This document shows positions 1-64,000 of a stretch of 64,000 nucleotides of DNA, piece after piece. The translations under genes and the position numbers were made by a program. Origin of the DNA: Mesorhizobium sp. RMAD-H1 (GTDB lineage: Bacteria > Pseudomonadota > Alphaproteobacteria > Rhizobiales > Rhizobiaceae); contig NZ_JACHWN010000007.1 of assembly GCF_014191375.1 (NCBI RefSeq), forward strand, positions 186,001 to 250,000, written 5' to 3'. Under the pieces are notes generated by a model. The model searched no databases, was not told where the DNA came from, and saw only the letters and a list, made by a program, of their open reading frames with translations. Numbering within the stretch: position 1 is the first letter of the stretch; each line of letters begins with the position of its first letter.

Positions 1-809
1 AGCGGCTCTCCTCGCCTGTTCTGCGAAGGGACGGATGCGATCAGGCCTGCGGTATAAGGATGGCGGGGCGCGGACAGCACCTTTCCAACCGGTCCGGTCT
101 CGACGAGCCGCCCCGCATACATGACCGCAATCTCGTCGGCGAGCCGGGAGACAATGGCCAGGTCATGGGTGATCCAAATGACGGCTGTCCTTGCTTCCTC
201 GGTGAGCTTCTGGAACTCCGAGATGATCTGGCTCTGGATTGTCACGTCCAGCGCCGTTGTCGGCTCGTCGGCGATGATGAGGTCCGGTCTGTGGAGGAGC
301 GCGATCGCGATTGCCACTCTCTGGCGCATCCCGCCGGAAAACTGGTGCGGATAGGCGGACAGTCTTTCCTCGGGGCTGGGTATTCCGACCTGCCCCAGTG
401 CGTCCTTCGCCCGCTGCCGTGCTTCGTCCCTGGAGACGTTGTCATGGGCCCGGACAGCCTCGATCATCTGCGTGCCGATGGTGAGGACCGGATTGAGCGT
501 GGTCATCGGGTCCTGGAACACCATGGCTATGCGCTTGCCGCGCAACTGCCGCATCTCCTCGTCGGAATATCGGGCGATATCCTCGCCGTCGAGCAGCACC
601 TGGCCGCCGGCAATGCGGCCGGGCTTTTCGAGAAGCCGCATGACCGAGTAACCGGTGACGGATTTCCCGGAGCCGGATTCGCCGACGAGGCCGAGAACCC
701 TGCCCCGCTCGACCGTAAAGGACACGTCGTTCACGGCCTTGAGACCTGGCCGGCCCTTACCGCCACCGAATTCGGTGACGAGATTCTTCACTTCAAGGAG
801 TGGCGTCAT
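1..809 (-). CDS. Dipeptide/oligopeptide ABC transporter ATP-binding protein (DppD-like), 3' end beyond window
   Basis: Cytoplasmic ATPase that powers a peptide-type importer. Reading the minus strand from ATG at 809 gives 269 residues before the left edge. Visible: Walker A GESGSGKS (43-50), Q-loop in VFQDP (about 98-101), signature SGGMRQR (158-164), Walker B DLIIADEP (176-183), H-loop His215, and the HPYT segment (about 250-253) that marks the C-terminal extension of Opp/Dpp ATPases. The start overlaps the permease stop as ATGA (806-809), so translation is probably coupled. It is the last gene of the operon inside the window; a DppF-type partner probably follows off the edge. Subfamily is secure. 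The peptide-versus-other-substrate question rests on the neighbouring hydrolases. Confidence 0.93.
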   Translation of the reverse strand, partial: MTPLLEVKNLVTEFGGGKGRPGLKAVNDVSFTVERGRVLGLVGESGSGKSVTGYSVMRLLEKPGRIAGGQVLLDGEDIARYSDEEMRQLRGKRIAMVFQDPMTTLNPVLTIGTQMIEAVRAHDNVSRDEARQRAKDALGQVGIPSPEERLSAYPHQFSGGMRQRVAIAIALLHRPDLIIADEPTTALDVTIQSQIISEFQKLTEEARTAVIWITHDLAIVSRLADEIAVMYAGRLVETGPVGKVLSAPRHPYTAGLIASVPSQNRRGEP

Positions 810-1711
810 GACACGTTCCTCGGATTAAGGACATCGCGGAGCCGATCGCCGACGAGGTTGATGGCGACGATGGTGATGAGGAGCGCGATGCCGGGGAAGA
901 AGCTGATCCAGTAAAGACCGGTGAGCAGATATTGGTAGCCGGAGGAGATCAGCATGCCGAGCGACGGCTCGGTGACCGAAGCGCCGAGGCCGAGGAAGGA
1001 AAGCGTCGCCTCCAGCCCGATGGCCCGCGCCACCTGCATGGTGGCGATGACGATGACCGGCGCAAGGCAATTGGGAAGCAAATGCCGGAAGAGAATGCGC
1101 CATCCGGGCAATCGCAGCATGCGTGCCGCTTCGATATATTCCTTTTCGCGCTCCACCAGCGCTATGCCGCGCACGGTGCGGGCATAGGTCGCCCATTCGG
1201 CGATGATCAGTGCGATGACGACGTTCATGACGCCCTTGCCGAGGATGGCAAGCATCATCAAGGCCATGAGAATGGTGGGGAAGGAGAGTTGCAGATCGAC
1301 GAGCCGCATGATCACGGTTTCCGTCCGCCGTCCCCGATAGGCGGCGACGAGGCCCACCGTGGTTCCTATCGCCGCGGCTGCGAAAGCCGAGAGCACACCC
1401 ACCATCAGCGAGGTTCTGAGGCCATAGAGGATGCCCGAGAGGATGTCGCGGCCCTGGCTGTCCGTGCCCAGATAATAGACGAGGCCGGTCAGGGACTCCG
1501 ATCCGGGCGGCAGCCTTCCGTCCATGATGTCGAGCTGCATCAGATCGTACGGGTCCTGCGGGGAAATCCATGGCGCGAGAAGCGCCAGGCAGCAGACGAT
1601 GAGGAGGGTGATAAAGCCGATCGCCGCCACGGGCGAACTGAAGAAATCCGCGATGCCTTTCCTCAGCCGTCCAGGTCCTGTTGGCGCGGCATTGATATCG
1701 AGTTCGGTCAT
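806..1711 (-). CDS. Peptide-type ABC transporter permease (DppC-like)
   Basis: Second inner-membrane permease of the importer, about 301 residues. The N-terminal cytoplasmic stretch is followed by a first membrane segment (FITLLIVCCLALLAPW) and the DppC-type opening of a large periplasmic loop (DPYDLMQLD...). The permease core carries an EAA-like loop around EAARMLRLPGWRILFRHLLP, which contacts the ATPase. I chose ATG 1711 over in-frame ATG 1729 because 1729 overlaps the upstream gene more deeply; neither has a strong ribosome binding site. The end overlaps the ATPase start by four bases. It belongs to the same minus-strand operon as the binding protein upstream. Confidence 0.93.
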   Translation of the reverse strand: MTELDINAAPTGPGRLRKGIADFFSSPVAAIGFITLLIVCCLALLAPWISPQDPYDLMQLDIMDGRLPPGSESLTGLVYYLGTDSQGRDILSGILYGLRTSLMVGVLSAFAAAAIGTTVGLVAAYRGRRTETVIMRLVDLQLSFPTILMALMMLAILGKGVMNVVIALIIAEWATYARTVRGIALVEREKEYIEAARMLRLPGWRILFRHLLPNCLAPVIVIATMQVARAIGLEATLSFLGLGASVTEPSLGMLISSGYQYLLTGLYWISFFPGIALLITIVAINLVGDRLRDVLNPRNVS

Positions 1712-1715
1712 GGCT

Positions 1716-2690
1716 TCAGGCCTTTGCATCCAGCCGGACCCGCGGATCCAGAACGGTGTAACAGACGTCGATGATGAAGTTCAGGACGACGAAGAGGAGA
1801 ACCATCATCATCAGGTAGGCGACGATGACGGGGCGATCGAGGAGGTTGATGGAGTCGATGATGAGCTTGCCCATGCCCGGCCATGCAAAGATGCTCTCCG
1901 TGACAACGGAGAAGGCGATCAGCGATCCGAACTCGAGGCCGATGATGGTGACGACCGGGATCATCAGGTTTTTCAGGACATGCACGGCGATGATCCGGCT
2001 CTCCCGCAATCCCTTGGCGCGGGCGAACTTCACATAATCCTGGGTCACGACCTCCTGCACCCCTGCACGCACCAGCCGCAGGATCAGCGAGGTCTTGAAC
2101 AGGGCGAGATTGAAGGCGGGGAGAAGCAGGTGCCGTATTCCCTCCCAGGTCAGGAACGACCATTCGATACCGAAAAGCGCGATCGTCGGGCCGCGGCCAT
2201 TGGTGGGCAGCCAGCCAAGCTCCACCGAGAATACCATGACCAGCATGAGCCCGACCCAGAATGTCGGCAGCGAAAAGCCCAGGATCGAGCCGCTCATGAT
2301 GATCCTTGAGGAAATCCGGTTGGGGTAGAGCCCGGCATAGAGGCCAAGGGGCAGGCCGAAGATGAGCGCAATGCCGAGCGCCGTGAGGGCAAGCTCCAGC
2401 GTCGCCGGCAGCCGCTCGAGAATGAGGCCGAGAGCGGGCCGGCCATAGACGAAGCTGTCGCCGAAATCCCCGTGCAGCAAGCCCTGCAGAAACAGGAGAT
2501 ATTGCTTCCATAACGGCTGGTCGAGGCCGTAATGGGCGATGACGCGGGCGCGCTCCGCCTGATTGGCATCCGGATTGATCAGAATATCCACCGGGTTGCC
2601 AATCACGCTGACGCCGATGAAGACGATGATGGTCATTGCAAGAATGACGAACAGCGCCTGTATCAATCGCCTGATGATGGATGTAACCAT
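1716..2690 (-). CDS. Peptide-type ABC transporter permease (DppB-like)
   Basis: First inner-membrane permease, 324 residues, the usual DppB length. It begins with the family's typical short cytoplasmic start and TM1 (IRRLIQALFVILAMTIIVFIGV), then a periplasmic domain with the NPDANQAERARVIAHYGLDQP pattern. Later come a core of hydrophobic segments and an EAA-type loop (KFARAKGLRESRIIAVHVLKN). ATG 2690 is preceded on its strand by GGGAGGAGC, a good ribosome binding site. It pairs with DppC downstream. It is separated from the upstream ggt-like gene by about 110 bases that hold a perfect inverted repeat. Confidence 0.94.
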   Translation of the reverse strand: MVTSIIRRLIQALFVILAMTIIVFIGVSVIGNPVDILINPDANQAERARVIAHYGLDQPLWKQYLLFLQGLLHGDFGDSFVYGRPALGLILERLPATLELALTALGIALIFGLPLGLYAGLYPNRISSRIIMSGSILGFSLPTFWVGLMLVMVFSVELGWLPTNGRGPTIALFGIEWSFLTWEGIRHLLLPAFNLALFKTSLILRLVRAGVQEVVTQDYVKFARAKGLRESRIIAVHVLKNLMIPVVTIIGLEFGSLIAFSVVTESIFAWPGMGKLIIDSINLLDRPVIVAYLMMMVLLFVVLNFIIDVCYTVLDPRVRLDAKA

Positions 2691-2705
2691 TCAGCTCCTC
2701 CCAGG

Positions 2706-2738
2706 GCAGGACGCCATCACACTGAAGAGGCGTCCTGC
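2706..2738. repeat. Perfect 10-bp inverted repeat between ggt-like gene and dppB
   Basis: GCAGGACGCC (2706-2715) and GGCGTCCTGC (2729-2738) form a perfect stem with a 13-base loop. There is no U-tract on the minus-strand side, so it is not a classic intrinsic terminator. In the middle of an operon such a hairpin could be a processing or mRNA-stability element that sets different levels for the upstream (binding protein, hydrolases) and downstream (permease, ATPase) parts. Confidence 0.6.
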
Positions 2739-2799
2739 TCTAAGTCTCTGTTTCCGCGTGACCGTGCCCGATAAGTCCGCGACTTTCCGGGATCGTGCC

Positions 2800-4410
2800 C
2801 TACACGACCGAGATAGCCACCCCGTCGCGCTGCGGATCGGCGGCGCCCCGGGAGACGCCGTTTTCGATCCTGATCGCATGAACCGCAGCAAAAGCGTATG
2901 TCTGCGGCGAGCGCGCGACCTTATAGCCCAACGCTCGCAATTCATCCTCAACCGAACGGCGGATGCGGTTGCAGATGTCGATGGTGTTCGACACGCCCAT
3001 GATCCTCGGCGCCGAAATCGCCTCGAGCACGGACATATCGAAGTCGATCATGTTCATCAGGCATTGCGCAACGGAGGGCGCGATATAGCTGCCGCCGGGC
3101 GCGCCGATGACGATGCTTGGCTCATCGCCCTTGAACACGACCGTGGGAGCCGCTGAACTCGGGCGCCGCTTGCCCGGCGCGATGGAGCCCGGCTTGCCGG
3201 GGACCGGATTGAAGCGGCTCATAGTGCCGTTATACATGAAGCCCAGGCCATCCGTTATGGCGCCCGAGGGGCTGCCGAGCGTATGGGTCAGAGCGACGGC
3301 ATTGCCTTCCCTGTCGATCACGGAGATATGCGTCGTCTCGCGCTGGGAGCGGTCGAGACGCGAGACACTGGCGATTTCCCCACTCCGGATCGAGCGGGCG
3401 TGCTTCGCCGCATGGTGTTTCGACAAGAGTTTCTCATAGGGCACGTCGACATAGGCGGGATCCCCCATATGGGCGTCCTTGTCGATCGTCATCCGCTTCA
3501 TGGCCTCGAAGAGTATACGGACATGCTCGGTGCTGCCGTGCCGCATTGCGCCGACATCGAACTCTTCCATGACGTGCAGCAGCTCCAGCATCGGGAAGCC
3601 GGATCCCGGAGGCGGCGAGGTGGCGATCCGGTTGCCGCGATATTCGCCCCAGATCGGCGCCACCCGCGACAATTCATAGCGCGTTAGATCTTCGCGATCG
3701 ATCAGTCCACCATTGGCCTTGAAATCATAGGCGATCTGATCGGCGATTTCGCCATGATAGAAGATATCCGAGCCGCCGCTGCGCGCGATCCTGTCGAGCG
3801 TATGGGCCAAGTCGGTATTGACGAGCGTCTCGCCGACATTTTTGAGACTGCCGTCTGCGTGAAAATAGACGCGCCTACCCGTCGCCGAAAAGCGCAGCTT
3901 GTCGATCGTGTTGGCGAAGCCGTCGTCCGACTGGTCCTTGATCCAGTACCAGTGCATGTGGTTACGGATCATGAAGCCGTCGCGCGCATAGCGGATCGCG
4001 GGCTTGATCACGTCGGCCCAGTCGAACGTGCCGTAATCGTTGAGCGCCGTTTCATAGCCCTTGAGCGAGCCGGGCGTGCAGACCGCGAGATAGCCGATGT
4101 CGGAGATATTGCCCTCAAGCACATAGCCGAAGCCATCCCGGCTCTGGTGCCTGATCTTGTCCACCCACATATCGGGCGTCGCCTTCAGCGGCGCACGGGC
4201 GTAGAACTCGAGGATCTCGTGCACACCCTTTTTCGGCATGTAGACATGCATGGAGCCGAAGCCGCCGATGCCGGCCATCTGCGGGTCGACCACGCCTTGT
4301 GCAAAGGCGCAGGCGAGTGCCGCATCCACGGCATTGCCGCCCCTTTCCAGAACTTCCGCGCCGGCTTCGACCGCTTCGGGCTGCGGCGCTACAATCGTTG
4401 CATTCTTCAT
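2800..4410 (-). CDS. Gamma-glutamyltransferase-family Ntn hydrolase, predicted cytosolic
   Basis: 536-residue GGT-family proenzyme that would hydrolyse or transfer a gamma-glutamyl (or related amide) group. The self-cleavage/nucleophile motif is ETTHISVID; by alignment with E. coli GGT the nucleophile is Thr359, giving a large subunit 1-358 and a small subunit from 359. Further family marks are GLGFMYNGTMSRF, the SS pair in KRRPSSAAPT, and GAPGGS. The N-terminus (MKNATIVAPQPEAVEAG) starts directly in the enzyme fold with no signal peptide, unlike secreted GGTs. The start overlaps the stop of the upstream hydrolase as ATGA. Its place inside a peptide-importer operon suggests it acts on an imported compound. 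Exact substrate (gamma-glutamyl peptide, oxamate-like amide, acyl-amide) cannot be told. Confidence 0.9.
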   Translation of the reverse strand: MKNATIVAPQPEAVEAGAEVLERGGNAVDAALACAFAQGVVDPQMAGIGGFGSMHVYMPKKGVHEILEFYARAPLKATPDMWVDKIRHQSRDGFGYVLEGNISDIGYLAVCTPGSLKGYETALNDYGTFDWADVIKPAIRYARDGFMIRNHMHWYWIKDQSDDGFANTIDKLRFSATGRRVYFHADGSLKNVGETLVNTDLAHTLDRIARSGGSDIFYHGEIADQIAYDFKANGGLIDREDLTRYELSRVAPIWGEYRGNRIATSPPPGSGFPMLELLHVMEEFDVGAMRHGSTEHVRILFEAMKRMTIDKDAHMGDPAYVDVPYEKLLSKHHAAKHARSIRSGEIASVSRLDRSQRETTHISVIDREGNAVALTHTLGSPSGAITDGLGFMYNGTMSRFNPVPGKPGSIAPGKRRPSSAAPTVVFKGDEPSIVIGAPGGSYIAPSVAQCLMNMIDFDMSVLEAISAPRIMGVSNTIDICNRIRRSVEDELRALGYKVARSPQTYAFAAVHAIRIENGVSRGAADPQRDGVAISVV

Positions 4411-5261
4411 TTCACGCGGCTTTCTGTCAGCACCTTCGCCAGAAAACCCTTGACATGGCCCAGCACCTTCATGCGGTCGTGAGCGACGCCCGGCAGGCGA
4501 TCGAAGGTCACGTCGACGCCGGCATCGCGGAAGGATCGGGCAAGTGCGGCAAGCCGCTCGGGACGGGTATTACCCGCGTCGTTGGCCCCTTCCATGTAAT
4601 ATCGGCCGCCCGGCTTGTGGGTGATTTCCCATGTCTCCAGATCGGCATCGCCGACGACCATGTGGACCTGCACCTTGGCGAGTTCCATGGGATTGAACGC
4701 TTTGCCGAAGCGGCTCTCAATGTCGCGGATGCCGACCCACCAGTCGCGGGTGGGATCGAGAAGCGTGACGGAGCCCGGCGCGCCGATGGAGGCCGCCCAG
4801 AGCTTTTCGGGATGCAGGATTGCGAAGCGATGGGTGAAATGGCCGCCGCCGGAAAAGCCGAACATGGCGAATTTCGACCAGTCCTGCTGGTATTTGGCCG
4901 CCATCTCCTCGACCATGTCGATGACGACGCGGTCGTAGCGGATGTCGCCTTCCTGAATGTATTTGTAGCCGGAGCGTGCACCGTCGCCCAGAACACCGAC
5001 CGGAAAGATCGGGCACAGGATGGCGCAGTCATTAAAGAGCCCGAACTCGGCGAAGCCGTCGCGGAATTCGATGGCAGAGGTGCGGCCGGTGCCGTGGACG
5101 GCGACCAGAAGATCGAGCTTGCGGCCATCGGCGGCCGTCGGTGGCACATAGAGCACCATATGAAGGCGTGGATCGATCCGGGAGGCGAAGATCGCCGTCT
5201 GGCCATAGTCGTAAACGGCCTTAGCCCGGGCGATGGCCTCGCCCGTTCCGAGTTCCTGCAT
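4407..5261 (-). CDS. Alpha/beta hydrolase (esterase/peptidase-like)
   Basis: 284-residue cytosolic hydrolase. Visible triad candidates: nucleophile elbow GFSGGG with Ser137, an Asp in GDADLE (205 or 207), and His261 in LPGVAHD. The oxyanion motif HGTGR is near 56-60. No signal peptide. ATG 5261 is preceded by an AGGAGA-type ribosome binding site. It lies between the binding protein and the ggt-like gene with ATGA coupling to the latter, so it probably processes the same imported substrate, for example by cleaving an ester or thioester. It resembles polyhydroxybutyrate-depolymerase/feruloyl-esterase-type folds only in general shape. The specific reaction is not assignable. Confidence 0.8.
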   Translation of the reverse strand: MQELGTGEAIARAKAVYDYGQTAIFASRIDPRLHMVLYVPPTAADGRKLDLLVAVHGTGRTSAIEFRDGFAEFGLFNDCAILCPIFPVGVLGDGARSGYKYIQEGDIRYDRVVIDMVEEMAAKYQQDWSKFAMFGFSGGGHFTHRFAILHPEKLWAASIGAPGSVTLLDPTRDWWVGIRDIESRFGKAFNPMELAKVQVHMVVGDADLETWEITHKPGGRYYMEGANDAGNTRPERLAALARSFRDAGVDVTFDRLPGVAHDRMKVLGHVKGFLAKVLTESRVK

Positions 5262-5326
5262 GTATATCTCCTGGGGAAAATGCCGAGGGCTGCGCCGTCG
5301 CAGCCCTCAGGTCAGTGCTGCTTATT

Positions 5327-6916
5327 TCAATTGGCCAGCTTCACTTCGTAAGCGAGCGTGTATTTGTCGCCGCGCGGCATATAGGTGACGGTCTTCTTCG
5401 CCCCCAGCACCACGTTTTCGTAATGCATCGGCAGAAGCCAGAGATTGTCGAAGGTCTGCACCGACAGCTCTTCAAGCAAAGGCTTGCGCTCCGCTTCGTC
5501 GAGCGTCGAGCTGGCCTTGGCAAGCACCTCGTCGATCTTCGGATCGGAAACGCCGCCGCCATTATAGCGGCCGGTGCCCTTTTCCTCGTCGCGGGTAGCG
5601 ACAAGGGCCACCGTGGGGTTGGTCGTCTCGCCGGAATTGACGCCCCAGGAGCCGAAGAAGACGCTGTAATCGCCCTTGGCATAGGCATCCGAATACATCG
5701 CCCAGGGCAGGACCTCGACCTTCGTCTTGATGCCGATGCGTGTGAACATCTGGCCCACGGCCTGCAGCACTTCCGCATCCTTGACGTAACGGCCGGAAGG
5801 GCCATGGATGGTCAGGCTGAAGCCATCGGGATAGCCCGCCTCCGCCAGAAGGGCTTTAGCGGCCTTCGGGTCGTAGCCCACCTTCTCGACCTTGTCCGAA
5901 TGGCCGGCATAACCCTCGGCGACGAACTGATCGGCGACCGTGCCGTTCTTCTGCATGACACGGTCGACGATTGCGGGGCGGTTGATCGACATCAGCATCG
6001 CGCGCCGGACGCGGGCGTCCTTGAGAGGATTTTTCCCGAGGTTCGAGCCGTCCGTGGCTTTGACGAAAGGCGAGTCATCACGGCTGACGTCCATGCCGAG
6101 ATAAACGAAGCGCGAGGACTGACCATTGATGACTTGGAGATTCCCGCTCGATTCCACGCGCGCCATTCCATCCGCGGGAAGGGTTTCGATGATATCGACC
6201 TCATTGGACAGGAGCGATGCGAGCCGGGCGCCATCATCAGGCAGGAAGCGCAGCGTGACATTCGACCAGTGCGAAGGTCCGGCGAAATAATGATCATTGC
6301 GCTTGAGCGTGAGATTGCTTCCAGGTGAATAGGAAACGAACGAAAAGGCTCCGGTTCCGATCGCGCACTTGCCATTGTCGAAATCCTGCACCGGCGCCTC
6401 CTTGCAGTCGGCGCTGATGATGCGGATCCGGCTGATGGAATTCAGGAGAAGCGGGTCCGGGATCTTTGTTTCGACGACGACCGTGTAGGGGTCCTTGGCG
6501 GTTACGCCGGCGATGTTGCGGGTATAGGCGGCAAAGCCCTGGCTCGGCTTGTCTCGCGCACGCAACAGCGATGCGATGACGTCATCGGCATTGAAATCGC
6601 TGCCGTCGTGGAACTTCACGCCTTCGCGCAGCTTGAACTCCCAATGGGTCGGGTCGACCGCTTTCCATTGCGTGGCGAGTTCCGGCGCATTGGCGGACCT
6701 GCCGGTCAGGTTGATGAGGCTGTCCCAGATATGCCGCGACGTCGCGTTGTTGGGGGCGGAGCTGTCCTCATGCGGATCGAGTGTCGTCGGCGTGGTGGAC
6801 ATGCCGATGCTGAGAGGGGTTTCCTGTGCGGCGGCAATTGCAGGAATAGCGATTGTTCCGAGCAGCGCCACTGCCCCACGCTTCAAGAATTTCGCGGTCA
6901 TTTTCTTGGTTCCCAT
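5327..6916 (-). CDS. Periplasmic substrate-binding protein of peptide-type ABC transporter (SBP family 5)
   Basis: 529-residue DppA/OppA-type binding protein that captures the ligand in the periplasm. A signal peptide is obvious (KFLKRGAVALLGTIAIPAIAAAQ, cleavage after AAA/AQ). The mature part begins ETPLSIGMSTTPTTLDPHED and continues WDSLINL, a typical SBP_bac_5 opening. FKLREGVKFHDGSDFNADDV is the family signature around residues 90-115. ATG 6916 is used here; in-frame ATG 6901 would give the same mature protein. It is first in the operon and divergent from the IclR regulator. Confidence 0.94.
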   Translation of the reverse strand: MGTKKMTAKFLKRGAVALLGTIAIPAIAAAQETPLSIGMSTTPTTLDPHEDSSAPNNATSRHIWDSLINLTGRSANAPELATQWKAVDPTHWEFKLREGVKFHDGSDFNADDVIASLLRARDKPSQGFAAYTRNIAGVTAKDPYTVVVETKIPDPLLLNSISRIRIISADCKEAPVQDFDNGKCAIGTGAFSFVSYSPGSNLTLKRNDHYFAGPSHWSNVTLRFLPDDGARLASLLSNEVDIIETLPADGMARVESSGNLQVINGQSSRFVYLGMDVSRDDSPFVKATDGSNLGKNPLKDARVRRAMLMSINRPAIVDRVMQKNGTVADQFVAEGYAGHSDKVEKVGYDPKAAKALLAEAGYPDGFSLTIHGPSGRYVKDAEVLQAVGQMFTRIGIKTKVEVLPWAMYSDAYAKGDYSVFFGSWGVNSGETTNPTVALVATRDEEKGTGRYNGGGVSDPKIDEVLAKASSTLDEAERKPLLEELSVQTFDNLWLLPMHYENVVLGAKKTVTYMPRGDKYTLAYEVKLAN

Positions 6917-6967
6917 TCTTGTCGTGACCGGTATTTTCGGTCGTATCGGCGGCGATTTCAGCGTCGC

Positions 6968-7061
6968 TTCTGCAAAAATTGGTAGTTCTGCAAAGAGAGG
7001 GTGTCAAACACAAAAAATGCGTGTTACGCATGGCGTAATAACCCACATCGCCATGGTGATG
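6968..7061. promoter_or_regulatory. Divergent control region with IclR-type operator candidates
   Basis: Between the binding-protein gene and iclR. A 15-bp perfect palindrome TTACGC-ATG-GCGTAA occupies 7024-7038. An overlapping 13-bp one, TGCGT-GTT-ACGCA, occupies 7018-7030. A 16-bp near-palindrome CATCG-CCATGG-TGATG lies at 7046-7061. On the operon side TTCTGCAAA is repeated directly at 6968-6976 and 6986-6994, 18 bp apart. IclR proteins bind short palindromes in such divergent gaps, so the 7018-7038 cluster is the best operator candidate. Confidence 0.6.
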
Positions 7062-7087
7062 TTCAAGAGTATTGGAATGGTTTTTCT

Positions 7088-7855
7088 ATGAACGAGGAAA
7101 ATTCCGCGATTACAGCAAATTTCATCCAATCTTTGGATGTCGGTATCGATGTTCTGATGGCGGTCGCCAAGCATCCCGATATCCGACTGTCGGAAATCGC
7201 TCGAAATATTTGTGAAACAAAGCCCCGAATTCTCCGGATGTTACGCACACTGGAACGCCGTGGTCTGGTACGCCGAAGCTCCGAAGGGACATATAGGTTG
7301 GGAAACACGGCAATCGTGCTTGGGACTGCCGCCTCCACGCAGGTCGATCTCGTCCGTGTCGCCAACCCCATCCTGGAAAGTCTGAGCCAAAAGGTGAATG
7401 AAACCACCCAGCTCAGGATCATCGACAATGGCGAGTCTCTTTGTATCGCCAAGTGCGAGCCGACACGCGACTTGAGAGTCCATTGCATGATCGGCCGACG
7501 ACGGCCCCTTCATGCCGGCTCCTACAAGGTTCTTCTCGCTTTCCTGCCGCCCCAAATCCAGGCTCAAATGATACCCGTCACGCTTGAGAAGTTCACCTCG
7601 CGCACCATCACGAACAGGGCGCAGTTGAGCCTGGAGCTGCAACGCATCCGTGAGGCAGGCTATTGTGTAAGCCGGGGGGAGGTGAGCGATCAGCTCGTGT
7701 CGGTATCGGTACCCGTATTGGCCTTCGATGGCTCAGTGATCGCGGCTGTCAATATCGCAGCTCCGGCTTTTCGAACCCAGGAAAGTGACATTGAACGCTA
7801 CATCGGACTTTTGAAGGATGCGGCGAATGAAATCTCCAAAGGACTTGGCTGGTAG
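7088..7855 (+). CDS. IclR-family transcriptional regulator
   Basis: 255-residue regulator. An N-terminal winged helix (about 15-75: SLDVGIDVLMAVAKHPDIRLSEIA...RILRMLRTLERRGLVRR) is followed by the IclR effector domain. That domain includes GRRRPLHAGSYKVLLAFLP, GYCVSRGEVSDQLVSVSVPV and AAVNIAAPA. ATG 7088 begins the conserved part; an upstream in-frame GTG at 7001 would add 29 unconserved residues and cover the operator palindromes. It is divergent from the importer/hydrolase operon and probably controls it in response to the transported substrate or a product, and may regulate itself. Confidence 0.92.
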   Translation: MNEENSAITANFIQSLDVGIDVLMAVAKHPDIRLSEIARNICETKPRILRMLRTLERRGLVRRSSEGTYRLGNTAIVLGTAASTQVDLVRVANPILESLSQKVNETTQLRIIDNGESLCIAKCEPTRDLRVHCMIGRRRPLHAGSYKVLLAFLPPQIQAQMIPVTLEKFTSRTITNRAQLSLELQRIREAGYCVSRGEVSDQLVSVSVPVLAFDGSVIAAVNIAAPAFRTQESDIERYIGLLKDAANEISKGLGW

Positions 7856-7919
7856 CCTGCATCCGCGATGCTGCGGAACAGCGCGCAGGATCGTCAGAAG
7901 ATGAAAGGTGGATGGTTCG

Positions 7920-9365
7920 CTATCGGCGCACCATTGCCATACGGCGGCGTGCCATCGCAAGGACGCGCCGGACGGCTGCGGGGCGGAATAGCCATGTCGC
8001 CAGCAGGAACATCGTGCCGCCTGCTGCGCCGCCCGCGATCAGCGCCATCAGAGGTGGCGAGCCGCGTAGCGGCGGGACGGCAAGGGTCGCGGCGACTCCG
8101 CTGGCGGCGGAGATGGTGAATGAAAGGGCGATATCACGCCAGGGGACGGGAACCGGCGTCAGCCGCTGGCTGATGAAGGCGCAGGCGATGAGCGCGATCA
8201 GCGATCCTCCGGCCAGCGCAAGCGCCGCGCCAAGCTCAGCCAGATGCGGAATGAGCAGCATCGACAGCGCGATGGTCGCGACTGATCCCAGAGACGTCGC
8301 GCCGATCAGGAGCCATGGCCGCTTATGCGCATATATGACAGTGCCATAGACGAAACTTGTCAGGTTCGCGCACAGCACGGCGAAGGCGATGACGGGGAAG
8401 AGCAGGCCGATCTGCCCGTGATAGCTCTGCGGCAGCAGGAGCCCGGTGATCGGCCCGTTGAGCGCGACGAGCATGGCGGCGACCGGCAGGCAAAGCTGCA
8501 TCAGGAGCGCCATGATCTGTGACAGCAATTCGCCCGACGCCGCAGGCCCCTCTTCGTCGAAGCGGCTCATCACCTCCGGAAACGCCCCCATATTGATGGC
8601 ATTGCCGACCATGTCGATCGGCTGGCGGGCGAGCACATAGGCCGCGGCGAAAATGGCGACGGCCGCCGCGTCATGGTAGGCATTGAGGAACAGGCGTTCG
8701 GCGCTGTTGAGGCCAAACCCCACCAGCGCCATGACGATAAGCGGCATGCCGAGCATGAAAAGCTCTTGCCCGGTGAAGCGTGGCGGACCGGCCACCACCC
8801 GCCGCATTGCTACGACGGAGGCGGCGATGCCGGCGATGAGCATGCCGGCGCTCGAGCCCAGCGACACCACCAGAAAATTATCCGGAAACACCATGATCGC
8901 GGCGATCGGCAGAGTGAGTTGCAGCAGGGCGCGCAAGGATTCGAGCAGTGAATAGGCCGAATGCCGCTGCTGCATCTGCAGCACGGTCAAGGCGAAACGC
9001 GCAATGGCGCCGACGACCAGATAGATGCAAACGGCGGTGGCGAATTCCATCCAGCGCGCCGGCACGACGAAGGCCGAGGCCACCGCGGAAATCACCAGCG
9101 CCAGCGCGGTCGTGCCGATGAGAACCTTGCCGGCGAGCGCAAGGCTGCCCCGGGAGATCTCCCCTTTGCCGCCGAGCCGCAGCAGGGCGATCCGCAGCCA
9201 GTTGGTCAAAGCCGTGTCCGTCATCTCGCCCACTGTCACGACGAGGGTCAGCAGGCCATATTCCTCCTGATTGAGGAGGCGCGTGACGATGACCAGCACC
9301 AGCAGCGCGGAAATCCGCGTCAGCAGGATGGCTGGTCCGTAGATGAGCGTTGAGCGAAGAAGCAA
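7920..9365 (-). CDS. Polysaccharide flippase (Wzx/MATE-like, oligosaccharide translocase)
   Basis: 481-residue, very hydrophobic inner-membrane protein. It opens with LIYGPAILLTRISALLVLVIVTRLLNQEEYG, the typical start of polysaccharide-biosynthesis flippases. About a dozen hydrophobic segments follow, ending in a basic tail. Predicted role: flipping lipid-linked repeat units to the periplasm. The reading frame has no early ATG. TTG at 9365 is the likely start, with AGGA about ten bases upstream on the minus strand. It is the 3'-most gene of the minus-strand part of the locus, and converges on iclR. Confidence 0.88.
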   Translation of the reverse strand: MLLRSTLIYGPAILLTRISALLVLVIVTRLLNQEEYGLLTLVVTVGEMTDTALTNWLRIALLRLGGKGEISRGSLALAGKVLIGTTALALVISAVASAFVVPARWMEFATAVCIYLVVGAIARFALTVLQMQQRHSAYSLLESLRALLQLTLPIAAIMVFPDNFLVVSLGSSAGMLIAGIAASVVAMRRVVAGPPRFTGQELFMLGMPLIVMALVGFGLNSAERLFLNAYHDAAAVAIFAAAYVLARQPIDMVGNAINMGAFPEVMSRFDEEGPAASGELLSQIMALLMQLCLPVAAMLVALNGPITGLLLPQSYHGQIGLLFPVIAFAVLCANLTSFVYGTVIYAHKRPWLLIGATSLGSVATIALSMLLIPHLAELGAALALAGGSLIALIACAFISQRLTPVPVPWRDIALSFTISAASGVAATLAVPPLRGSPPLMALIAGGAAGGTMFLLATWLFRPAAVRRVLAMARRRMAMVRR

Positions 9366-9399
9366 GGAATATTCGTCCTAAAGAAGAGAAGTACGCCGG

Positions 9400-10662
9400 T
9401 CACGAACGTTTGAGCCCCAGGGCCCTGAGCAGTGCTTCGTCGGGCACCGCGGGGCCTTTGGGCAGGATCAACGTCATGCCATGTGGATTGGAATATTCCC
9501 AGAGCGACCATGGAATATGGTATTTCTCGGCCAGCTCTCTGACGGCGGTGATGTAGCGCAGCCGGTCGGCGTTGAAAGCGCCGCCGCGGCCGTCCTGCGC
9601 CATGAGGATGACGCCGAACTCGCCCATGAATAGCCTGTCGGTCGGAATGCCGTGCTTGCCGGCCCATTCAGTTACTTCCTGGAACCGGGTATCGAGCTGC
9701 TTCTCACCCCAATTCTCCCGGAAATAATCGGAGATTATCGGGCGGACCTCTGCCATATTCGCCAGCTTTTCGGCCAGGCTCAAGCCAGCCTTGTCCATTC
9801 TCTTCGTCAGCGCCGCGCTCGCCGCCTTGTCCGTGCCGCCGGAAGCCGGCCATGGAAGGCCGGACATGAAGCCGCCGGAGCGCTCCGAACGCTGATGCGT
9901 GAAGGCGTGCGGCTCGTACATATGAAAGCTGTAATAGATATTCGCGTCGTCGAAATCGGGCGTGATGTCGGTGAGCCCTGTTATACTTCCACCGCAGGCG
10001 CCGGTCGCCACGATGGTGAGGTCACGGCTCACCGAGCGGATATCGTGCACGGTCCCCGCCATGATGCGCTGCCAGTCGTCGCTGCCGCTGTCATCGCACG
10101 GGTAATAGGCCGGTTCATTATAGGGCTCGATCGCAACCCGGGTCGTCCCCACGCGGACTAGCATGCGGGCGACGTCCTTCACCATTTCGCGGTAGCGGAC
10201 GACGCCCTCGCTGTCCGCCCCGCCCTGAACGAGGTCCATGGAATAGGCGGGCACCTGCGAATTGCCATGGAGATTGAACACAACCTTGAGGCCAGACGAT
10301 GTGACCTGCTCCATTGCGTCAGACAGGATTTTCAGCGCCTCCTGACGCTTTTTGCCCTCGCTCGCGACCAGCGGGCCGGGATCGACGGTAAGGCGAATGA
10401 AGTCGAAACCCATGGCCTTGATACGCCGGAACTCGTTCCCCCGCGGCCAGTCCGAAAGCGGCCTTGACCCGGAAAGCCATTCCTTCTCACTGCGGTATGG
10501 CGGCCAACGATAGGAGCCATCCGTATCGAGCGGCGACCAGTTGAGCCATTCATGCACGCCTATGCCGCGATGGAGCGGAAGAGGCGCGGCCCCGGCACTC
10601 GCGACCGCCAGACACAGCGCCCCAATAATGACTGTGAGTACTTTCAACCCCGGCATCTCCAT
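9400..10662 (-). CDS. Secreted glycoside hydrolase family 5 (cellulase-like)
   Basis: 420-residue endoglycanase-type enzyme with a signal peptide (LKVLTVIIGALCLAVASAGAA). Both GH5 glutamates are visible: acid/base Glu183 in Y-NEP and nucleophile Glu348 in FMGEFG. RIKAMGFDFIRLTVDPGPL and SFHMYEPHAFTHQ are also typical of the barrel. I start it at ATG 10662; a longer in-frame extension to 11259 runs antisense through the next gene and precedes the signal peptide, so I do not accept it. Secreted glycanases in capsule loci usually trim, release or edit the polymer. It is divergent from the heparinase-like gene with about 87 bases between starts. Confidence 0.88.
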   Translation of the reverse strand: MEMPGLKVLTVIIGALCLAVASAGAAPLPLHRGIGVHEWLNWSPLDTDGSYRWPPYRSEKEWLSGSRPLSDWPRGNEFRRIKAMGFDFIRLTVDPGPLVASEGKKRQEALKILSDAMEQVTSSGLKVVFNLHGNSQVPAYSMDLVQGGADSEGVVRYREMVKDVARMLVRVGTTRVAIEPYNEPAYYPCDDSGSDDWQRIMAGTVHDIRSVSRDLTIVATGACGGSITGLTDITPDFDDANIYYSFHMYEPHAFTHQRSERSGGFMSGLPWPASGGTDKAASAALTKRMDKAGLSLAEKLANMAEVRPIISDYFRENWGEKQLDTRFQEVTEWAGKHGIPTDRLFMGEFGVILMAQDGRGGAFNADRLRYITAVRELAEKYHIPWSLWEYSNPHGMTLILPKGPAVPDEALLRALGLKRS

Positions 10663-10749
10663 TTCAGGACAACAAATGTTAAAGGGTGAACCGTAAAGAA
10701 GATTTCTCCACGGCACAGGATCGCCGAGGTGGGAGATGGAGACATTCCG

Positions 10750-12690
10750 ATGAAACTCGGCTGGTATCTTAATCGACTGCGTAACATGGAACCAGCCGAA
10801 ATTATGCACCGGCTCGTGGAGCACCAGCGCAAGATCGTCTCGAAATATCGCGATGGCGGCTGGCAAGCCGTTTCGGCGCGCGCGCTCAATCCCGTTTTCC
10901 CACAGTGGCGCGAAGCCCTGCTCAAGGCGACCCCGGCCCAGAAGGAGGCCATCGAGCGTGCCGCGCAGGCCGCGCTCCAAGGCAGGTTTTACGCGCTTGG
11001 GGCAAACTGGCCGGTCCGCGATCCCGAGCACCTCTTTCCCGCCGAGTTCTGGCGCCTCGACCCGGTGACCGGCACGCTCTGGCCCGCGGAAACCTATACA
11101 TTCGCCATCGATTTCCGGCATTCCGCCACACGCGGCGATATCAAATATGTCTGGGAGGCCAATCGGCTGCAATATCTGCCGGTTCTGGCTGCTTATCTCG
11201 CCCTGACCGGTGACGGCCGGGCACAACGCGCCATCAAGGCCGCGATTGCGAGCTGGCATTCGGCCAATCCGCCCTTTCGCGGCGTCTCATGGGCCTCCGG
11301 CATCGAAGTGGCGCTGCGGGCTATCAGCCTCATCGTCACGCTCGACCTTGCCGGTGACGGGATCGGCGGAGAAAGCCGGGACCAGGTCTCGCAAATCCTC
11401 GCCGCGAGCGCTTATTGGCTCAAGCGGTTTCCCTCGGCCTATTCGTCCGCCAACAACCATCTGGTGGCGGAACTTGCCGGTGAATATCTGATCGGCCTCG
11501 CCTTTGGAGAGAAGGCGGCCGGCCCGCGCAAGGCATTGCTGGAGGAGACCTGCAAGCAGATCCTGCCCGACGGGCTTGGCGCGGAACAGAGCCCGACCTA
11601 TGGCGCGTTCAGCGCCGAAATGATCCTTCTGTGCGTGGCGGCGGCAAAGGCCAAGGATGCGCCTTTCCCTGCGGATGTGACCACGCGGCTCGCCGCTTTC
11701 GCCGATGCCGTGAACTGGCTGCCGAAAAACGCCTCCTATGGCGACGACGACGAGGGCCGGGCGCTGACGCTCGGGAATGAGGACGACTATATCGGCTCGA
11801 TCGCCGCGGCTATTTGCGGTTTTCTCGGCCGGCCGGGCCCTGTCCCGGATACGGATGATTTCCGCTCGATCTTTTTTGGTGCGCCTGCCAGGTTCCTGCC
11901 GAAGCCCACGGGGCTCAAAACCTTCGCGCATGGCGGCCTCTCCGTCTGGCGCGGTGCCATCAACGGCCGTGAGATCGAGATGATGTTCGACCACGGCCCG
12001 CTCGGCTATCTCTCCATCGCCGCGCACGGCCATGCCGATGCCCTGTCGCTCACGCTTTTCGTCGATGGCGAACCCGTTCTGGCCGATCCGGGCACTTGGG
12101 CTTACGGCTCGGGCGGCGTGTGGCGCGACTGGTTCCGCTCCACGCCGGCCCACAATACGCTGAACATATCAGGCAAAAGCCAGAGCATCATTTCGGGCAA
12201 GTTCAACTGGTCGCACAAGGCGGCGGCGACCCTCGTGCGGGCCGATCCGGAACCGGAATGGAGCCTTTGCGCCCGCCATGACGGCTATGAGGGGCGGTTC
12301 GCGGCGGTACACCAGCGCATTCTTTCCCGCAGCCCCGACGGTATCCTGGTGATCGATCAGCTTCTGGGGAAGGGGCAGGAGGCGGAAGTGGTGTTCCAAC
12401 TCGCCGCGGGAATTCAGGCGCGGCTCGATGGCAACATCGTCACCCTCATGCGGCATACCGAGCCATTGCTGACGATCCGTTTTCCGGATCATGCCATCGA
12501 CATCCGCGCAGGAGGCGATGAGCCGGGGCGGGGCGGCTGGGTTTCCCCGCGTTTCGGTCAGCGGCAGCCGGCGCCAAGAATTGCCTGGCGCGGCACTGTC
12601 ACCGAGGCAGGGAGCAGCTTCGATATCAGCCTGATCGCGCCGCAGACCGGCAGCGGGCTCGAACGCCGCTCCCGGCAGGCTCAGGATTAA
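10750..12690 (+). CDS. Heparinase II/III-family polysaccharide lyase-like protein
   Basis: 646 residues. The N-terminus MKLGWYLNRLRNMEPAEI is characteristic of the heparinase II/III N domain found in surface-polysaccharide loci. Catalytic candidates: Asn236/His237 in SSANNHLVAE, a Tyr in QSPTYGAF, and His426/His428 in AAHGHADALSL within the beta-sandwich half. No signal peptide is evident. ATG 10750 is chosen because homologous sequence starts there; 10729 only adds seven residues. Such lyases cleave uronate-containing chains, which fits a polymer containing ManNAcA made by the WecB/WecC pair in this locus. Substrate is inferred. Confidence 0.88.
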   Translation: MKLGWYLNRLRNMEPAEIMHRLVEHQRKIVSKYRDGGWQAVSARALNPVFPQWREALLKATPAQKEAIERAAQAALQGRFYALGANWPVRDPEHLFPAEFWRLDPVTGTLWPAETYTFAIDFRHSATRGDIKYVWEANRLQYLPVLAAYLALTGDGRAQRAIKAAIASWHSANPPFRGVSWASGIEVALRAISLIVTLDLAGDGIGGESRDQVSQILAASAYWLKRFPSAYSSANNHLVAELAGEYLIGLAFGEKAAGPRKALLEETCKQILPDGLGAEQSPTYGAFSAEMILLCVAAAKAKDAPFPADVTTRLAAFADAVNWLPKNASYGDDDEGRALTLGNEDDYIGSIAAAICGFLGRPGPVPDTDDFRSIFFGAPARFLPKPTGLKTFAHGGLSVWRGAINGREIEMMFDHGPLGYLSIAAHGHADALSLTLFVDGEPVLADPGTWAYGSGGVWRDWFRSTPAHNTLNISGKSQSIISGKFNWSHKAAATLVRADPEPEWSLCARHDGYEGRFAAVHQRILSRSPDGILVIDQLLGKGQEAEVVFQLAAGIQARLDGNIVTLMRHTEPLLTIRFPDHAIDIRAGGDEPGRGGWVSPRFGQRQPAPRIAWRGTVTEAGSSFDISLIAPQTGSGLERRSRQAQD

Positions 12691-12876
12691 TCATAGCGCG
12701 ACTTTTATAGGTTCGGTTACGACTGATCTGCTAATGTCCCGGTTCTGAAATCCGTACAAGCCTATATCGGTCTCCGAGACGAACGTCGAAATCGGAAGGA
12801 CGCTAACAGCTTATTGATTCGAATGTCGTCTTTATTGCGATACTAGTGTGCGCTCCAATCATCTGCACAGGTTGCC

Positions 12877-13866
12877 ATGCTTATCGAAATTTCCGCCAAG
12901 ATTGTCCAGAAGCTCTACAATATCGACTATATCACCCTGGGCTTGATCCTCGGTACAGCGCTTGTCTGCGCGCTGATCGTCTATTGGCGCACCGTCGAGG
13001 ACAAATCGGCGCGGGATTTTTTCGACTTCATGTTCCCGGCGGAAGTCATCCTGCATCCTTCGGCGCGCGCCGACGCCATGTTCTGGATCACCAAGAAGCT
13101 GATGATGCCGTTCCTGCTCATTCCAGCCGGGGCCACTTTCGTGACCTCGGTGGGTTATGCGACAAACCGGCTCATAAGCTGGGCTTTCGGCCTGCACGGG
13201 CCGCTCATGGACGGTCCACCCGGACCGGTCACGCTCGTGATCTTCACGGCGACGATGCTTCTGGCCTACGACATTTCCTATTACCTCTACCATGTCGCCC
13301 AGCATCGCTTTCCATTCCTGTGGGAATTGCACAAGGTGCACCACTCGGCCCAGGTGATGGTCGGCATCACGAAAGACCGCGTGCATCCGTTGGATGATCT
13401 CATGAACCGCATGTGGGACGGGGTCATTCCGGGAATCTGCTTCGGCATCTGGAGTGTGATCGCGCTCAATCCGGTGGAGATCGTCGTCTTCGGCTTGAAC
13501 GTCTATGTGTTGCGCAACATCCTGATGATGGACTTCGTGCGACACACCCATCTCCCGATCTCCTTCGGCCGCCTGGACAACGTCATCCTATCCCCTCATT
13601 GGCACCAGGTTCACCACAGCGTCGATCCGCGCCATTACGACAAGAATTTCGGCCTGCTGTTCTCATTCTGGGACCGGCTGTTCGGTACGCATTTTATTCC
13701 TGATCCGAAGGAACCGCTGAAATTCGGGCTGGTCGATCGGGACGCCGAGGACTACCAATCGCTGCGCGGGCTCTACATCCTGCCGCTGAAGAAAATGGGG
13801 CGGCACATCCTGCGTGGAGTTCGCCGTCTGCGCGGGGCACAAACACAGGACGCGTCCTCTTCATGA
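12877..13866 (+). CDS. Sterol desaturase / fatty-acid hydroxylase-family membrane protein
   Basis: 329-residue integral membrane di-iron enzyme. The histidine boxes are intact: HVAQH (139-143), HKVHH (152-156), HTH near FVRHTHLPISFG, and HWHQVHH. Several hydrophobic segments flank them (LGLILGTALVCALIVYW, FLLIPAGATFVTS, PVTLVIFTATMLLAYDI). Family members hydroxylate or desaturate lipid chains with O2. ATG 12877 follows a weak AGG. The 3' end overlaps the next gene by four bases, so the two are co-translated. Inside a capsule locus it may modify the lipid carrier, a lipid anchor or an acyl decoration. That role is inference. Confidence 0.88.
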   Translation: MLIEISAKIVQKLYNIDYITLGLILGTALVCALIVYWRTVEDKSARDFFDFMFPAEVILHPSARADAMFWITKKLMMPFLLIPAGATFVTSVGYATNRLISWAFGLHGPLMDGPPGPVTLVIFTATMLLAYDISYYLYHVAQHRFPFLWELHKVHHSAQVMVGITKDRVHPLDDLMNRMWDGVIPGICFGIWSVIALNPVEIVVFGLNVYVLRNILMMDFVRHTHLPISFGRLDNVILSPHWHQVHHSVDPRHYDKNFGLLFSFWDRLFGTHFIPDPKEPLKFGLVDRDAEDYQSLRGLYILPLKKMGRHILRGVRRLRGAQTQDASSS

Positions 13867-14999
13867 ACCTGCATGTAAACCAAGCGATCAAGGGCGTGGA
13901 CCGCCTGGAGATCGTCACGTCCCCGGACCGCCTGGCAGCGGTCGAGGACGAGTGGACGCGGTTGTGGCATCAATGCGATGCCCTCATCTTTCAGAGCCAT
14001 GGCTGGATTTCAGCCTGGTGGAAGACGCTGAGGAACCCGGAGCAGATCGCCTTGCGCATCGGCCTCGCCTGGAACGGCGACCGGCTCATCGCCGTCATCC
14101 CGCTGGCGATCACCCGGCGCAAGGGGCTCGCCTTTCTGGAATGGGCGGCCGCAGCCCATTCCGACTATGGCGATATTCTTTGCGCGCCGGAATGCCCGGA
14201 TGCGGCGCTGGATGGATTATGGGACGGCATATGCAAGGCGGGTGGCTTCGACCTCGCCTTCATCAACCGGCTTTTGCCGGATGCGGTGGCACGGCGGGTT
14301 TTCGCCCCCGGCAAGACGGCCGGCGTGAGGCTTCGCCTGAACCATCGCCAGGAAATCAGTTCCCGCATTGCCGGCGACTGGCAAAGCGGGGCGGCATGGC
14401 TGGCGACCCGCTCCAGGAAAGCGCGCAAGAACAATCGCCGCTGTATCAAGCTGCTCGAGGAGGGCGGGGCCGTGCGGATGCGCCTGATCGGAGCCGACGA
14501 GCCGCTCGGGCCTATCCTCGACCACCTGGCCGCGCTCAAGCGGAAATGGCTGGAGAATAGCGGGCGATCCTCCGAACTCTTCGAGGAGGGGACGCCGGCA
14601 CTCAAAGCGCTGGTCGACGTGCTGGCGCGTGCCGGGATATTGCGTGTGTTCGTGATCGAGCGCGACGGCGTCATGGCCGCCATTTCGGTCAATTTCATTC
14701 AGCACGACACGATGATGGCGTGGGTGACGACCTATGATCCCGACTTTGCACGGGCCTCCCCGGGCATGGTGCTGATCTTCGAATATGTGCAATGGTCTTT
14801 CGACCATGGTCTGGGCATGGTCGACCTGCTTTGCGGCGGCGAGGCGTTCAAGGACCGTCTTGCGACCCATACCGTCACCCTGCAGACGCTGATCGGCGCG
14901 CGCACGGCGAAGGGCTCGCTCGCGCTTCTCGCGGACGGGCTGCGGCAGAAACTGCGGCGGCCGAAGGAGAAGGCTGTTGCGGCGGAAGAGGTAGACTGA
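13863..14999 (+). CDS. CelD/BcsL-type GNAT-fold acyltransferase (FemAB-like)
   Basis: 378-residue cytosolic protein with the tandem-GNAT pattern of CelD/cellulose-biosynthesis acyltransferases. The first half carries WTRLWHQCDALIFQSHGWISAWW and LIAVIPLAITRRKGL. A central basic stretch is SRKARKNNRRCIKLLEE. The second half has VFVIERDGVMAAISVNFIQ and ASPGMVLIFEYVQWSFDHGLGMVDLLCGGEAFKDRL, the latter matching the family's conserved end. It overlaps the fatty-acid-hydroxylase-like gene by ATGA. Predicted role: attaching an acyl or aminoacyl group to a polysaccharide precursor or its lipid. It may work with the adenylate-forming enzymes nearby. Confidence 0.85.
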   Translation: MNLHVNQAIKGVDRLEIVTSPDRLAAVEDEWTRLWHQCDALIFQSHGWISAWWKTLRNPEQIALRIGLAWNGDRLIAVIPLAITRRKGLAFLEWAAAAHSDYGDILCAPECPDAALDGLWDGICKAGGFDLAFINRLLPDAVARRVFAPGKTAGVRLRLNHRQEISSRIAGDWQSGAAWLATRSRKARKNNRRCIKLLEEGGAVRMRLIGADEPLGPILDHLAALKRKWLENSGRSSELFEEGTPALKALVDVLARAGILRVFVIERDGVMAAISVNFIQHDTMMAWVTTYDPDFARASPGMVLIFEYVQWSFDHGLGMVDLLCGGEAFKDRLATHTVTLQTLIGARTAKGSLALLADGLRQKLRRPKEKAVAAEEVD

Positions 15000-15021
15000 A
15001 CCCGCCCGCCATCAAACCCTT

Positions 15022-16341
15022 TCACTCCACCATCCGGATCACCGGCGGTGCCTTGCCGCTCTTCGTCCGCGTCACGCTATCCACCGTCCTGATCGCAATA
15101 TCGATGCTGGATGGGATTTTTTGCCGTGCGTTGGCGAGGATGGCGTCAGTGCTTTTCTCGCCGAAATCCCTCAGCGGAACCACGTGGACCTCGATGCTAG
15201 CGAGGCTTTTCTGGATGATCTGCAGCTGCGCGATGCCGGGAACGCCGCGCGGTATCTGGTTCATGCCGTTGAGATGGCGGCCATCGGGCGACAGGATATA
15301 GTCCGAGCGCCGGCCTTCCACGCCCTGGAATGGAAGGAGGCCGAGCGTCACGGCCTCCAACTCGTCAGCACTCATCCCGCGGGGAAGCCTGACCAGATCT
15401 CCAGTCCGGAAACGCACCAGGGGCTGCGCGGCGTTCCAATAGGACGTCCCGACGATTTCATACAGGCTCGCCTCGCCGTCGTCATAGGCCGAAATGAGTT
15501 CGACCCGTCCATAGGCAGGCAGGAAATAGTGCTCGCCGGGCCGGACGGCATGGGAGGCGCAAACGCGCTCCGCCTGGCCGTAATAGTCGATGACCGGCAC
15601 CTGAAGTGCGTCAGAGATTTCGCCCGACACATTCGCATCGAGCACCTCGGATGAAGCGAGGACGAGCTTGAGCCCGGCAATCCCGCCCTCTTTCAGGGCT
15701 GCCGCACCCAATCTCGTGAAGACCTCCAGAGAGGACGGATAAACCCAGAGCATCTGCGGCTGGAATGATCGGATGGCTTCAATGAAGCTGCCGATCGTCG
15801 AAGCGTTGAGGTGATAGCTCGAGCAAATGAGCCGCCGCCCTCCTTGGCGCAGCCGCCAATGCGGTTCGCTCATGTCATCCGGGCTCTTGACGGTATCGCC
15901 GCGCAAGACCGCGACGCGCGCCGTCTTCAAATTGAGGCCCGAATGCCGCCTCACCAGATAATCGAATATCGCCTGCTCGAAGACGACCGCCTCCAGGGAT
16001 CGCGTGAGCGCGATCGGAACGCCGGTTGTGCCGCCGGTCGAAGCGGCGGCGGGCGGAACAAGCGTCCGTGCCGAGCAGAGGTGGGGATTCTGGCTGAGCA
16101 GTTCCTTTTCAAGAAGCGGCCACTGATCATAAGCGGCCTTCATCGCCATGGTCCGTCCATAGGGCGTCGCAAGGGCTATGTTGAGCGTGCGGTCGGTGAG
16201 TGCGTCGCGCAAGGCTCGCCGTTCATCGAGCAACATCGTCTCGGAACGGAGGATAAGCTTCATGAGCCGTGTGTAGATGCCGGGCGTCCGGCGGACCAGA
16301 CTCTCCGCGATCGAATTCTTCAGATATGCGGTTGCACCCAT
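15022..16341 (-). CDS. PaaK/CapK-like adenylate-forming enzyme (first copy)
   Basis: 439-residue protein of the phenylacetate-CoA-ligase-like family often found in capsule loci and labelled CapK. AMP-binding P-loop STGGTTGVPIAL lies near residues 100-110. Other family marks are VYPSSLEVFTRL, VLASSEVL, YYGQAER and VRFRTGDLVRLP. It would activate a carboxylate as an acyl-adenylate. It is convergent with the CelD-like gene and is the last gene of the GT4-GT4-Wzz side. It differs clearly in sequence from the second CapK-like protein at 26543-27976, so the two may activate different acids or act on different acceptors. Confidence 0.85.
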   Translation of the reverse strand: MGATAYLKNSIAESLVRRTPGIYTRLMKLILRSETMLLDERRALRDALTDRTLNIALATPYGRTMAMKAAYDQWPLLEKELLSQNPHLCSARTLVPPAAASTGGTTGVPIALTRSLEAVVFEQAIFDYLVRRHSGLNLKTARVAVLRGDTVKSPDDMSEPHWRLRQGGRRLICSSYHLNASTIGSFIEAIRSFQPQMLWVYPSSLEVFTRLGAAALKEGGIAGLKLVLASSEVLDANVSGEISDALQVPVIDYYGQAERVCASHAVRPGEHYFLPAYGRVELISAYDDGEASLYEIVGTSYWNAAQPLVRFRTGDLVRLPRGMSADELEAVTLGLLPFQGVEGRRSDYILSPDGRHLNGMNQIPRGVPGIAQLQIIQKSLASIEVHVVPLRDFGEKSTDAILANARQKIPSSIDIAIRTVDSVTRTKSGKAPPVIRMVE

Positions 16342-16437
16342 CGCGGCCTCTTGCTGGCCCGCTCCGCAACGCCGCAGGGCAGCGTATTTTGACGGCGAAG
16401 GACCTCAGGTGACGATTGTCGGGGAACCCGGCTGGAG

Positions 16438-17538
16438 TCAAGCGGACTCATGTGTGGCGGCGGCGTCGCGCCAGACGGCGCAGATCCTGTCCGCATAAGG
16501 TCCGATATTCAGGTGCCGGCGCTGAAAGGCTTGCGCGGCAGCGCCGAGCCGGTGCCGCAACGTCTCTTCCTCGACCAGCCGGATCAGGGCGCCGGCCAGT
16601 GCCTGCTCGTCGCCCGGTGGAACGAGCAGGCCGGTTTCGCCGTCTTTCACGATATCCTCGATCGCTCCAACGGGCGTGGTTACGATTCCGAGCCCCGACG
16701 CCATGGCTTCGATGACCGAAATGGGCAGGTTCTCGGCATGCGAGGGGAGGGTCAGTATGTCGCCCGTGGCGAGGAGGCGCGCCGTGTCGTCCGGGCCCAG
16801 CCACCCCGGGACAGTCACCCGGTCCGCAAGGTCGAGGGCTTTGATCTCAGCCCGCAGAGCCTCGACCGCACCGTCGCCCGCCAGTGTCGCGCGCCAGCCC
16901 GGCATGTCCTTCATCCGTGCGAGGGCCTTGACCAGTTCCGGTATGCCCTTGCGCTCTTCTATGCGTCCGAGGAAGAGGATATGGACGCTCTCGCCGCCCC
17001 CGACATGGGCTATCCGCGGCTCTTCCACGGCATTGGGAATGATCGTAATGCGCGCTTGCGCGGACGGAACCTTCTCAGCAATGAAAGCCTGCCATGGCGT
17101 GCCCAGCACGATGATCCGGCTCGCCTTGCTGAAGAGACTATGGATCGAACGGCTTACAAGCACGCCGCTGCCATCCCAGAAGCTACGGAACTCCGCGCCA
17201 TGCAGATGGACCACATAGGGAATACCCAGGGACCGCGCGACGGCCGCGATGGCGATCTTGCGATAGGTACTGCCATAGCTGGCGAGGTTGATATGAACGA
17301 GGTCGGCCTCCTTCCGCCTCCGCGCACCCGCCATCCGGGCGCAAAACAGCAGGAGGGGGTGCCACGAGAGCGCCACCGGCCCCTTGCCGCGCGTCGGCAG
17401 GAAACGGGCCGCGACATTGCGGGGGTGCTCTTCCAGCTCTGTCTTGAGCGCCGCCATGATGCGGTCGATCCCGCCTTGCCCGGTGCCGCCGGCGGGTGTC
17501 GCGACCAGAACGTTCAAGGGTTTGCCGGTTTCAGTCAT
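16438..17538 (-). CDS. Glycosyltransferase family 4 (first of pair)
   Basis: 366-residue GT-B fold retaining transferase. N-terminal domain: VLVATPAGGTGQGGIDRIM..., with the acceptor-side glycine-rich start. C-terminal nucleotide-sugar domain: FLGRIEERKGIPELVKALA and the E-x7-E region HAENLPISVIEAMASGLGIV, followed by VGAIEDIVKDGETGLLV. It adds one sugar to the lipid-linked repeat unit on the cytoplasmic face; which sugar is not predictable. ATG 17538 overlaps the stop of the second GT4 gene as ATGA, so the two are translationally coupled. Confidence 0.92.
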   Translation of the reverse strand: MTETGKPLNVLVATPAGGTGQGGIDRIMAALKTELEEHPRNVAARFLPTRGKGPVALSWHPLLLFCARMAGARRRKEADLVHINLASYGSTYRKIAIAAVARSLGIPYVVHLHGAEFRSFWDGSGVLVSRSIHSLFSKASRIIVLGTPWQAFIAEKVPSAQARITIIPNAVEEPRIAHVGGGESVHILFLGRIEERKGIPELVKALARMKDMPGWRATLAGDGAVEALRAEIKALDLADRVTVPGWLGPDDTARLLATGDILTLPSHAENLPISVIEAMASGLGIVTTPVGAIEDIVKDGETGLLVPPGDEQALAGALIRLVEEETLRHRLGAAAQAFQRRHLNIGPYADRICAVWRDAAATHESA

Positions 17539-18644
17539 GCGAGCAATGCTTCATAGCGGTCGCCGATCCTGGCGATGTCAAAATCGGCGGCCCGGCGCTT
17601 CAGTTCCGTCTGGGGCGTCGGGTGGTCGAGCATGTGCGCCATTGCCTCGGCCAAAGCCGGCGCATCGCCGACGGGTACGAGCATCCCGTAACGGTCGTTG
17701 TCGAGAATTTCACGTGGCCCGTGCGGCGCGTCAGTGGAAACCACCGGGACGCCTGCCGCCATCGCCTCGACCAGCACATTGCCGAAGCCTTCACTGGTAG
17801 ATGAAAGAACGAACAGGTCGGCAATGGCATAGCAGGCATGCGGGTCGTTGACATAGCCCGCGAACAGTACGGCATCGCCGATCCCGGTCTCCCGTGCCTG
17901 GGTGCGCAACTCGCCATCGAGCGGGCCTTCGCCGAATATGACCAGCCTCGCGCGCCGCTTCGCCCGCAGCAGGGCAAAAGCTTGCAGCAGGGTGCGGTGA
18001 TCCTTGACCGGAACCAGGCGTCCGGCGGTGACGATGACGGGACCGTCGCCCATCGCCGCGAGGTCCTGCCGCCAGCCATGGGAGTGTTCCGGTGATGCCA
18101 CGGTCTGCGGCAGAGGGTTATGGATGACCACGACCTTGGAGGCGGGATAGCCGCGCGCTTCAAGCTCGCGCCCGATTCCGGCGGAAACCGCGATGGCTCT
18201 TGTCGCCCGCGCGGCGACGAGCGACGACATCGCATGCGCGACCCGTGCGCCCAGCCGGTCAGCCGTCAGCGCGCCTGCCGCATGGAACGTCGGGAAAAAC
18301 CGCGCGGGGCTTCGGGCGAGAGACAGGGCGGCAGCGGCGAGAAGATTGACGAATTCCGGCGCACTGAAAATCGCATCGGGGGCGAGATTGCGGAGCAGGC
18401 GCGCCGTTCGCAAGAGGCCCTTCAGCGTGGTCGGCTTGCCATATCCTTCGCCCTTCAGCGGCAGGCCGAAATCGACGAGCTTGACGGCGCCGGAAATGAG
18501 AGCGGCATTGGGCCCGTCGGCGTTCCAGGCAAGCAGCGTCACGTCATGGCCGCGCGAGGCCATTTCGTTGGCCATGAGCACAAAAACGCGCTCGGCCCCG
18601 CCGCCCCGGAGACTGGCAAGAAGAAAGACAATCCGCTTCGACAC
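17535..18644 (-). CDS. Glycosyltransferase family 4 (second of pair)
   Basis: 369-residue GT4. The N-terminus IVFLLASLRGGGAERVFVLMANEMASRGHDV is the classic GT4 donor/acceptor Rossmann start. The C-terminal half shows GRLVPVKDHRTLLQAFALL, FAGYVNDPHACYAIADLFVLSS and the E-x7-E stretch SEGFGNVLVEAMAAGVPVV. The start is GTG 18644, only one base after the stop of the Wzz-like gene, and ATG-less in this frame nearby. It sits between the chain-length regulator and the other GT4, in one transcription unit. Sugar specificity unknown. Confidence 0.92.
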   Translation of the reverse strand: MSKRIVFLLASLRGGGAERVFVLMANEMASRGHDVTLLAWNADGPNAALISGAVKLVDFGLPLKGEGYGKPTTLKGLLRTARLLRNLAPDAIFSAPEFVNLLAAAALSLARSPARFFPTFHAAGALTADRLGARVAHAMSSLVAARATRAIAVSAGIGRELEARGYPASKVVVIHNPLPQTVASPEHSHGWRQDLAAMGDGPVIVTAGRLVPVKDHRTLLQAFALLRAKRRARLVIFGEGPLDGELRTQARETGIGDAVLFAGYVNDPHACYAIADLFVLSSTSEGFGNVLVEAMAAGVPVVSTDAPHGPREILDNDRYGMLVPVGDAPALAEAMAHMLDHPTPQTELKRRAADFDIARIGDRYEALLA

Positions 18645-18645
18645 G

Positions 18646-20166
18646 TCAGGCCGTCTTGCCGCGCTGGACGTCAGGCGGCAGGCGCAAATCCTGGCCGATG
18701 CCCCTTGCGATCGCCAGCAGCAGCCCCAGGCCGAAGCCGCCGAAAGCGCCCAGAAGCACCAGAAGCTTGGTGCTGGGGGGCCAGGAACGTCCCCTTGGAG
18801 GCGTGGGCGCGGAAATCACCTGCACGTTCGTGGTGTCGATCTGCTCCCGTTCGGTGAGCTGGCGCGCGCGCGCCAGGAAGCGTTCGTAAATGGCGGTCTT
18901 CGCTGCGGCATCCCGTTCAAGCTCACGCAGGGCGATTTCCGAATCCCCGGCGGTGAAGACGGTGCCCTGCAGCTTGTTCATCTCGGCGACCAGCGAATTC
19001 AGCGCGATCCTCGCCGTGTCGCGATTGGCCTTCGCCACCTCGACCGTGCGTCGATATTCGGCCCTGAGCTGGGCGTCTATCGTGTCCAGCGCGACCTTCA
19101 GCTTGAGGATCGACGGGTGCCGCGGACCGAGCTGCACGGATTGCGAGTTGAGGTCTTCCCGCACAGTATTAGCCTTGCTGCGCAGGTCGGCCAGCGCCGG
19201 CGAAACGGCGGGATTGGCGTTGGTGCCGTTGATGCCGCCGGCCACCAGCGTGTCGTAGCTCGCCTGCGCCGCCGCGACACGGGCGCGCGCGTCCATGATC
19301 TGCGTATTGAGCTGGGTCATGGCCTGCGAGCTGACGAGCTGGCCGTTACTCGAGGCGAGCTTGTGATTGCGCTTGTAGTCTTCGACCTTTGTTTCAGCCT
19401 CGAGCACGTCTTGCTTCATCTGACGCAGACGGCTGTCCAGTGCCGCTGCCGCGCGGTTCGCGCCTTCGGCTTCCGTCTCGGCAAGCTCATCCTGGAACGT
19501 CTTCACAATGGCCTGCGAAATCTCGATGGCCCTCCCGGGCGTTTGCGCCGTGACGAGGAGGGTCGTGACGAAGGACTGCTCGTCTGCCCTGACATCGATG
19601 CTCTCCTGCAGCTTCGCGAGGGCCGCGAGCCTGCGATCGGCTTCCGGGGCGCTCGTGCGGGGCGCAAATTCGGGATCATCGGCGAGGTTCAGTTCGTCCA
19701 CGACACGCGAAAGCACGTTGCGGGAGGTCAGGATGCGCTGTCTGCTGCGTGCGACGAACACCTGGCCGTCGATCTGGCCGGATTGGGGATAGAGATCGTT
19801 GTCCACGATCTGCAGATTCGCCGGATTGATCAAAATGTCGGTAGCGACGGTATAGCGCTTCGTAGCCATAAAGCCGTAGATGCCACCCGCAAGCGCACCC
19901 AGGACAGCCAGCGCGAGCGCCAGCATCAGTCCGGCGCGCAGCCAGACGAAAATGCGCCGGAAATCCAGCTCGAGGAAATCTCCTACCTTTTCCATCGTCA
20001 CCGGGGGAGGTGGCTCGCGTCCGGGAAGCGGAGCAGCGGCTGCCGCCGCCCGCTGCGCCGCGCCTCTCGCCGCGAGGGTGCTGAGAAGCGACGTATGCGG
20101 CCGCCGATGCAAACTCCCTGACGACAAACGGTGAGGAGGCTCCTCGGACATGGACATTTTACTCAT
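18646..20166 (-). CDS. Wzz/GumC-like chain-length determinant (polysaccharide co-polymerase)
   Basis: 506 residues. A proline-rich cytoplasmic N-terminus leads to TM1 (LMLALALAVLGALAGGIYGF). Then comes the Wzz domain start (ATDILINPANLQIVDND) and a long periplasmic coiled coil. A GumC-type tail region has LGPRHPSILKLKVALDTIDAQL and STPTPPRG-like residues before TM2 (LLVLLGAFGGFGLGLLLAIA). There is no C-terminal BY-kinase domain, so it controls chain length and export geometry without tyrosine autokinase activity of its own. ATG 20166 lacks a strong ribosome binding site; ATGs at 20157 and 20151 are alternatives. It is divergent from the polymerase-like gene. Confidence 0.9.
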   Translation of the reverse strand: MSKMSMSEEPPHRLSSGSLHRRPHTSLLSTLAARGAAQRAAAAAAPLPGREPPPPVTMEKVGDFLELDFRRIFVWLRAGLMLALALAVLGALAGGIYGFMATKRYTVATDILINPANLQIVDNDLYPQSGQIDGQVFVARSRQRILTSRNVLSRVVDELNLADDPEFAPRTSAPEADRRLAALAKLQESIDVRADEQSFVTTLLVTAQTPGRAIEISQAIVKTFQDELAETEAEGANRAAAALDSRLRQMKQDVLEAETKVEDYKRNHKLASSNGQLVSSQAMTQLNTQIMDARARVAAAQASYDTLVAGGINGTNANPAVSPALADLRSKANTVREDLNSQSVQLGPRHPSILKLKVALDTIDAQLRAEYRRTVEVAKANRDTARIALNSLVAEMNKLQGTVFTAGDSEIALRELERDAAAKTAIYERFLARARQLTEREQIDTTNVQVISAPTPPRGRSWPPSTKLLVLLGAFGGFGLGLLLAIARGIGQDLRLPPDVQRGKTA

Positions 20167-20323
20167 GGACGCTGATGGGTGATGCCATCGTTAGGTCAGG
20201 TTCGTTAATATACGGTTATCCAAGTTTGTTTACGACTTAGCCGTCGAAGACCAGTGGTCGATGAAACCGCGCAAGTGAACAGGCAAGGCTGTGACCATAC
20301 CCTTGAGAGAAGAGCAACTCACA
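20167..20323. promoter_or_regulatory. Divergent intergenic region between Wzz-like and polymerase-like genes
   Basis: An AT-richer stretch around 20205-20235 (TTAATATACGGTTATCC and TTTGTTTACGAC) separates the two divergent starts, so promoters for both directions are expected here. I could not match convincing -35/-10 pairs. GAGAGAAGAG at about 20305-20314 is a good ribosome binding site for ATG 20324. Confidence 0.35.
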
Positions 20324-21559
20324 ATGATGGAAGTGCGTCGTCACAACGCGCTCTCGTTGATGTTTTTTCTTTGCGCGGCGTTCGCTTTCCTTCTGCGCGC
20401 GATCATCTCGCCGCAGATGCTGAACATGGTGATGTCCTATACGAGCGAAGGCGGCTCCTTTCCGGAAAAGCTCCACATCGGGACCTATGCCGTCTTCCTG
20501 GTGCTGGCGGTGATCTGCATCAGCAGGCCGATCCGGCTCATCGGGGACGATATCCGGCTGTTCAGGGCGACGCTGTCCTACGCATTCTTCCTCTCGCTTC
20601 TGGTGCCTTATCTCTTCATCGTCGGAAGGGCCGGCTCCGCCGGCTTTATCATCGATTCCTACCTCGTCGCATGTGCCGCGGTGCTGATCATGCTATGTCT
20701 GGGCGGAGAGATCGGCAGGGCGCTCGGAAATGTCCTCCTCGGCATGTTCATCCTGAGCGCCGTGATCGGAACTTTCGAGGCCATGACGCACTTTCGGCTT
20801 CTGCCCTATTCCAATACGGAGCTGCAGTTCCGGCCGACCGGACTGGCGCCTCACCCCCTGGCGCTGGGCGCACAGTGCGCCACGGCCATCGGCTTCGTCG
20901 CGCTGACGCGGTGGCGCCTCTGGGTGCGCGTGCTCTGTATCTTCATCCTGTTCGTCGGCACGGCGGCGGCGGGCGCACGCGCGGCCCTGCTGCTCGCCAC
21001 GGCCGAGATCCTGTTCCTGCTCGTCTTTCTGCCCTGGCCGCGCCTGTCGCCCGGGCATCGGCGCCAGGCCAAATTGGTCGTTCTGATCCTGACGCTCATG
21101 GCCGGCGCCCTGCTGATTGGGGTGCTCTTCTCGGCGGGGTTCCTGGACCGTTTCAGCAATACGCTCTTCGACGAGAATTATTACGCGCGCGTCAAGATCT
21201 ACGAGGTGTTCCATCTGGTCGAATGGAAGGACATCCTGTTCGGCATGAATGTCAACGAACTGCTGAAGATCGTCAACGAACAGCTGAACCTGCCCTTCAT
21301 CGAGAGCACGCCTGTTGTTCTCACGCTGCTGTTCGGCCTGCCGATCGCCCTGATCTTCGCCGCCGCGTTCTTCCGCTATCTTCTCCAGCTTCTGTACAAG
21401 GCGCCCCTGGCCGCCTATGCCGCCTCGACCGTGTCGATCCTGGCGGCATTGTCCAACAATGCCCTTTCATCGAAAGGGCCGGATTTGATGCTGCTCTTCA
21501 TCCTGATCATGGCCTACCGGCAGGCGGGGCACGCTACCGGGCTTCCGGCGGATCGATAG
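20324..21559 (+). CDS. Exopolysaccharide polymerase-like membrane protein (Wzy/VpsF-type)
   Basis: 411-residue polytopic inner-membrane protein with about ten hydrophobic segments, among them LMFFLCAAFAFLLRAII, YAVFLVLAVICISRP and VLCIFILFVGTAAAGARAALLL. The stretch FRPTGLAPHPLALGAQCA, followed by an Arg-rich loop and a GAR-A motif, resembles O-antigen-ligase/polymerase-type periplasmic loops. Predicted role: polymerising repeat units in the periplasm with the adjacent Wzz. I prefer ATG 20324, which has a well-placed GAGAGAAGAG; GTG 20291 would add eleven polar residues. It is the only plus-strand gene between Wzz and the precursor-synthesis genes. Function is inferred from topology and context. 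Confidence 0.75.
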   Translation: MMEVRRHNALSLMFFLCAAFAFLLRAIISPQMLNMVMSYTSEGGSFPEKLHIGTYAVFLVLAVICISRPIRLIGDDIRLFRATLSYAFFLSLLVPYLFIVGRAGSAGFIIDSYLVACAAVLIMLCLGGEIGRALGNVLLGMFILSAVIGTFEAMTHFRLLPYSNTELQFRPTGLAPHPLALGAQCATAIGFVALTRWRLWVRVLCIFILFVGTAAAGARAALLLATAEILFLLVFLPWPRLSPGHRRQAKLVVLILTLMAGALLIGVLFSAGFLDRFSNTLFDENYYARVKIYEVFHLVEWKDILFGMNVNELLKIVNEQLNLPFIESTPVVLTLLFGLPIALIFAAAFFRYLLQLLYKAPLAAYAASTVSILAALSNNALSSKGPDLMLLFILIMAYRQAGHATGLPADR

Positions 21560-21612
21560 ATCCCGATTTCCAATTGAATGGAAACGATGGCAAAGGAGGG
21601 CACCGGCCCCGC

Positions 21613-23049
21613 CTAGCCGCAGCTGTCCACCACCTCCACTCCGCCAACCCGATTGAGCGTGTGGATGCCTTTGCACTTCCAGGCCGGGCCGGGCAGGATT
21701 GGGCGGGGCGGGGAGAAGCGGATATCGCCATGGTCGAGCCGTTCGAGCCGCATCAAGCCGAGCCCACCGCCATAGGTTTGCGAGCCGTCCTGCACCGGGA
21801 GCAGCACCCGGCCATCCTGACGGATGAAGGCACCGCCGGGCCTGGCCGCGGCATGATCGACGGCGAGGGGATTGAGCCCATGGGGCAGCCACGGCCCACG
21901 CAATGCGGGGGCGGAATAGGCCACCATCGTGTCCGAGGCGCTGCCGTGTCCGAAGCGCTGGGTGCCGATGAGCCAGAGGCTTTCCCCCGCCTCGAAAAGC
22001 GTCGCGTCATTGATTTCGATATCGCGCATGAGAACAGTGTCGCGCACCCAGCGGCCGGGAAACTGCTCGGCGCGATAAAGGACAAGCTCGCGTGTCGAGG
22101 CGCTCTCGGGGATCATGTAAATCTCGCCGTCCCTTGCAAAGACTTGCGGATAGGACAGGTGATGCGGCTCTTCCAGCACCGGCTGCGGCGTTGCGAACGT
22201 GCCGTCCTCGCGCAGTTCCGATGCCGAAATGATCCCGCGGCCGCTTGCGTAGGGAAACTCCTCCACGAAAAGATAGACGCGCCCGTCGTGCTCGAAAACG
22301 AATGGATCGGCATAGAAACGCTGCCCGTCATCCGGCAGGACGGTAAATTCCGGCCCGTCCAATTTTCCGGTTTCGGCGATGCCCGGTCCGTCAATCCGGC
22401 GATACGCCACCTGCCAGTAAAAAGGACTATGGGCGAGCTTTTCGGCGGCCCGCTCCGCGACACCCTTGCCGAGGAAGAGCGGATAGCGCCAGGCGAAACC
22501 GCTCCTGTCAGCGGCAGCAAGGGGAGTTGCGGTAGCAGCAGGCTTTTCCCCCGCCGCGAACCGGGCAACGGCCTGCATGATGAGGGAAATGGCGCCGGCC
22601 AAGAGGTTATCCGATGCACGCGTCAGCCAAAGCCGGTCCTGGATCATCGGCCGGCCGCGCGCCACCACCGCGCCGTCGATCGAAACCGCCAGATCCGTTC
22701 TTCCGCCGTTTGCGACCATCTGGGCCAGACCTGCCGAAAAACTGTCCCGGCCGCAGAAGGTGAGCGTCAATGTCGGCGCGCCATATGTTGCCGGGCCGGA
22801 CGTGAGATCGATGACGAGATCCGCCGGACCGTGATCGGCGGCCGGTGGAGGCGGGCATGGGCTGGCAAGCGACGAGCCGAACCGGAAGGCTTCCAGCGCC
22901 AGAACAGCCAACGGCCCGCCCGGCCCCGGCGCGGTCGCGGCTCCATGTTTCACCGAAACAGCATGGCCGGCCGCAGCCAGTCGCGCAACGAGTTCAACCT
23001 GCCATCGGCGGCATCCGGTGGACGGTAAAATGACGCAAGTCCGGATCAT
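21613..23049 (-). CDS. GINT1_N-like beta-propeller protein, probable glycan-modifying enzyme
   Basis: 478-residue protein. The N-terminal third (MIRTCVILPSTG...AGHAVSV) resembles a nucleotide- or formyl-transferase-like Rossmann domain. From about residue 230 a five-bladed propeller begins: FYADPFVFEHDGRVYLFVEEF, GEIYMIPESAS, NDATLFEAGESLWLIGT and a C-terminal KCKGIHTLN. This pattern matches the N-terminal domain of plant glucosamine inositolphosphorylceramide transferase 1, also seen in bacterial polysaccharide loci, and is GH43-like. The precise activity is not established. Its stop-side overlaps the WecG-like gene context and its ATG 23049 overlaps that gene's TGA as ATGA, placing it in the wecB-wecC-wecG operon. 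Confidence 0.75.
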   Translation of the reverse strand: MIRTCVILPSTGCRRWQVELVARLAAAGHAVSVKHGAATAPGPGGPLAVLALEAFRFGSSLASPCPPPPAADHGPADLVIDLTSGPATYGAPTLTLTFCGRDSFSAGLAQMVANGGRTDLAVSIDGAVVARGRPMIQDRLWLTRASDNLLAGAISLIMQAVARFAAGEKPAATATPLAAADRSGFAWRYPLFLGKGVAERAAEKLAHSPFYWQVAYRRIDGPGIAETGKLDGPEFTVLPDDGQRFYADPFVFEHDGRVYLFVEEFPYASGRGIISASELREDGTFATPQPVLEEPHHLSYPQVFARDGEIYMIPESASTRELVLYRAEQFPGRWVRDTVLMRDIEINDATLFEAGESLWLIGTQRFGHGSASDTMVAYSAPALRGPWLPHGLNPLAVDHAAARPGGAFIRQDGRVLLPVQDGSQTYGGGLGLMRLERLDHGDIRFSPPRPILPGPAWKCKGIHTLNRVGGVEVVDSCG

Positions 23050-23903
23050 GAATGTTCGCTATCCGGCGGCGCCGGACTGCGCGAGGCTCCCGTCATGGAG
23101 GTATCGCCCGCGCGGCGGATGCGGCGGTTCCAGAATTCTTTCGCCAGCAATCCGATATAGGCGGTGTTGGTGTCGTAGTAGCGGCGCCACAGGCGTCTGG
23201 GTTCCTGTGCGACCCGGAACAGCCACTCCATCCCGATCGCCTGGACGAATTTCGGCGCGCGGGCAACCTTGCCGCCATAGACATCGAAGGCGCCGCCCAC
23301 GCCCATGATGAAGCTCGGCTTCAACTCAGCTCGGTAGCGTTTGATGAACCGCTCCTTGCGTGGCGTCGGCATCGCCACCAGCATGCAGTCAGCACCCGAG
23401 GCGTTGATGTCGGCGACGATGCCTCCTTCATCTTCCGGCTTGAAATAGCCATTGCGCGCCCCCGCGACCACGAGCTTGGGATGGTCCTTGCCGAGCCGCT
23501 CGATGACCAGATCGAGAACGCTTTGCTCCGCGCCAAGCAGGAAGGGCTTATAGCCGTGCCGCTCGCACAGGTCGAACAGATGGAACATGATGTCGACGCC
23601 CGTCACACGCTCCGGCACGGAAACGCCGCAAAGACGCGCGCCCCACAGCACGCCCTTGCCGTCGACATTGACGATATCAGCCGAGGACACATCCTCATAA
23701 AGCTCGTCATTCTTGCGCATGTTGACGAGCTTGGCGACGTTGACGACCACATGGTGCAGCGGCTGCTTTGTCCGCATCGCCTCGTCGGCGAGCTGCATCG
23801 TCTCGTCCATGCTCAGCGCATGGATGGGCGTGGACAGAAATTCGCGCCGGCGCGCCGCCAGCAGCGGATGTTCGGCCCAGGAGGGAGTGTCCGGCGCGCT
23901 CAT
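23046..23903 (-). CDS. WecG/TagA/CpsF-family glycosyltransferase (GT26)
   Basis: 285-residue transferase that in known systems adds N-acetylmannosaminuronic acid or ManNAc to a lipid-linked GlcNAc. Family marks: NVDGKGVLWGARLCG (the DG region), FLLGAEQSVLDLVIERLG, RNGYF, and the end GVGGAFDVYGGKVARAPKF...GMEWLFRVAQEPRRLWRRY. ATG 23903 overlaps the stop of the UDP-ManNAc dehydrogenase gene as ATGA. An upstream in-frame extension to 23987 lies inside that gene and is rejected. With WecB and WecC next to it, UDP-ManNAcA is the most likely donor. Confidence 0.9.
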   Translation of the reverse strand: MSAPDTPSWAEHPLLAARRREFLSTPIHALSMDETMQLADEAMRTKQPLHHVVVNVAKLVNMRKNDELYEDVSSADIVNVDGKGVLWGARLCGVSVPERVTGVDIMFHLFDLCERHGYKPFLLGAEQSVLDLVIERLGKDHPKLVVAGARNGYFKPEDEGGIVADINASGADCMLVAMPTPRKERFIKRYRAELKPSFIMGVGGAFDVYGGKVARAPKFVQAIGMEWLFRVAQEPRRLWRRYYDTNTAYIGLLAKEFWNRRIRRAGDTSMTGASRSPAPPDSEHS

Positions 23904-25222
23904 GCCACCTTGTCCGCGGCGGGTTGCTCGACATGCTTGCGGCCCTCGATGCGGGCGTCCGGCTTGCGCGCCTTGCGCCAGGTCCACAGGCCGCGCGTGT
24001 CGATGAGCCGCTTGTCCTTCAGCGCTTCCGGATCGATCAGGTTGAACTGGCGGTGATCGACCAGAAGGACGACGATATCGGCCTGGTCGATTGCCGAAAG
24101 GGCGTCGGTGAACTCTATGTCCTTGCCTTCGAGCTGGCGCGGCAGTCCGCGCGCGTTGGGTTCGGCAGCGATGATTTTCAGGTTCGGAATTTCCGACAGC
24201 AGTTCAACGACCTCGACCGCCGGGCTCTCGCGCATGTCGTCGATATTGGGCTTGAAGCTCAGGCCGAGGCAGGCGATCGTTTGCTTGGCGGTCGGGTCCA
24301 GCAGCGCCTTGATGTCGCGCACCACGGTATGCGGACGACCGGAATTGATGCGCCGGGCGGAGGCGATGAGCGGTGTGTCGTCGGGTGCGGAATCGATGAT
24401 GAAATAAGGATCGATCGCGATGCAATGGCCGCCGACGCCGGGGCTCGGCTGCAGGATATTGACGCGCGGATGCTTGTTGGCGAGATCGATCACCTCCCAG
24501 ACATTGAGCGACAGATGCTGGCAGACGGCGGCGATCTCATTGGCGAAAGCAATGTTCACATCGCGGAACGCGTTCTCGGTAAGTTTCACCAGCTCGGCGC
24601 TTTCCGGGCTGGTCAGGAACAAATCGCCAAGGACGAAGGTCGAGTAGAGGGCTGCGGCCCCTTGCGACGATTTGCGTGACAGGCCGCCGATGGAGCGGTC
24701 ATTGTTGACCAGCTCCGTAAGCACCTTTCCCGGCAGAACCCGCTCGGGCGAATAGGCGACGAGCACGTCGGCATCCTCGCCATGGGTGACCGGAAATTTG
24801 AGATCGGGCCGCAGTTCCGCCATCAGCCTGGTGATGTCGCGTGTCGTGCCGACCGGAGAGGTGGATTCCAGCACCACGAGGTCGCCCGGCTTCAGCACGG
24901 GCGCGACGCTTTTCGCCGCCGCATGCACATAGGTGACATCGGGCTTTCGGTCGTCGGTCATCGGCGTCGGCACGGCGATGATGAAAGCATCCGCCGTCTG
25001 CGGCGTGCTGAATGCTTTGAGCTTGCCATTGGCGACGACCTTCTGAATCAGGCCGTCCAGATCCGGCTCGACGATATGGATTTCGCCCCGGTTGACCCTT
25101 TCGACGACGGTCTCGTTTATGTCGACCCCGATAACATCGAGCCCGTGACCGGCAAGGATGGCGCAGGTCGGCAGGCCGATATATCCCATGCCGACGACAC
25201 ATACTTTGCTGATTTCAGCCAT
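23900..25222 (-). CDS. wecC: UDP-N-acetyl-D-mannosamine dehydrogenase (WecC-type nucleotide-sugar dehydrogenase)
   Basis: 440-residue cytosolic enzyme that oxidises UDP-ManNAc to UDP-ManNAcA with two NAD+. Rossmann motif GMGYIGLP (11-18), PTPMTD (86-91), Lys213 in LVKLTEN, and catalytic Cys267 in GVGGHCIAIDP. The central and UDP-binding domains are complete (C-terminal VVLLVDHRQF). The true start is ATG 25222 (MAEISKVCVVG); longer versions run into the epimerase gene. It overlaps wecB by eight bases. A UDP-GlcNAc-type specificity is possible from sequence alone, but the neighbouring epimerase argues for ManNAc. Confidence 0.93.
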   Translation of the reverse strand: MAEISKVCVVGMGYIGLPTCAILAGHGLDVIGVDINETVVERVNRGEIHIVEPDLDGLIQKVVANGKLKAFSTPQTADAFIIAVPTPMTDDRKPDVTYVHAAAKSVAPVLKPGDLVVLESTSPVGTTRDITRLMAELRPDLKFPVTHGEDADVLVAYSPERVLPGKVLTELVNNDRSIGGLSRKSSQGAAALYSTFVLGDLFLTSPESAELVKLTENAFRDVNIAFANEIAAVCQHLSLNVWEVIDLANKHPRVNILQPSPGVGGHCIAIDPYFIIDSAPDDTPLIASARRINSGRPHTVVRDIKALLDPTAKQTIACLGLSFKPNIDDMRESPAVEVVELLSEIPNLKIIAAEPNARGLPRQLEGKDIEFTDALSAIDQADIVVLLVDHRQFNLIDPEALKDKRLIDTRGLWTWRKARKPDARIEGRKHVEQPAADKVA

Positions 25223-26360
25223 GTAGCAATTCCTCGATGATGCGGCGGCCCGCCTGGCCGTCTCCGTAGGGGTTATGCCGCGCCGCCGTGCTGAGATAGG
25301 CATCGCGATCGTCCAGCAGATGGTTGGCGCCGGCAACGATTTTTTCGGTGTCGGTGCCGACCAGACGCGCCGTGCCTGCCTCGACGCCCTCCGGCCGTTC
25401 GGTATTTTCGCGCATGACCAGAACCGGCTTGCCCAGCGAAGGCGCTTCTTCCTGTACGCCGCCACTGTCGGTCAATACCAGATAGCTCTGCTTCAGCAAA
25501 AAGAGAAATGGCAAATATTCCTGGGGGTCGATCAGGTGGATGTTCGCTGTAGTGCCCAGTTCGGCGCTGACCACCGAGCGCACATTGGGATTGGGGTGCA
25601 CGGGGTAGACGATCTGCACGTCCGGCCGCGTCGCCAGCGTCTTCAGCGCGGCGCAGATACGGTGAATCCCACCGTCGAAATTCTCGCGCCGGTGAGCCGT
25701 CGTCAGGATCATCCTTTTAGCGGGATCGAGGAACGGGAAGCGGCTGGCGAGCCCGGCGTGCAGGGTCGCGTTCGCATCGATCTCGGCGGAAAAATGCAGG
25801 AGCGTATCGATCACCGTATTGCCGGTGACGAAGATCTTTTCCGCCGGGACGTTTTCCGCCAGGAGATTGGCGCGCGCCTGCTCGGTCGGCGCGAAATGCC
25901 AGGTGGCGACATTGCCGGCGATCTTCCTGTTCAACTCCTCGGGGAAGGGCGAGTTGATGTCATGGCTGCGCAGGCCCGCCTCGACATGGGCGACCGGGAT
26001 GCGCTTGTAGAATGCAGCCAGCGCCGCGGCCATGGCGGTCGTCGTGTCTCCCTGCACGATCACCACATCGGGCCGGGAGCGTTCCAACACGTCCGCCATG
26101 CCCTGGAGCACCCGCGCCGTGACGTCGAACAGCGTCTGGTTCGGCTGCATGATGTTGAGATCGTAATGAACGGGAAGTCCGGTCAGCTCGATCACCTGAT
26201 CCACCATCTCGCGATGCTGGGCGGTGATGCATATTTCGGCGACGCAGTCTGTCCGGGCCAGCGCGGCCTGTGCGACGGAGAAGCATTTGAGGGCTTCCGG
26301 CCGGGTACCGAACACGATGAGAAACCGGCTTGGGGAGCTTTTATCTGGTAAAGGTTTCAT
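25215..26360 (-). CDS. wecB: UDP-N-acetylglucosamine 2-epimerase (non-hydrolysing, WecB)
   Basis: 381-residue enzyme converting UDP-GlcNAc to UDP-ManNAc, the first committed step to ManNAcA. Motifs: FGTRPEALK (near residue 20), VQGDTTTAMAAALAAFY, HVEAGLRS, PTEQARANLL, TAHRRENFD and TDSGGVQEEAPSLGKPVLVMRENTERPE, all diagnostic for the non-hydrolysing family. FGTRPEALKCFSV departs slightly from the usual IKMAPV after the Glu. ATG 26360 has no clear ribosome binding site. It heads the wecB-wecC-wecG-GINT1_N operon; about 180 bases separate it from the upstream CapK-like gene, with no obvious terminator. Confidence 0.94.
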   Translation of the reverse strand: MKPLPDKSSPSRFLIVFGTRPEALKCFSVAQAALARTDCVAEICITAQHREMVDQVIELTGLPVHYDLNIMQPNQTLFDVTARVLQGMADVLERSRPDVVIVQGDTTTAMAAALAAFYKRIPVAHVEAGLRSHDINSPFPEELNRKIAGNVATWHFAPTEQARANLLAENVPAEKIFVTGNTVIDTLLHFSAEIDANATLHAGLASRFPFLDPAKRMILTTAHRRENFDGGIHRICAALKTLATRPDVQIVYPVHPNPNVRSVVSAELGTTANIHLIDPQEYLPFLFLLKQSYLVLTDSGGVQEEAPSLGKPVLVMRENTERPEGVEAGTARLVGTDTEKIVAGANHLLDDRDAYLSTAARHNPYGDGQAGRRIIEELLHG

Positions 26361-26542
26361 GGCAGCCTGGAAAGGAGTTCACGGGGGCAACCTATAGCGG
26401 GCCACTTTAAGAAAGTTGAACGTCGTCCCCGCCAATACCCCATTGCGGGACGGCGCGAGGAAAATTCCTGATATGCTTAACGGGTAATGACTGCCCGCCG
26501 GGACGGTCATTTGAGATGAAGCGGTAGACATCTCCGACCCCC

Positions 26543-27976
26543 TCAATCGAGCGAGAGGTCGAGCTTCTGGTCGACGAAAGCCCGTTTGCCGCCACGGCCG
26601 CTGGCGATCCGATCGACCCGTTCCATCCGGAAATCGACTTGGCCCTGGCAGATCTTGGCCAAACGATCGACAACCTTGCGGGCGCATGCCTCATCCCCGT
26701 TGGGTGACAGCACATAGCGGAAAAGCACTTCGCCAGGCGTATCCTGATAGAACTGGAACTCCTGGACGTCGCCATAATGGTCAGGGTCTTCCGAGGTCAG
26801 GGCCATGGTGACGATCCGGCTACCATCGCGGGCCACCAGAATGCCTGGCTTGCGGCGCGGCGCGATGGCCTCCACCTTCAATCGTTGCCCGTTTGCCGCG
26901 CTTGGCAGCTCCACGAGCCGGGCGAAGTCCTTCGTGTCGTAGCGGATGAACGGCATGCCGGTCGAGAGGAAGCCAGTGCCGATCAGCCGGCCCTCCCGCC
27001 CTGGCTCGGTAACCGGGTTACCTTCGGCATCGACCAGTTCGGCAAGCCCATAGAGCGGGTTGAATTCATAGACGTCCGGCTGCCTGTCCACCTCGTTGGC
27101 GAACAGAACCTTTTCGCTCATGCCGTAAAAGCAGGAGACCGGCACATCGCCGAACGTCTCGCGGATGATCTGCCGCTGGTGCGCGTAGATAGGCTCGGAA
27201 ATGAGCATGATGCCCTTGAGTGGAAGCTTCGGCTTGCGCCCGAGATGCCGCAGGTTGCGGCAGAGGATTTCGATCGCGGAGGGGTAGCCATAGAGATAGC
27301 GGATGCGGCGCTTGTCGATCAGGTCGAGATAAAGCTGCGTATCCTCGCGCGTCAGCGGAAAGGTCGCGAGCCGCAATTCCCGGAGCGCCGGGTCCCACCC
27401 ATGGATATCGCCGGCCTTGGCGCCGACATCCACCCCGCGCAGGGTCGCCCTGCGCTCGCTCTCGGAAAAGCCGATCCGCGACCAGACATCATAAACGAAA
27501 GCCATCTCGCGCGTGCTGCGGTCCTTGTCGAGATAGAAGGCGAAGGGCTTTTCCCCGTTGGACCCGCTGGTTTCCGCGCGGTCGAGTGTCTGCTTGGGCG
27601 CGGCCAGAGCAGCGTCGCCGGCGGCCCCGAGCTCTTCTTTCGTGAGGATCGGCAAACGGCGTATGTCGTCGAGCGTGACACGGCTTGCGTCGAATCTGTT
27701 GTCGAATGCCCGGTCGATCAAGTCCCGGTAGAAGGGGCTGCCTTCATGCGCCTTTGCCAGCAAGTGGCGAAGCGCATCGAGATGCCTTTCGGCTGCAAAG
27801 TGCGGATCGGCGGCGGCCCGCGCGATAAGCTGCCGCCACTGCCAGTAGGTTCGGCCGAATTTCAGCCGTGTCGGCACGAGAGCGATGGCATGCCCCAGCG
27901 TAGCGCGCACGAAATGCGGGCTGTGCGCATAGGCGCCACGCGCTATGTCCATCAGCCGCCCGGACTTATGAGCCAT
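26543..27976 (-). CDS. PaaK/CapK-like adenylate-forming enzyme (second copy)
   Basis: About 477 residues. N-terminal helical part (YWQWRQLIARA...HLDALRHLLAKAHEGSPFYRDLIDRA) typical of CapK proteins. AMP P-loop variant AETSGSNGEKPFAFYLD. Later motifs are YLYGYPSAIEILCRNL, ILISEPIY-like LISEPIYAHQRQ, CFYGMSEKVLFA and PFIRYDTKDFARL. The first possible codon is TTG 27988; ATG 27976 is more likely. It is the upstream-most gene on the minus strand of the locus. Predicted to activate a carboxylic acid for decoration of the polysaccharide or its carrier. It differs from the 439-residue copy at 15022-16341 and is not a recent duplicate. Confidence 0.85.
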   Translation of the reverse strand: MAHKSGRLMDIARGAYAHSPHFVRATLGHAIALVPTRLKFGRTYWQWRQLIARAAADPHFAAERHLDALRHLLAKAHEGSPFYRDLIDRAFDNRFDASRVTLDDIRRLPILTKEELGAAGDAALAAPKQTLDRAETSGSNGEKPFAFYLDKDRSTREMAFVYDVWSRIGFSESERRATLRGVDVGAKAGDIHGWDPALRELRLATFPLTREDTQLYLDLIDKRRIRYLYGYPSAIEILCRNLRHLGRKPKLPLKGIMLISEPIYAHQRQIIRETFGDVPVSCFYGMSEKVLFANEVDRQPDVYEFNPLYGLAELVDAEGNPVTEPGREGRLIGTGFLSTGMPFIRYDTKDFARLVELPSAANGQRLKVEAIAPRRKPGILVARDGSRIVTMALTSEDPDHYGDVQEFQFYQDTPGEVLFRYVLSPNGDEACARKVVDRLAKICQGQVDFRMERVDRIASGRGGKRAFVDQKLDLSLD

Positions 27977-28222
27977 CCATTCGTCCAATCAACGCGCTGG
28001 CATATAGGGGTTCTATGAGCATTTCCGCAATAACACCTACTAAGATCCCTCTCCGGTCGCGGGCGTTGTTTGGGCCTCGTAGCTCATCACAGTTACGGGA
28101 TTGAACGATACACGCTGAGATGACCTGCGCGTAGATATACGTAAAAACAGCGTTGTGACAACCGCGTGTCGAACGGGTTGGCGCGCCCGTCCCTCATCAC
28201 TGCTTCACGATTTTTCTGACCG

Positions 28223-28254
28223 AAAAAAATAGGGCCACCGGAAGACCGGGGCCC
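28223..28254 (-). terminator. Strong rho-independent terminator
   Basis: On the plus strand GGGCC-A-CCGG-AAGA-CCGG-GGCCC (28232-28254) is preceded by seven A residues (28223-28229). On the minus strand this is a 9-bp GC stem with one bulge and a four-base loop, followed by a U-tract. It ends the small RNA candidate and/or the MFS transporter transcript. Confidence 0.85.
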
Positions 28255-28351
28255 TTTAAGGTGTGAAGGTTAAAACCTCCAGAGGGGAACAGCTGATGCG
28301 ATGGAACTGGGGGGAAACCACCGCGTGCATCAGCTATGGGCTTAATGCCCA
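28223..28351 (-). ncRNA. Candidate structured small RNA or 3'-UTR-derived RNA
   Basis: Read on the minus strand, about 130 nt fold into three hairpins. The first is GGGC-N5-GCCC (28338-28350). The second is a perfect 9-bp stem AGCTGATGC/GCATCAGCT (28327-28335 with 28291-28299) with a 27-nt loop containing GUUUCCCCCCAGUUCC. A single-stranded part with GUUCCCCUCUGGAGG follows, then an intrinsic terminator with U7. C/U-rich loops able to pair with ribosome binding sites are common in alphaproteobacterial Hfq-dependent sRNAs. The 5' end is not defined: it may have its own promoter, or be processed from the MFS mRNA ending 130 bases upstream. Just upstream, CAGAATTTG is repeated at 28350-28358 and 28372-28380. 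The rest of the gap 27977-28480 shows no gene. Confidence 0.55.
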
Positions 28352-28480
28352 GAATTTGGGCGATGCGCAAACAGAATTTGTGCATTGCAGCTATGCGATA
28401 ATCGCAGCATGGCACCGATCGTCAGTGCAAATCGGTGCGTTGGTTGGACCCTCCCGCCCGCCTATTGTTCAATATGGCCT

Positions 28481-29953
28481 CTATGCCCGGGCAGGGCGAG
28501 CACCTGCGATCCACAGGATCAGCACGGCCGCAATAAGGACTGCCGAAAGATTGTAGAGCATGGCACCCGAGAACGCCGCGGCGTAGCGATCGGCACCCGG
28601 CTCGCCTCCAGCCGGATGCTCCGCGAGGAGACGGACGAAGAAGATGCCGACAACGGCGACGCCGAAGGCTCCGCCGACCTGCTGCATGGTGGAGACGATG
28701 CCCGCGGCCATGCCCGCATGGCGCTCCTCCACGAAGCCGATGACGAGATTGAGCAGCGGTGTCATCGAGAGGCCCTGCCCGAACCCGAACAGGACGAGTG
28801 CAGGTAAGAGGCTCCAAGCGTCATCCGGTCCGGCGAGGCCGCCGACCTTTACGACCAGCCACAGGATACCGGCCGCATAGATCAGGGCCCCGCCGGCAAT
28901 AGCGCGGTCGCCGAAGCGCGCCACCAATCTCGGCGCAGTCAGGGACGCCGCGACGAAGCCGATGCTGGCCGGGGCAAACAGGCTGCCCGCCTCGAAAGGC
29001 GTGAGCCCGAGGCCGGACTGGACCAGGAGCGCGAAGCAGAGGAAGAGCGACGTCGCCGTGGAATAGATGGCGAGCACGACGATCATGCCCAGCGCAAAGC
29101 CGCGATTTGCGAAGAGCTTGAGATCAATGGCCGGCGCTCCGTTGCGATGAGCAAGGCTTCTTTCCCAGACGAGAAAGATGATGAGCGTCAGCGTCGAGAG
29201 GCCAAAGCAGCCCCATGTCCACAATGGCCAGCCTGTGTTGGGCCCTTCCAGGAGAGGCACGAGCATGAGCGTGAGGCCGAGTGTCGCAAGGCCGATGCCG
29301 ATCCAGTCGACAGCGGCCGCCTCCGGCGCGCGCGACTCGGGGATTGCCCTGCTGAAACAGGCGGCGGCGAGGCCGATCGGCAGGTTGATGAGAAACACCA
29401 TGCGCCAGCCGAGGCCGAACAGGTCACTTTCAACGATCAGGCCGCCGAGCACCTGTCCAGCGATGGCGGCGAGTCCCAGCGTCATGCCGAGCAGGCCGAA
29501 GGCGCGGCGGCGCCCGGCATCGTCATAGAGGACGCGCAGCAGCGCATAGACCTGCGGAAACAGGATCGCACCCGTCGCCCCCTGCAAGAAGCGCGCGACG
29601 ATCAGGCTCGTCGCGTCCGGGGCAACACCGCAGAGAAGAGACGCTGCGGCGAAGCCGACCATACCGAGGACGAACAGGCGACGGCGGCCATACCGGTCAC
29701 CGAGCCTGCCGCCTGCGATCAGCAGGACGCCGAAGGCGAGCTCGTATCCGGCAATGACAAGGCCGATTTCCGCGAAGCCTGCCCCGAGATCGGCCTGCAG
29801 CGAGGGGATGGCGACATTGACCACGAACAGGTCGAAAACGGTTATGAAGCCGCCGAGCAAGAGGATACTGAGCGCGAGCGGCGATATGACGGGACGGCTC
29901 GCGGCGAAAGACCGTGATGAGGCTCTGGTTGTTGAAGTGCAGCTATCGGACAT
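28481..29953 (-). CDS. MFS drug exporter, DHA2/EmrB-QacA type
   Basis: 490-residue inner-membrane antiporter with the length of 14-TM DHA2 exporters. Motif A is GRLGDRYGRRRLFVLG, and the antiporter motif C region is IAGQVLGGLIVESDLFGLGWRMVFLINLP. The ARFLQGATGAILFPQVYALL stretch is the usual motif B helix. ATG 29953 has AGGAGA seven bases upstream. It is divergent from the MmyB-type regulator, which probably represses it. The exported compound cannot be predicted. Confidence 0.92.
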   Translation of the reverse strand: MSDSCTSTTRASSRSFAASRPVISPLALSILLLGGFITVFDLFVVNVAIPSLQADLGAGFAEIGLVIAGYELAFGVLLIAGGRLGDRYGRRRLFVLGMVGFAAASLLCGVAPDATSLIVARFLQGATGAILFPQVYALLRVLYDDAGRRRAFGLLGMTLGLAAIAGQVLGGLIVESDLFGLGWRMVFLINLPIGLAAACFSRAIPESRAPEAAAVDWIGIGLATLGLTLMLVPLLEGPNTGWPLWTWGCFGLSTLTLIIFLVWERSLAHRNGAPAIDLKLFANRGFALGMIVVLAIYSTATSLFLCFALLVQSGLGLTPFEAGSLFAPASIGFVAASLTAPRLVARFGDRAIAGGALIYAAGILWLVVKVGGLAGPDDAWSLLPALVLFGFGQGLSMTPLLNLVIGFVEERHAGMAAGIVSTMQQVGGAFGVAVVGIFFVRLLAEHPAGGEPGADRYAAAFSGAMLYNLSAVLIAAVLILWIAGARPARA

Positions 29954-30000
29954 GATGGCTCTCCTGGTTGAAAGCCATCGGATAAGTGGCCTATGATCCC

Positions 30001-30032
30001 GTTACTATGGAAGAAGTTATGCTGTTACTATG
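30001..30032. promoter_or_regulatory. Direct repeats GTTACTATG, candidate operator for the MmyB-type regulator
   Basis: GTTACTATG occurs at 30001-30009 and again at 30024-30032, 23 bp apart, about two helical turns. They lie in the 76-base gap between the divergent exporter and regulator; the second copy contains the regulator's start codon (30030). Its position suits repression of both genes by one dimer pair. Confidence 0.5.
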
Positions 30033-30875
30033 AGCAATATGGAAAGCCGGCTTGACCGCACGCGCACGGAATTGGCGGATTTTCTGCGTCGGCGGCGCGA
30101 AAGCCTCTTGCCGCTCGATGTCGGGCTCCCCCCGGGAAAGAGACGCCGGACGCCGGGGCTGCGGCGGGAAGAGGTGGCGGCGCTCGCCGGTGTCGGGCTC
30201 ACCTGGTACACATGGCTGGAACAGGGACGCGATATTAACGTCTCGACTTCGTTTCTCGACAATATATCGCGGGTGCTGAAACTCGACGAGACGGAGCGGC
30301 GGCATCTGTTCCTTCTGGCACATCACCGCCCACCCGCCATCAACGGTCGATCCTGGTGCGTGCTGCCGCCGCTGGTCCGGCGGCTGATCGACGATCTGGC
30401 TTTACGGCCCGCTTACGTCATGAACCTGCGCTGGGACGTGATCGGCTGGAACGCGGCTGCCGAGCGGCTGATCGGGTTCGAGGCGCGCGATCCGGCGGAG
30501 CGGAACATGCTTTGGATGCTCTTCGCCGATGAGAGGCTGTCGAGCCGGATCGTGGAATGGGATATCCAGGCGCCGCAGATCCTCGCAAGCTTCCGGCGCG
30601 ACTGCGCGCAGGCGCCCGAGGATGAGGACATGATCGGGCTGGTTGAAACGCTGGAGCAGCGTTCGCCGGCCTTTCGCGATCTCTGGCGCCGGCATGATGT
30701 GCATGGCCGATGCCAGGGGCGCCGCAGCTTCCTCGTTGATGACATAGGGGCGGTCGCATTCGAGCATTCGACATTCATCGTCGATGAAGAAGGGCATCTG
30801 CGTCTCGTGGTCTATGCTGCCGTCGAGGGAAGCGATCCGAGCAAGGCATTCGAGGGAATGGAGGCCGCCCCTTAA
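30030..30875 (+). CDS. XRE-family regulator with MmyB-like ligand domain
   Basis: 281 residues, the usual family length. N-terminal HTH (about 8-75): LADFLRRRRESLLP, PPGKRRRTPGLRREEVAALAGVGLTWYTWLEQGRD and NISRVLKLDETERRHLFLLA. These are textbook for the actinobacterial/proteobacterial MmyB group. The C-terminal part (YVMNLRWDVIGWNAAAERLIGF, FRDLWRRHDVHG) is the PAS-like MmyB ligand-binding domain, thought to bind a small hydrophobic effector. Divergent from the DHA2 exporter, which is the likely target. The 3' end converges on the TIM-barrel gene. Confidence 0.92.
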   Translation: MSNMESRLDRTRTELADFLRRRRESLLPLDVGLPPGKRRRTPGLRREEVAALAGVGLTWYTWLEQGRDINVSTSFLDNISRVLKLDETERRHLFLLAHHRPPAINGRSWCVLPPLVRRLIDDLALRPAYVMNLRWDVIGWNAAAERLIGFEARDPAERNMLWMLFADERLSSRIVEWDIQAPQILASFRRDCAQAPEDEDMIGLVETLEQRSPAFRDLWRRHDVHGRCQGRRSFLVDDIGAVAFEHSTFIVDEEGHLRLVVYAAVEGSDPSKAFEGMEAAP

Positions 30876-30913
30876 TAGCCGACGAACGGCATCGGCGACA
30901 GGTCCGGAGTGAA

Positions 30914-31798
30914 TTACTCGGGGATCAGGCGTTCCATGAGGATTTTTAGGTCCCTGGCTACGGCGAAGCTGTTATCTTGATGCTGGCGATTGCAGAACAG
31001 CTCACAGCTCCACCACCCGGTATAGCCTGTCGATTTGACCGCATCCACCCAACTTGACAGGTCGAGGACGCCCCGTCCGGTCGGAACATCGCGCAGGATG
31101 GCCTCATTCGGAATGCCGCCCGAATAGGGAAGCGAATCGCACAGATGCACGCCGTAGATCAGGTCCTTGTCGAGGTGGGCGATCCTCTCTGGCGTATCGC
31201 CAGACGTATAGGAGTGCCAGAAATCGACGACCACCCTGACATTGTCGCGGTTGCAGAGATCGAGAATGCGCAACTGCGCATCCATCGTGTTGAGCGGTGT
31301 CCAGGACAGCGCCTCAAGATAAACGAGAAGTCCGTGGTCGGCGGCGATATCGGCGACGGCCTTCAGATTGGCGGCGGTCCGTTCGCTTTGCTCGTCTTCA
31401 GGCAGATCGATAAGGCCGCGGTAGAGACCGGGATAGCGGCTGATTGCTCCGGGCTCGAAAACCCTGATGTCAAGCGGGCCGGTGATGGCCTCAATGCCCT
31501 TTGCGCCAGCAGCGGCGGCGAGGGCGCACAGATGCTCCGCTTCGCGCAACATTTCCCGGCGCCCATCGCATTGCCGCTCCAGATCGGTCAGGAAACCGAT
31601 GCCCGGCAGGAAGAGGCCGTCCAGACGTTCTCGGAGCGCCTCTTCCGTATGGCCGGCTGCCAGAAAGGCGGCGATCTTGGCACCGGATGTTTCCAGCCCG
31701 TCGAAATCAAGGCTGCGGGCAATCTCGAGGTCGATCGCGAGCGAATTCGGCTTGGAGACCATGGAGTGGAAGATAAGTTTGTTTTTGGCACGGGCCAT
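30914..31798 (-). CDS. Sugar-phosphate-isomerase/epimerase-like TIM barrel (AP endonuclease 2 fold)
   Basis: 294-residue metal-dependent barrel of the xylose-isomerase-like superfamily that includes IolE/IolI and hydroxypyruvate isomerases. The metal ligand set appears complete: Glu in VYLEALSW, Asp in VVVDFWHS, His in YGVHLCD and Glu in WWSCELF. ATG 31798 has AGGA nine bases upstream; ATG 31828 is an alternative three bases after the preceding gene. Co-transcribed with the Gfo/Idh-like gene, a common pairing in cyclitol and rare-sugar catabolism. Substrate unknown. Confidence 0.85.
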   Translation of the reverse strand: MARAKNKLIFHSMVSKPNSLAIDLEIARSLDFDGLETSGAKIAAFLAAGHTEEALRERLDGLFLPGIGFLTDLERQCDGRREMLREAEHLCALAAAAGAKGIEAITGPLDIRVFEPGAISRYPGLYRGLIDLPEDEQSERTAANLKAVADIAADHGLLVYLEALSWTPLNTMDAQLRILDLCNRDNVRVVVDFWHSYTSGDTPERIAHLDKDLIYGVHLCDSLPYSGGIPNEAILRDVPTGRGVLDLSSWVDAVKSTGYTGWWSCELFCNRQHQDNSFAVARDLKILMERLIPE

Positions 31799-31831
31799 GG
31801 CTGCCGATCCTTCGTGTTTGTCTGGCATGGG

Positions 31832-32830
31832 TCAGTCGGCGGCGATCGGCAGATGTCGCTTTCTCCGGACCGCCGCAATCGCCTCCGCCGTTCTGAGGGC
31901 GACGACGGAATCCTCCCCCAGGCATATCCAGGTCGCCGATTTTTGCGTGGCGTCAAGGAAACCCTCGATCGTCGCAATGTGAGGGTCCCGATCACGCAAT
32001 GGGATCAGTTCGTTCCTACCATGCAGGCGCCGGATAAGAGCACCCGGAGCCCTGCCGCTGAGCGTGCCATGGGCGATAAGTGTTCCACGGTCGCCCGCGA
32101 GCATGACTGTGCTCTCGAATTCAGCTGTGGCGAAGCTCTCGAGCGCCTGAAACAGCGCGCCGTCCGACATTCTTATTGCGTAGGAGAGCTGGTCGGCATC
32201 CGTGCCTTGCGGCACGGACGAGAGCGCCGAGACTTCGACCGGTTCCTGGCCGGTCAGAAAACGCGCAAGGTCGATGCTTTCAATGGACATGTCGAGCAGG
32301 ATGTCGCCCTTGGTCTCTTCCTCTTCCATATGGCGGTTGGGTGGCGAGTGAAACGGCGCGCCGCGCACGATCGACAGCAATTGTAACGTGCCGATCTCGC
32401 CCTCCTGCACCAGCCTGCGCATCGTCTGGTGCGGTGATGCGGCGCGGGCGGGCTGGTTCAGGGCGAGAACGATGCCGGCTTGCCGGCATTGCTCGACAAG
32501 TCCGGCCGCCACACGGCTGCTTGCAGCAATCGGGCCGTCGCAGAGCACATGCTTGCGCTCCGAGGCGGCCGCCGCAATGTAGTGTCTGCGCCGCTCGCGA
32601 GCAGCGCTGACATAGGCGAACTTGACGAAGGGATCGTGCAGGGCTCGCCTTGCGTCAAGCGACGTATTGGGCACCTGCATGTCCTGCGAAAAGAGCTTCG
32701 CATATTCCTTGTTGCGGCTGACCACCCATCGGGGCTGGTGTCCGGCAGTCCGGATCGCTGCAACCATGTGCTCGGTTGCGATGGTGCCCGTGCCCATGAC
32801 AGACCAGCCAAGCTCTTCCGTGGATCGCAC
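31832..32830 (-). CDS. Gfo/Idh/MocA-family protein lacking the usual catalytic Lys and His
   Basis: 332 residues. N-terminal Rossmann domain with GTGTIA (13-18) and a C-terminal beta-sheet domain. The two hallmark motifs are altered: the EKP motif reads DGP (98-100, within HVLCDGPIA), removing the catalytic lysine. The D-x3-H motif reads DMSIESIDL, placing Glu184 where the His is expected. Start GTG 32830 is chosen because GAGGAGG sits five bases upstream; an in-frame extension to 32905 is unconserved. It may bind NAD(P) without normal dehydrogenase chemistry, or use different residues. Divergent from the XRE-type gene. Confidence 0.8.
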   Translation of the reverse strand: MRSTEELGWSVMGTGTIATEHMVAAIRTAGHQPRWVVSRNKEYAKLFSQDMQVPNTSLDARRALHDPFVKFAYVSAARERRRHYIAAAASERKHVLCDGPIAASSRVAAGLVEQCRQAGIVLALNQPARAASPHQTMRRLVQEGEIGTLQLLSIVRGAPFHSPPNRHMEEEETKGDILLDMSIESIDLARFLTGQEPVEVSALSSVPQGTDADQLSYAIRMSDGALFQALESFATAEFESTVMLAGDRGTLIAHGTLSGRAPGALIRRLHGRNELIPLRDRDPHIATIEGFLDATQKSATWICLGEDSVVALRTAEAIAAVRRKRHLPIAAD

Positions 32831-33165
32831 CGCGCCCTCCTCTCGTTTCCCGAGAGATTGGCCGCTCGCCACGCACGTTACAACTTCGCACCAGATTGAA
32901 GTCATTAGCGATGTGACGCGGGAATGGAGCCGGATTGCGTCAGAGCGCGTAAGATTGAATAGCGCTCCATGTCAGTCTCTGCTCTTGCAGGGACGTGATT
33001 GATTGATGCCAAAAGCAGATGCGCGGCAAAATGGATGGAAGATGAAAGCTCTATTGGAACGATTAGCAGCGCGTTTCATGGATCAAATCAGCAGCGGACG
33101 CGATTGAAGTTTGCAGCATTATGAAGTATTGTCTGCGTCTACATGCTTCATATTCGGGGAATATA
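32831..33165. promoter_or_regulatory. Divergent intergenic region, Gfo/Idh-like gene and XRE-type regulator
   Basis: 335 bases without a credible gene. It contains ATGGAGC (32924-32930) and its complement GCTCCAT (32965-32971) as a spaced inverted repeat, and the octamer AGATTGAA at 32893-32900 and 32953-32960. Regulatory sites for the divergent genes are expected here; no clear -35/-10 pair is visible. GGGGA at 33156-33160 is the ribosome binding site for ATG 33166. Confidence 0.4.
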
Positions 33166-33990
33166 ATGGATCATTTGGGGAGGGACGCCGCTGCGCTGGC
33201 AGCGAACCTGCGCACGTTGTGTGAGCGCCATGGCTCAGTCGCGGCTGTTTGCCGCAAGATCAACGTCAATCGCCAGCAATTCAACAAATACCTTTCGGGA
33301 GCCCACATCCCGTCGCCCGCGAATTTGCGGATTATCGCTAATTATTTCGGCCTAAGCATTCCGATCCTTTTCACCAATCCCGATGAGTTTCGTGCCCTCG
33401 TGGACGGCAACTTCTTTCATGCGATGGCAACGGTCCGGCAATTGCCAGAGTTCTCGCGCTTTGTCTCCAACATGATCGTCGAAAACAACGATGCTCACGA
33501 CGACATTGTCGGTGTTTATGATCGTTACCAGTTTTCCTCCATTTACAAAGGATTCGTGCTGCGATCAGCTTTCTGTATCTACCGCAATAAGGAGTTTCTC
33601 CAGCATTACTATGTCGAGCGGTTCCCGAGCTATGACGACCCACGAAAGACAGAGTATGTCTTCAAGTATTATGGTTTCTGCTTTCCGGTGGCCGACCGTC
33701 TTTTCACGGCCGATTTTGAGGGGATCCAATCGAATGAGTTGACCTTCGGTGTTTATGCCCAAGTCAAGCGGAACTCAAAAAAGTTCATGTTTGGTATTTC
33801 CAGCGGCATTGCGGCGACTGTGTTCCGTCAGCCCTACTCAACAAAGGTCGCGTTGCACTACCGCGGGCCTGGCCTCTTGCGGCGCGAGCACCTCAAGGAT
33901 CTAACCGTCATGGATCGTAATGATCCCTCGATACCTCGCGAAGCGCTACAGTATCTCGGTGATGGCTCAGACATGATCCAGATGAGCTAG
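33166..33990 (+). CDS. XRE-type HTH transcriptional regulator with unrecognised C-terminal domain
   Basis: 274 residues. The N-terminal lambda-repressor-like HTH spans about 5-65 (LAANLRTLCERHGSVAAVCRKINVNRQQFNKYLSGAHIP...IIANYFGLS). The remaining 200 residues are rich in Phe and Tyr (YKGFVLRSAFCIYRNKEF, KYYGFCFPVADRLF) and match no domain I know; a sensory or ligand-binding role is guessed. ATG 33166 has GGGGA five bases upstream; an ATG at 33121 would add fifteen residues without such a site. Its DNA looks more AT-rich than the flanks, hinting at acquisition. Divergent from the Gfo/Idh pair and close to the orphan gene at 34029-34718. Confidence 0.8.
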   Translation: MDHLGRDAAALAANLRTLCERHGSVAAVCRKINVNRQQFNKYLSGAHIPSPANLRIIANYFGLSIPILFTNPDEFRALVDGNFFHAMATVRQLPEFSRFVSNMIVENNDAHDDIVGVYDRYQFSSIYKGFVLRSAFCIYRNKEFLQHYYVERFPSYDDPRKTEYVFKYYGFCFPVADRLFTADFEGIQSNELTFGVYAQVKRNSKKFMFGISSGIAATVFRQPYSTKVALHYRGPGLLRREHLKDLTVMDRNDPSIPREALQYLGDGSDMIQMS

Positions 33991-34028
33991 AGCCCATCGC
34001 AGGCACTGCTTATCGATCGTTGCATTCC

Positions 34029-34718
34029 TTATGGATGCAGCTCGATCGCCAACCAGATACTGTCCGTAGTTGAATAGTAACGGTGCCACGGATAGGTCCA
34101 CTGGTTCTCACCGGTTACCCTGCAGAACGGATCGTGGGAATAACCGCTGGGCATGACGACATCTTCGTAAAGCGTCGTTTCGTTCCGCTCCTTGAATTTC
34201 TGCATCCGCCCAAGGCCGTGGATCTGCGTATGGGTTTCAAGGAAAGGATGCTCGTTATGGATGAAGCAATCCGTATCCCCCGGCGCCCACCATAGGTTCA
34301 GTTTGAGCCGGAACGTCTGTGGATGTAGCGTCTCCTGACGCTCATTGGTGAAAACCCGCGCGTCGGTGGTTACCGTTCCGATTTCATCTTGTGGCGAGAT
34401 ATAGAGCGGAGTATCGCGCGGGAAGCTGCGGATGCGATTGCCCAGCCAATCCCAGCCGCGGAACATGCAGCCCCCCAGATTTGTCGGCTTCATCACCTTG
34501 ATGACAGCGGCACGCTCAGAAGAGCGGATAACGCCCCCTTTGAGCCAAGTGGATTTCCACGCAGGGACAACGGCTGGATGTGTCTCACCGGTGATCATTG
34601 CGGTGGGGGAGATGTTGACGACCACCCCATCTTCGACGGAATAGTCGACGACATTCTCTATCAGGACTGCGGAAATGAACTCGTCCGCGAAAACCAAATC
34701 TCTTGTGACGTTCTGCAC
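34029..34718 (-). CDS. Conserved-looking protein of unknown function, possibly cupin-like
   Basis: About 229 residues, not recognised. No signal peptide or membrane segment. It is Trp/His-rich towards the C-terminus, with a possible metal-binding cluster HNEHPFLETHTQIHGLG followed by a segment that reads like a cupin strand pair (SGYSHDPFCR, TYPWHRYYSTTDSIWLAIELHP). I start it at GTG 34718 because GGAG lies seven bases upstream; ATG 34763 and TTG 34778 are longer alternatives without a good site. Divergent from the ThDP-enzyme cluster and convergent with the XRE-type regulator. It may be a cyclic-substrate isomerase or sensor for the cluster, but that is speculation. Confidence 0.65.
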   Translation of the reverse strand: MQNVTRDLVFADEFISAVLIENVVDYSVEDGVVVNISPTAMITGETHPAVVPAWKSTWLKGGVIRSSERAAVIKVMKPTNLGGCMFRGWDWLGNRIRSFPRDTPLYISPQDEIGTVTTDARVFTNERQETLHPQTFRLKLNLWWAPGDTDCFIHNEHPFLETHTQIHGLGRMQKFKERNETTLYEDVVMPSGYSHDPFCRVTGENQWTYPWHRYYSTTDSIWLAIELHP

Positions 34719-35107
34719 GCTGGTACTCCGTATCCTGCAAATTTTCCCATTACAGCCATACATGCTCAGCCATGCCAAAAAAGTGCGCGCCCAGATTATT
34801 TTATTCGCTCAATGACGCACAATAAGCTTCACAGTGCGAATATCTGGCCGATGTCACAACGCGCTTTCAGGCGAGGGAGTCCCCTTGCCTAAAGCCCCCA
34901 TCCGGGAACTTGCGCCGCTACGCTGCCCGATTTGGGATTGCGGACGACGCAGGCTGAAACCAAACCAGCTTCATATTGCGTCAGTGAATCGAAGGCTGCG
35001 AACTTGCGGCTTCGGCCTCTTTCGGTCGATCAATGAGGGCAACCGTCGGGAATATGGGAGTTTATCTCTCCCGGCATAGAACAATCTCGTTCAAGAGGGT
35101 CGATCAC
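34719..35107. promoter_or_regulatory. Divergent intergenic region ahead of the catabolic cluster
   Basis: About 390 bases without a credible gene. An inverted repeat GGGAG-N7-CTCCC (35056-35072) lies 36 bases before the ThDP-enzyme start and could be an operator. AGAGGGT near 35094-35100 is the ribosome binding site. An AT-rich block sits at 34795-34845. No definite promoter hexamers. Confidence 0.4.
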
Positions 35108-36910
35108 ATGAAGCTGACAGGCGGTCAGGTCGTTGCCAGGGCACTGAAAGAGTATGGTGTTGAATATGTCGCGGGCGTGCCAGGCCACGGCATCTGGTCG
35201 CTGTTCGACGCATTTTTGGAAGAAGGCTCTCAGATTCCTTTCATTCAGGTGATGCACGAGCAAAGCGCGGTTCACATTGCTGACGGCTACTATCGTGCTT
35301 CTGGTAAGCCGATGGCCTGTTCGACCTCCGTCGGCCCGGGCGCAGCCAATACCATCATCGGTCTGGCAACCGCCTACTGTGACTCCACCTCGCTCTTCTA
35401 TGTTTCCGGTTCGCCGCAGACCTACATGCATGGCCACGGCACCATGCAAGAGCTGGAGCGCCAACAGGACAACGCATTTCCACGCATCACCGAGCAGGTG
35501 ACCAAGCGTGCCTGGCAAGCAAATTCCGTGCAGGTCCTCCCAAGCATCATGCACCGTGCGTTTAGTGAAATGCTGACGGGCCGCCCGGGTCCTGTCCATG
35601 TCGAGGTTCCGATGGATGTTCAGGTTGAGGCGGCGGATGTCACCATTCATCCGCTGCAGAAGCGCCTGCCGGTCGGCATCGCCTATCCGGACCCGAAGGC
35701 CATCGAAGCTGCGGTGAAAGTTCTTCTGGGTGCCGAGCGTCCGGTCATCGTCGCCGGCGGCGGCGCGATTACGGCAAACGCCTCCGCCGAGTTGACGCGA
35801 CTGGCAGAAAAGCTCGGCGCGGCCGTTTCAACCACTTGGAACGGCAAGGGAGCTATCGCCGAGGACCACGCGCTGTTCATCGGAGCCGTTGGCCAGACGG
35901 GAACGACCTGTGGCAACAAGATCACGGCATCAGCCGACGTTGTCGTCTCGGTGGGCTGCCGCTTCACCGACTGGTCTGCCTCATCCTATGCCAAAGGCGT
36001 TTCCTTCTCGATCCCATCGGCCAAGCTGATCCACATCGATCTCGATCCGCGCGAGATCGGTAAGAATTACGAGACCGAGGTTGGCATCGTTGCCGATGCC
36101 AGGGTGACGCTCGAGGCGATCCTCTCGATGATTTCGGATGCCGAATCGCAAAGAATGTTATCGCGCCGTGAGACGTTCCTCGCCGATGTGCAAAAGGCCA
36201 AGGCTGATTGGCGCGCTCAGGTCGAACCGCGCGAAAACAGCCGAGAGACACCTTTCACCTCGCAACGCCCGCTCGTCGCCCTGCGCAAGGTTCTCGACCG
36301 CGACGGCATCGTTGTGGTCGGTTCGGGCAATACGCAAGGATCGGTCAAGCAGAGCTTTCCGGTCTACGAACCGCGCACGCATCTTACTTCCGGTTCCTAT
36401 TCGCCGATGGGCTGGGCCGTGCCGGCGGCGCTCGGTGCCAAGCTCGCCCGTCCGGATCGGCAGGTCGTGGCTATTGTCGGCGACGGCGACTTCATGATGT
36501 CGCTGCCCGAAATGGGCACCGCGGTTATGAACGGGATCAATGTCGTTTTCCTGGTGCTCAACAACCAGGGTTACATGTCAATCCGTGGTGGACAGCGCAA
36601 GTTCATGGGCCGTCACATCGCCTCTGAGTTCAACCACCACGCCGGCAATGGCGCTCCCTATTCGGCCGATATAGCCGCCTCCGCCCGCGCCTTCGGCCTT
36701 CAGGCCTGGAAAGCCGAAAAGGACGAGGACCTGGAAAGCAGCCTGAAGGCGGCGCTTGAATGCGGTGGCCCGGCTCTCGTCGAAGTTATGGTCTCGCGTG
36801 ATGCTGCAGGCCCGTTCGCCACCGGATGGTGGGATTTCCCGTCGCCGGCCTATTACGAAAAGGAACAGGTTTCCTACGCCGCGATGCGTGCTCGCGAACA
36901 GCACCTCTGA
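35108..36910 (+). CDS. ThDP-dependent acetolactate-synthase-like enzyme
   Basis: 600 residues with all three ThDP-enzyme domains. The N-terminal PYR domain has the ylide-activating Glu51 in MHEQSAVHIADGYYRASG. The central domain includes RPVIVAGGGA. The C-terminal PP domain has GDGDF (458-462) and NN (485-486), the Mg2+/diphosphate motif. ATG 35108 starts the conserved MKLTGGQVVARAL; earlier codons at 35033 are not supported. No small regulatory subunit gene is near, and the genes around are catabolic. A C-C cleaving or ligating role on an oxidised intermediate (compare IolD or Xsc) is therefore likelier than branched-chain amino acid synthesis. First gene of a plus-strand cluster. Confidence 0.88.
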   Translation: MKLTGGQVVARALKEYGVEYVAGVPGHGIWSLFDAFLEEGSQIPFIQVMHEQSAVHIADGYYRASGKPMACSTSVGPGAANTIIGLATAYCDSTSLFYVSGSPQTYMHGHGTMQELERQQDNAFPRITEQVTKRAWQANSVQVLPSIMHRAFSEMLTGRPGPVHVEVPMDVQVEAADVTIHPLQKRLPVGIAYPDPKAIEAAVKVLLGAERPVIVAGGGAITANASAELTRLAEKLGAAVSTTWNGKGAIAEDHALFIGAVGQTGTTCGNKITASADVVVSVGCRFTDWSASSYAKGVSFSIPSAKLIHIDLDPREIGKNYETEVGIVADARVTLEAILSMISDAESQRMLSRRETFLADVQKAKADWRAQVEPRENSRETPFTSQRPLVALRKVLDRDGIVVVGSGNTQGSVKQSFPVYEPRTHLTSGSYSPMGWAVPAALGAKLARPDRQVVAIVGDGDFMMSLPEMGTAVMNGINVVFLVLNNQGYMSIRGGQRKFMGRHIASEFNHHAGNGAPYSADIAASARAFGLQAWKAEKDEDLESSLKAALECGGPALVEVMVSRDAAGPFATGWWDFPSPAYYEKEQVSYAAMRAREQHL

Positions 36911-36923
36911 ACTTAGCGCGGAA

Positions 36924-36941
36924 GGGAGGCGCTGACCTCCC
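36924..36941. repeat. Short hairpin GGGAGG-N6-CCTCCC between ThDP-enzyme and HisD-like genes
   Basis: A perfect 6-bp stem fourteen bases after the ThDP-enzyme stop, with no T-tract. It is likely a weak attenuator or mRNA-stability element inside the cluster. Confidence 0.4.
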
Positions 36942-37003
36942 CTTACCTCCCAAAACAATGTTGGCACGGCGCTTATAGCGGCTGTGAACGAAGAGACTTC
37001 GTC

Positions 37004-38317
37004 ATGATCCGGCATATCAAAGCAGCTAGGACTTCCATTGAAGACGGTGGTCCCGACAGCGCGATCACCAAAGCAGTCGAGGCGATCCTTGCGAAGGTGA
37101 GGGAGCGCGGAGACGAGGCGGTTCGCGAATTGTCGGTTCAGTTCGACAACTTCGATCGCGACTCCTACCGGCTGACGAAAGAAGAGATCGCCGGTTGCAT
37201 TAATGCGTTGACCACGCGGGAGCGCGAGGACCTCGATTTCGCACAGGAGCAGATCCGTCGGTTCGCCGAGGTCCAGAAAGCCGCGCTGAAAGAGATCGAG
37301 GTCGAGACCTTGCCGGGTGTCGTTCTCGGCCACAAGAACGTGCCGATCCAGAATGTTGGATGCTATGTTCCCGGTGGCAAATATCCGCTGCTCGCGTCCG
37401 CCCATATGACGGTGCTGACGGCGCGCGTTGCCGGCTGCGAGCGGGTGATCACTTGCGCTCCTCCGTTCCAGGGCAAGATCGCCGAGAAGATCGTGGCCGC
37501 GCAGGCGCTTGCCGGCGCCGACGAGATCTATTGCCTTGGCGGTGTCCAGGCGATCGCTGCGATGGCCTATGGAACGGAGACGATCAAGCCGGTCGACATG
37601 CTGGCCGGGCCGGGGAATGCTTATGTGGCGGAAGCCAAGCGTCTGCTCTTCGGCCGCGTTGGCATCGATCTCTTTGCCGGCCCGACGGAAACATTGCTCA
37701 TCGCGGACGACAGCGTCGACGGCGAGCTGGTGGCGACGGACCTGCTTGGCCAGGCAGAACATGGCGTCAACTCGCCCTCTGTTCTCATCACCAACTCAGA
37801 AAGGCTGGCGCGCGACACGCTCGTCGAGATCGAGCGTCTTCTGAAAGTCCTGCCGACAGCAGCTATTGCGGGTAAGGCCTGGGAAGACTTCGGCGAGATC
37901 ATCTTATGCGACACGATCGAGGAAATGCTGGCCGAAGGCGATCGCGTGGCCTCCGAACACGTGCAGGTCATGACCCGTGATCCGGATTATTTCCTCGAAA
38001 ACATGACAAATTACGGCGCACTCTTTCTCGGCGCCCGCACCAACGTCGCCTTTGGCGACAAGGTGATCGGCACCAATCATACCCTGCCCACCAACAAGGC
38101 GGCACGCTACACCGGCGGCCTCTGGGTTGGAAAATTCCTGAAGACCTGCACCTACCAGAAGGTCCTGACCGACGAGGCCTCCGCCATGATCGGAGCCTAC
38201 GGTTCACGCCTCTGTCTGATGGAAGGCTTCGCCGGTCATGCCGAGCAGGCGAACATCCGCGTCCGACGCTACGGCGGGAGAGATGTCGGCTACGCCATGC
38301 CCGTCGAACCCAATTAA
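37004..38317 (+). CDS. Histidinol-dehydrogenase-family zinc enzyme in a catabolic context
   Basis: 437-residue HisD-fold NAD-dependent dehydrogenase. Residues matching E. coli HisD zinc ligands and catalytic pair are all present: Gln250 and His253 (GQAEHG), Glu318 and His319 (SEHVQ), Asp352 (FGDKV) and His412 (AGHAEQA). It is thus probably active in oxidising a primary alcohol to an acid. No histidine genes are near. Paralogues such as HpsN oxidise non-histidinol alcohols, so a role in the local sugar/alcohol catabolism is more likely than histidine synthesis. ATG 37004 follows GAAGAGA. Confidence 0.9.
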
Positions 38318-38376
38318 CAGCGGCGCAAAAGAGCCCGCCAAGGGCCGCGATCAAACCAACCAGAGAGGATGAAACC

Positions 38377-39624
38377 ATGTCTAAATTCATTGCCACAGCT
38401 CTTGCGGCGACCATGCTCATGCCAATAGCCGCCCGAGCAGAAGGCCAGATCGAGGTTCTGCATCACTGGGTCTCGCAGAGCGAAGTCGAGGCCCTCAACG
38501 TCATTCGCAAGGCACTCGAAGCCAAGGGATTTCAGTGGAAGGATTCGGCGGTCGGCGGGATGAGCGGCGCAAACGCGCAGCAGGCGCTCCGTGCCCGTCT
38601 GACGGCAGGCGACCCGCCGGGGGCTATGCAGTTTCTTGGCTGGGAAGGTGTGCAATGGGCTGAACAGGGCGTCGTTCGCGACCTAAACGATCTTGCTCAG
38701 GCGGGCGGCTGGCGGGAAGCGCTTGCACCGCAGCTTCTGCCGTTCGTGACCTCGGGCGAGGCCTTTATCGCCGCACCGATCAACATGCATCGCCAGAACT
38801 GGGTTTGGGCCAACAAGAAGATCTTCGACGACGCCGGCATCGCCGTGCCGAAGACCTGGGCCGAACTGATCGGGGCTGGCAAGAAGCTGAAGGAAAAGGG
38901 CGTCGTTGCGGTCGCAATGGGCGACGAGCCGTGGCAGATCGGGATCGTCTTCGACGCGCTTCTGTCCGACATCAACGGGCCGGAATTCTACCAGAAGACG
39001 GCGGTTGACCTTGACCCTGAGGCACTCGGCAGCCCGGAGATGGTGAAGGTTTTCGATACGCTGCGTGAGATCCGTGGTCTCGTCGACGACAATTTTGTCG
39101 GCCGGGACTGGGCCGTGGCCACGGGAATGGTTATCAACGGCGAAGCCGCCATGCAGTTCATGGGTGACTGGGCGAAGGGTGAGTTCCTCGCCAAGGGCCT
39201 GAAGCCCAATCAGGATTTCTACTGCTTCGCCACGCCCGGCAAAGTGACCTCCTTCCAGTATCTCGTCGACAGTTTCGGCATGTTCACCGTGAAGGACGAG
39301 ACCGTACAGCAGGCTCAGGTCGCGCTCGCCGAGACGATCATGGACCCCGCGGTCCAGAAGGGTTTCAACCTCATCAAGGGTTCCATTCCAGCCCGTAACG
39401 ACGTCTCAGTCGACGATTTCGACGATTGTGCCAAGCTTGGCTTCCAGGAGCGCGCGACCGCTATCGAGAAGGGCAGCATGCAAGGGGCGATGACACACGG
39501 CTTTGCCGCGAAGCCGGAATTCGCTTCCGTCTTCAGCGACGTGGCAGCGCAATTCTTTGTCGGCAAGATGAGCTCGGAGGACGCCGTGAAGATGCTGGTC
39601 TCCGGCATCGACAACGCCCGATAA
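38377..39624 (+). CDS. Sugar ABC transporter substrate-binding protein (GtsA-like)
   Basis: 415-residue periplasmic binding protein. Signal peptide MSKFIATALAATMLMPIAARA, mature start EGQIEVLHHWVSQSEVEAL. The HHW-S-E opening, WEGVQWAEQGVVRDLNDL and INMHRQNWVWANKKIF match the glucose/mannose-type SBP_bac_1 group found in rhizobia and pseudomonads. AGAGAGGATG precedes ATG 38377. Followed by two permeases and an ATPase, forming a full importer for the cluster's substrate, probably a hexose, oxidised sugar or glycoside. Confidence 0.92.
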   Translation: MSKFIATALAATMLMPIAARAEGQIEVLHHWVSQSEVEALNVIRKALEAKGFQWKDSAVGGMSGANAQQALRARLTAGDPPGAMQFLGWEGVQWAEQGVVRDLNDLAQAGGWREALAPQLLPFVTSGEAFIAAPINMHRQNWVWANKKIFDDAGIAVPKTWAELIGAGKKLKEKGVVAVAMGDEPWQIGIVFDALLSDINGPEFYQKTAVDLDPEALGSPEMVKVFDTLREIRGLVDDNFVGRDWAVATGMVINGEAAMQFMGDWAKGEFLAKGLKPNQDFYCFATPGKVTSFQYLVDSFGMFTVKDETVQQAQVALAETIMDPAVQKGFNLIKGSIPARNDVSVDDFDDCAKLGFQERATAIEKGSMQGAMTHGFAAKPEFASVFSDVAAQFFVGKMSSEDAVKMLVSGIDNAR

Positions 39625-39692
39625 CCCGAAACGCCACCCCGGAGGAGCCGCACCTGTGGCTTCTCCAGAATGCCCGCCATCGGAGCTGACCC

Positions 39693-40586
39693 ATGAGCGC
39701 CTTTACGCGCATGTCCTCGCGATTGGCAGGCTGGCTACCGCGCCTCGTCGTCGCTCCCAGCCTGCTTGTCGTCATCGTCACGGTCTACCTGTTCATTCTC
39801 TGGACTGGGGTGATCTCCGTGACCTCGTCGAAATTCGTGCCAACCTACGATTTCGTGGGCTTGGATCAATATGTCCGCCTATGGGCAACGCCCCGTTGGC
39901 ACACTGCTGTCGCCAATCTCTTCATCTTCTCGGCGCTTTTCCTGGCACTCTCCACCGGCCTCGGGCTGCTGATGGCGATTTTGCTCGACCAGAATATTCG
40001 GGCCGAAGGGGCGCTCCGCGCGATCTATCTCTATCCGATGGCCCTCTCGTTCATCGTGACGGGAACCGCCTGGAAGTGGATCATGAACCCAGGTCTTGGC
40101 ATCCAGAAGGTCGTCAACGATCTTGGATGGATGGCCTTCCGCTTCGACTGGATCACCGATCCGCAAATGGCGATCTATACCGTCGTGGTGGCTGGCGTCT
40201 GGCAATCCTCAGGCTTCGCCATGGCAATCTTCCTTGCCGGCCTGCGTGGGATCGACAATTCCGTCATTAAGGCCGCGCAGATCGAAGGCGCTTCGTTGCC
40301 GTTGATCTACCGGCAGATCATCATTCCCATGCTGCGCCCGGCCATGCTGAGCGTCATCGTCCTTCTCAGCTACATCGCCATCAAGAGCTTCGACCTGGTG
40401 CTGGCGCTGACCAATGGCGGGCCGGGCACTGCGACCGAGTTGCCGTCGACCTTCATGTTCTCCGCCACCTTTCGGCGAAACCAGATGGGGGTTGGCGCGG
40501 CAAGCGCCGTGATGATGCTCATGACCGTTGCGGCCATCATCATTCCCTACCTCTATTCCGAACTCCGGGAGCAGAAAAATGGCTGA
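39693..40586 (+). CDS. Sugar ABC transporter permease (GtsB/MalF-type)
   Basis: 297-residue inner-membrane permease with six hydrophobic segments (VVAPSLLVVIVTVYLFILW first) and the EAA loop AAQIEGASLPLIYRQIIIPMLRP. The TNGGPGTATE-type loop near the C-terminus is typical of this subfamily. ATG 39693 has GGAG seven bases upstream. Its 3' end overlaps the second permease by eight bases. Confidence 0.93.
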   Translation: MSAFTRMSSRLAGWLPRLVVAPSLLVVIVTVYLFILWTGVISVTSSKFVPTYDFVGLDQYVRLWATPRWHTAVANLFIFSALFLALSTGLGLLMAILLDQNIRAEGALRAIYLYPMALSFIVTGTAWKWIMNPGLGIQKVVNDLGWMAFRFDWITDPQMAIYTVVVAGVWQSSGFAMAIFLAGLRGIDNSVIKAAQIEGASLPLIYRQIIIPMLRPAMLSVIVLLSYIAIKSFDLVLALTNGGPGTATELPSTFMFSATFRRNQMGVGAASAVMMLMTVAAIIIPYLYSELREQKNG

Positions 40587-41454
40587 AGCCCTCTCCCACT
40601 CCGGCAAGGGGCGGCTCGGCCGCATGGTCGTCTACGGATGCCTCATCGTCGTCGCACTTGTCTATCTGATGCCGCTCTGGGTCATGGTGATGACGTCGTT
40701 GAAGCCGCTCGACGAGATCTATAGCGGCTCGTTCATCGGCTTGCCGAAAATCGTCACACTCGATGCCTGGCGGGCGGCATGGTCCGAAGCCTGCATCGGC
40801 ACCGAATGCACTGGCCTGAAGCCCTATTTCGTCAACTCGCTGCTGATGGTGATTCCAGCGGTTGCGCTGTCGACCGGCATCGGAGCGATCAATGGATACA
40901 TCCTCACGAAGTGGAAGTTTCCCGGCGCGAATTTCGTTTTTGGCCTGCTGCTGTTTGGCTGCTTCCTGCCATACCAGGCGATCCTCATTCCCATGGCCCG
41001 CACGCTCGGCTTTCTGGGGCTCGCCGGCTCTATCCCGGGCCTTGTCGCGGTGCACGCCTCATACGGGATCTGCTTCACGACGCTGTTCTTCCGGAACTAT
41101 TTCGTGTCGCTACCCGATGAGCTGACGAAGGCGGCGATGGTCGATGGCGCGGGTTTCTTCCGGATTTTCTGGAGTGTGATCCTGCCGACCTCGATTCCGA
41201 TCATCGTCGTGTCCTGCATCTGGCAGTTCACGCAAATCTGGAACGATTTCCTCTTTGGCGTCTCGTTCACGTCAGGCTCCAGCAGTCCCATTACGGTGGC
41301 GCTCAACAATATCGTCAACGTGACTACCGGTCGCAAGCAATACAACGTCGACATGGCTGCCGCCATGATCGCCGCCATTCCAACATTGGTCGTCTACATT
41401 GTCGCGGGCCGCTATTTTGTCCGCGGGCTGACGGCCGGAGCCGTGAAAGGCTGA
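40579..41454 (+). CDS. Sugar ABC transporter permease (GtsC/MalG-type)
   Basis: 291-residue permease, six hydrophobic segments. MPLWVMVMTSLKPLDEI near the start and the EAA loop KAAMVDGAGFFRIFWSVILPTSIPI identify the MalG class. The N-terminal start ATG 40579 overlaps the preceding gene; GGGAGCAG lies just upstream. It contains an insert with two Cys residues (CIGTECTGLKPYF), as in GtsC-type proteins. Confidence 0.93.
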   Translation: MAEALSHSGKGRLGRMVVYGCLIVVALVYLMPLWVMVMTSLKPLDEIYSGSFIGLPKIVTLDAWRAAWSEACIGTECTGLKPYFVNSLLMVIPAVALSTGIGAINGYILTKWKFPGANFVFGLLLFGCFLPYQAILIPMARTLGFLGLAGSIPGLVAVHASYGICFTTLFFRNYFVSLPDELTKAAMVDGAGFFRIFWSVILPTSIPIIVVSCIWQFTQIWNDFLFGVSFTSGSSSPITVALNNIVNVTTGRKQYNVDMAAAMIAAIPTLVVYIVAGRYFVRGLTAGAVKG

Positions 41455-41457
41455 GCC

Positions 41458-42558
41458 ATGTCCACTCTTGAAATCGATCGCGTCCGCAAGGCTTACGGCC
41501 AATTAGAGGTTCTGAAGGAGGTGTCGATCTCCATCGGAACCGGCGATTTCCTTGTGCTGCTCGGACCTTCCGGCTGCGGCAAGTCCACGCTGCTCAACAT
41601 GATCGCCGGCCTGGAAACGATCACCGGCGGTGAAATCCGTATCGCCGGAAAGACAGTCAACGACCTCTCGCCCAAGGATCGGGACATCGCCATGGTGTTC
41701 CAGTCCTATGCGCTATACCCGACCATGACCGTACGCCAGAACATCGAGTTCGGCATGAAGATCCGCAGGATCGCCCAAGCGGATCGCGACAAGGCTGTGA
41801 AAACGGCGTCGGACCTCCTGCAGATCACCCACCTTTTGGATCGTAAACCCTCTCAGCTCTCAGGTGGCCAGCGCCAGCGTGTCGCCATGGGACGGGCGAT
41901 CGTGCGGGAGCCGAAACTGTTCCTGTTTGACGAACCGCTGTCGAACCTCGACGCCAAGCTGCGCGTCGATATGCGCACTGAGATCAAGCGCCTGCATGCC
42001 CGCCTCGGCACGACCATCGTCTATGTCACCCATGACCAGATCGAGGCCATGACACTCGCCACGCGCGTCGCTGTAATGAAGGATGGTGTGGTGCAGCAGC
42101 TGGGCGATCCGCAGGCCGTCTATGACCGGCCTGCCAATGTCTATGTTGCGCGCTTCGTCGGCTCTCCGGCGATGAACATCGTGCCTGCGGTTCTCGAGGT
42201 CGAAGGTACCACGGCTACGGCCGTGGTCGATGTCCCCCGACGGTCAGCAGCGCGGATCGGTGGCATTTCGCTTTCCGCGCAAGCGCTACGCCGCTACGCA
42301 GGCAAGAAGGTGCTGGTCGGCATCCGCCCGGAAAATTTCTCCATCGCCTCAGCCGCTACCGGTCCATCGCTGACCGTGGATTTCGACGTCGTGGAACCGA
42401 CGGGACCGGATACGTTGGCTGTCTTCCAGCTGGGCGGCGTCGAGGTGACCGCCCGTCTACCGCCGAGGCAAGCCCATGCGGGACGGGAGGCTGTGCTGGC
42501 AGTCGACACGACCAAGATCGTGCTCTTCGACGGTGAAACCGAAACGCGCATTGACTGA
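41458..42558 (+). CDS. Sugar ABC transporter ATP-binding protein (UgpC/MsmK-type)
   Basis: 366-residue ATPase of the carbohydrate importer. Walker [10 protein letters not shown] (about 36-44), Q-loop VFQSYALYP, signature LSGGQRQR, Walker [14 protein letters not shown]-loop YVTHDQ. C-terminal TOBE-type domain with [10 protein letters not shown]. It starts three bases after the permease stop. These ATPases sometimes serve several importers. Confidence 0.95.
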
Positions 42559-42568
42559 AAGACTTCTC

Positions 42569-44071
42569 ATGATCCAGGCGGCAGACATTGTCATCATCGG
42601 TTCGGGCGTGGGCGGAGCCTCCCTGGCGTACAGCCTTGCGCCTTCGGGCCTCAGGATCGTCATTCTCGAGCGGGGCGCGCATCTTCAGGACAGCCCCGAA
42701 GCACGTGATGACGTGGCAATCTTCCAGAAGGGTTTTTACCGCTCGTCCGAGGAATGGCTGGGCACGGACGGCGAAAGTTTCCTGCCTGGCAATTACTACT
42801 ATGTTGGTGGCAACTCGAAATTCTTCGGCGCGGTCATGTATCGCTACCGCCGCGAGGACTTTACGCCGCGCCGCCACATGGACGGCGTGTCTCCCGGCTG
42901 GCCGCTGTCCTATGAGGATTTGTCGCCTTGGTATGATGCGGCTGAGCAGATATTCCGGGTGCGGGGTTCTGTCACTGGTGACCCTACGGAGCCGCCGCAC
43001 GAAAAACCCTACGGCTATCCGCCGGTTCCCGACGAACCGGCAGTCGCCGTCGTCCGCCGCCGGCTGGAAAAGGCCGGTGTCCATCCAGCGCCGCTACCGC
43101 TGTCGATCGATATCGACGCCTGGCTAAAACGGGCCAAGACGGGCTGGGACGCCTTCCCCAACACGGGACTGGGCAAGATCGACGCTGAGGTCGGGCCGCT
43201 GGCAAGTGCGCTTGCGCATCCGAATGTCAGCGTCGTGACAGGCGCGAATGTGGCCCACCTGGAAACCGATGGCAGCGGGTGCCGGGTCATTGCCGCCGTC
43301 TACGAGAGGAATGGCGCGGAACACAGGATCTCAGCTGACAGGTTTGTGATCGCAGCAGGTGCAGTCCAGACTGCGGCGCTGCTTCTGCGATCGGCAAACC
43401 GGGTGCACCCTGCAGGTCTTGGCAACAGTTCGGACCAACTCGGCCGCAACTTCATGAACCATAACACGACGGCGATGCTGACCATAGATCCCTTCGTTCG
43501 CAACACCTGCGTCTATCAAAAGACGATCGCCTTCAATGATTTCTACAACGACGACAACGAATATGGTTTTCCGCTGGGCAATGTGCAGCTTCTAGGCCAT
43601 ATCACCGGCAACATTCTAAAGGCCAATTTCCCTGTTGCTGCGCCGGCCTGGCTGACGTGGCTCATTGCCCGACATGCTTATGGCTGGTTTCTTACGAGCG
43701 AGGACCTGCCGAATCCCGAAAGCCGTGTGATGATCCGAAACGGCCGCATCGTCATGCACTGGGTCCGAAGCAACATGCGCGCGCACGAAGCGCTGATTGC
43801 GAAGACGCGGGCGGTAATGCGCAAGGCCGGCTTCCCGATCGTACTGACGCATACGTTTGGCCGCAAGACCACATCTCATCAATGCGGGACGGCCCGCATG
43901 GGCACCGATCCCCGCAATTCGGTGGTCAATCTCGATTGCCGCAGCCATGACGTTGATAACCTCTACATCACCGACGCATCCATTTTGCCGACCTCTGCTG
44001 CGGTCAATCCGGCTCTTACAGTCGCGGCCCTTGCAATCAGGGCCGGCAAATCCATTGCAGGAGGCAACTGA
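42569..44071 (+). CDS. GMC-family FAD oxidoreductase (first of tandem pair)
   Basis: About 500 residues. FAD-binding Rossmann motif IVIIGSGVGGASLAYSL...IVILERG at the N-terminus. The second FAD motif region is DRFVIAAGAVQTAALLLRS. C-terminal active-site region: SHQCGTARMG with conserved His, then YITDASILPTSAAVNPALTVAALAIRAG. It resembles GMC dehydrogenases of the gluconate/fructose-dehydrogenase type that pass electrons to a carrier. No signal peptide. ATG 42569 is eleven bases after the ATPase stop. The stop overlaps the next GMC gene by one base. Likely oxidises a sugar or alcohol taken up by the adjacent importer. Confidence 0.9.
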   Translation: MIQAADIVIIGSGVGGASLAYSLAPSGLRIVILERGAHLQDSPEARDDVAIFQKGFYRSSEEWLGTDGESFLPGNYYYVGGNSKFFGAVMYRYRREDFTPRRHMDGVSPGWPLSYEDLSPWYDAAEQIFRVRGSVTGDPTEPPHEKPYGYPPVPDEPAVAVVRRRLEKAGVHPAPLPLSIDIDAWLKRAKTGWDAFPNTGLGKIDAEVGPLASALAHPNVSVVTGANVAHLETDGSGCRVIAAVYERNGAEHRISADRFVIAAGAVQTAALLLRSANRVHPAGLGNSSDQLGRNFMNHNTTAMLTIDPFVRNTCVYQKTIAFNDFYNDDNEYGFPLGNVQLLGHITGNILKANFPVAAPAWLTWLIARHAYGWFLTSEDLPNPESRVMIRNGRIVMHWVRSNMRAHEALIAKTRAVMRKAGFPIVLTHTFGRKTTSHQCGTARMGTDPRNSVVNLDCRSHDVDNLYITDASILPTSAAVNPALTVAALAIRAGKSIAGGN

Positions 44072-45717
44072 TGGCATTCTGGAATATGGGATCGGCCAGG
44101 TTTGGCATCCGTCCTTTCCAAGCTGACGAACTGAACACGTTTGATTACATCGTCGTCGGCGGCGGCTCGACGGGTTGTGTCGTCGCCTCGCGGCTTTCGG
44201 AGAATCCGGACGTCAATGTCCTCCTTCTTGAAGAGGGGCCACGTGACTTGAACCCCTATATCCATATACCCGGCGCATACTACAAAACCGCACAAGGCAA
44301 TCTGTTGAAGCGGCTTGAATGGGAGCCTTCCCCGGCGCAGGAGCGCACCGAAGCGCCGACGATGGTGCAGGCGCGGGTCCTGGGTGGTGGCAGCTCTGTC
44401 AATGCGATGATCTATATTCGCGGCGTACCGTCCGACTACGAGCAATGGGTGAGCATGGGCGCGGACGGCTGGGGCTACGCCGACGTTCTGCCATTCTTCA
44501 AGCGGGCAGAAGACAACAACCGCTTCTGCAACGACGTGCACGGGGTCGGCGGACCGCTGGGGGTTTCCGATATAGACTATATCCATCCACTCACGCGCGC
44601 TTGGCTGCGAGCCTGCCAGCAGGCGGGACTTCCTTATAATCCGGACTTCAATTCCGGCGACCCGCAGGGGTGCGGCTTGTACCAGATCACGGCCCGGAAT
44701 GGGCGCCGCAGCTCGGCGTCCGTGGCCTATCTGAACCCGGCGCGTGGCCGGCGCAATCTGCGCATCAAAACCGGGGCCACAGTGACGCGTGTGCTGATCG
44801 AGAAGGGGCGGGCCGTTGGCGTGGAATGTATAGAGGGCAGGCGCAAGATGGTCTATGCGGCACAAAGGGAAGTCGTGCTCTCGGCGGGCGCGATCGCCAC
44901 GCCCAAGCTACTCATGCTGTCCGGCCTCGGACCGGCGGACCAAGTAGCGCGCCAGGGAATTGCGGTTCAGGCGGATCTGCCGGGTGTCGGGCAAAACCTC
45001 CAGGACCATATCGAGATCTCGCTGGTCTACCAGCTCAATGGACCGCACAGCTACGACAAGTACAAGAAGTTGCGATGGAAAGCGGCGGCGGGCCTGAATT
45101 ATCTGCTTTTCCGCAACGGACCTGCGTCCTCGAACCTTATTGAAGGGGGCGCCTTCTGGTGGGGTGATCGCTCCGAGATCAGTCCCGACATTCAGTATTT
45201 CATGGTCGTCGGCGCCGGAATTGAAGAGGGCGTAGATGCGGTACCGGGCGGAAACGGTTGTACTGTCAATCTTGGCCAGATCAGACCGCACTCCAGAGGT
45301 GAGGTAACGCTCGTGAGCGCCGACCCCTTGGTCAATCCGCGCGTCGAGCCACGCTACTTTTCGGACCCTTACGATCTGGACGCGATCACCGACGGTACGA
45401 TGATCGCACTTGACATCATGGCACAGCCTGCCATCGACAAATATATCGCGACACGACACACGCCCCGAGCCGCCCTGCGCACGCGTGATGAAATCAAAGC
45501 TTTTTGCGGCAAGAACGCTCACGCTGCACTCCATCCATCCGGCACATGCCGAATGGGCCGTGACGGCATGTCGGTGGTCGATCCGCAGCTTCGCGTACAC
45601 GGCGTTGAGGGATTGCGCGTTGCCGATGCCTCGGTGATGCCAACCCTAATTTCCGGTAATCCGAATGCCGTTTGTATCATGATTGGCGAGCGTGCCGCCT
45701 CGTTCTTGAACACTTGA
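44071..45717 (+). CDS. GMC-family FAD oxidoreductase (second, choline-dehydrogenase-like)
   Basis: 548 residues. FAD motif YIVVGGGSTGCVVASRLSENPDVNVLLLEEG, GMC signature RVLGGGSSVNAMIYIRG, second signature LSAGAIATPKLLMLSGLG. C-terminal active-site block is HPSGTCRMG and NPNAVCIMIGERAA. Closest in pattern to choline/alcohol dehydrogenases and clearly different from the gene before it, so the two are not a recent duplication. AGGAGG lies six bases before ATG 44071. It may act on the product of the first enzyme or on a different alcohol group. Confidence 0.92.
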   Translation: MAFWNMGSARFGIRPFQADELNTFDYIVVGGGSTGCVVASRLSENPDVNVLLLEEGPRDLNPYIHIPGAYYKTAQGNLLKRLEWEPSPAQERTEAPTMVQARVLGGGSSVNAMIYIRGVPSDYEQWVSMGADGWGYADVLPFFKRAEDNNRFCNDVHGVGGPLGVSDIDYIHPLTRAWLRACQQAGLPYNPDFNSGDPQGCGLYQITARNGRRSSASVAYLNPARGRRNLRIKTGATVTRVLIEKGRAVGVECIEGRRKMVYAAQREVVLSAGAIATPKLLMLSGLGPADQVARQGIAVQADLPGVGQNLQDHIEISLVYQLNGPHSYDKYKKLRWKAAAGLNYLLFRNGPASSNLIEGGAFWWGDRSEISPDIQYFMVVGAGIEEGVDAVPGGNGCTVNLGQIRPHSRGEVTLVSADPLVNPRVEPRYFSDPYDLDAITDGTMIALDIMAQPAIDKYIATRHTPRAALRTRDEIKAFCGKNAHAALHPSGTCRMGRDGMSVVDPQLRVHGVEGLRVADASVMPTLISGNPNAVCIMIGERAASFLNT

Positions 45718-45771
45718 CCAAGAGCCGAGCGAACCGAACCAGCTGGATATACTTGGGTTTTTACAAAGGGA

Positions 45772-45818
45772 CCTGAGTGCTGCTGGGCCCAGTGGTCGGC
45801 GAGGGACGGCCACTCAGG
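45772..45818 (+). terminator. Inverted repeat, possible terminator after the GMC genes
   Basis: CCTGAGTG (45772-45779) pairs with CACTCAGG (45811-45818), and inner segments TGGTC/GGCCA can add to the stem. There is no clean T-tract after it, so termination would be weak or factor-dependent. It separates the importer/GMC genes from the HAD-DeoR-GH3 genes. Confidence 0.4.
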
Positions 45819-45878
45819 TTTGCGTGTTCATTCGGCAAACGTATTGCGCGAATATACACGTTCGTGCATAATAATGCA
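45818..45878. promoter_or_regulatory. Operator candidates upstream of the HAD-deoR-GH3 unit
   Basis: GTTTGC-N11-GCAAAC (45818-45840) and the palindrome TGCAT-AATA-ATGCA (45865-45878) lie within 85 bases of the HAD gene start. Either could be bound by the DeoR-type regulator encoded in the same unit. The AT-rich stretch 45850-45880 likely contains the promoter. Confidence 0.45.
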
Positions 45879-45899
45879 TAAGCTGAAATGGAGACTAAC

Positions 45900-46526
45900 A
45901 TGGAGCCGCGCGTCGTCGTTTTCGATATCGGAGGTGTTCTGATCGACTGGAACCCCGCTTATCTCTACCGAAAGCTGCTGCCGGATGAGGCAAGCGTCGC
46001 GGCCTTCCTGAACGAAGTCTGCAACTCGACATGGAACGAGCAATTTGATGCAGGCGTGCCGTTTGGCGAAGGCATTGCCAATCTCGCCAAAGACCATCCG
46101 GATCGGGCCGATCTCATCGAAGCCTACTGGTCGCGCTGGCATGAGATGCTTGGTGGGGCGGTGCCGGGAACGTCGGGCATTCTTGAACGTCTGAAGACAG
46201 CAGGTGTTCCTGTACACGCGATTTCCAATTGGTCCGCGGAGACTTTTCCGCGGGCGCAGGCCATCTTTCCCTTCCTTGATCTCTTCGAGGTTCTCGTCGT
46301 CTCAGGACGGGAAAAGCTTTTGAAGCCTGATGCCGCGATTTTCGAACTCTTCCTTGAACGGGCAGGGGTGCGCGCCCAAGAGTGCATCTTCATCGATGAC
46401 AACGCCACCAATGTCGCAGCAGCTGCCGCATTGGGCTTTCACACGGAGCATTTCCGATCCGCGGCAGCGCTTGAGGAGCGACTCGGCCTTTTTGGCCTTC
46501 TTTCACGCCAGGTCGAGGTATGGTGA
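45900..46526 (+). CDS. HAD-superfamily hydrolase (class IA phosphatase-like)
   Basis: 208 residues. HAD motifs: I is VFDIGGVLIDW, with Gly in place of the second Asp (D-x-G rather than D-x-D). Motif II Ser in HAISNWS, III Lys in KLLKPD, IV IFIDDNATN. The DIGGVLIDWNP start is typical of YihX/haloacid-dehalogenase-like sugar phosphatases, many of which read D-x-G here. ATG 45900 has GGAG six bases upstream, better than ATG 45888. One base separates its stop from the DeoR start. It probably dephosphorylates a sugar phosphate arising in the pathway. Confidence 0.87.
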   Translation: MEPRVVVFDIGGVLIDWNPAYLYRKLLPDEASVAAFLNEVCNSTWNEQFDAGVPFGEGIANLAKDHPDRADLIEAYWSRWHEMLGGAVPGTSGILERLKTAGVPVHAISNWSAETFPRAQAIFPFLDLFEVLVVSGREKLLKPDAAIFELFLERAGVRAQECIFIDDNATNVAAAAALGFHTEHFRSAAALEERLGLFGLLSRQVEVW

Positions 46527-46527
46527 C

Positions 46528-47307
46528 ATGGTAGAACAGCACGAACTCACCCATCTTTCGCCGGAAGAGCGGCAGGCCATTATCCTGGAGAAGATAAACG
46601 CGGCGGGCCGCGTACTTGCCACCGCCCTCGCGCAGGAATTCGGCGTTTCGGAAGATTCAATCCGGCGCGATCTCCGCGATCTTTCCGATGCGGGGCTCGT
46701 ACAGCGTTTTCACGGCGGCGCATCGCGCTTGGTAAAGCCCGCCTTCGATTTTCACCGTCGCGAAACCTTGGCCACAGGGGAGAAGGAGGCAATCGGCCGG
46801 GCGGCGGCCGCAAACATACCGGATGGCGCTACACTTCTGGTCGATACCAGCACAACGGTTGTCCATTTCGTACGCAATCTCTCTCCTTCGCTCTCCGTGC
46901 GGATCATCACAACCGCTGTCGATGTCGCGGCAGCCGCACTCGACCATCCGCGTGCCGAGGTGATCATGCTCGGCGGGCGGTTGGGCAGGTTTACGCGTAG
47001 CGTCACCGGAGGCAGTGCAGTCGAGGCAATCCGTTCATTGAGAGCCGACTGCTGCATCCTCGGAACCTGTGGCGTGGACGACGGCCTCACACTTCGGGTC
47101 GAGGATTTCGAGGACGCCTATGTGAAGGGAGCTATGATCAAAGCGTCGAACAAGACGCTGCTTCTGGCTGATGCGGAGAAAATCGGCCAAGTCGCCACTT
47201 ACGAAGTGGCGCCCGTTACGGCCGTATCCTCCCTTTTCACCAACAGCCAGGACAATACCATCCTGAAGCGTATCCGCGAACTCGGCGTCAACGTCGAAGC
47301 TGTCTGA
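46528..47307 (+). CDS. DeoR-family transcriptional regulator
   Basis: 259 residues. DeoR HTH at 8-62 (LSPEERQAIILEKINAAGRVLATALAQEFGVSEDSIRRDLRDLSDAGLVQRFHGGA). The effector domain has the NagB-like sugar-phosphate-binding signature (GATLLVDTSTTVVHFVRNL, ITTAVDVAAAAL, VIMLGGRL, LADAEKIG). DeoR proteins usually respond to phosphorylated sugars, in line with the HAD phosphatase beside it and the importer upstream. ATG 46528 begins one base after the HAD stop. Likely local regulator of the cluster. Confidence 0.93.
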   Translation: MVEQHELTHLSPEERQAIILEKINAAGRVLATALAQEFGVSEDSIRRDLRDLSDAGLVQRFHGGASRLVKPAFDFHRRETLATGEKEAIGRAAAANIPDGATLLVDTSTTVVHFVRNLSPSLSVRIITTAVDVAAAALDHPRAEVIMLGGRLGRFTRSVTGGSAVEAIRSLRADCCILGTCGVDDGLTLRVEDFEDAYVKGAMIKASNKTLLLADAEKIGQVATYEVAPVTAVSSLFTNSQDNTILKRIRELGVNVEAV

Positions 47308-47336
47308 CACACGCTCCTTGCCATATGGAGAAAGAC

Positions 47337-48341
47337 ATGACGTTTTCTTTGGAACAGGACGCCAGGGCAGTCATTCTGCCCGCGTTCGATACGCTCGATG
47401 TCGCCGAGATAATGATCCCTTTTCTGGAAAAAGGCGGCTGTTCCCTCCTGATCGGCGAGACGCGCGCAGAATATGTGGCCCGCGCCATGTCTGCGGAACG
47501 GCTTGCCGTCGAGACAGCTGAGCTTTTTCGCGCCAGTATCGATAGATTGAGGTCGGTGTGCCCGCAGCTCATCGTCGCCGTTGACCAAGAACTGGGCGGC
47601 ATTCAGCGTCTGGAGGGGATCGCCCCTCCGCTTCCATCGCTTGCCGAGGCTAGGGGGCTTACCGACGAAGCACTGATCGAACGGTGCAGATTAAGTGCTG
47701 CGGCTGCCCGCGACCTTTCCGTAACGATGTTTCTCGCCCCAATCGCCGATGTGGTCGATGGGCAAAATCCGTGGTTGAGGGGACGCACGATGGGTAGTGA
47801 TCCGCAAAGCGTTGCTCGGCTGGCGGCCGCATTTGTCACCGGCGTCCAAAGCGCCGGCATCACAGCGGTTACAAAGCATTTCCCAGGTTTCAATGATCTT
47901 GCCGGTGACCCGGCGCTGGTCGACATCTCGCTGAAAAGCGCACGCGAGCACATCTTGCAGAACTCACTGCCCTTCCGGGCTGCAATAGCGGCGGGCACAA
48001 AGGCCGTCATGACCGGGCCCGCGCCCGTGATCGCCTTCGACGCGCAGGATGCGGCAAGCACATCAGCGGCAGTCATCGGCCTGCTGCGGGAGGAATTCGG
48101 CTTTAAGGGCTTGATCGTCAGCGATGACCTCGATGCGCCAGCCACCTTACGCGGCAGGACGCTGCTCGAAACGGCCATTGCGTCGATCAATGCGGGCGCG
48201 GATCTGCTGCTCGTCGGTGGCGGATCGCATCTCGGCGCGCTGTGCGGGGGCATCGCGGCGGCTGCCCGGATCGGACGCATCTCCGCGGAGCGGCTCGCGG
48301 AAGCCGCTGATCGCGTACGCCGAAACGCCGCCGGCCACTGA
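47337..48341 (+). CDS. GH3 (NagZ-like) protein without a recognisable acid/base dyad
   Basis: 334 residues of the family 3 N-terminal barrel. KHFPG is at 180-184 and the nucleophile region IVSDDLDAP has Asp263. In NagZ enzymes KHFPG continues HGDT...DSH, whose Asp-His pair is the acid/base. Here the loop reads FNDLAGDPALVD with no His, and the residue after KHFPG is Phe185. The protein may be inactive as a hexosaminidase, use another residue, or act as a phosphorylase-like or sugar-binding form. ATG 47337 has GGAG six bases upstream; ATG 47325 is less likely. Last gene of the HAD-deoR unit. Confidence 0.82.
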   Translation: MTFSLEQDARAVILPAFDTLDVAEIMIPFLEKGGCSLLIGETRAEYVARAMSAERLAVETAELFRASIDRLRSVCPQLIVAVDQELGGIQRLEGIAPPLPSLAEARGLTDEALIERCRLSAAAARDLSVTMFLAPIADVVDGQNPWLRGRTMGSDPQSVARLAAAFVTGVQSAGITAVTKHFPGFNDLAGDPALVDISLKSAREHILQNSLPFRAAIAAGTKAVMTGPAPVIAFDAQDAASTSAAVIGLLREEFGFKGLIVSDDLDAPATLRGRTLLETAIASINAGADLLLVGGGSHLGALCGGIAAAARIGRISAERLAEAADRVRRNAAGH

Positions 48342-48742
48342 CGAATTGGATCAAGAGCGTTGAAAAGGCTGCCGCGGGCAGCAGGGTTCATCTTCAAGAA
48401 CACGTCCAATGTGACGCACGATCTATCGCTGATCCGGCCAAGTCGCTGTATCGCGGCGGGAGATACCAGCAACAGATCGACCCCCGGCGGGCAGAGCCTC
48501 GACGACAGCGTAGTCTGATCTACTGCCAGCGTTGGCTTGTGGTCGAGGCCGCAGGGGACATCGGAGTCCTTGGGAGCTTGGCATTTCGCTGATTGTTTTT
48601 GCCCTTGCTGCGGAGTGCGTCAGTTTGCGTCGGCTTGTTGATGAGTGCGAGATTGTTTGGCGGAAGATTGGCACTACAGATGAATGAACGACTTGGCCTG
48701 GCATCAGCATCGCGCTGCACCATCTTTAAGGATCTATTAACC
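48342..48742. other. Intergenic region without recognised gene
   Basis: About 400 bases between the GH3 and MFS genes. Open frames here are short and have no coding look; I see no repeats, transposon ends or terminator of note. It probably carries the promoter of the MFS gene; AAGGAT at 48728-48733 is its ribosome binding site. Confidence 0.4.
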
Positions 48743-49972
48743 ATGTCGGCAATGCGCAATGACAAAGGCGCGCATAGTGTAAAACGCTTGAGCTGCAGCC
48801 TCTTCTTTGTGGCGGCAGGCGTTGGGATCGGCGCATGGGCGTCGAGCCTGCCTCTGCTTACCGCGCAGGCGAAACTGGACAAGGGGCAACTTGGCCTGGT
48901 GCTTCTGTGTTTCGCACTCGGCGCGATCGTCGTTATGGTGAATGTCGGACGCTACCTGGACCTCCTTCGGAAGGTCTCTTTAATTAGCGTTTGTGGCAGC
49001 GTGACATTCGGTGTGGCCGTCTCGATCATCCCGAACATTGAAAATCAGTTTGTGCTTGCCGGCGTTGTCTTCATCGCGGGTGCGGGATTCGGTGCACTCG
49101 ATGTCTCCATGAATACGGAGGCATCAGAAATCGAACGGGAAACCGGCCGGCATCTGATGTCCTCTTTTCATGCGCTGTTTAGCATCGGAAACCTTTTTGG
49201 GGCATTCGCTGTGGGAAAGCTGATCGCGTGGGGGCGCGGGCTTCACGAATGCCTGATGGGCGGCGGCGGCGTTGTTTTGCTGATGGCTCTGTCGACGCTC
49301 TTCGTCTCGCAGAGGCCTCGCAAGTTGCCGCCTCACAAGGGCGCGTCCGCTAAAGCGCAAGCAAGTACCCCATTTACTGCGTCACAGAGATTACTGATCG
49401 CTATGTTCGGCGTGATCGGCTTCCTCGCTTTTCTGGCGGAAGGTGGCCTGATGGACTGGACGGCTATCTACATGGTCGATGTCCTCGGCACTACGGAAAG
49501 TAATGGCGCCTATGCCTTTGCCATCTTCGCCTCGATGATGGCTGCGGGACGATTGGCTGGAGATTATGCCACAAAACTGTTTGGCCATGTCCGGCTCCTG
49601 CAATTCGGCGGCGTTATCTGCGCGATCTCGCTCGTCGTGATGCTGACGGTCGACAGTATGCTCATGGCTTTCGGCGCCCTTGCAGTTTGCGGTGCGGGGG
49701 TGGCGAACATGGTGCCGACCGTGTTTGCTGCTGCCGGAAAGATTGGGGCGCAGGGGACCGGCAAGGCCATGGCGGCAGTAACCACGATGGGATACAGCGG
49801 CTTGCTGCTCGGACCTGCCATACTCGGATTTGTGGCACAGGCTTGGAGTTTGATGGTGAGTATTGCGCTGATAACGCTCGCATTTGCGCTGATCTTGGCC
49901 TTGGCCGCGTATCTCAAGGCTCGGCTGGAGCGCTATAAGCGCGCCCATCCCTATGCTGAAAGCTTCACCTAA
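48743..49972 (+). CDS. MFS transporter (12-TM, sugar/unknown substrate)
   Basis: 409-residue polytopic protein with about twelve hydrophobic segments, starting LSCSLFFVAAGVGIGAWASSLPLLTAQAKLDKGQLGLVLLCFALGAIV-like. The motif D-Mx-N stretch DVSMNTEASEIERETGR and SFHALFSIGNLFGAFAVG match the family of sugar/YbjJ-type MFS proteins. ATG 48743 has AAGGAT nine bases upstream; ATG 48752 is also possible. An extension to 48593 is not conserved-looking. Followed closely by a small orphan gene. Confidence 0.88.
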   Translation: MSAMRNDKGAHSVKRLSCSLFFVAAGVGIGAWASSLPLLTAQAKLDKGQLGLVLLCFALGAIVVMVNVGRYLDLLRKVSLISVCGSVTFGVAVSIIPNIENQFVLAGVVFIAGAGFGALDVSMNTEASEIERETGRHLMSSFHALFSIGNLFGAFAVGKLIAWGRGLHECLMGGGGVVLLMALSTLFVSQRPRKLPPHKGASAKAQASTPFTASQRLLIAMFGVIGFLAFLAEGGLMDWTAIYMVDVLGTTESNGAYAFAIFASMMAAGRLAGDYATKLFGHVRLLQFGGVICAISLVVMLTVDSMLMAFGALAVCGAGVANMVPTVFAAAGKIGAQGTGKAMAAVTTMGYSGLLLGPAILGFVAQAWSLMVSIALITLAFALILALAAYLKARLERYKRAHPYAESFT

Positions 49973-49989
49973 AGAAGAGGAGGACGGAT

Positions 49990-50370
49990 ATGGATGCGGC
50001 ATCCTCCGGACGACCGACGATTTTTTCGACCGGCAATGCCTTTGACCGACAGGAATGGGACCGGGAACGGAAAGCCGTCAGCGAGCGGATGGACAGAAGC
50101 TGGCTGGAGCGCCTGCCGGCTTGCAACATGGTGCAATACCGCAGGAGGATTGCAAAGGGCGGCAGACCGCTCTTTGTACTTGATCAATCCTCGACGTTTG
50201 CTAACCCCGTCTGGCTTCTACTGCTTGAGGAGCGAAATGGTACGTTGCTTCGGGTCACGACGCCGACCAACCCTCTGGCGCGGCGTCTGAGTTCGATCAA
50301 CCAAGTCTATTCAATAGCTCGCAGCAGCGGTATTCGAAGCCTCACCGTCCCCGTCGAGCAAAAGCGGTGA
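49990..50370 (+). CDS. Small protein of unknown function
   Basis: 126 residues, not recognised. It begins eighteen bases after the MFS stop with a very good AGGAGGA ribosome binding site, which is the main support. Charged N-terminus (DRQEWDRERKAVSERMDRSWLERL), then a segment NPVWLLLLEERNGTLLRVTTP. No signal peptide or clear membrane helix. It may be a co-expressed partner of the transporter. Moderate confidence that it is real. Confidence 0.55.
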   Translation: MDAASSGRPTIFSTGNAFDRQEWDRERKAVSERMDRSWLERLPACNMVQYRRRIAKGGRPLFVLDQSSTFANPVWLLLLEERNGTLLRVTTPTNPLARRLSSINQVYSIARSSGIRSLTVPVEQKR

Positions 50371-50570
50371 AATGGCAAGTCCCAATTCGGCCCACTCACA
50401 ACAGACCGGCGGATACCAAAACGCCCCCCACTTTTGAGATCGCCGGTCCCCGGCACGAAATCCGACCTGGATGGCGAGAGCGGTATGAACGAGATCGTTT
50501 TTTCGGGATGGGGGTTGTGAGGCTCTTGTCCGGGGCAAGTTTGAGCCCCACCTCTTTCTCTCCGGTCAGC

Positions 50571-50760
50571 GTTCACCGCCATGACATAGTCGGCCAGGTC
50601 GTGGTTGAGGCAACCAGCGAAGCGGATCGATTTCCGTCTCTTCCCTGGGCGCGATATTAAACCCCAGACGACACAGCCATACATCTGCCTATCGCAGTTC
50701 TGGGACATACGACCCGTCTCCCGTCGGCAATGCTCACCGCGCGCGGCATGCAAATCCGCT
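50571..50760 (-). pseudogene. Decayed fragment of a molybdenum-hydroxylase large subunit gene
   Basis: On the minus strand, pieces in two frames read RICMPRAVSIAD, QMYGCVVWG and RFAGCLNHDLADYVMAVNAD. They correspond to RIRMPRAVSMAD, QMYGSVVWG and RFAGYLNDDLADYLVAVNAD of the Moco subunit at 53304-55408. The DNA is alignable over about 190 bases with 53491-53680, same orientation, with small indels and stops. It is a remnant left by duplication or deletion, not a gene. The flanks 50371-50570 and 50761-50849 show no further recognisable homology or gene. Confidence 0.85.
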
Positions 50761-50849
50761 TGAAGGAAACGCTTTCATCCGAGACGGCCGCCGGCGCACC
50801 ATGGCTGCGCGCTGGGAGATCATTATGGTTAAAGCGGAAGACATTTCGA

Positions 50850-51329
50850 TCAATCCGCCCTGCCGATTTCGGTCGCTTGATGCGCCACATTCTTCCATCG
50901 CCCGTTTTCATGGACGTATACGCGAAGGTGGCGAGCTCTCTTCACCACGGAAGATCCGCTGCTTGTTCTGTACGCATTGTGATAGCGTCCAACGACAATG
51001 GCGACGTTGCAGTAAATCGTCGCTCTGTTTTCGTCGATGACGAAGGTGGAAAACAGCGCGCGCTGATTTCTGCGGCCTGCGATGAATTGCGATTTGTTGC
51101 GAGCGCCACCAGAGCTTTCGACATGGGAGTAGTCGTCGGCGGTGATCTCCTCAAGAAACTCCACATCATTGCGAAGCAATGCGTTGATGCGCATGGAATC
51201 CAGCTCGAGAACTTCCTTCTCGGCTTCCTCACTGTTCAAGCATTGCTGACTCACCGGCTGGGCGGTTGCGAGCGATGTGGGCAGGCATAGCGAAGCGATG
51301 GCCGCCAAGGCAAGAAGGTGATGAACCAA
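50850..51329 (-). CDS. Secreted NTF2-like (SnoaL/DUF4440-type) small protein
   Basis: 159 residues. Signal peptide VHHLLALAAIASLCLPTSLATAQ. The mature part, EEAEKEVLELDSMRINALLRNDVEFLEEITADDYSHVESSG...RVYVHENGRWKNVAHQATE, is the cone-shaped NTF2-like/DUF4440 pattern. The start is TTG 51329, supported by GGGAG seven bases upstream on its strand. Last gene after the sugar dehydrogenase in the molybdenum-hydroxylase gene group. Function unknown; many such proteins bind small hydrophobic molecules or act as isomerase-like enzymes. Confidence 0.8.
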   Translation of the reverse strand: MVHHLLALAAIASLCLPTSLATAQPVSQQCLNSEEAEKEVLELDSMRINALLRNDVEFLEEITADDYSHVESSGGARNKSQFIAGRRNQRALFSTFVIDENRATIYCNVAIVVGRYHNAYRTSSGSSVVKRARHLRVYVHENGRWKNVAHQATEIGRAD

Positions 51330-51538
51330 TTGACATCTCCCTTTTATGTTTCGACGCTGACATGGCTATAATTCTCGTGCGGCGAAACGCAGATGACGCT
51401 GGGCAGCGGCCAGGGTGGGCGGAGCCACGCTTCGGCACTTCTCAGACGGCCTCTTCGATGTTTTGCAGATCATATAATTCCGCTCCGGATTCTGTCTCCG
51501 CCGACGGGTCGGTTATGCAACCTGGTTTGATGCGCTGC

Positions 51539-52753
51539 TCATGGGACTGTCGCCGGAACTCCGCCCCGGCTACCGGCAGCCGAAACGCGGGAGCATTTGG
51601 TCGCGGCCACGTGCGTGAGCGGGACCGAAAGAATTTGCCCATCAGGGTCGCCACGTCGCCCGTTCGTCAGGAACCAGAGGTTGCCGTCGCTCCCTTCAAG
51701 TACATGACGAACTCGCCCAAACTCGCCGGCGTAATATGCCGTTGCGTCAGGACTACCGGCAGCGTCGATTGTCACCGACCACAGCCGCTGCCCTGTCAGA
51801 CCTGCAATGAAGAAAGTCCCGTCGACGTAGGCAAGCCCACTTGGGCCCATTTCTTGCGTACGCCACTGCATGACAGGGTCCATGTAAGCCGGGTTGCCTC
51901 CCCTGCCTTCGATGATGGGCCACCCGTAATTCCCGCCGGGCTCAATGCGGTTGAGTTCGTCCCATCCATCATCTCCAAAATCGGTCGCCCACAGCTGTCC
52001 CCTGTCATCCCAGGCCAGTCCTTGAGAATTGCGGTGTCCAAGGGAGTAGACGAGTGAGCCGTTGATGGGGTTGTCCGTTGGGACGCCGCCGGTAGGCGTC
52101 ATGCGCAGGATCTTGCCAGCAAGGGAATTCCGATCCTGCGCGAGGTCGGGATTTCTCGTCTCGCCAACCGTGACATAGAGCATCCCGTCAGGACCAAACG
52201 CGATGCGCCCGCCATTGTGACCGCGCCCTCCGGGCAATCCGTCAAGGACGAGTTGCACTTCGCCGAGCGCGCCTTCGCTGTAAGCCATGCGCACGATGCG
52301 ATTGCCCGAGCTCGTGCTGTGGTAAGCGTAAAGCCAGATGTTCTCATCCTCTGTTAGCACCGCAAGTCCAAGCATCCCGCCATCGCCTCGGGCCACGACG
52401 TCGGGCACGGTGCCGACAGATCGTAGCCCTTCGCCAAGCTGAAACGCCACGATCTCCCCAGTACCACGCTGACTGACGAGTACCTCGCTGCCGATTTGTA
52501 CGGCGGACCAGGGTATATTGAGCCCGGAAGCAATCTCTGTCGGGTTGCCCACGGGCATCACGCACGATGTCGGGGATTCCACCGAGCGAGACGACTGGGC
52601 GTGAACGCCGGAGGAGATCACGGAGCCGAGCATGGTGAATGCGAGAACGATCGTCGAGGCCCGAACCACTGTGACACCGCGCCCGCCCGTTCCCAGCGCC
52701 TCAATCCGCATGTGGCCAGCACTGGTTCTTCGATCGAAATCTCGAGTCTTCAT
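51539..52753 (-). CDS. PQQ-dependent sugar dehydrogenase (sorbosone/GSDH-type beta-propeller)
   Basis: 404-residue periplasmic six-bladed propeller. Long N-terminus with a hydrophobic export segment (VVRASTIVLAFTMLGSVISSGVHAQS). Active-site elements of the soluble glucose dehydrogenase family: GRGHNGGRIAFGPDGMLYVTVGE with the catalytic His, and YSLGHRNSQGLAWD. WDELNRIEPGGNYGWP is the other family signature. ATG 52753 has GGAG eight bases upstream. PQQ synthesis genes are not in the window. It would pass electrons from an aldose or aldehyde to the respiratory chain, which suits its place beside an aldehyde-oxidase-like molybdenum enzyme. Confidence 0.9.
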   Translation of the reverse strand: MKTRDFDRRTSAGHMRIEALGTGGRGVTVVRASTIVLAFTMLGSVISSGVHAQSSRSVESPTSCVMPVGNPTEIASGLNIPWSAVQIGSEVLVSQRGTGEIVAFQLGEGLRSVGTVPDVVARGDGGMLGLAVLTEDENIWLYAYHSTSSGNRIVRMAYSEGALGEVQLVLDGLPGGRGHNGGRIAFGPDGMLYVTVGETRNPDLAQDRNSLAGKILRMTPTGGVPTDNPINGSLVYSLGHRNSQGLAWDDRGQLWATDFGDDGWDELNRIEPGGNYGWPIIEGRGGNPAYMDPVMQWRTQEMGPSGLAYVDGTFFIAGLTGQRLWSVTIDAAGSPDATAYYAGEFGRVRHVLEGSDGNLWFLTNGRRGDPDGQILSVPLTHVAATKCSRVSAAGSRGGVPATVP

Positions 52754-52800
52754 AGGCGGCTCTCCATTGAATCGGCTGAAGGCCGACCCTGCCAATCACA

Positions 52801-53235
52801 TCACGCTGCCGTCTCCAGCCGCGATGAAGTGTTTCCAGCCTTGCGCTCCTGGAGCGCATCCAGGCTCCAGACACCCGGCCCGGCGGCCGAAATGTAGAGA
52901 AACAGGAAGCAATACAGCATCGCCGCTTCACCGTGGTTGAGTACCGGGAAGAAACCATTCGAGCTGTGCGCGATGAAGTACGCGAAGGCCATCAGCCCCG
53001 AAAGCAGGAAGGCAACCGGGCGGGCAAAGAGGCCAATCACCAAGAGGAGGCCGCCAACCACTTCGAGAACGCCGGCTGTGTATAGCAACGGGTTGAGAGG
53101 ATATTCGAAGGGTGCAGGCCAGCTGAAAAGTTTCATGGTGCCATGAGTGAAGAATGATCCTGCTGCAAAGATGCGCAAGACACTTAGAATATGAGGTGCA
53201 AAGTTTCGGATGTAGGGTATCTGCAAAGCGGGCAT
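52801..53235 (-). CDS. DoxX-family membrane protein
   Basis: 144 residues, four hydrophobic segments: SVLRIFAAGSFFTHGTMKLF, LYTAGVLEVVGGLLLVIGLFA, PVAFLLSGLMAFAYFIAHS and AMLYCFLFLYISAAG. HG-x-KL and the GVLEVVGGLLL stretch are DoxX marks. ATG 53235 has GGAGG five bases upstream (TTG 53247 is the alternative). DoxX proteins relate to quinol/thiol oxidation and detoxification. Here it could link the molybdenum hydroxylase and the sugar dehydrogenase to the respiratory chain. Same direction as its neighbours. Confidence 0.9.
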   Translation of the reverse strand: MPALQIPYIRNFAPHILSVLRIFAAGSFFTHGTMKLFSWPAPFEYPLNPLLYTAGVLEVVGGLLLVIGLFARPVAFLLSGLMAFAYFIAHSSNGFFPVLNHGEAAMLYCFLFLYISAAGPGVWSLDALQERKAGNTSSRLETAA

Positions 53236-53303
53236 GTTTGCCTCCAAGGTGACCGGACGGATTGCAAGTGGGTTAAAATCAGGTGCTCAACGACTCTGCT
53301 TCG

Positions 53304-55408
53304 TCAGAGCACGTCTTCTATGCGTATCGGCAGTTTTCGTATGCGTTTGCCTGTTGCGTGATAGATGGCATTGGCGATTGCAGGGGCTGTTCCGAGCATC
53401 ACCAGTTCGCCCATGCCCTTCACACCGACCGAGTTGATCCTGGGATCAGGCTTATCTATCAGCCCGACATCCACCTCACCGATATCGGCGTTCACCGCCA
53501 CCAAATAGTCGGCGAGATCGTCATTGAGGTATCCGGCGAAGCGCGGGTCGACCTCCGACTGTTCCCGAAGCGCTGTGCTGAACCCCCAGACGACGCTGCC
53601 GTACATCTGCCCCTTCGCTGTCCTGGGACTTGCGACCCGCCCTACGTCCGCCATGCTGACCGCGCGTGGCATGCGGATCCGCCGGGTCGCCGGGTCGATG
53701 TGAATCTCTACAAACTGCGCGATATAGCTCATCGATGTGAAGCCGGGGTATTCGGGGCCTGCCCCTGCTCGGCCGCCGGTGCGGTAGGCTTCGATAGCCG
53801 CCGCGTCCTGGCCCGGTGCCAGCTCTGAGACCTTGACTTCGATATAGGGGCGCTTCAGGCGTGCGAGCTGCTGGTGCAGATTGCCGGCTGGCGGATTGGC
53901 CCCGGCGAGTTCGCCAAATCTGGCGCGCAGAGCCTCCACCGCCTTTGCGGCCGTCGGCACACAGCTGGCCGTCCCGCGTTCGCCGACCGTGGCGAGCTGT
54001 GGGCCCAACGCCGTGTCGCCGAGCAGGACTTCCAGACGATCGGGGTTGATGTCGAGCCCCTGGATGATGACGTTTGCAATCGCAGTCAGTATTCCTTGGC
54101 CCATCTCGTGCCCGGAACTGATGATGCGTGTTGTGCCATCCGCCCTGACCCTGAGCGTTGCCTCGCTCGCGGACATCGACGCGCCGAAGATGCCGCATGC
54201 CACCCCAAGGCCGACCAAGGTCCCATCGGCCAGTCGCATGGATCCCGGTTCAGGAAGACGCCTGCTCCAGCCGAAACGGCTAGCCCCCTCTCTGAGACAG
54301 TCATTCAGAAAATGCGGCGATAAGGGTTGGCCGGCAATGATGTCGTTCTTGGCCTCGTGTTCAAGACGAAGCTCGACGGGATCCTTGCCCAGTTTGTAGG
54401 CCATTTCGTCGATCACGCTTTCCAGTGCGGAAAGGGATGTGTCCCTCGTGTGTGACGCGGCATCTGACGATCGATGTGGATGTCGCCCGCCGTCGCCCGA
54501 AAGTTCTCGATCGCATACAAGCGGGCGATATCTTCATGGTATCCGGTCGAGCGAAAGCCGCCGTCCGGAATATTTTCTTGCACCACATCGTAAATGATGC
54601 CCTGCAGACGCCCTTCCGCGCTGGCGGCAAGGCGGATGTTATGGACGCTGCGCGGCCTGTAGTTCGCTATATGGAAGAGTTGCCCGCGTGGCGTCACCAG
54701 CTTTACCGGGCGCCGGGTCAATCGTGCAGCCTGCGCGACCAGGGGGGTCTGCAACTTTGGAGGAGATTTCTGTCCGAAGCCGCCGCCGACTTGTTCTGAT
54801 TTGACCACGACCCGGTCGGGCGAAAGCTCGAATGCTTTCATCAGCGCGCCCTTGACCGCGTCCAGATTTTGGCACCCCTCGTATACTGTCAGCCGGCCGT
54901 CAGTCCATTCCGCAACGGTGCCGAACAATTCCATGGCATTGTGATGCTGAGTCGGTGTTTCGAATGTGCCCTCTACGATGTGAGCCGCGCTTTGAAACGC
55001 GCTATCAACGTCGCCTGCATTGAACCCCTCCGCTTCTGCGCGTTGCGCACCAGGGCTCGTCATCAGCGGGATGTAGGGTGCCGTCTCGTAAACGGCAGAA
55101 ACCGCTTCGGCGCCTTCGATCGCCGCTTCCACGGTCTCGGCAACGACCAGCGCGACGGGTTGGCCCCGATACACTATCTCTGCACGAAGTGTCGGGAAAT
55201 CGCCTATGCCCAGCACCTGGACAACGCCTGGGATTTGCGTTGCGGGCGCCACATCGAGCGCGGTTACCTTGCCTTTCGCAATAGTCGCAGGCACCAGCAT
55301 TGCATGGAGCATTCCGGGCAGTTTAACGTCGGCGCCGTACCGCGCCTGGCCGAGAACTTTGTCTCTCGCATCGACGCGTGCAATTTCCGAGAAGGCTTGC
55401 ATCGGCAT
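53304..55408 (-). pseudogene. Molybdopterin-binding subunit of xanthine/aldehyde dehydrogenase (YagR/PaoC-like), frameshifted
   Basis: Large Moco subunit split in two frames. Part one (55408 down to 54413, 331 codons) has RVDARDKVLGQARYGADV and the Moco motif GGGFGQK. Part two (to 53304) resumes at ALESVIDEMAYKLGKDPVELR, and has GHEMGQGILTAIA and the active-site Glu region VKGMGELVM. The frame changes between about 54430 and 54460. There the family normally reads T-P-x-x-M-R-A-P-G-E before the ALES part, but only RQMPRHTRD-like residues remain. Bases seem to be missing, not just one slipped. Start ATG overlaps the FAD-subunit stop. Without this subunit the oxidoreductase would not work. A sequencing error is possible but would have to delete several bases. 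Confidence 0.85.
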
Positions 55409-56424
55409 TACGCCCTCCTTTGCGCGGCGATGATCAGTGCATCGGCGATAACTCTCGCACCGAGTTCGATCTTGAATGCATTGTGCTGACCGCTGCGGGC
55501 GTCGGCGAAAGCCGCCCTTCCGGCCTCAAGGGCAAGTTCGCGTGTCAGGGGTGAACCAGCAACAACGGCCTCGGCAGCGCGCGACCGCCAAGGGGTGGTC
55601 GCGACACCGCCGAGCGCAATGCGGGCGGTGCGAACGGTGGCTCCATCCATCTCCAGTGCGACCGCGGCAGAGGCCAATGCGAAGGCATAGCTCTCGCGGT
55701 CGCGGATCTTATGATAGGTCGAGCGGCGGCCCGCAGGCGTTTTCGGTACGACAATCGCCGTCACCAGTTCACCCGGATGAAGGTTGAATTCGCGGTGGGG
55801 CGTATTGCCGGGGAGACGATAAAATTCGGCAATGGGAAGGGTACGCGAACCTTCAGGTCCGAGCATCTCGATCGCCGCGTCCATCGCCATCAGCGCTACC
55901 GGCCAGTCGCCGGGGGCCACCGCAGTGCAAGCCTGACTGGTGCCAAGAACGGCCTGAGTGCGATCGAGCCCGCCGATGGCGGCGCAACCGGAGCCAGGAT
56001 CGCGCTTGTTGCAGGGATAGACACCGACCGTCGAGGACGATCCCGCGCCATTGCGAAAATACATGCAGCGGGTGCGTTGCAGGAGATTGCCGCCCACCGT
56101 GGCCATGTTCCGCAACTGCTGGGATGCAGCCTTGAGCAGGCTTTCAGAAAGCAGAGGGTATTGGTCGCGAACAATCGGTGCGTAGGCTGCATCGGTCATC
56201 AGAGCGCGGCTACCGAAGCGCAGAACCTCACCGTCTGTTTCGATCGCGTCCATCCCGTCGATCCGGCTGACGTCGATCAGATGCGTCGGGTGCTCAATCC
56301 CGAGCTTTATGAGATCATACAGGTTGGTGCCGCCGGCAATATATCGCGCCGAGCCCCGGGCTTCGGCAAATTGCGCGACGGCAGCTTCCGCGGAGGAGGC
56401 AAAAGTGTAGCTCAATGCCCGCAT
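55408..56424 (-). CDS. FAD-binding subunit of molybdenum hydroxylase (YagS/PaoB-like)
   Basis: 338 residues of the CO-dehydrogenase-flavoprotein fold. YIAGGTNLYDLIKLG binds FAD. MATVGGNLLQRTRCMYFRNG with a Cys-rich loop (CMYF...YPCNKRDPGSGCAAIGG) matches PaoB, which carries an extra 4Fe-4S cluster in that loop. HPSTCVA-like region reads QACTAVAPGDWPVALMAMDA. ATG 56424 lies three bases after the 2Fe-2S gene stop. It passes electrons from the Moco subunit to the acceptor. Confidence 0.92.
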   Translation of the reverse strand: MRALSYTFASSAEAAVAQFAEARGSARYIAGGTNLYDLIKLGIEHPTHLIDVSRIDGMDAIETDGEVLRFGSRALMTDAAYAPIVRDQYPLLSESLLKAASQQLRNMATVGGNLLQRTRCMYFRNGAGSSSTVGVYPCNKRDPGSGCAAIGGLDRTQAVLGTSQACTAVAPGDWPVALMAMDAAIEMLGPEGSRTLPIAEFYRLPGNTPHREFNLHPGELVTAIVVPKTPAGRRSTYHKIRDRESYAFALASAAVALEMDGATVRTARIALGGVATTPWRSRAAEAVVAGSPLTRELALEAGRAAFADARSGQHNAFKIELGARVIADALIIAAQRRA

Positions 56425-56427
56425 TTT

Positions 56428-57045
56428 TCAGCCCTCCATGAGCTTGGCTGCCTGCTCGATGGCAGCAAGAATCCCGACATAGGCTCCGCAACGGCAGATG
56501 TTCCCGCTCATGAATTCACGGATGGCATCGGGATGGTTTGCGTGCCCATCGGTCACGCAGGCGACCGCCGACATGATCTGTCCTGGCGTGCAATACCCGC
56601 ACTGAAGCGCATCATTGTCTATGAAGGCCTGCTGCATCGGGTGAAGCTCCGCGCCCGTCGCGAGCCCCTCGATCGTGGTGACCTGCCGCCCGTCGATCTT
56701 GGCCGCCATCGTGAGACAGGACGAGACAGGCCGGCCATCCAGATGAACCGTGCAGGCGCCGCACTGTCCGTGATCGCAGCCTTTCTTCGTGCCGGTGAAT
56801 TCCAGCCGCTCACGCAGCAGATCGAGGAGGGAAGCGCGCGAATCGATTTCAAGAGTGACCGGTTGACCGTTCACAGTCGCAGAGATTTGCACCGTTTGGC
56901 CGGTTTCGACCCGCGTGAGCTGCTGTTGTGCTTCAGCGCGCTGCTCAGGCGGCAACAGGCTTGCAGCAGCCGTTGCGGCACCGGTACCAAGGACAACGCG
57001 GCGCGTAACGCCGGTTCGGGGTTCTCTCGACATTTCGTCTGCCAT
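56428..57045 (-). CDS. 2Fe-2S subunit of molybdenum hydroxylase (YagT/PaoA-like), Tat-exported
   Basis: 205 residues. Tat signal with RR at 15-16 (VTRRVVLGTGAATAAASLL). Ferredoxin-type cluster: CDHGQCGACTV...SSC. Second, helical cluster domain: QCGYCTPGQ and NICRCGAY. ATG 57045 has GGAGG six bases upstream; TTG 57090 would cover the operator. It exports the heterotrimer to the periplasm in the PaoABC model. First gene of the operon controlled from the 57072-57120 operators. Confidence 0.93.
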   Translation of the reverse strand: MADEMSREPRTGVTRRVVLGTGAATAAASLLPPEQRAEAQQQLTRVETGQTVQISATVNGQPVTLEIDSRASLLDLLRERLEFTGTKKGCDHGQCGACTVHLDGRPVSSCLTMAAKIDGRQVTTIEGLATGAELHPMQQAFIDNDALQCGYCTPGQIMSAVACVTDGHANHPDAIREFMSGNICRCGAYVGILAAIEQAAKLMEG

Positions 57046-57071
57046 GTTGATCCTCCGGCCCAGCAAGGCAT

Positions 57072-57120
57072 CATTGTCAGGCTCTGACAATGTTTAGCAT
57101 TATTGTCAGACCCTGACAAT
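57072..57120. promoter_or_regulatory. Two near-identical palindromic operators between the molybdenum-hydroxylase operon and tetR
   Basis: CATTGTCAG-GCT-CTGACAATG (57072-57092) and ATTGTCAG-ACC-CTGACAAT (57102-57120) are perfect palindromes around a three-base centre, 29 bp centre to centre. They share TTGTCAG-N3-CTGACAA. Position and symmetry are those of TetR-family binding sites in a divergent gap, where binding would block both promoters. Confidence 0.85.
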
Positions 57121-57151
57121 TGGTTTAATTCTCGGAGCAGTGAGGTTTTGA

Positions 57152-57736
57152 ATGGTGCGGAAGGCAGAAAATGCGCGCGAGCGGTTCGAGAGTGCCGCGT
57201 ACAGTCTTTTCGGCGAGCAGGGGTACGCCGCAACAACTGTACCGGAAATTGCCGCGAAAGCGGGATTAACGGAACGAACGTTCTACCGCTACTTCACTGA
57301 CAAGCGGGAAGTGCTGTTCTGGCGGGCCGGTGTCCATCAGCTCACCATAATCAACGAGATCGCGAGGGCACCTGCCGGCATACATCCGCTGACAATGGTG
57401 GCTCGCGCTTTTGAAGCAGTCGCTCCCTTTATTGACAGTCATCGCCCATTCGTAAAGCTGCGCCAGCTCCTGATATCCACGCATGGCGATTTGCAGGAGC
57501 GGGAACTGATGAAGCTGCATATGCTGGCTTCTGCAGTCGATCTGGCGCTGCGGCAGCGGGGTATCCAGCCCTCGCTTTCGCGCGTCATAGCGGAGATGGG
57601 CGCAGCCATATGGAAAGTTGCACTGGAGAACTGGCGCGCTGACAAAGGGGAGGGGAACTTTGCAAGCCATGTGCAGGCGGCTCTCGCCGAATTTCGGGCA
57701 GGGTTGCATGTTTCCGAAAGGCCGGGCCTGATATAG
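57152..57736 (+). CDS. TetR-family transcriptional regulator
   Basis: 194 residues. HTH at about 8-52 (RERFESAAYSLFGEQGYAATTVPEIAAKAGLTERTFYRYFTDKREVLF), then an all-helical ligand domain. ATG 57152 has GAGG six bases upstream. Divergent from the molybdenum-hydroxylase operon and separated from it by two clear operators, so it almost certainly represses that operon and itself. The inducer is probably the enzyme's aldehyde or aromatic substrate. Confidence 0.93.
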   Translation: MVRKAENARERFESAAYSLFGEQGYAATTVPEIAAKAGLTERTFYRYFTDKREVLFWRAGVHQLTIINEIARAPAGIHPLTMVARAFEAVAPFIDSHRPFVKLRQLLISTHGDLQERELMKLHMLASAVDLALRQRGIQPSLSRVIAEMGAAIWKVALENWRADKGEGNFASHVQAALAEFRAGLHVSERPGLI

Positions 57737-57838
57737 CTATGCCGCGCCATCGTCATTCGCCGCACGGGAGGAACCGGAGCTGATGTCGGCTGACCAGCGG
57801 GCTTTCGTCGCCGCGATATCGGGAGGGTAGCGCTGAGA

Positions 57839-59038
57839 TTGGAACTCTCCCTTTCCGAAGCTCGACGCATCGCGCTGACGGCACAGGGCTTCAGCGCCTC
57901 ATGTCGTTCGGGCGCCGTCGGCGCGGCCCCCCTGCGAAAAGTGATCAATCGTCTTGGCGTGCTCCAGATCGACAGCGTGAACGTCCTCGTTCGAGCCCAT
58001 TATCTGCCGCTCTTCTCGCGGTTGGGTTCATACGACCGCACTTTTCTGGACGAGGTGATGGCGGCCAAGCCGAAGCGCTTTTTTGAATATTGGGGGCATG
58101 AAGCATCGCTGCTGCCAATAGATTGCCAACCCCTCCTGCGCTGGCGGATGGCCCGCGCCCTTCGCGGACTGGGTATCTGGAAGCAGCTCGCGCCTTTCGC
58201 GAACGAGAAGCGAGCGGAGGCGAATGCCTTGCTACAACGGATTCAGGCCGAGGGTCCACTGGCCGCTTCCGACCTTGCGGGCAGCCGGGCCTCCAAGGGC
58301 ATGTGGGTGTGGAGCGATGCCAAGCACGCGCTCGAATGGTTGTTCTGGGCAGGCCTGATCGCAGCGACCCACCGCCGGGGCAGCTTCGAGCGTGTCTATG
58401 ACCTGCCCGAAAGGGTGATACCCCGCGCCATTCTCCAACTCCCCACGCCAGGCAGCGTTGATGCTCAGCGGGCGCTCCTTGCACGATCGGCGCGGTCGCT
58501 CGGCATCGCGACGGCGGACGACCTGCGCGACTATTACCGCGTTCCGGCCGCAGACGTGCGGTTGCCGATCGAACAACTGGTCGAGGAGGGGACCATCATT
58601 CCCGTGCGCGTGCGCGGCTGGCGGCAACAAGCCTATCTGCACAAGGATGCGCGTGCTGGCCGCAAGATCGCAGGCGCGGCGCTCCTCTCTCCCTTCGATC
58701 CGCTGATCTGGCATCGGCCGCGAACCGAAAGACTGTTCGGTTTCCGCTACCGGCTCGAAATCTACACGCCCGCTCACAAGCGCCAGCACGGTTATTATGT
58801 GCTGCCCTTCCTGCTGGATGGCGCGCTCGTCGCCCGGGTGGACCTGAAGGCGGATCGCAAGGCGAACACGCTCATCATCCAGCGGGCGCATGTCGAGCCG
58901 GATGCACCGCACTGTGCGATGGAACGGCTGGTCGGGGAGCTTCGTCTCATGGCTTCATGGCTTGGATTGGCGGACCTCCGCGTCGCACCGGCTGCTGTCA
59001 TCGACCCAGTCCTTGCGGCGATCCCCCGCACACAATAG
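57839..59038 (+). CDS. YcaQ/AlkX-like winged-helix DNA glycosylase family protein
   Basis: 399 residues of the HTH_42 family, whose characterised members unhook DNA interstrand crosslinks. The active-site motif Q-x-D is visible: Gln43-Ile-Asp45 in GVLQIDSVNV, the YcaQ type rather than the Q-x-Q of AlkZ. Other family marks: RAHYLPLFSRLGSYD, FEYWGHEASLLP, LLSPFDPLIWHRPRTERLFGF and HKRQHGYYVLPFLLDG. The frame has no early ATG; TTG 57839 is the likely start, with GGGAGGG about eleven bases upstream. Stands alone. Confidence 0.88.
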   Translation: MELSLSEARRIALTAQGFSASCRSGAVGAAPLRKVINRLGVLQIDSVNVLVRAHYLPLFSRLGSYDRTFLDEVMAAKPKRFFEYWGHEASLLPIDCQPLLRWRMARALRGLGIWKQLAPFANEKRAEANALLQRIQAEGPLAASDLAGSRASKGMWVWSDAKHALEWLFWAGLIAATHRRGSFERVYDLPERVIPRAILQLPTPGSVDAQRALLARSARSLGIATADDLRDYYRVPAADVRLPIEQLVEEGTIIPVRVRGWRQQAYLHKDARAGRKIAGAALLSPFDPLIWHRPRTERLFGFRYRLEIYTPAHKRQHGYYVLPFLLDGALVARVDLKADRKANTLIIQRAHVEPDAPHCAMERLVGELRLMASWLGLADLRVAPAAVIDPVLAAIPRTQ

Positions 59039-59145
59039 CGGTTCCCCCACCATCTCTGCGGCTATTGAAGGACAGCTCTAACATGAAAGCGATTGCGGAA
59101 AATCTGCTGGATACCGTATTCTGAGGTGCTGGCTAGGAGAATCAA

Positions 59146-59961
59146 ATGCCCAGCAATCTTCCTTCAACCCATTCAGAACTTCTGGAACGTGTCTGCAATG
59201 CAGTCACCTCCGATGACCGATTCATCGCCTTGCTGATCGGCGGCTCCTACATACATGGGGGCCTCGACGAGCATTCCGACCTAGACTTTGTTCTCGTGGT
59301 CGAGGAGAAGCATTACGCGGACGTAATGGCAACACGCGTGGACTTCGCCCAAGCGATAGGAGGCCTCATTTCCGCTTTCACCGGCGAACATGTTGGCGAA
59401 CCGCGCCTTTTGATCTGCCTCTACGGTCCGCCCCTCGTACATGTCGACCTGAAATTCGTTCTTGCTTCCGATCTGGATCATCAGATCGAGCGACGAGCAA
59501 TCTTGTTCGCTCGAAACCCCGATGAGATCGAAAAACGAGTCCTGGCCGGCAGCGTCCTGTGGCCGAACCATTCCTCCGAATAGTTCGAGGCACGTGCCTG
59601 GATCTGGCTGCATTACGCGATTACAAAGCTAGGCCGTGGTGAGCTTTACGAAGCAATTGGCATGCTTGGCTTCTTTCGGGAGCAGGTGCTTGGACCGATG
59701 CTTTATCGCCGCGCCGGTCTCCATCAGCGCGGCGTGAGGCGTCTGGAGGCATTGCAACTGGACAAGGACGAAAAACTCGCCGCAACGGTTGCTTACCGCG
59801 ACACGACTTCGATCAGGGAGGCTTTGGTTGCGTCCATCAATCTGTATCTCGATCTGCGCAGGGACGATCCACCAACCGACCCGCGCCGAGGCATGCCCAA
59901 ACTGCTTTTCGACCTCCTGAAAGAAACAGAACCAGTCAGCCCAAAGACTGTGGGTTCATAG
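59146..59961 (+). pseudogene. Aminoglycoside-nucleotidyltransferase-like gene interrupted by an in-frame TAG
   Basis: Codons 1-145 encode a nucleotidyltransferase domain with GGS (32-34) and the metal-binding D45-L-D47 in HSDLDFVLVV. Translation then hits TAG at 59581-59583. The same frame continues at once with FEARAWIWLHYAITKLGRGELYEAIG and runs to 59961 as a helical C-terminal domain. In relatives the WFE-type residues before the helix suggest the TAG replaces a Trp (TGG) or Gln (CAG). Full length would be about 271 residues. Start ATG 59146 has AGGAG six bases upstream. Either a recent nonsense mutation or, less likely, readthrough. Confidence 0.85.
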
Positions 59962-60252
59962 CACGCCAGCGGCTGTTGTTGGTCAGTTTGATCGTATTGG
60001 AAATTTCACCGCAACCGACTGGCCCCGTTCTTTACCGTCAGGACTGGTGGCCGGTTGCGGATCTCGGCTACCTCGCAGCCGGCGCTATGACCTGCGCCGG
60101 TGTGATGACCTGAAGTCGCTCGCTGAATTCACCGTATAAGAGTTCGACCACATGCACGCGATCAATGTTCGCAGAGTTTTCCTCCTGCCGCGCGAGGCAG
60201 ATAATTGACGGAAATCACTGACGACTTAATCCTTCGCCGCTCAGATGTGAAG
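59962..60252. other. Convergent intergenic stretch, nothing recognised
   Basis: About 290 bases between the nucleotidyltransferase-like gene and the DUF4189-like gene. No credible frame, repeat or strong terminator seen; weak GCCGGC-type complementarity around 60050-60105 could act in termination. Confidence 0.35.
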
Positions 60253-60723
60253 CTATGTGCAAACCCATTCACGGATCTTGCACTGCTTCTCCTCGCCTCC
60301 ACAGAGATCTATCGCGTGCTGTTCGGCTTCACGACGCGTCGTTGCAGAAGCGGCACCCCAGAACGGTGTTTTCGCTTGAACGGTCCTGCCTACCGAAAGG
60401 GCAGCGCAATGTTCGTACGCAAAGCCGGTACCATCGTCATCGTCCCAATGACGATGGTTGCGGAACACTTTGACTACGCTGCAAGCCCGACCTTTCGCAT
60501 TCTCGCAATGTTCAAGTGCGGTGTCTTCGGCTTCCTTTCGCTTGTCGGCGCCCCAGAAGAAGCCGTGCCGTCCGTCTGCAGGCGAAAAGGCTATTGCCCC
60601 CCAAATACCACTTTCCTCACCCGCTCGTTCAGGCGCCGGCGCTATCAGATCCGCAGCATTTCCGATCGGCAAGCCGGCAAAGATGGCGATCAGAACGAGC
60701 CAAAGACAGCGGTTTATCGGCAT
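60253..60723 (-). CDS. Secreted DUF4189-like protein
   Basis: 156 residues. Signal peptide MPINRCLWLVLIAIFAGLPIGNA. The mature domain (WGAIAFSPADGRHGFFWGADKRKEAEDTALEHCENAKGRACSVVKVF...CAALSVGR...WGAASATTRREAEQHAIDLC) is the DUF4189 repeat-like pattern with paired cysteines, probably disulfide-bonded in the periplasm. ATG 60723 has GGGAG seven bases upstream. Last gene of the adhesin module. Function unknown. Confidence 0.85.
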   Translation of the reverse strand: MPINRCLWLVLIAIFAGLPIGNAADLIAPAPERAGEESGIWGAIAFSPADGRHGFFWGADKRKEAEDTALEHCENAKGRACSVVKVFRNHRHWDDDDGTGFAYEHCAALSVGRTVQAKTPFWGAASATTRREAEQHAIDLCGGEEKQCKIREWVCT

Positions 60724-60771
60724 ATTCGTACTCCCAAGCTGATGCCGGTCAGTATCACGGCATTCCGGTTC

Positions 60772-61485
60772 TTATCCGGCCAGTCTGGCCACCGAGACGA
60801 CAACACAGCTGTTTCCAGTTGGAACCAGAAGAGCCTGGCCGCCATTGTTGGCTAGATTGACAAGCGTCGAATTGGAAAGATTGTCCGCCAGGACGCTGCC
60901 CTTCGGAAGAGTTTGCAGGACTTCCTGACAGGTCTTCTGGAATGGCGCTACTCGCACGAAACCTCCTTCGCAGCCCTTCCCGACAGGTGAAGCGAACACC
61001 ACCCCGGCGGCCTGCGCCTTGTAATCAGGCAGATCATAGGTCATTCCGGCGATGGCCTGTACGGGATGCGTATCCGGTGATGCGGTGTTCCATTGCGTTT
61101 GCTCGGTATAAGTCGTGCCGAGGGTCAATGCCTGCCCGAGCGCGGCGAAGACGTTGGCGCAGGTGCGTATACCTGCCTGGCTGGCATGTTTCTGAAAGGG
61201 CGATTGGGCGGCCGCGGCCGCGCCGGCCTCTTGCGGCTTATTTTCAGCCTGTGCTTGTGATTGTGCCGAAGCTGTGCCCGCAACAAATTCCCCAAGCGCT
61301 GGATAGAAGCGGAACGACAGGACAACTGCGCCGGCGACTACGACTGCGAACGCTCCGGCGACCGCGATGTATCGCACTGCCCGCCAAGCCGATCGGGGCG
61401 CTGATGGCAGTCTCGCCAGCGGCTCGTCCGGCCCCGAGTTCTGTGAGGCGGTCAGTATCCGGTCCTGGATGGATTGGCGGGTCAT
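60772..61485 (-). CDS. Membrane-anchored periplasmic protein of unknown function
   Basis: 237 residues. A cytoplasmic N-terminus of about 35 residues leads to one membrane helix (YIAVAGAFAVVVAGAVVLSF), then a Gln/Ala-rich linker (QSQAQAENKPQEAGAAAAAQ). A periplasmic domain with four Cys residues follows (RTCANVF, GKGCEGGF, KTCQEVL, GNSCVVV). No family recognised. It starts thirteen bases after the IalB stop, so it is co-transcribed with it. A periplasmic helper for the adhesin (assembly, protection or anchoring) is plausible but not shown. Confidence 0.8.
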   Translation of the reverse strand: MTRQSIQDRILTASQNSGPDEPLARLPSAPRSAWRAVRYIAVAGAFAVVVAGAVVLSFRFYPALGEFVAGTASAQSQAQAENKPQEAGAAAAAQSPFQKHASQAGIRTCANVFAALGQALTLGTTYTEQTQWNTASPDTHPVQAIAGMTYDLPDYKAQAAGVVFASPVGKGCEGGFVRVAPFQKTCQEVLQTLPKGSVLADNLSNSTLVNLANNGGQALLVPTGNSCVVVSVARLAG

Positions 61486-61498
61486 TTTGGTTTTCTCG

Positions 61499-62152
61499 CT
61501 AGTTGATGGCCGACAGTGCGGCCTTGAGGCCCTTCAATGGGGCATCAAGGCTGATATTTGCGCCCGAAGGCATGGAATAGGAAATCTTGACGCTGCCCTC
61601 GCTTTCGATCTGCTGCCGAATAATCGGGCCGACGGGCAGATAGCTGAGGCAGATTGTGCTGTCGCATGCGTTTAACTGGACATCCACGGGTTTCTTCCGC
61701 CCGGCGAATCCGAGGGAGATCTTGCTCCCCGTGCCAAGCTGCGAGGGTGCGCGCAAGATCATGAAAGGCTTGCCCTTCTCATCTGCAGCCAGGGACCAGC
61801 TGAACACCAGTTCACTTTTTTGATCGATGAAAGACTGGCTGATGTTGCACACTCGGCGCTTGGCCTGAAGGTCCTCATCGCAGATGAGGTCCCAGTTTTC
61901 GAAGGGGCGGATGATCCGCCGGTAGCTGCCCAGCGGAACACCCTGCGGCAGGGTCACCTCTGACGGCTTTATCCTGTAGGCCGCCATGTCCTGGCTGGCG
62001 GCATACGCACCGCTAACCAGAAGAGCGGACGCCCCTGCTGCCAGAAGGATAAGACGTCCTGTACCGGCTCGATATCCCGTGCATGTGGCTGCGGCAATCG
62101 CTCGGGATAAGCGTGAGCTTTCCGGATATGCGGGGACCCGCCACTTGCCCAT
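61499..62152 (-). CDS. IalB-family (invasion-associated locus B) periplasmic protein
   Basis: 217 residues. A long basic N-terminus is followed by an export segment (GRLILLAAGASALLVSGAYAA). The IalB domain carries RRIIRPFENWDLICDEDLQAKRRVCNISQ, FSWSLAADEKGKPFMILRAPSQLGTG and LNACDSTICLSYLPVG, with the usual cysteines. First described in Bartonella, where it helps erythrocyte invasion; widespread in alphaproteobacteria. ATG 62152 begins fourteen bases after the adhesin stop. Upstream start choice is not firm. Confidence 0.9.
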   Translation of the reverse strand: MGKWRVPAYPESSRLSRAIAAATCTGYRAGTGRLILLAAGASALLVSGAYAASQDMAAYRIKPSEVTLPQGVPLGSYRRIIRPFENWDLICDEDLQAKRRVCNISQSFIDQKSELVFSWSLAADEKGKPFMILRAPSQLGTGSKISLGFAGRKKPVDVQLNACDSTICLSYLPVGPIIRQQIESEGSVKISYSMPSGANISLDAPLKGLKAALSAIN

Positions 62153-62165
62153 GCCTTTCCGATCC

Positions 62166-64000
62166 TCAGTTCAGGGTTACGCTGAGGCCTGCCCCAACGC
62201 CCCATGCGCCGCCTGCGGTCGTACCTGAAACATTGGCGCGGACGCGGCCGCTTTCGCTGGTGTAACCGGCGCCGAACGCAACTGCTCCCTCATTGCGCCA
62301 GTAGCCGCCGCCAACCGCCAGGCTGAGCTTGCCCGGCCGGTCGTCGTAACGCAGGGACGCTGCAGCCAGCCCGACCGCCGCGGCCTGGCGTGCCTCTTTC
62401 CGGATATCACCTATATCCGTATTGAGCTGGCTGAGCCGGGAATCGGTGTAGTCATTGGCCTGCTGCAGGGTCGTTCCGGCCACCTGGTCGGTATAGGTCT
62501 TTGCCTCGTCGACAGCCAGGCTTACCTGGTCGTTCGTATAGGATTTCGACGATGCCAACGTCGTCGCCATCCCATCATTGAACTGCTTGACGTTGACCGC
62601 ATCGGTATCCGCCACGCCCGCTGCGACATTGCGGATCAGCACGGGGGCGCTCGGGTCACCACCCTGCAAGGTAATGTTATTGGTCTTGGTGACGGATCCG
62701 TCCGGGTTGGTGACGGTATCATACTGTACTGAATTGGCCGCTGTCTGCCCGATACTTCCGATCTGGCTACCCAGGCTGTCCACCGCCTGGTTGGTCGCGT
62801 AGAGTTGACTGCCGTTGATCGCGTCCGTGGATGTGGCGCTGATCCGGCCAGCTGCAACATTGGTGATCGTACGCTCGTTGCCGACGTCGCCTACGCTGAC
62901 CGTGCTCGTCGGAGCAGTACCCGCGAAGGTGTAGTTCACATTGTTGATGGTGGTGCCGGTGGTCGCCACGGCGGCTGCGGTAGTCGAGCCCGCGCCGAGA
63001 GCAACGCTGCCCGGCTCATTGGCCGTGGCGCCGGCACCCAGCGCCATTGCCTGGATGCCGTTCGACGTCGCGTTCGTTCCGAGCGCGATGCCGTCGGCCA
63101 GATTGACGGTCGAGTTCTGACCGATGGCGACACCGCCCGGTGCTGTCATCTGAACGATGGCGCCATTGCCCATACCAATACCGTTGTCGCCGTTGACCGT
63201 TGTGCGCGGACCGATCGCCACCGAATCCAATCCGACTGCAAGTGAATCCGAGGCGGTCGAATTGGCGTGGAAATATTCGGTGGGTGACACCGCGAACGAG
63301 GTCAGCGCCCCCTTCAATTGGCGAAGGGTGACTGCATCCTGATCCTCGGTACCATCGGCAACATTCGTGATCTGCCGGTAGGATGTGGCATTGCCCACCG
63401 AGACCGCTCCGAGCAGGGATTTATCGGTCGTATTGTAGGGAACAATGCCCGTACCCGAGATGATGCTGCCGGAGGACGGCGCGACCGCGCGGTTCGCCAC
63501 GGATTGCGAACCCAGTGCGACGGAGCCGTCGATCGTCGATTGCGTGTTCTGGCCGATGGCGAGTGAACCATCGGCGCCTGCCTGGGCGTTCAAGCCTGCT
63601 GCTAGGCTGTTATTGCCGGTTGAAACGCTCTGCGGACCGATGGCGACCGAATCGGTTCCCGCCGGACTTGAATCCGCGAGGGTCGAATTAGCACGGAAAT
63701 ATTTGATGCCGCTGCCGTTGAGGGCGCTGTCGAAGGTCGTCAGGCTGTTGTTAACGGCGGTGAATGCGTCGCCTATCGTGGTGTAGGTGTTACCCGCGAT
63801 CGTGTAGGTCGGATTGCTGACGCTGCCATCGGGGTTCACGATGGCGCCGCCGCCGAGAATATTGGCGATGCTCAGCGATACGCCATAGAGCTGGGATCCG
63901 TTGACCGCTTCTGTAGAAGTCGAGGAAACCGTCCCAGGCAGAAGACCGGTGATCCCCGTGCCATTCATATCAAGACCGGAGGCGTTGAATACCTGACCAC
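62166..64000 (-). CDS. YadA-like trimeric autotransporter adhesin, 5' end beyond window
   Basis: C-terminal 600-plus residues, still open at the right edge (GQVFNASGLDMNG). Two left-handed-roll head segments: the first from about residue 90 counted from the ATG at 63968 (YFRANST..DSVAIGPQ, SLAIGQ, SVALGS), the second from about 232 (YFHANST..DSVAIGPR, GVAIGQ, GIALGT, AMALGA, SVALGA). Necks carry NGSQLY and TNVA-type motifs. A short coiled-coil stalk follows (KTYTDQVAGTTLQQANDYTDSRLSQL), then the last 70 residues form the membrane anchor (LAAASLRYDDRPGKLSLAVGGGYWRNEGAVAFGAGY...), ending in Asn. Surface adhesion/biofilm role by family. First gene of the envelope module visible here. Confidence 0.93.
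   Translation of the reverse strand, partial: GQVFNASGLDMNGTGITGLLPGTVSSTSTEAVNGSQLYGVSLSIANILGGGAIVNPDGSVSNPTYTIAGNTYTTIGDAFTAVNNSLTTFDSALNGSGIKYFRANSTLADSSPAGTDSVAIGPQSVSTGNNSLAAGLNAQAGADGSLAIGQNTQSTIDGSVALGSQSVANRAVAPSSGSIISGTGIVPYNTTDKSLLGAVSVGNATSYRQITNVADGTEDQDAVTLRQLKGALTSFAVSPTEYFHANSTASDSLAVGLDSVAIGPRTTVNGDNGIGMGNGAIVQMTAPGGVAIGQNSTVNLADGIALGTNATSNGIQAMALGAGATANEPGSVALGAGSTTAAAVATTGTTINNVNYTFAGTAPTSTVSVGDVGNERTITNVAAGRISATSTDAINGSQLYATNQAVDSLGSQIGSIGQTAANSVQYDTVTNPDGSVTKTNNITLQGGDPSAPVLIRNVAAGVADTDAVNVKQFNDGMATTLASSKSYTNDQVSLAVDEAKTYTDQVAGTTLQQANDYTDSRLSQLNTDIGDIRKEARQAAAVGLAAASLRYDDRPGKLSLAVGGGYWRNEGAVAFGAGYTSESGRVRANVSGTTAGGAWGVGAGLSVTLN
63275..63703 (-). repeat. Tandem head-domain repeat units within the adhesin
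   Basis: The unit Y-F-x-A-N-S-T ... D-S-V-A-I-G-P starts at about 63701 and again at about 63275 on the minus strand, followed each time by xAxG-type rolls. They are two diverged copies of a head module separated by a neck; such units vary in number between strains. Confidence 0.7.

Follow-up and report, generated by a model that had tools for sequence, protein, structure and literature searches.

The sRNA gene and its structure

The stretch of Mesorhizobium sp. RMAD-H1 DNA analysed here (64,000 nucleotides of contig C7, referred to below as the window) carries a full-length gene for an AbcR-family (ar15) sRNA on the minus strand (28226..28335), matching positions 1–112 of the 112-position Rfam model RF02345. 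The original prediction, made from the letters of the DNA, was of a trans-acting sRNA that pairs with the ribosome binding sites of mRNAs, possibly those of ABC importers, and the covariance-model search proposed with it (cmscan, whole window against Rfam 15) returned RF02345 at 114.2 bits, against a cut-off of 40, as the sole match in the window above its own family cut-off. The predicted role is indeed that described for the ar15/AbcR family, the members of which are trans-acting sRNAs pairing with the ribosome binding sites of ABC-importer mRNAs (PMC8844928; PMC5461406). Membership of the ncS54 family (RF02871) was rejected, as the score of 20.7 bits did not reach the cut-off of 43. Judged from its sequence, the window RNA is a genuine and well-explained addition to the known AbcR kind.

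The gene lies in a gap of 492 bases between flanking ORFs (27988 and 28481), in agreement with the gene-free interval of about 500 bases described previously; its neighbours are an ORF with a weak AMP-binding match and an MFS-transporter ORF, and the ORFs overlapping the sRNA gene itself are mechanical. The predicted transcript runs from about 28335 to 28223 on the minus strand (about 110 nt). The RNA had been thought to occupy the whole of 28223–28380, but 28336–28380 (45 bases) corresponds to the promoter. Elsewhere in the window, the G+C content of 33000–34999 is 0.51–0.54, as against about 0.62 in the preceding 13 kb, and this segment is possibly an insertion.

The region 28215–28385 has a fold of -64.2 kcal/mol, compared with -43.9 ± 3.6 kcal/mol for shuffled sequences (z = -5.6; 0 of 200 shuffles as good), and displays the ar15 layout of three stem-loops, with an unpaired GUUCCCCUC between the first and the second, and an intrinsic terminator. 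The 5' stem-loop (28291..28335, minus strand), supported by the fold, by pair counts in 33 sequences and by family-wide pairing, combines an outer stem of 9 bp, AGCUGAUGC/GCAUCAGCU, in which 28335–28327 pairs with 28299–28291 without mismatch, and an inner stem of 5 bp. The perfect 9-bp stem was therefore predicted correctly, but the C-rich loop that it was said to close is closed directly by the inner stem. The single-stranded GUUCCCCUC (28282..28290, minus strand) comprises the M2 (GUUCCC) and aSD2 (UUCCCCUC) motifs, both intact (motifs as in PMC5461406 and PMC8844928; unpaired state from the fold). Here, too, the prediction holds in part: GUUCCCCUC is unpaired, but UGGAGG is paired within the second hairpin (UGGAGGU ... 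ACCUUCA; 28264..28281, minus strand), as indicated by the Rfam alignment, the fold and the pair counts. The terminator (28223..28255, minus strand) consists of a GC-rich hairpin (28255–28231) followed by the expected strong U7 (28229–28223), and is supported by the fold, by the sequence and by two-sided changes in 4 of the 10 pairs of helix 4. A simple terminator scan did not report it, probably owing to the bulge in its stem.

Pairing was examined in a close set of 33 sequences (the window copy, 13 plasmid copies and 19 copies linked to lsrB), in which standard pairs fill 96.0% of cells. Cells with two-sided changes number 56; shuffles give 18.1 ± 2.9, and sliding the partners gives 1 to 6. 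Seven pairs show a two-sided change (5.2 ± 0.6 in shuffles, the value being reached by 7 of 500), and the 23 further pair types are not outstanding, given that 63 of 500 shuffles reached this number (21.2 ± 1.1). The two-sided changes fall in the inner stem (3 of 5 pairs) and the terminator (4 of 10), with none in the second hairpin (0 of 7) or the outer 9-bp stem (0 of 9). In the outer stem, four pairs are invariant and one is unpaired in 19 of the 33 sequences, and the lack of covariation reflects the fact that this stem hardly varies. Across the wider family, at least five uninterrupted terminal pairs join the 5' end to the bases immediately preceding M2 in 46 of 55 copies with quite different sequences, in a count permitting a shift of a few bases and made without a shuffled control (57 copies, less one coreless and one mis-extracted). 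Two such differing terminal stems, AGTCGACG/CGTCGACT and ACTTGCAGG/CCTGCAAGT, occur within the Mesorhizobium sp. RMAD-H1 genome itself. Covariation in this stem, a point on which the original prediction had been made to depend, is thus absent from the close relatives, but the stem is re-formed with other sequences in most of the family.

Promoter and relatives of the window copy

Upstream from the gene, the minus strand carries an LsrB/VtlR box, GCATAGCTGCAAT (28384..28396), which matches the published consensus GCAT-N3-TG-N3-T perfectly (PMC8844928). If the first base of the Rfam model is taken as the start of the transcript, GCATAGCTGCAAT lies at -61 to -49, which is where this consensus is found in the S. 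meliloti AbcR1 promoter; S. meliloti AbcR2 is described as mostly RpoH1-dependent (PMC8844928). The 64-kb window contains 13 matches to the consensus, counting both strands and the sRNA site, so that a chance match at one given position has a probability of about 1 in 10,000. Comparison of upstream regions by eye suggests a weak -35-like element, TTTGCG (28366..28371, minus strand; TTG at -35 to -33), and a weak -10-like element, CATTAA (28342..28347, minus strand); CATATC or a similar sequence is seen by eye at the -10-like position of many other copies.

The genome contains four ar15 copies, on contigs C7 (the window copy), C2, C1 and C6. The C2 copy (L002 1501–1615, G000 C2) has a perfect LsrB box at -63, and is the only one of the three non-window copies with such a box. 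It is adjoined by an LsrB-like gene of the LysR family, providing a candidate activator in the genome, the product of which is 96% identical to a protein of Paramesorhizobium deserti (the best of the 80 loci kept, in a search from which the records closest to the window were possibly excluded). This gene is followed by a partial ORF that we take, by eye, to encode thioredoxin reductase (trxB). For the C1 (L003 1501–1613) and C6 (L004 1501–1597) copies, no LsrB box was found in the 200 bases upstream, and both have a TTGAA at about -35 that, in our reading, resembles the published RpoH1 box. The C2, C1 and C6 copies have the same M2 and terminator layout as the window copy, but score 51.7–64.3 bits, have CTCCTCCCATTG or CTCCTCCCACTC loops and belong to types common to other members of the genus. 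Each of five other genomes of the genus contains three or four ar15 copies (16 in total), and no copy of the window type was found in these five. A midpoint-rooted tree of 54 copies splits into a clade of 24 (support 82), in which the window copy is grouped with copies from other genera, and a clade of 30 (support 80) containing all 16 genus copies; as far as its sequence goes, the window copy is of the Rhizobium/Agrobacterium type. The nearest genome copy, on contig 1160 of G034, is 87.5% identical. The set of genome copies comprised 57 of 62 listed matches (rows from G009, G015, G046, G055 and G059 omitted); G030, mis-extracted at a contig end, was left out of later counts, and the 54-row tree also omits two divergent G019 rows.

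The window copy is not located at lsrB, and the single repC match of the genome lies on the window contig, C7. S. meliloti Rm1021 has three AbcR homologues, two of which adjoin lsrB in tandem, according to a review (PMC7143759). By motif match only, 75 of the 80 lsrB loci kept (L078–L157) have an ar15 core no more than about 1 kb from lsrB, and 36 of the 80 have two cores. The LsrB box is perfect in 62 of the 75 first copies, versus only 4 of the 36 second copies, and thus separates two promoter classes.

Plasmid members of the ar15 family have been listed previously, and the existence of plasmid copies is not, therefore, claimed as new here; the family is known. The segment from the LsrB box to the terminator matches 386 of 72,556 PLSDB records (272 typed as conjugative, 94 as non-mobilizable and 20 as mobilizable), in 292 of which a single place accounts for at least 80% of the 178-base query. 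These copies come from Agrobacterium, Rhizobium, Mesorhizobium, Phyllobacterium and other genera, and the best 40 listed are 82–89% identical over most of the box-to-terminator segment. With the query extended by 24 bases upstream, such that the box begins at position 25, 38 of the best 40 listed matches start at position 24 or 25. For 60 matches spread evenly down the ranking, with the box at position 5, the match starts at position 5 or earlier in 45, and later in the other 15, in some cases deep inside the RNA. One of 50,697 records in a phage collection also matches, from box to terminator, at 74% identity (MT838570.1, 1592–1765); this 5.1-kb record is labelled Bacteriophage sp. and is possibly a mislabelled plasmid fragment.

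We selected 26 plasmid copies, 25 of which were scored; L162, which has a shortened core and an LsrB box visible by eye, was left out of the scoring and of the 112-row tree. The LsrB box is perfect in 22 of the 25, and the Rfam cut-off was passed by all 14 copies tested (the 14 fetched first, of the 26). In the 112-row tree, which includes the lsrB-linked copies, the window copy belongs to a clade of 16 (support 90, as printed after rerooting) together with three genome-contig copies and 12 of the 13 treed plasmid copies. As similarity to the window was the basis on which the plasmid rows were found, the tree shows that the window copy is unlike the lsrB-linked copies, rather than that this type is exclusive to plasmids. 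A repC gene is present on the contig of one of the three genome-contig copies (G019 C20) and was not found on those of the other two. On that repC-bearing contig (L062), a 2-kb stretch contains three ar15-like matches, two of which, at about 31 bits, are strongly diverged; G019 has six ar15 matches in total.

Of the 23 annotated plasmid copies, 14 (L158–L160, L165–L167, L169, L171, L271, L275–L278 and L282) have a gene for plasmid transfer or maintenance no more than 4 kb away, a count from loci of our own choosing without a control for background frequency. The genes concerned encode DUF1419, DUF3085 or DUF3991-toprim proteins, a very large helicase/methylase, a ParB-type protein, VirB or TraG, and are presumably part of the leading region of transfer. 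The sRNA sits immediately between the large helicase gene and the ParB-type gene in L276 and L277; one or two small ORFs intervene between these elements in L171, L275 and L282. The other nine annotated copies are placed elsewhere, for example among transporters. The window copy, unlike the 14, is not in a module of this kind, and a search for DUF1419 in its own genome, run without a positive control, found no match. An RF02915 (DUF3800-VI) RNA motif is present 115 bases downstream from a plasmid ar15 copy in L159, L161 and L167 (4287–4338). The published, northern-validated pAT_55271R from the pAt plasmid of A. tumefaciens C58 was considered as evidence for the transcription of plasmid AbcR genes and rejected, as it belongs to a different Rfam family, Atu_At1. 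In the open-access literature, which leaves out most subscription journals, no description was found of AbcR on conjugative plasmids with LsrB boxes; a 2011 survey of Rhizobiales covers replicon copies of other sRNA families in the part available (PMC3927594).

Pairing motifs and candidate targets

The working motifs of AbcR have been defined in Brucella as M1 (CUCCCA) and M2 (GUUCCC), with most targets requiring M2 or both (PMC5461406). The window copy has the unpaired GUUCCC, but has CCCCCA in place of CUCCCA at the M1 (aSD1) position of the first loop (28308..28313, minus strand). A CUCCCA in this loop is not a defining feature of ar15, as S. meliloti AbcR2 also departs from it (PMC5461406). 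CTCCCA is nevertheless present in 24 of the 25 scored plasmid copies and in 71 of the 75 first and 26 of the 36 second lsrB-linked copies, and CCCCCA is unique to the window copy among the 137 rows examined. In searches of the genus, family and order, CTCCC was absent from 4 of 56 copies, namely the window copy and three strongly diverged ones, and the exact window-loop pattern had no match in genome contigs, the records closest to the window possibly being excluded. A C in place of U in the loop would cost one pair with sites of the GGGAGG type, and the window AbcR therefore probably acts mainly via M2, the function of M1 presumably having been lost.

The same substitution could be a sign of decay, the window copy being an AbcR delivered by a plasmid and now losing its function. 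The singularity of CCCCCA among the 137 rows and the weakness of the CATTAA element point in this direction, but the score of 114.2 bits, the perfect 9-bp stem and the intact M2, terminator and LsrB box argue against it, as do the CATAAA or CATTAA sequences seen by eye at -10 in several plasmid relatives, and we consider decay improbable. We attach a similarly low probability to a base-call error in what would be a two-motif plasmid AbcR of the usual kind: draft assemblies can go wrong at a run of six C residues, and 24 of the 25 scored plasmid copies have CTCCCA, but the window copy differs by a substitution, not by a change in run length. A main role in occupying Hfq, or in competition with the other three AbcR copies over common targets, would be consistent with the identity of M2 in all four ar15 copies of the genome, but this, too, appears unlikely. 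Finally, the RNA lies on the same strand as the MFS-transporter ORF (29953–28481) and begins 145 bases downstream from it, but it is very improbable that it is the 3' end of that mRNA or some other cis element, because many copies in other surroundings share the upstream LsrB-box region and the MFS homologues in G003 (88%) and G004 (81%) are on contigs without an ar15 match. The favoured reading remains that of an AbcR sRNA acting in trans.

Three approaches to its targets were tried. Duplex energies, calculated with guessed starts, did not differ between 25 presumed substrate-binding-protein loci and 44 window ORFs: p values ranged from 0.165 to 0.742 for four sRNA segments (window aSD1, window aSD2, aSD1 of one native copy and aSD1 of one plasmid copy), and were 0.157 and 0.254 for two reversed controls, the value of 0.165 being that of aSD2 and 0.157 that of its reversed control. 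Four of the 25 loci (L201, L206, L207 and L224) were scored on the ORF of the strand opposite to the match which, like the guessed starts, makes this comparison a flawed one.

In a seed count for which the match determined the strand, GGGAAC, the exact complement of M2, is found no more than 20 bases upstream from a possible start in 6 of 27 Peripla_BP_6 and SBP_bac_5 genes, versus 6 of 333 other ORFs (p = 7e-5), although most start regions of this first set had been inspected before the count was made. The 27 genes are drawn from 31 listed, four Peripla_BP_6 rows below the family cut-off being omitted. In the one independent family, SBP_bac_3, GGGAAC was found in none of 17 genes. The counts for the first set, SBP_bac_3 and the control were 4/27, 1/17 and 9/333 for GGGGAA, 4/27, 1/17 and 13/333 for GGGAGG, and 0/27, 0/17 and 5/333 for GAGGGG; CTGGGG, the complement of the window loop, gave nothing notable (1/27, 0/17 and 3/333). 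GGGAAC ranks first among the 60 orderings of its letters, with CAGGGA second (5 of 44 genes versus 5 of 333), and the signal is thus not sharply specific. One of the six genes is the SBP_bac_5 gene at 5327–6901 of the window (minus strand), in which GGGAAC lies just before the presumed start; from its sequence context, it is a possible target on the same replicon. The patterns GAGGGGAA and GGGGGGAA occur 2–9 bases before an ATG at 18 and 11 places in the genome, respectively, as against two places for each of the reversed patterns; two of the 18 are ar15 genes, two correspond to one place, and most of the others precede very short frames.

A probable plasmid-type AbcR and its known counterparts

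Taken together, these results make it probable that the window encodes a plasmid-type AbcR sRNA that is activated by LsrB, assisted by Hfq and acts mainly through M2 as a repressor of importer mRNAs. LsrB (VtlR), the resident regulator of the LysR family, the gene for which is on another contig, would activate the sRNA gene via the box at -61, and the transcript of about 110 nt would stop at its own terminator. S. meliloti AbcR1 and AbcR2 depend on Hfq for their stability (PMC3712013) and, with Hfq, the unpaired GUUCCC(CUC) of the window RNA may pair with the Shine-Dalgarno regions of mRNAs, mainly those for importers, blocking their translation. The repression of ABC importers is taken over from the family, and the target set in Mesorhizobium sp. 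RMAD-H1 is presumptive. The window copy appears to have arrived on, or to reside on, a repABC replicon, adding to the three other AbcR copies of the genome.

By itself, the window copy is one more AbcR, the extra interest of which lies in its plasmid clade and its altered M1. Its context suggests that conjugative plasmids carry a global regulator of nutrient import from host to host together with an intact promoter, and that such a plasmid AbcR can come under the control of a regulator that the host, with its own three AbcR copies, already possesses. Tentatively, AbcR could be a recurrent part of the conjugative repABC plasmids of Rhizobiales, a portable cassette of LsrB box and sRNA, often placed among transfer or maintenance genes, that uses the LsrB of the recipient to retune nutrient import on arrival, the window copy being an M2-only variant; we consider this broader scheme possible rather than probable. 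It raises the questions of how rhizobial and agrobacterial plasmids alter the diet of their hosts, and of why one genome keeps four AbcR copies with differing promoters and first motifs.

The closest known counterparts of the window RNA are the AbcR1 sRNAs of Sinorhizobium meliloti and Agrobacterium (RF02345), which it resembles in its three stem-loops, its M2/aSD2 segment, its terminator and the position of its box at -61 to -49. It differs from them in its location away from lsrB, on a repC-bearing contig, in the CCCCCA at M1 and in its weaker -10 element.
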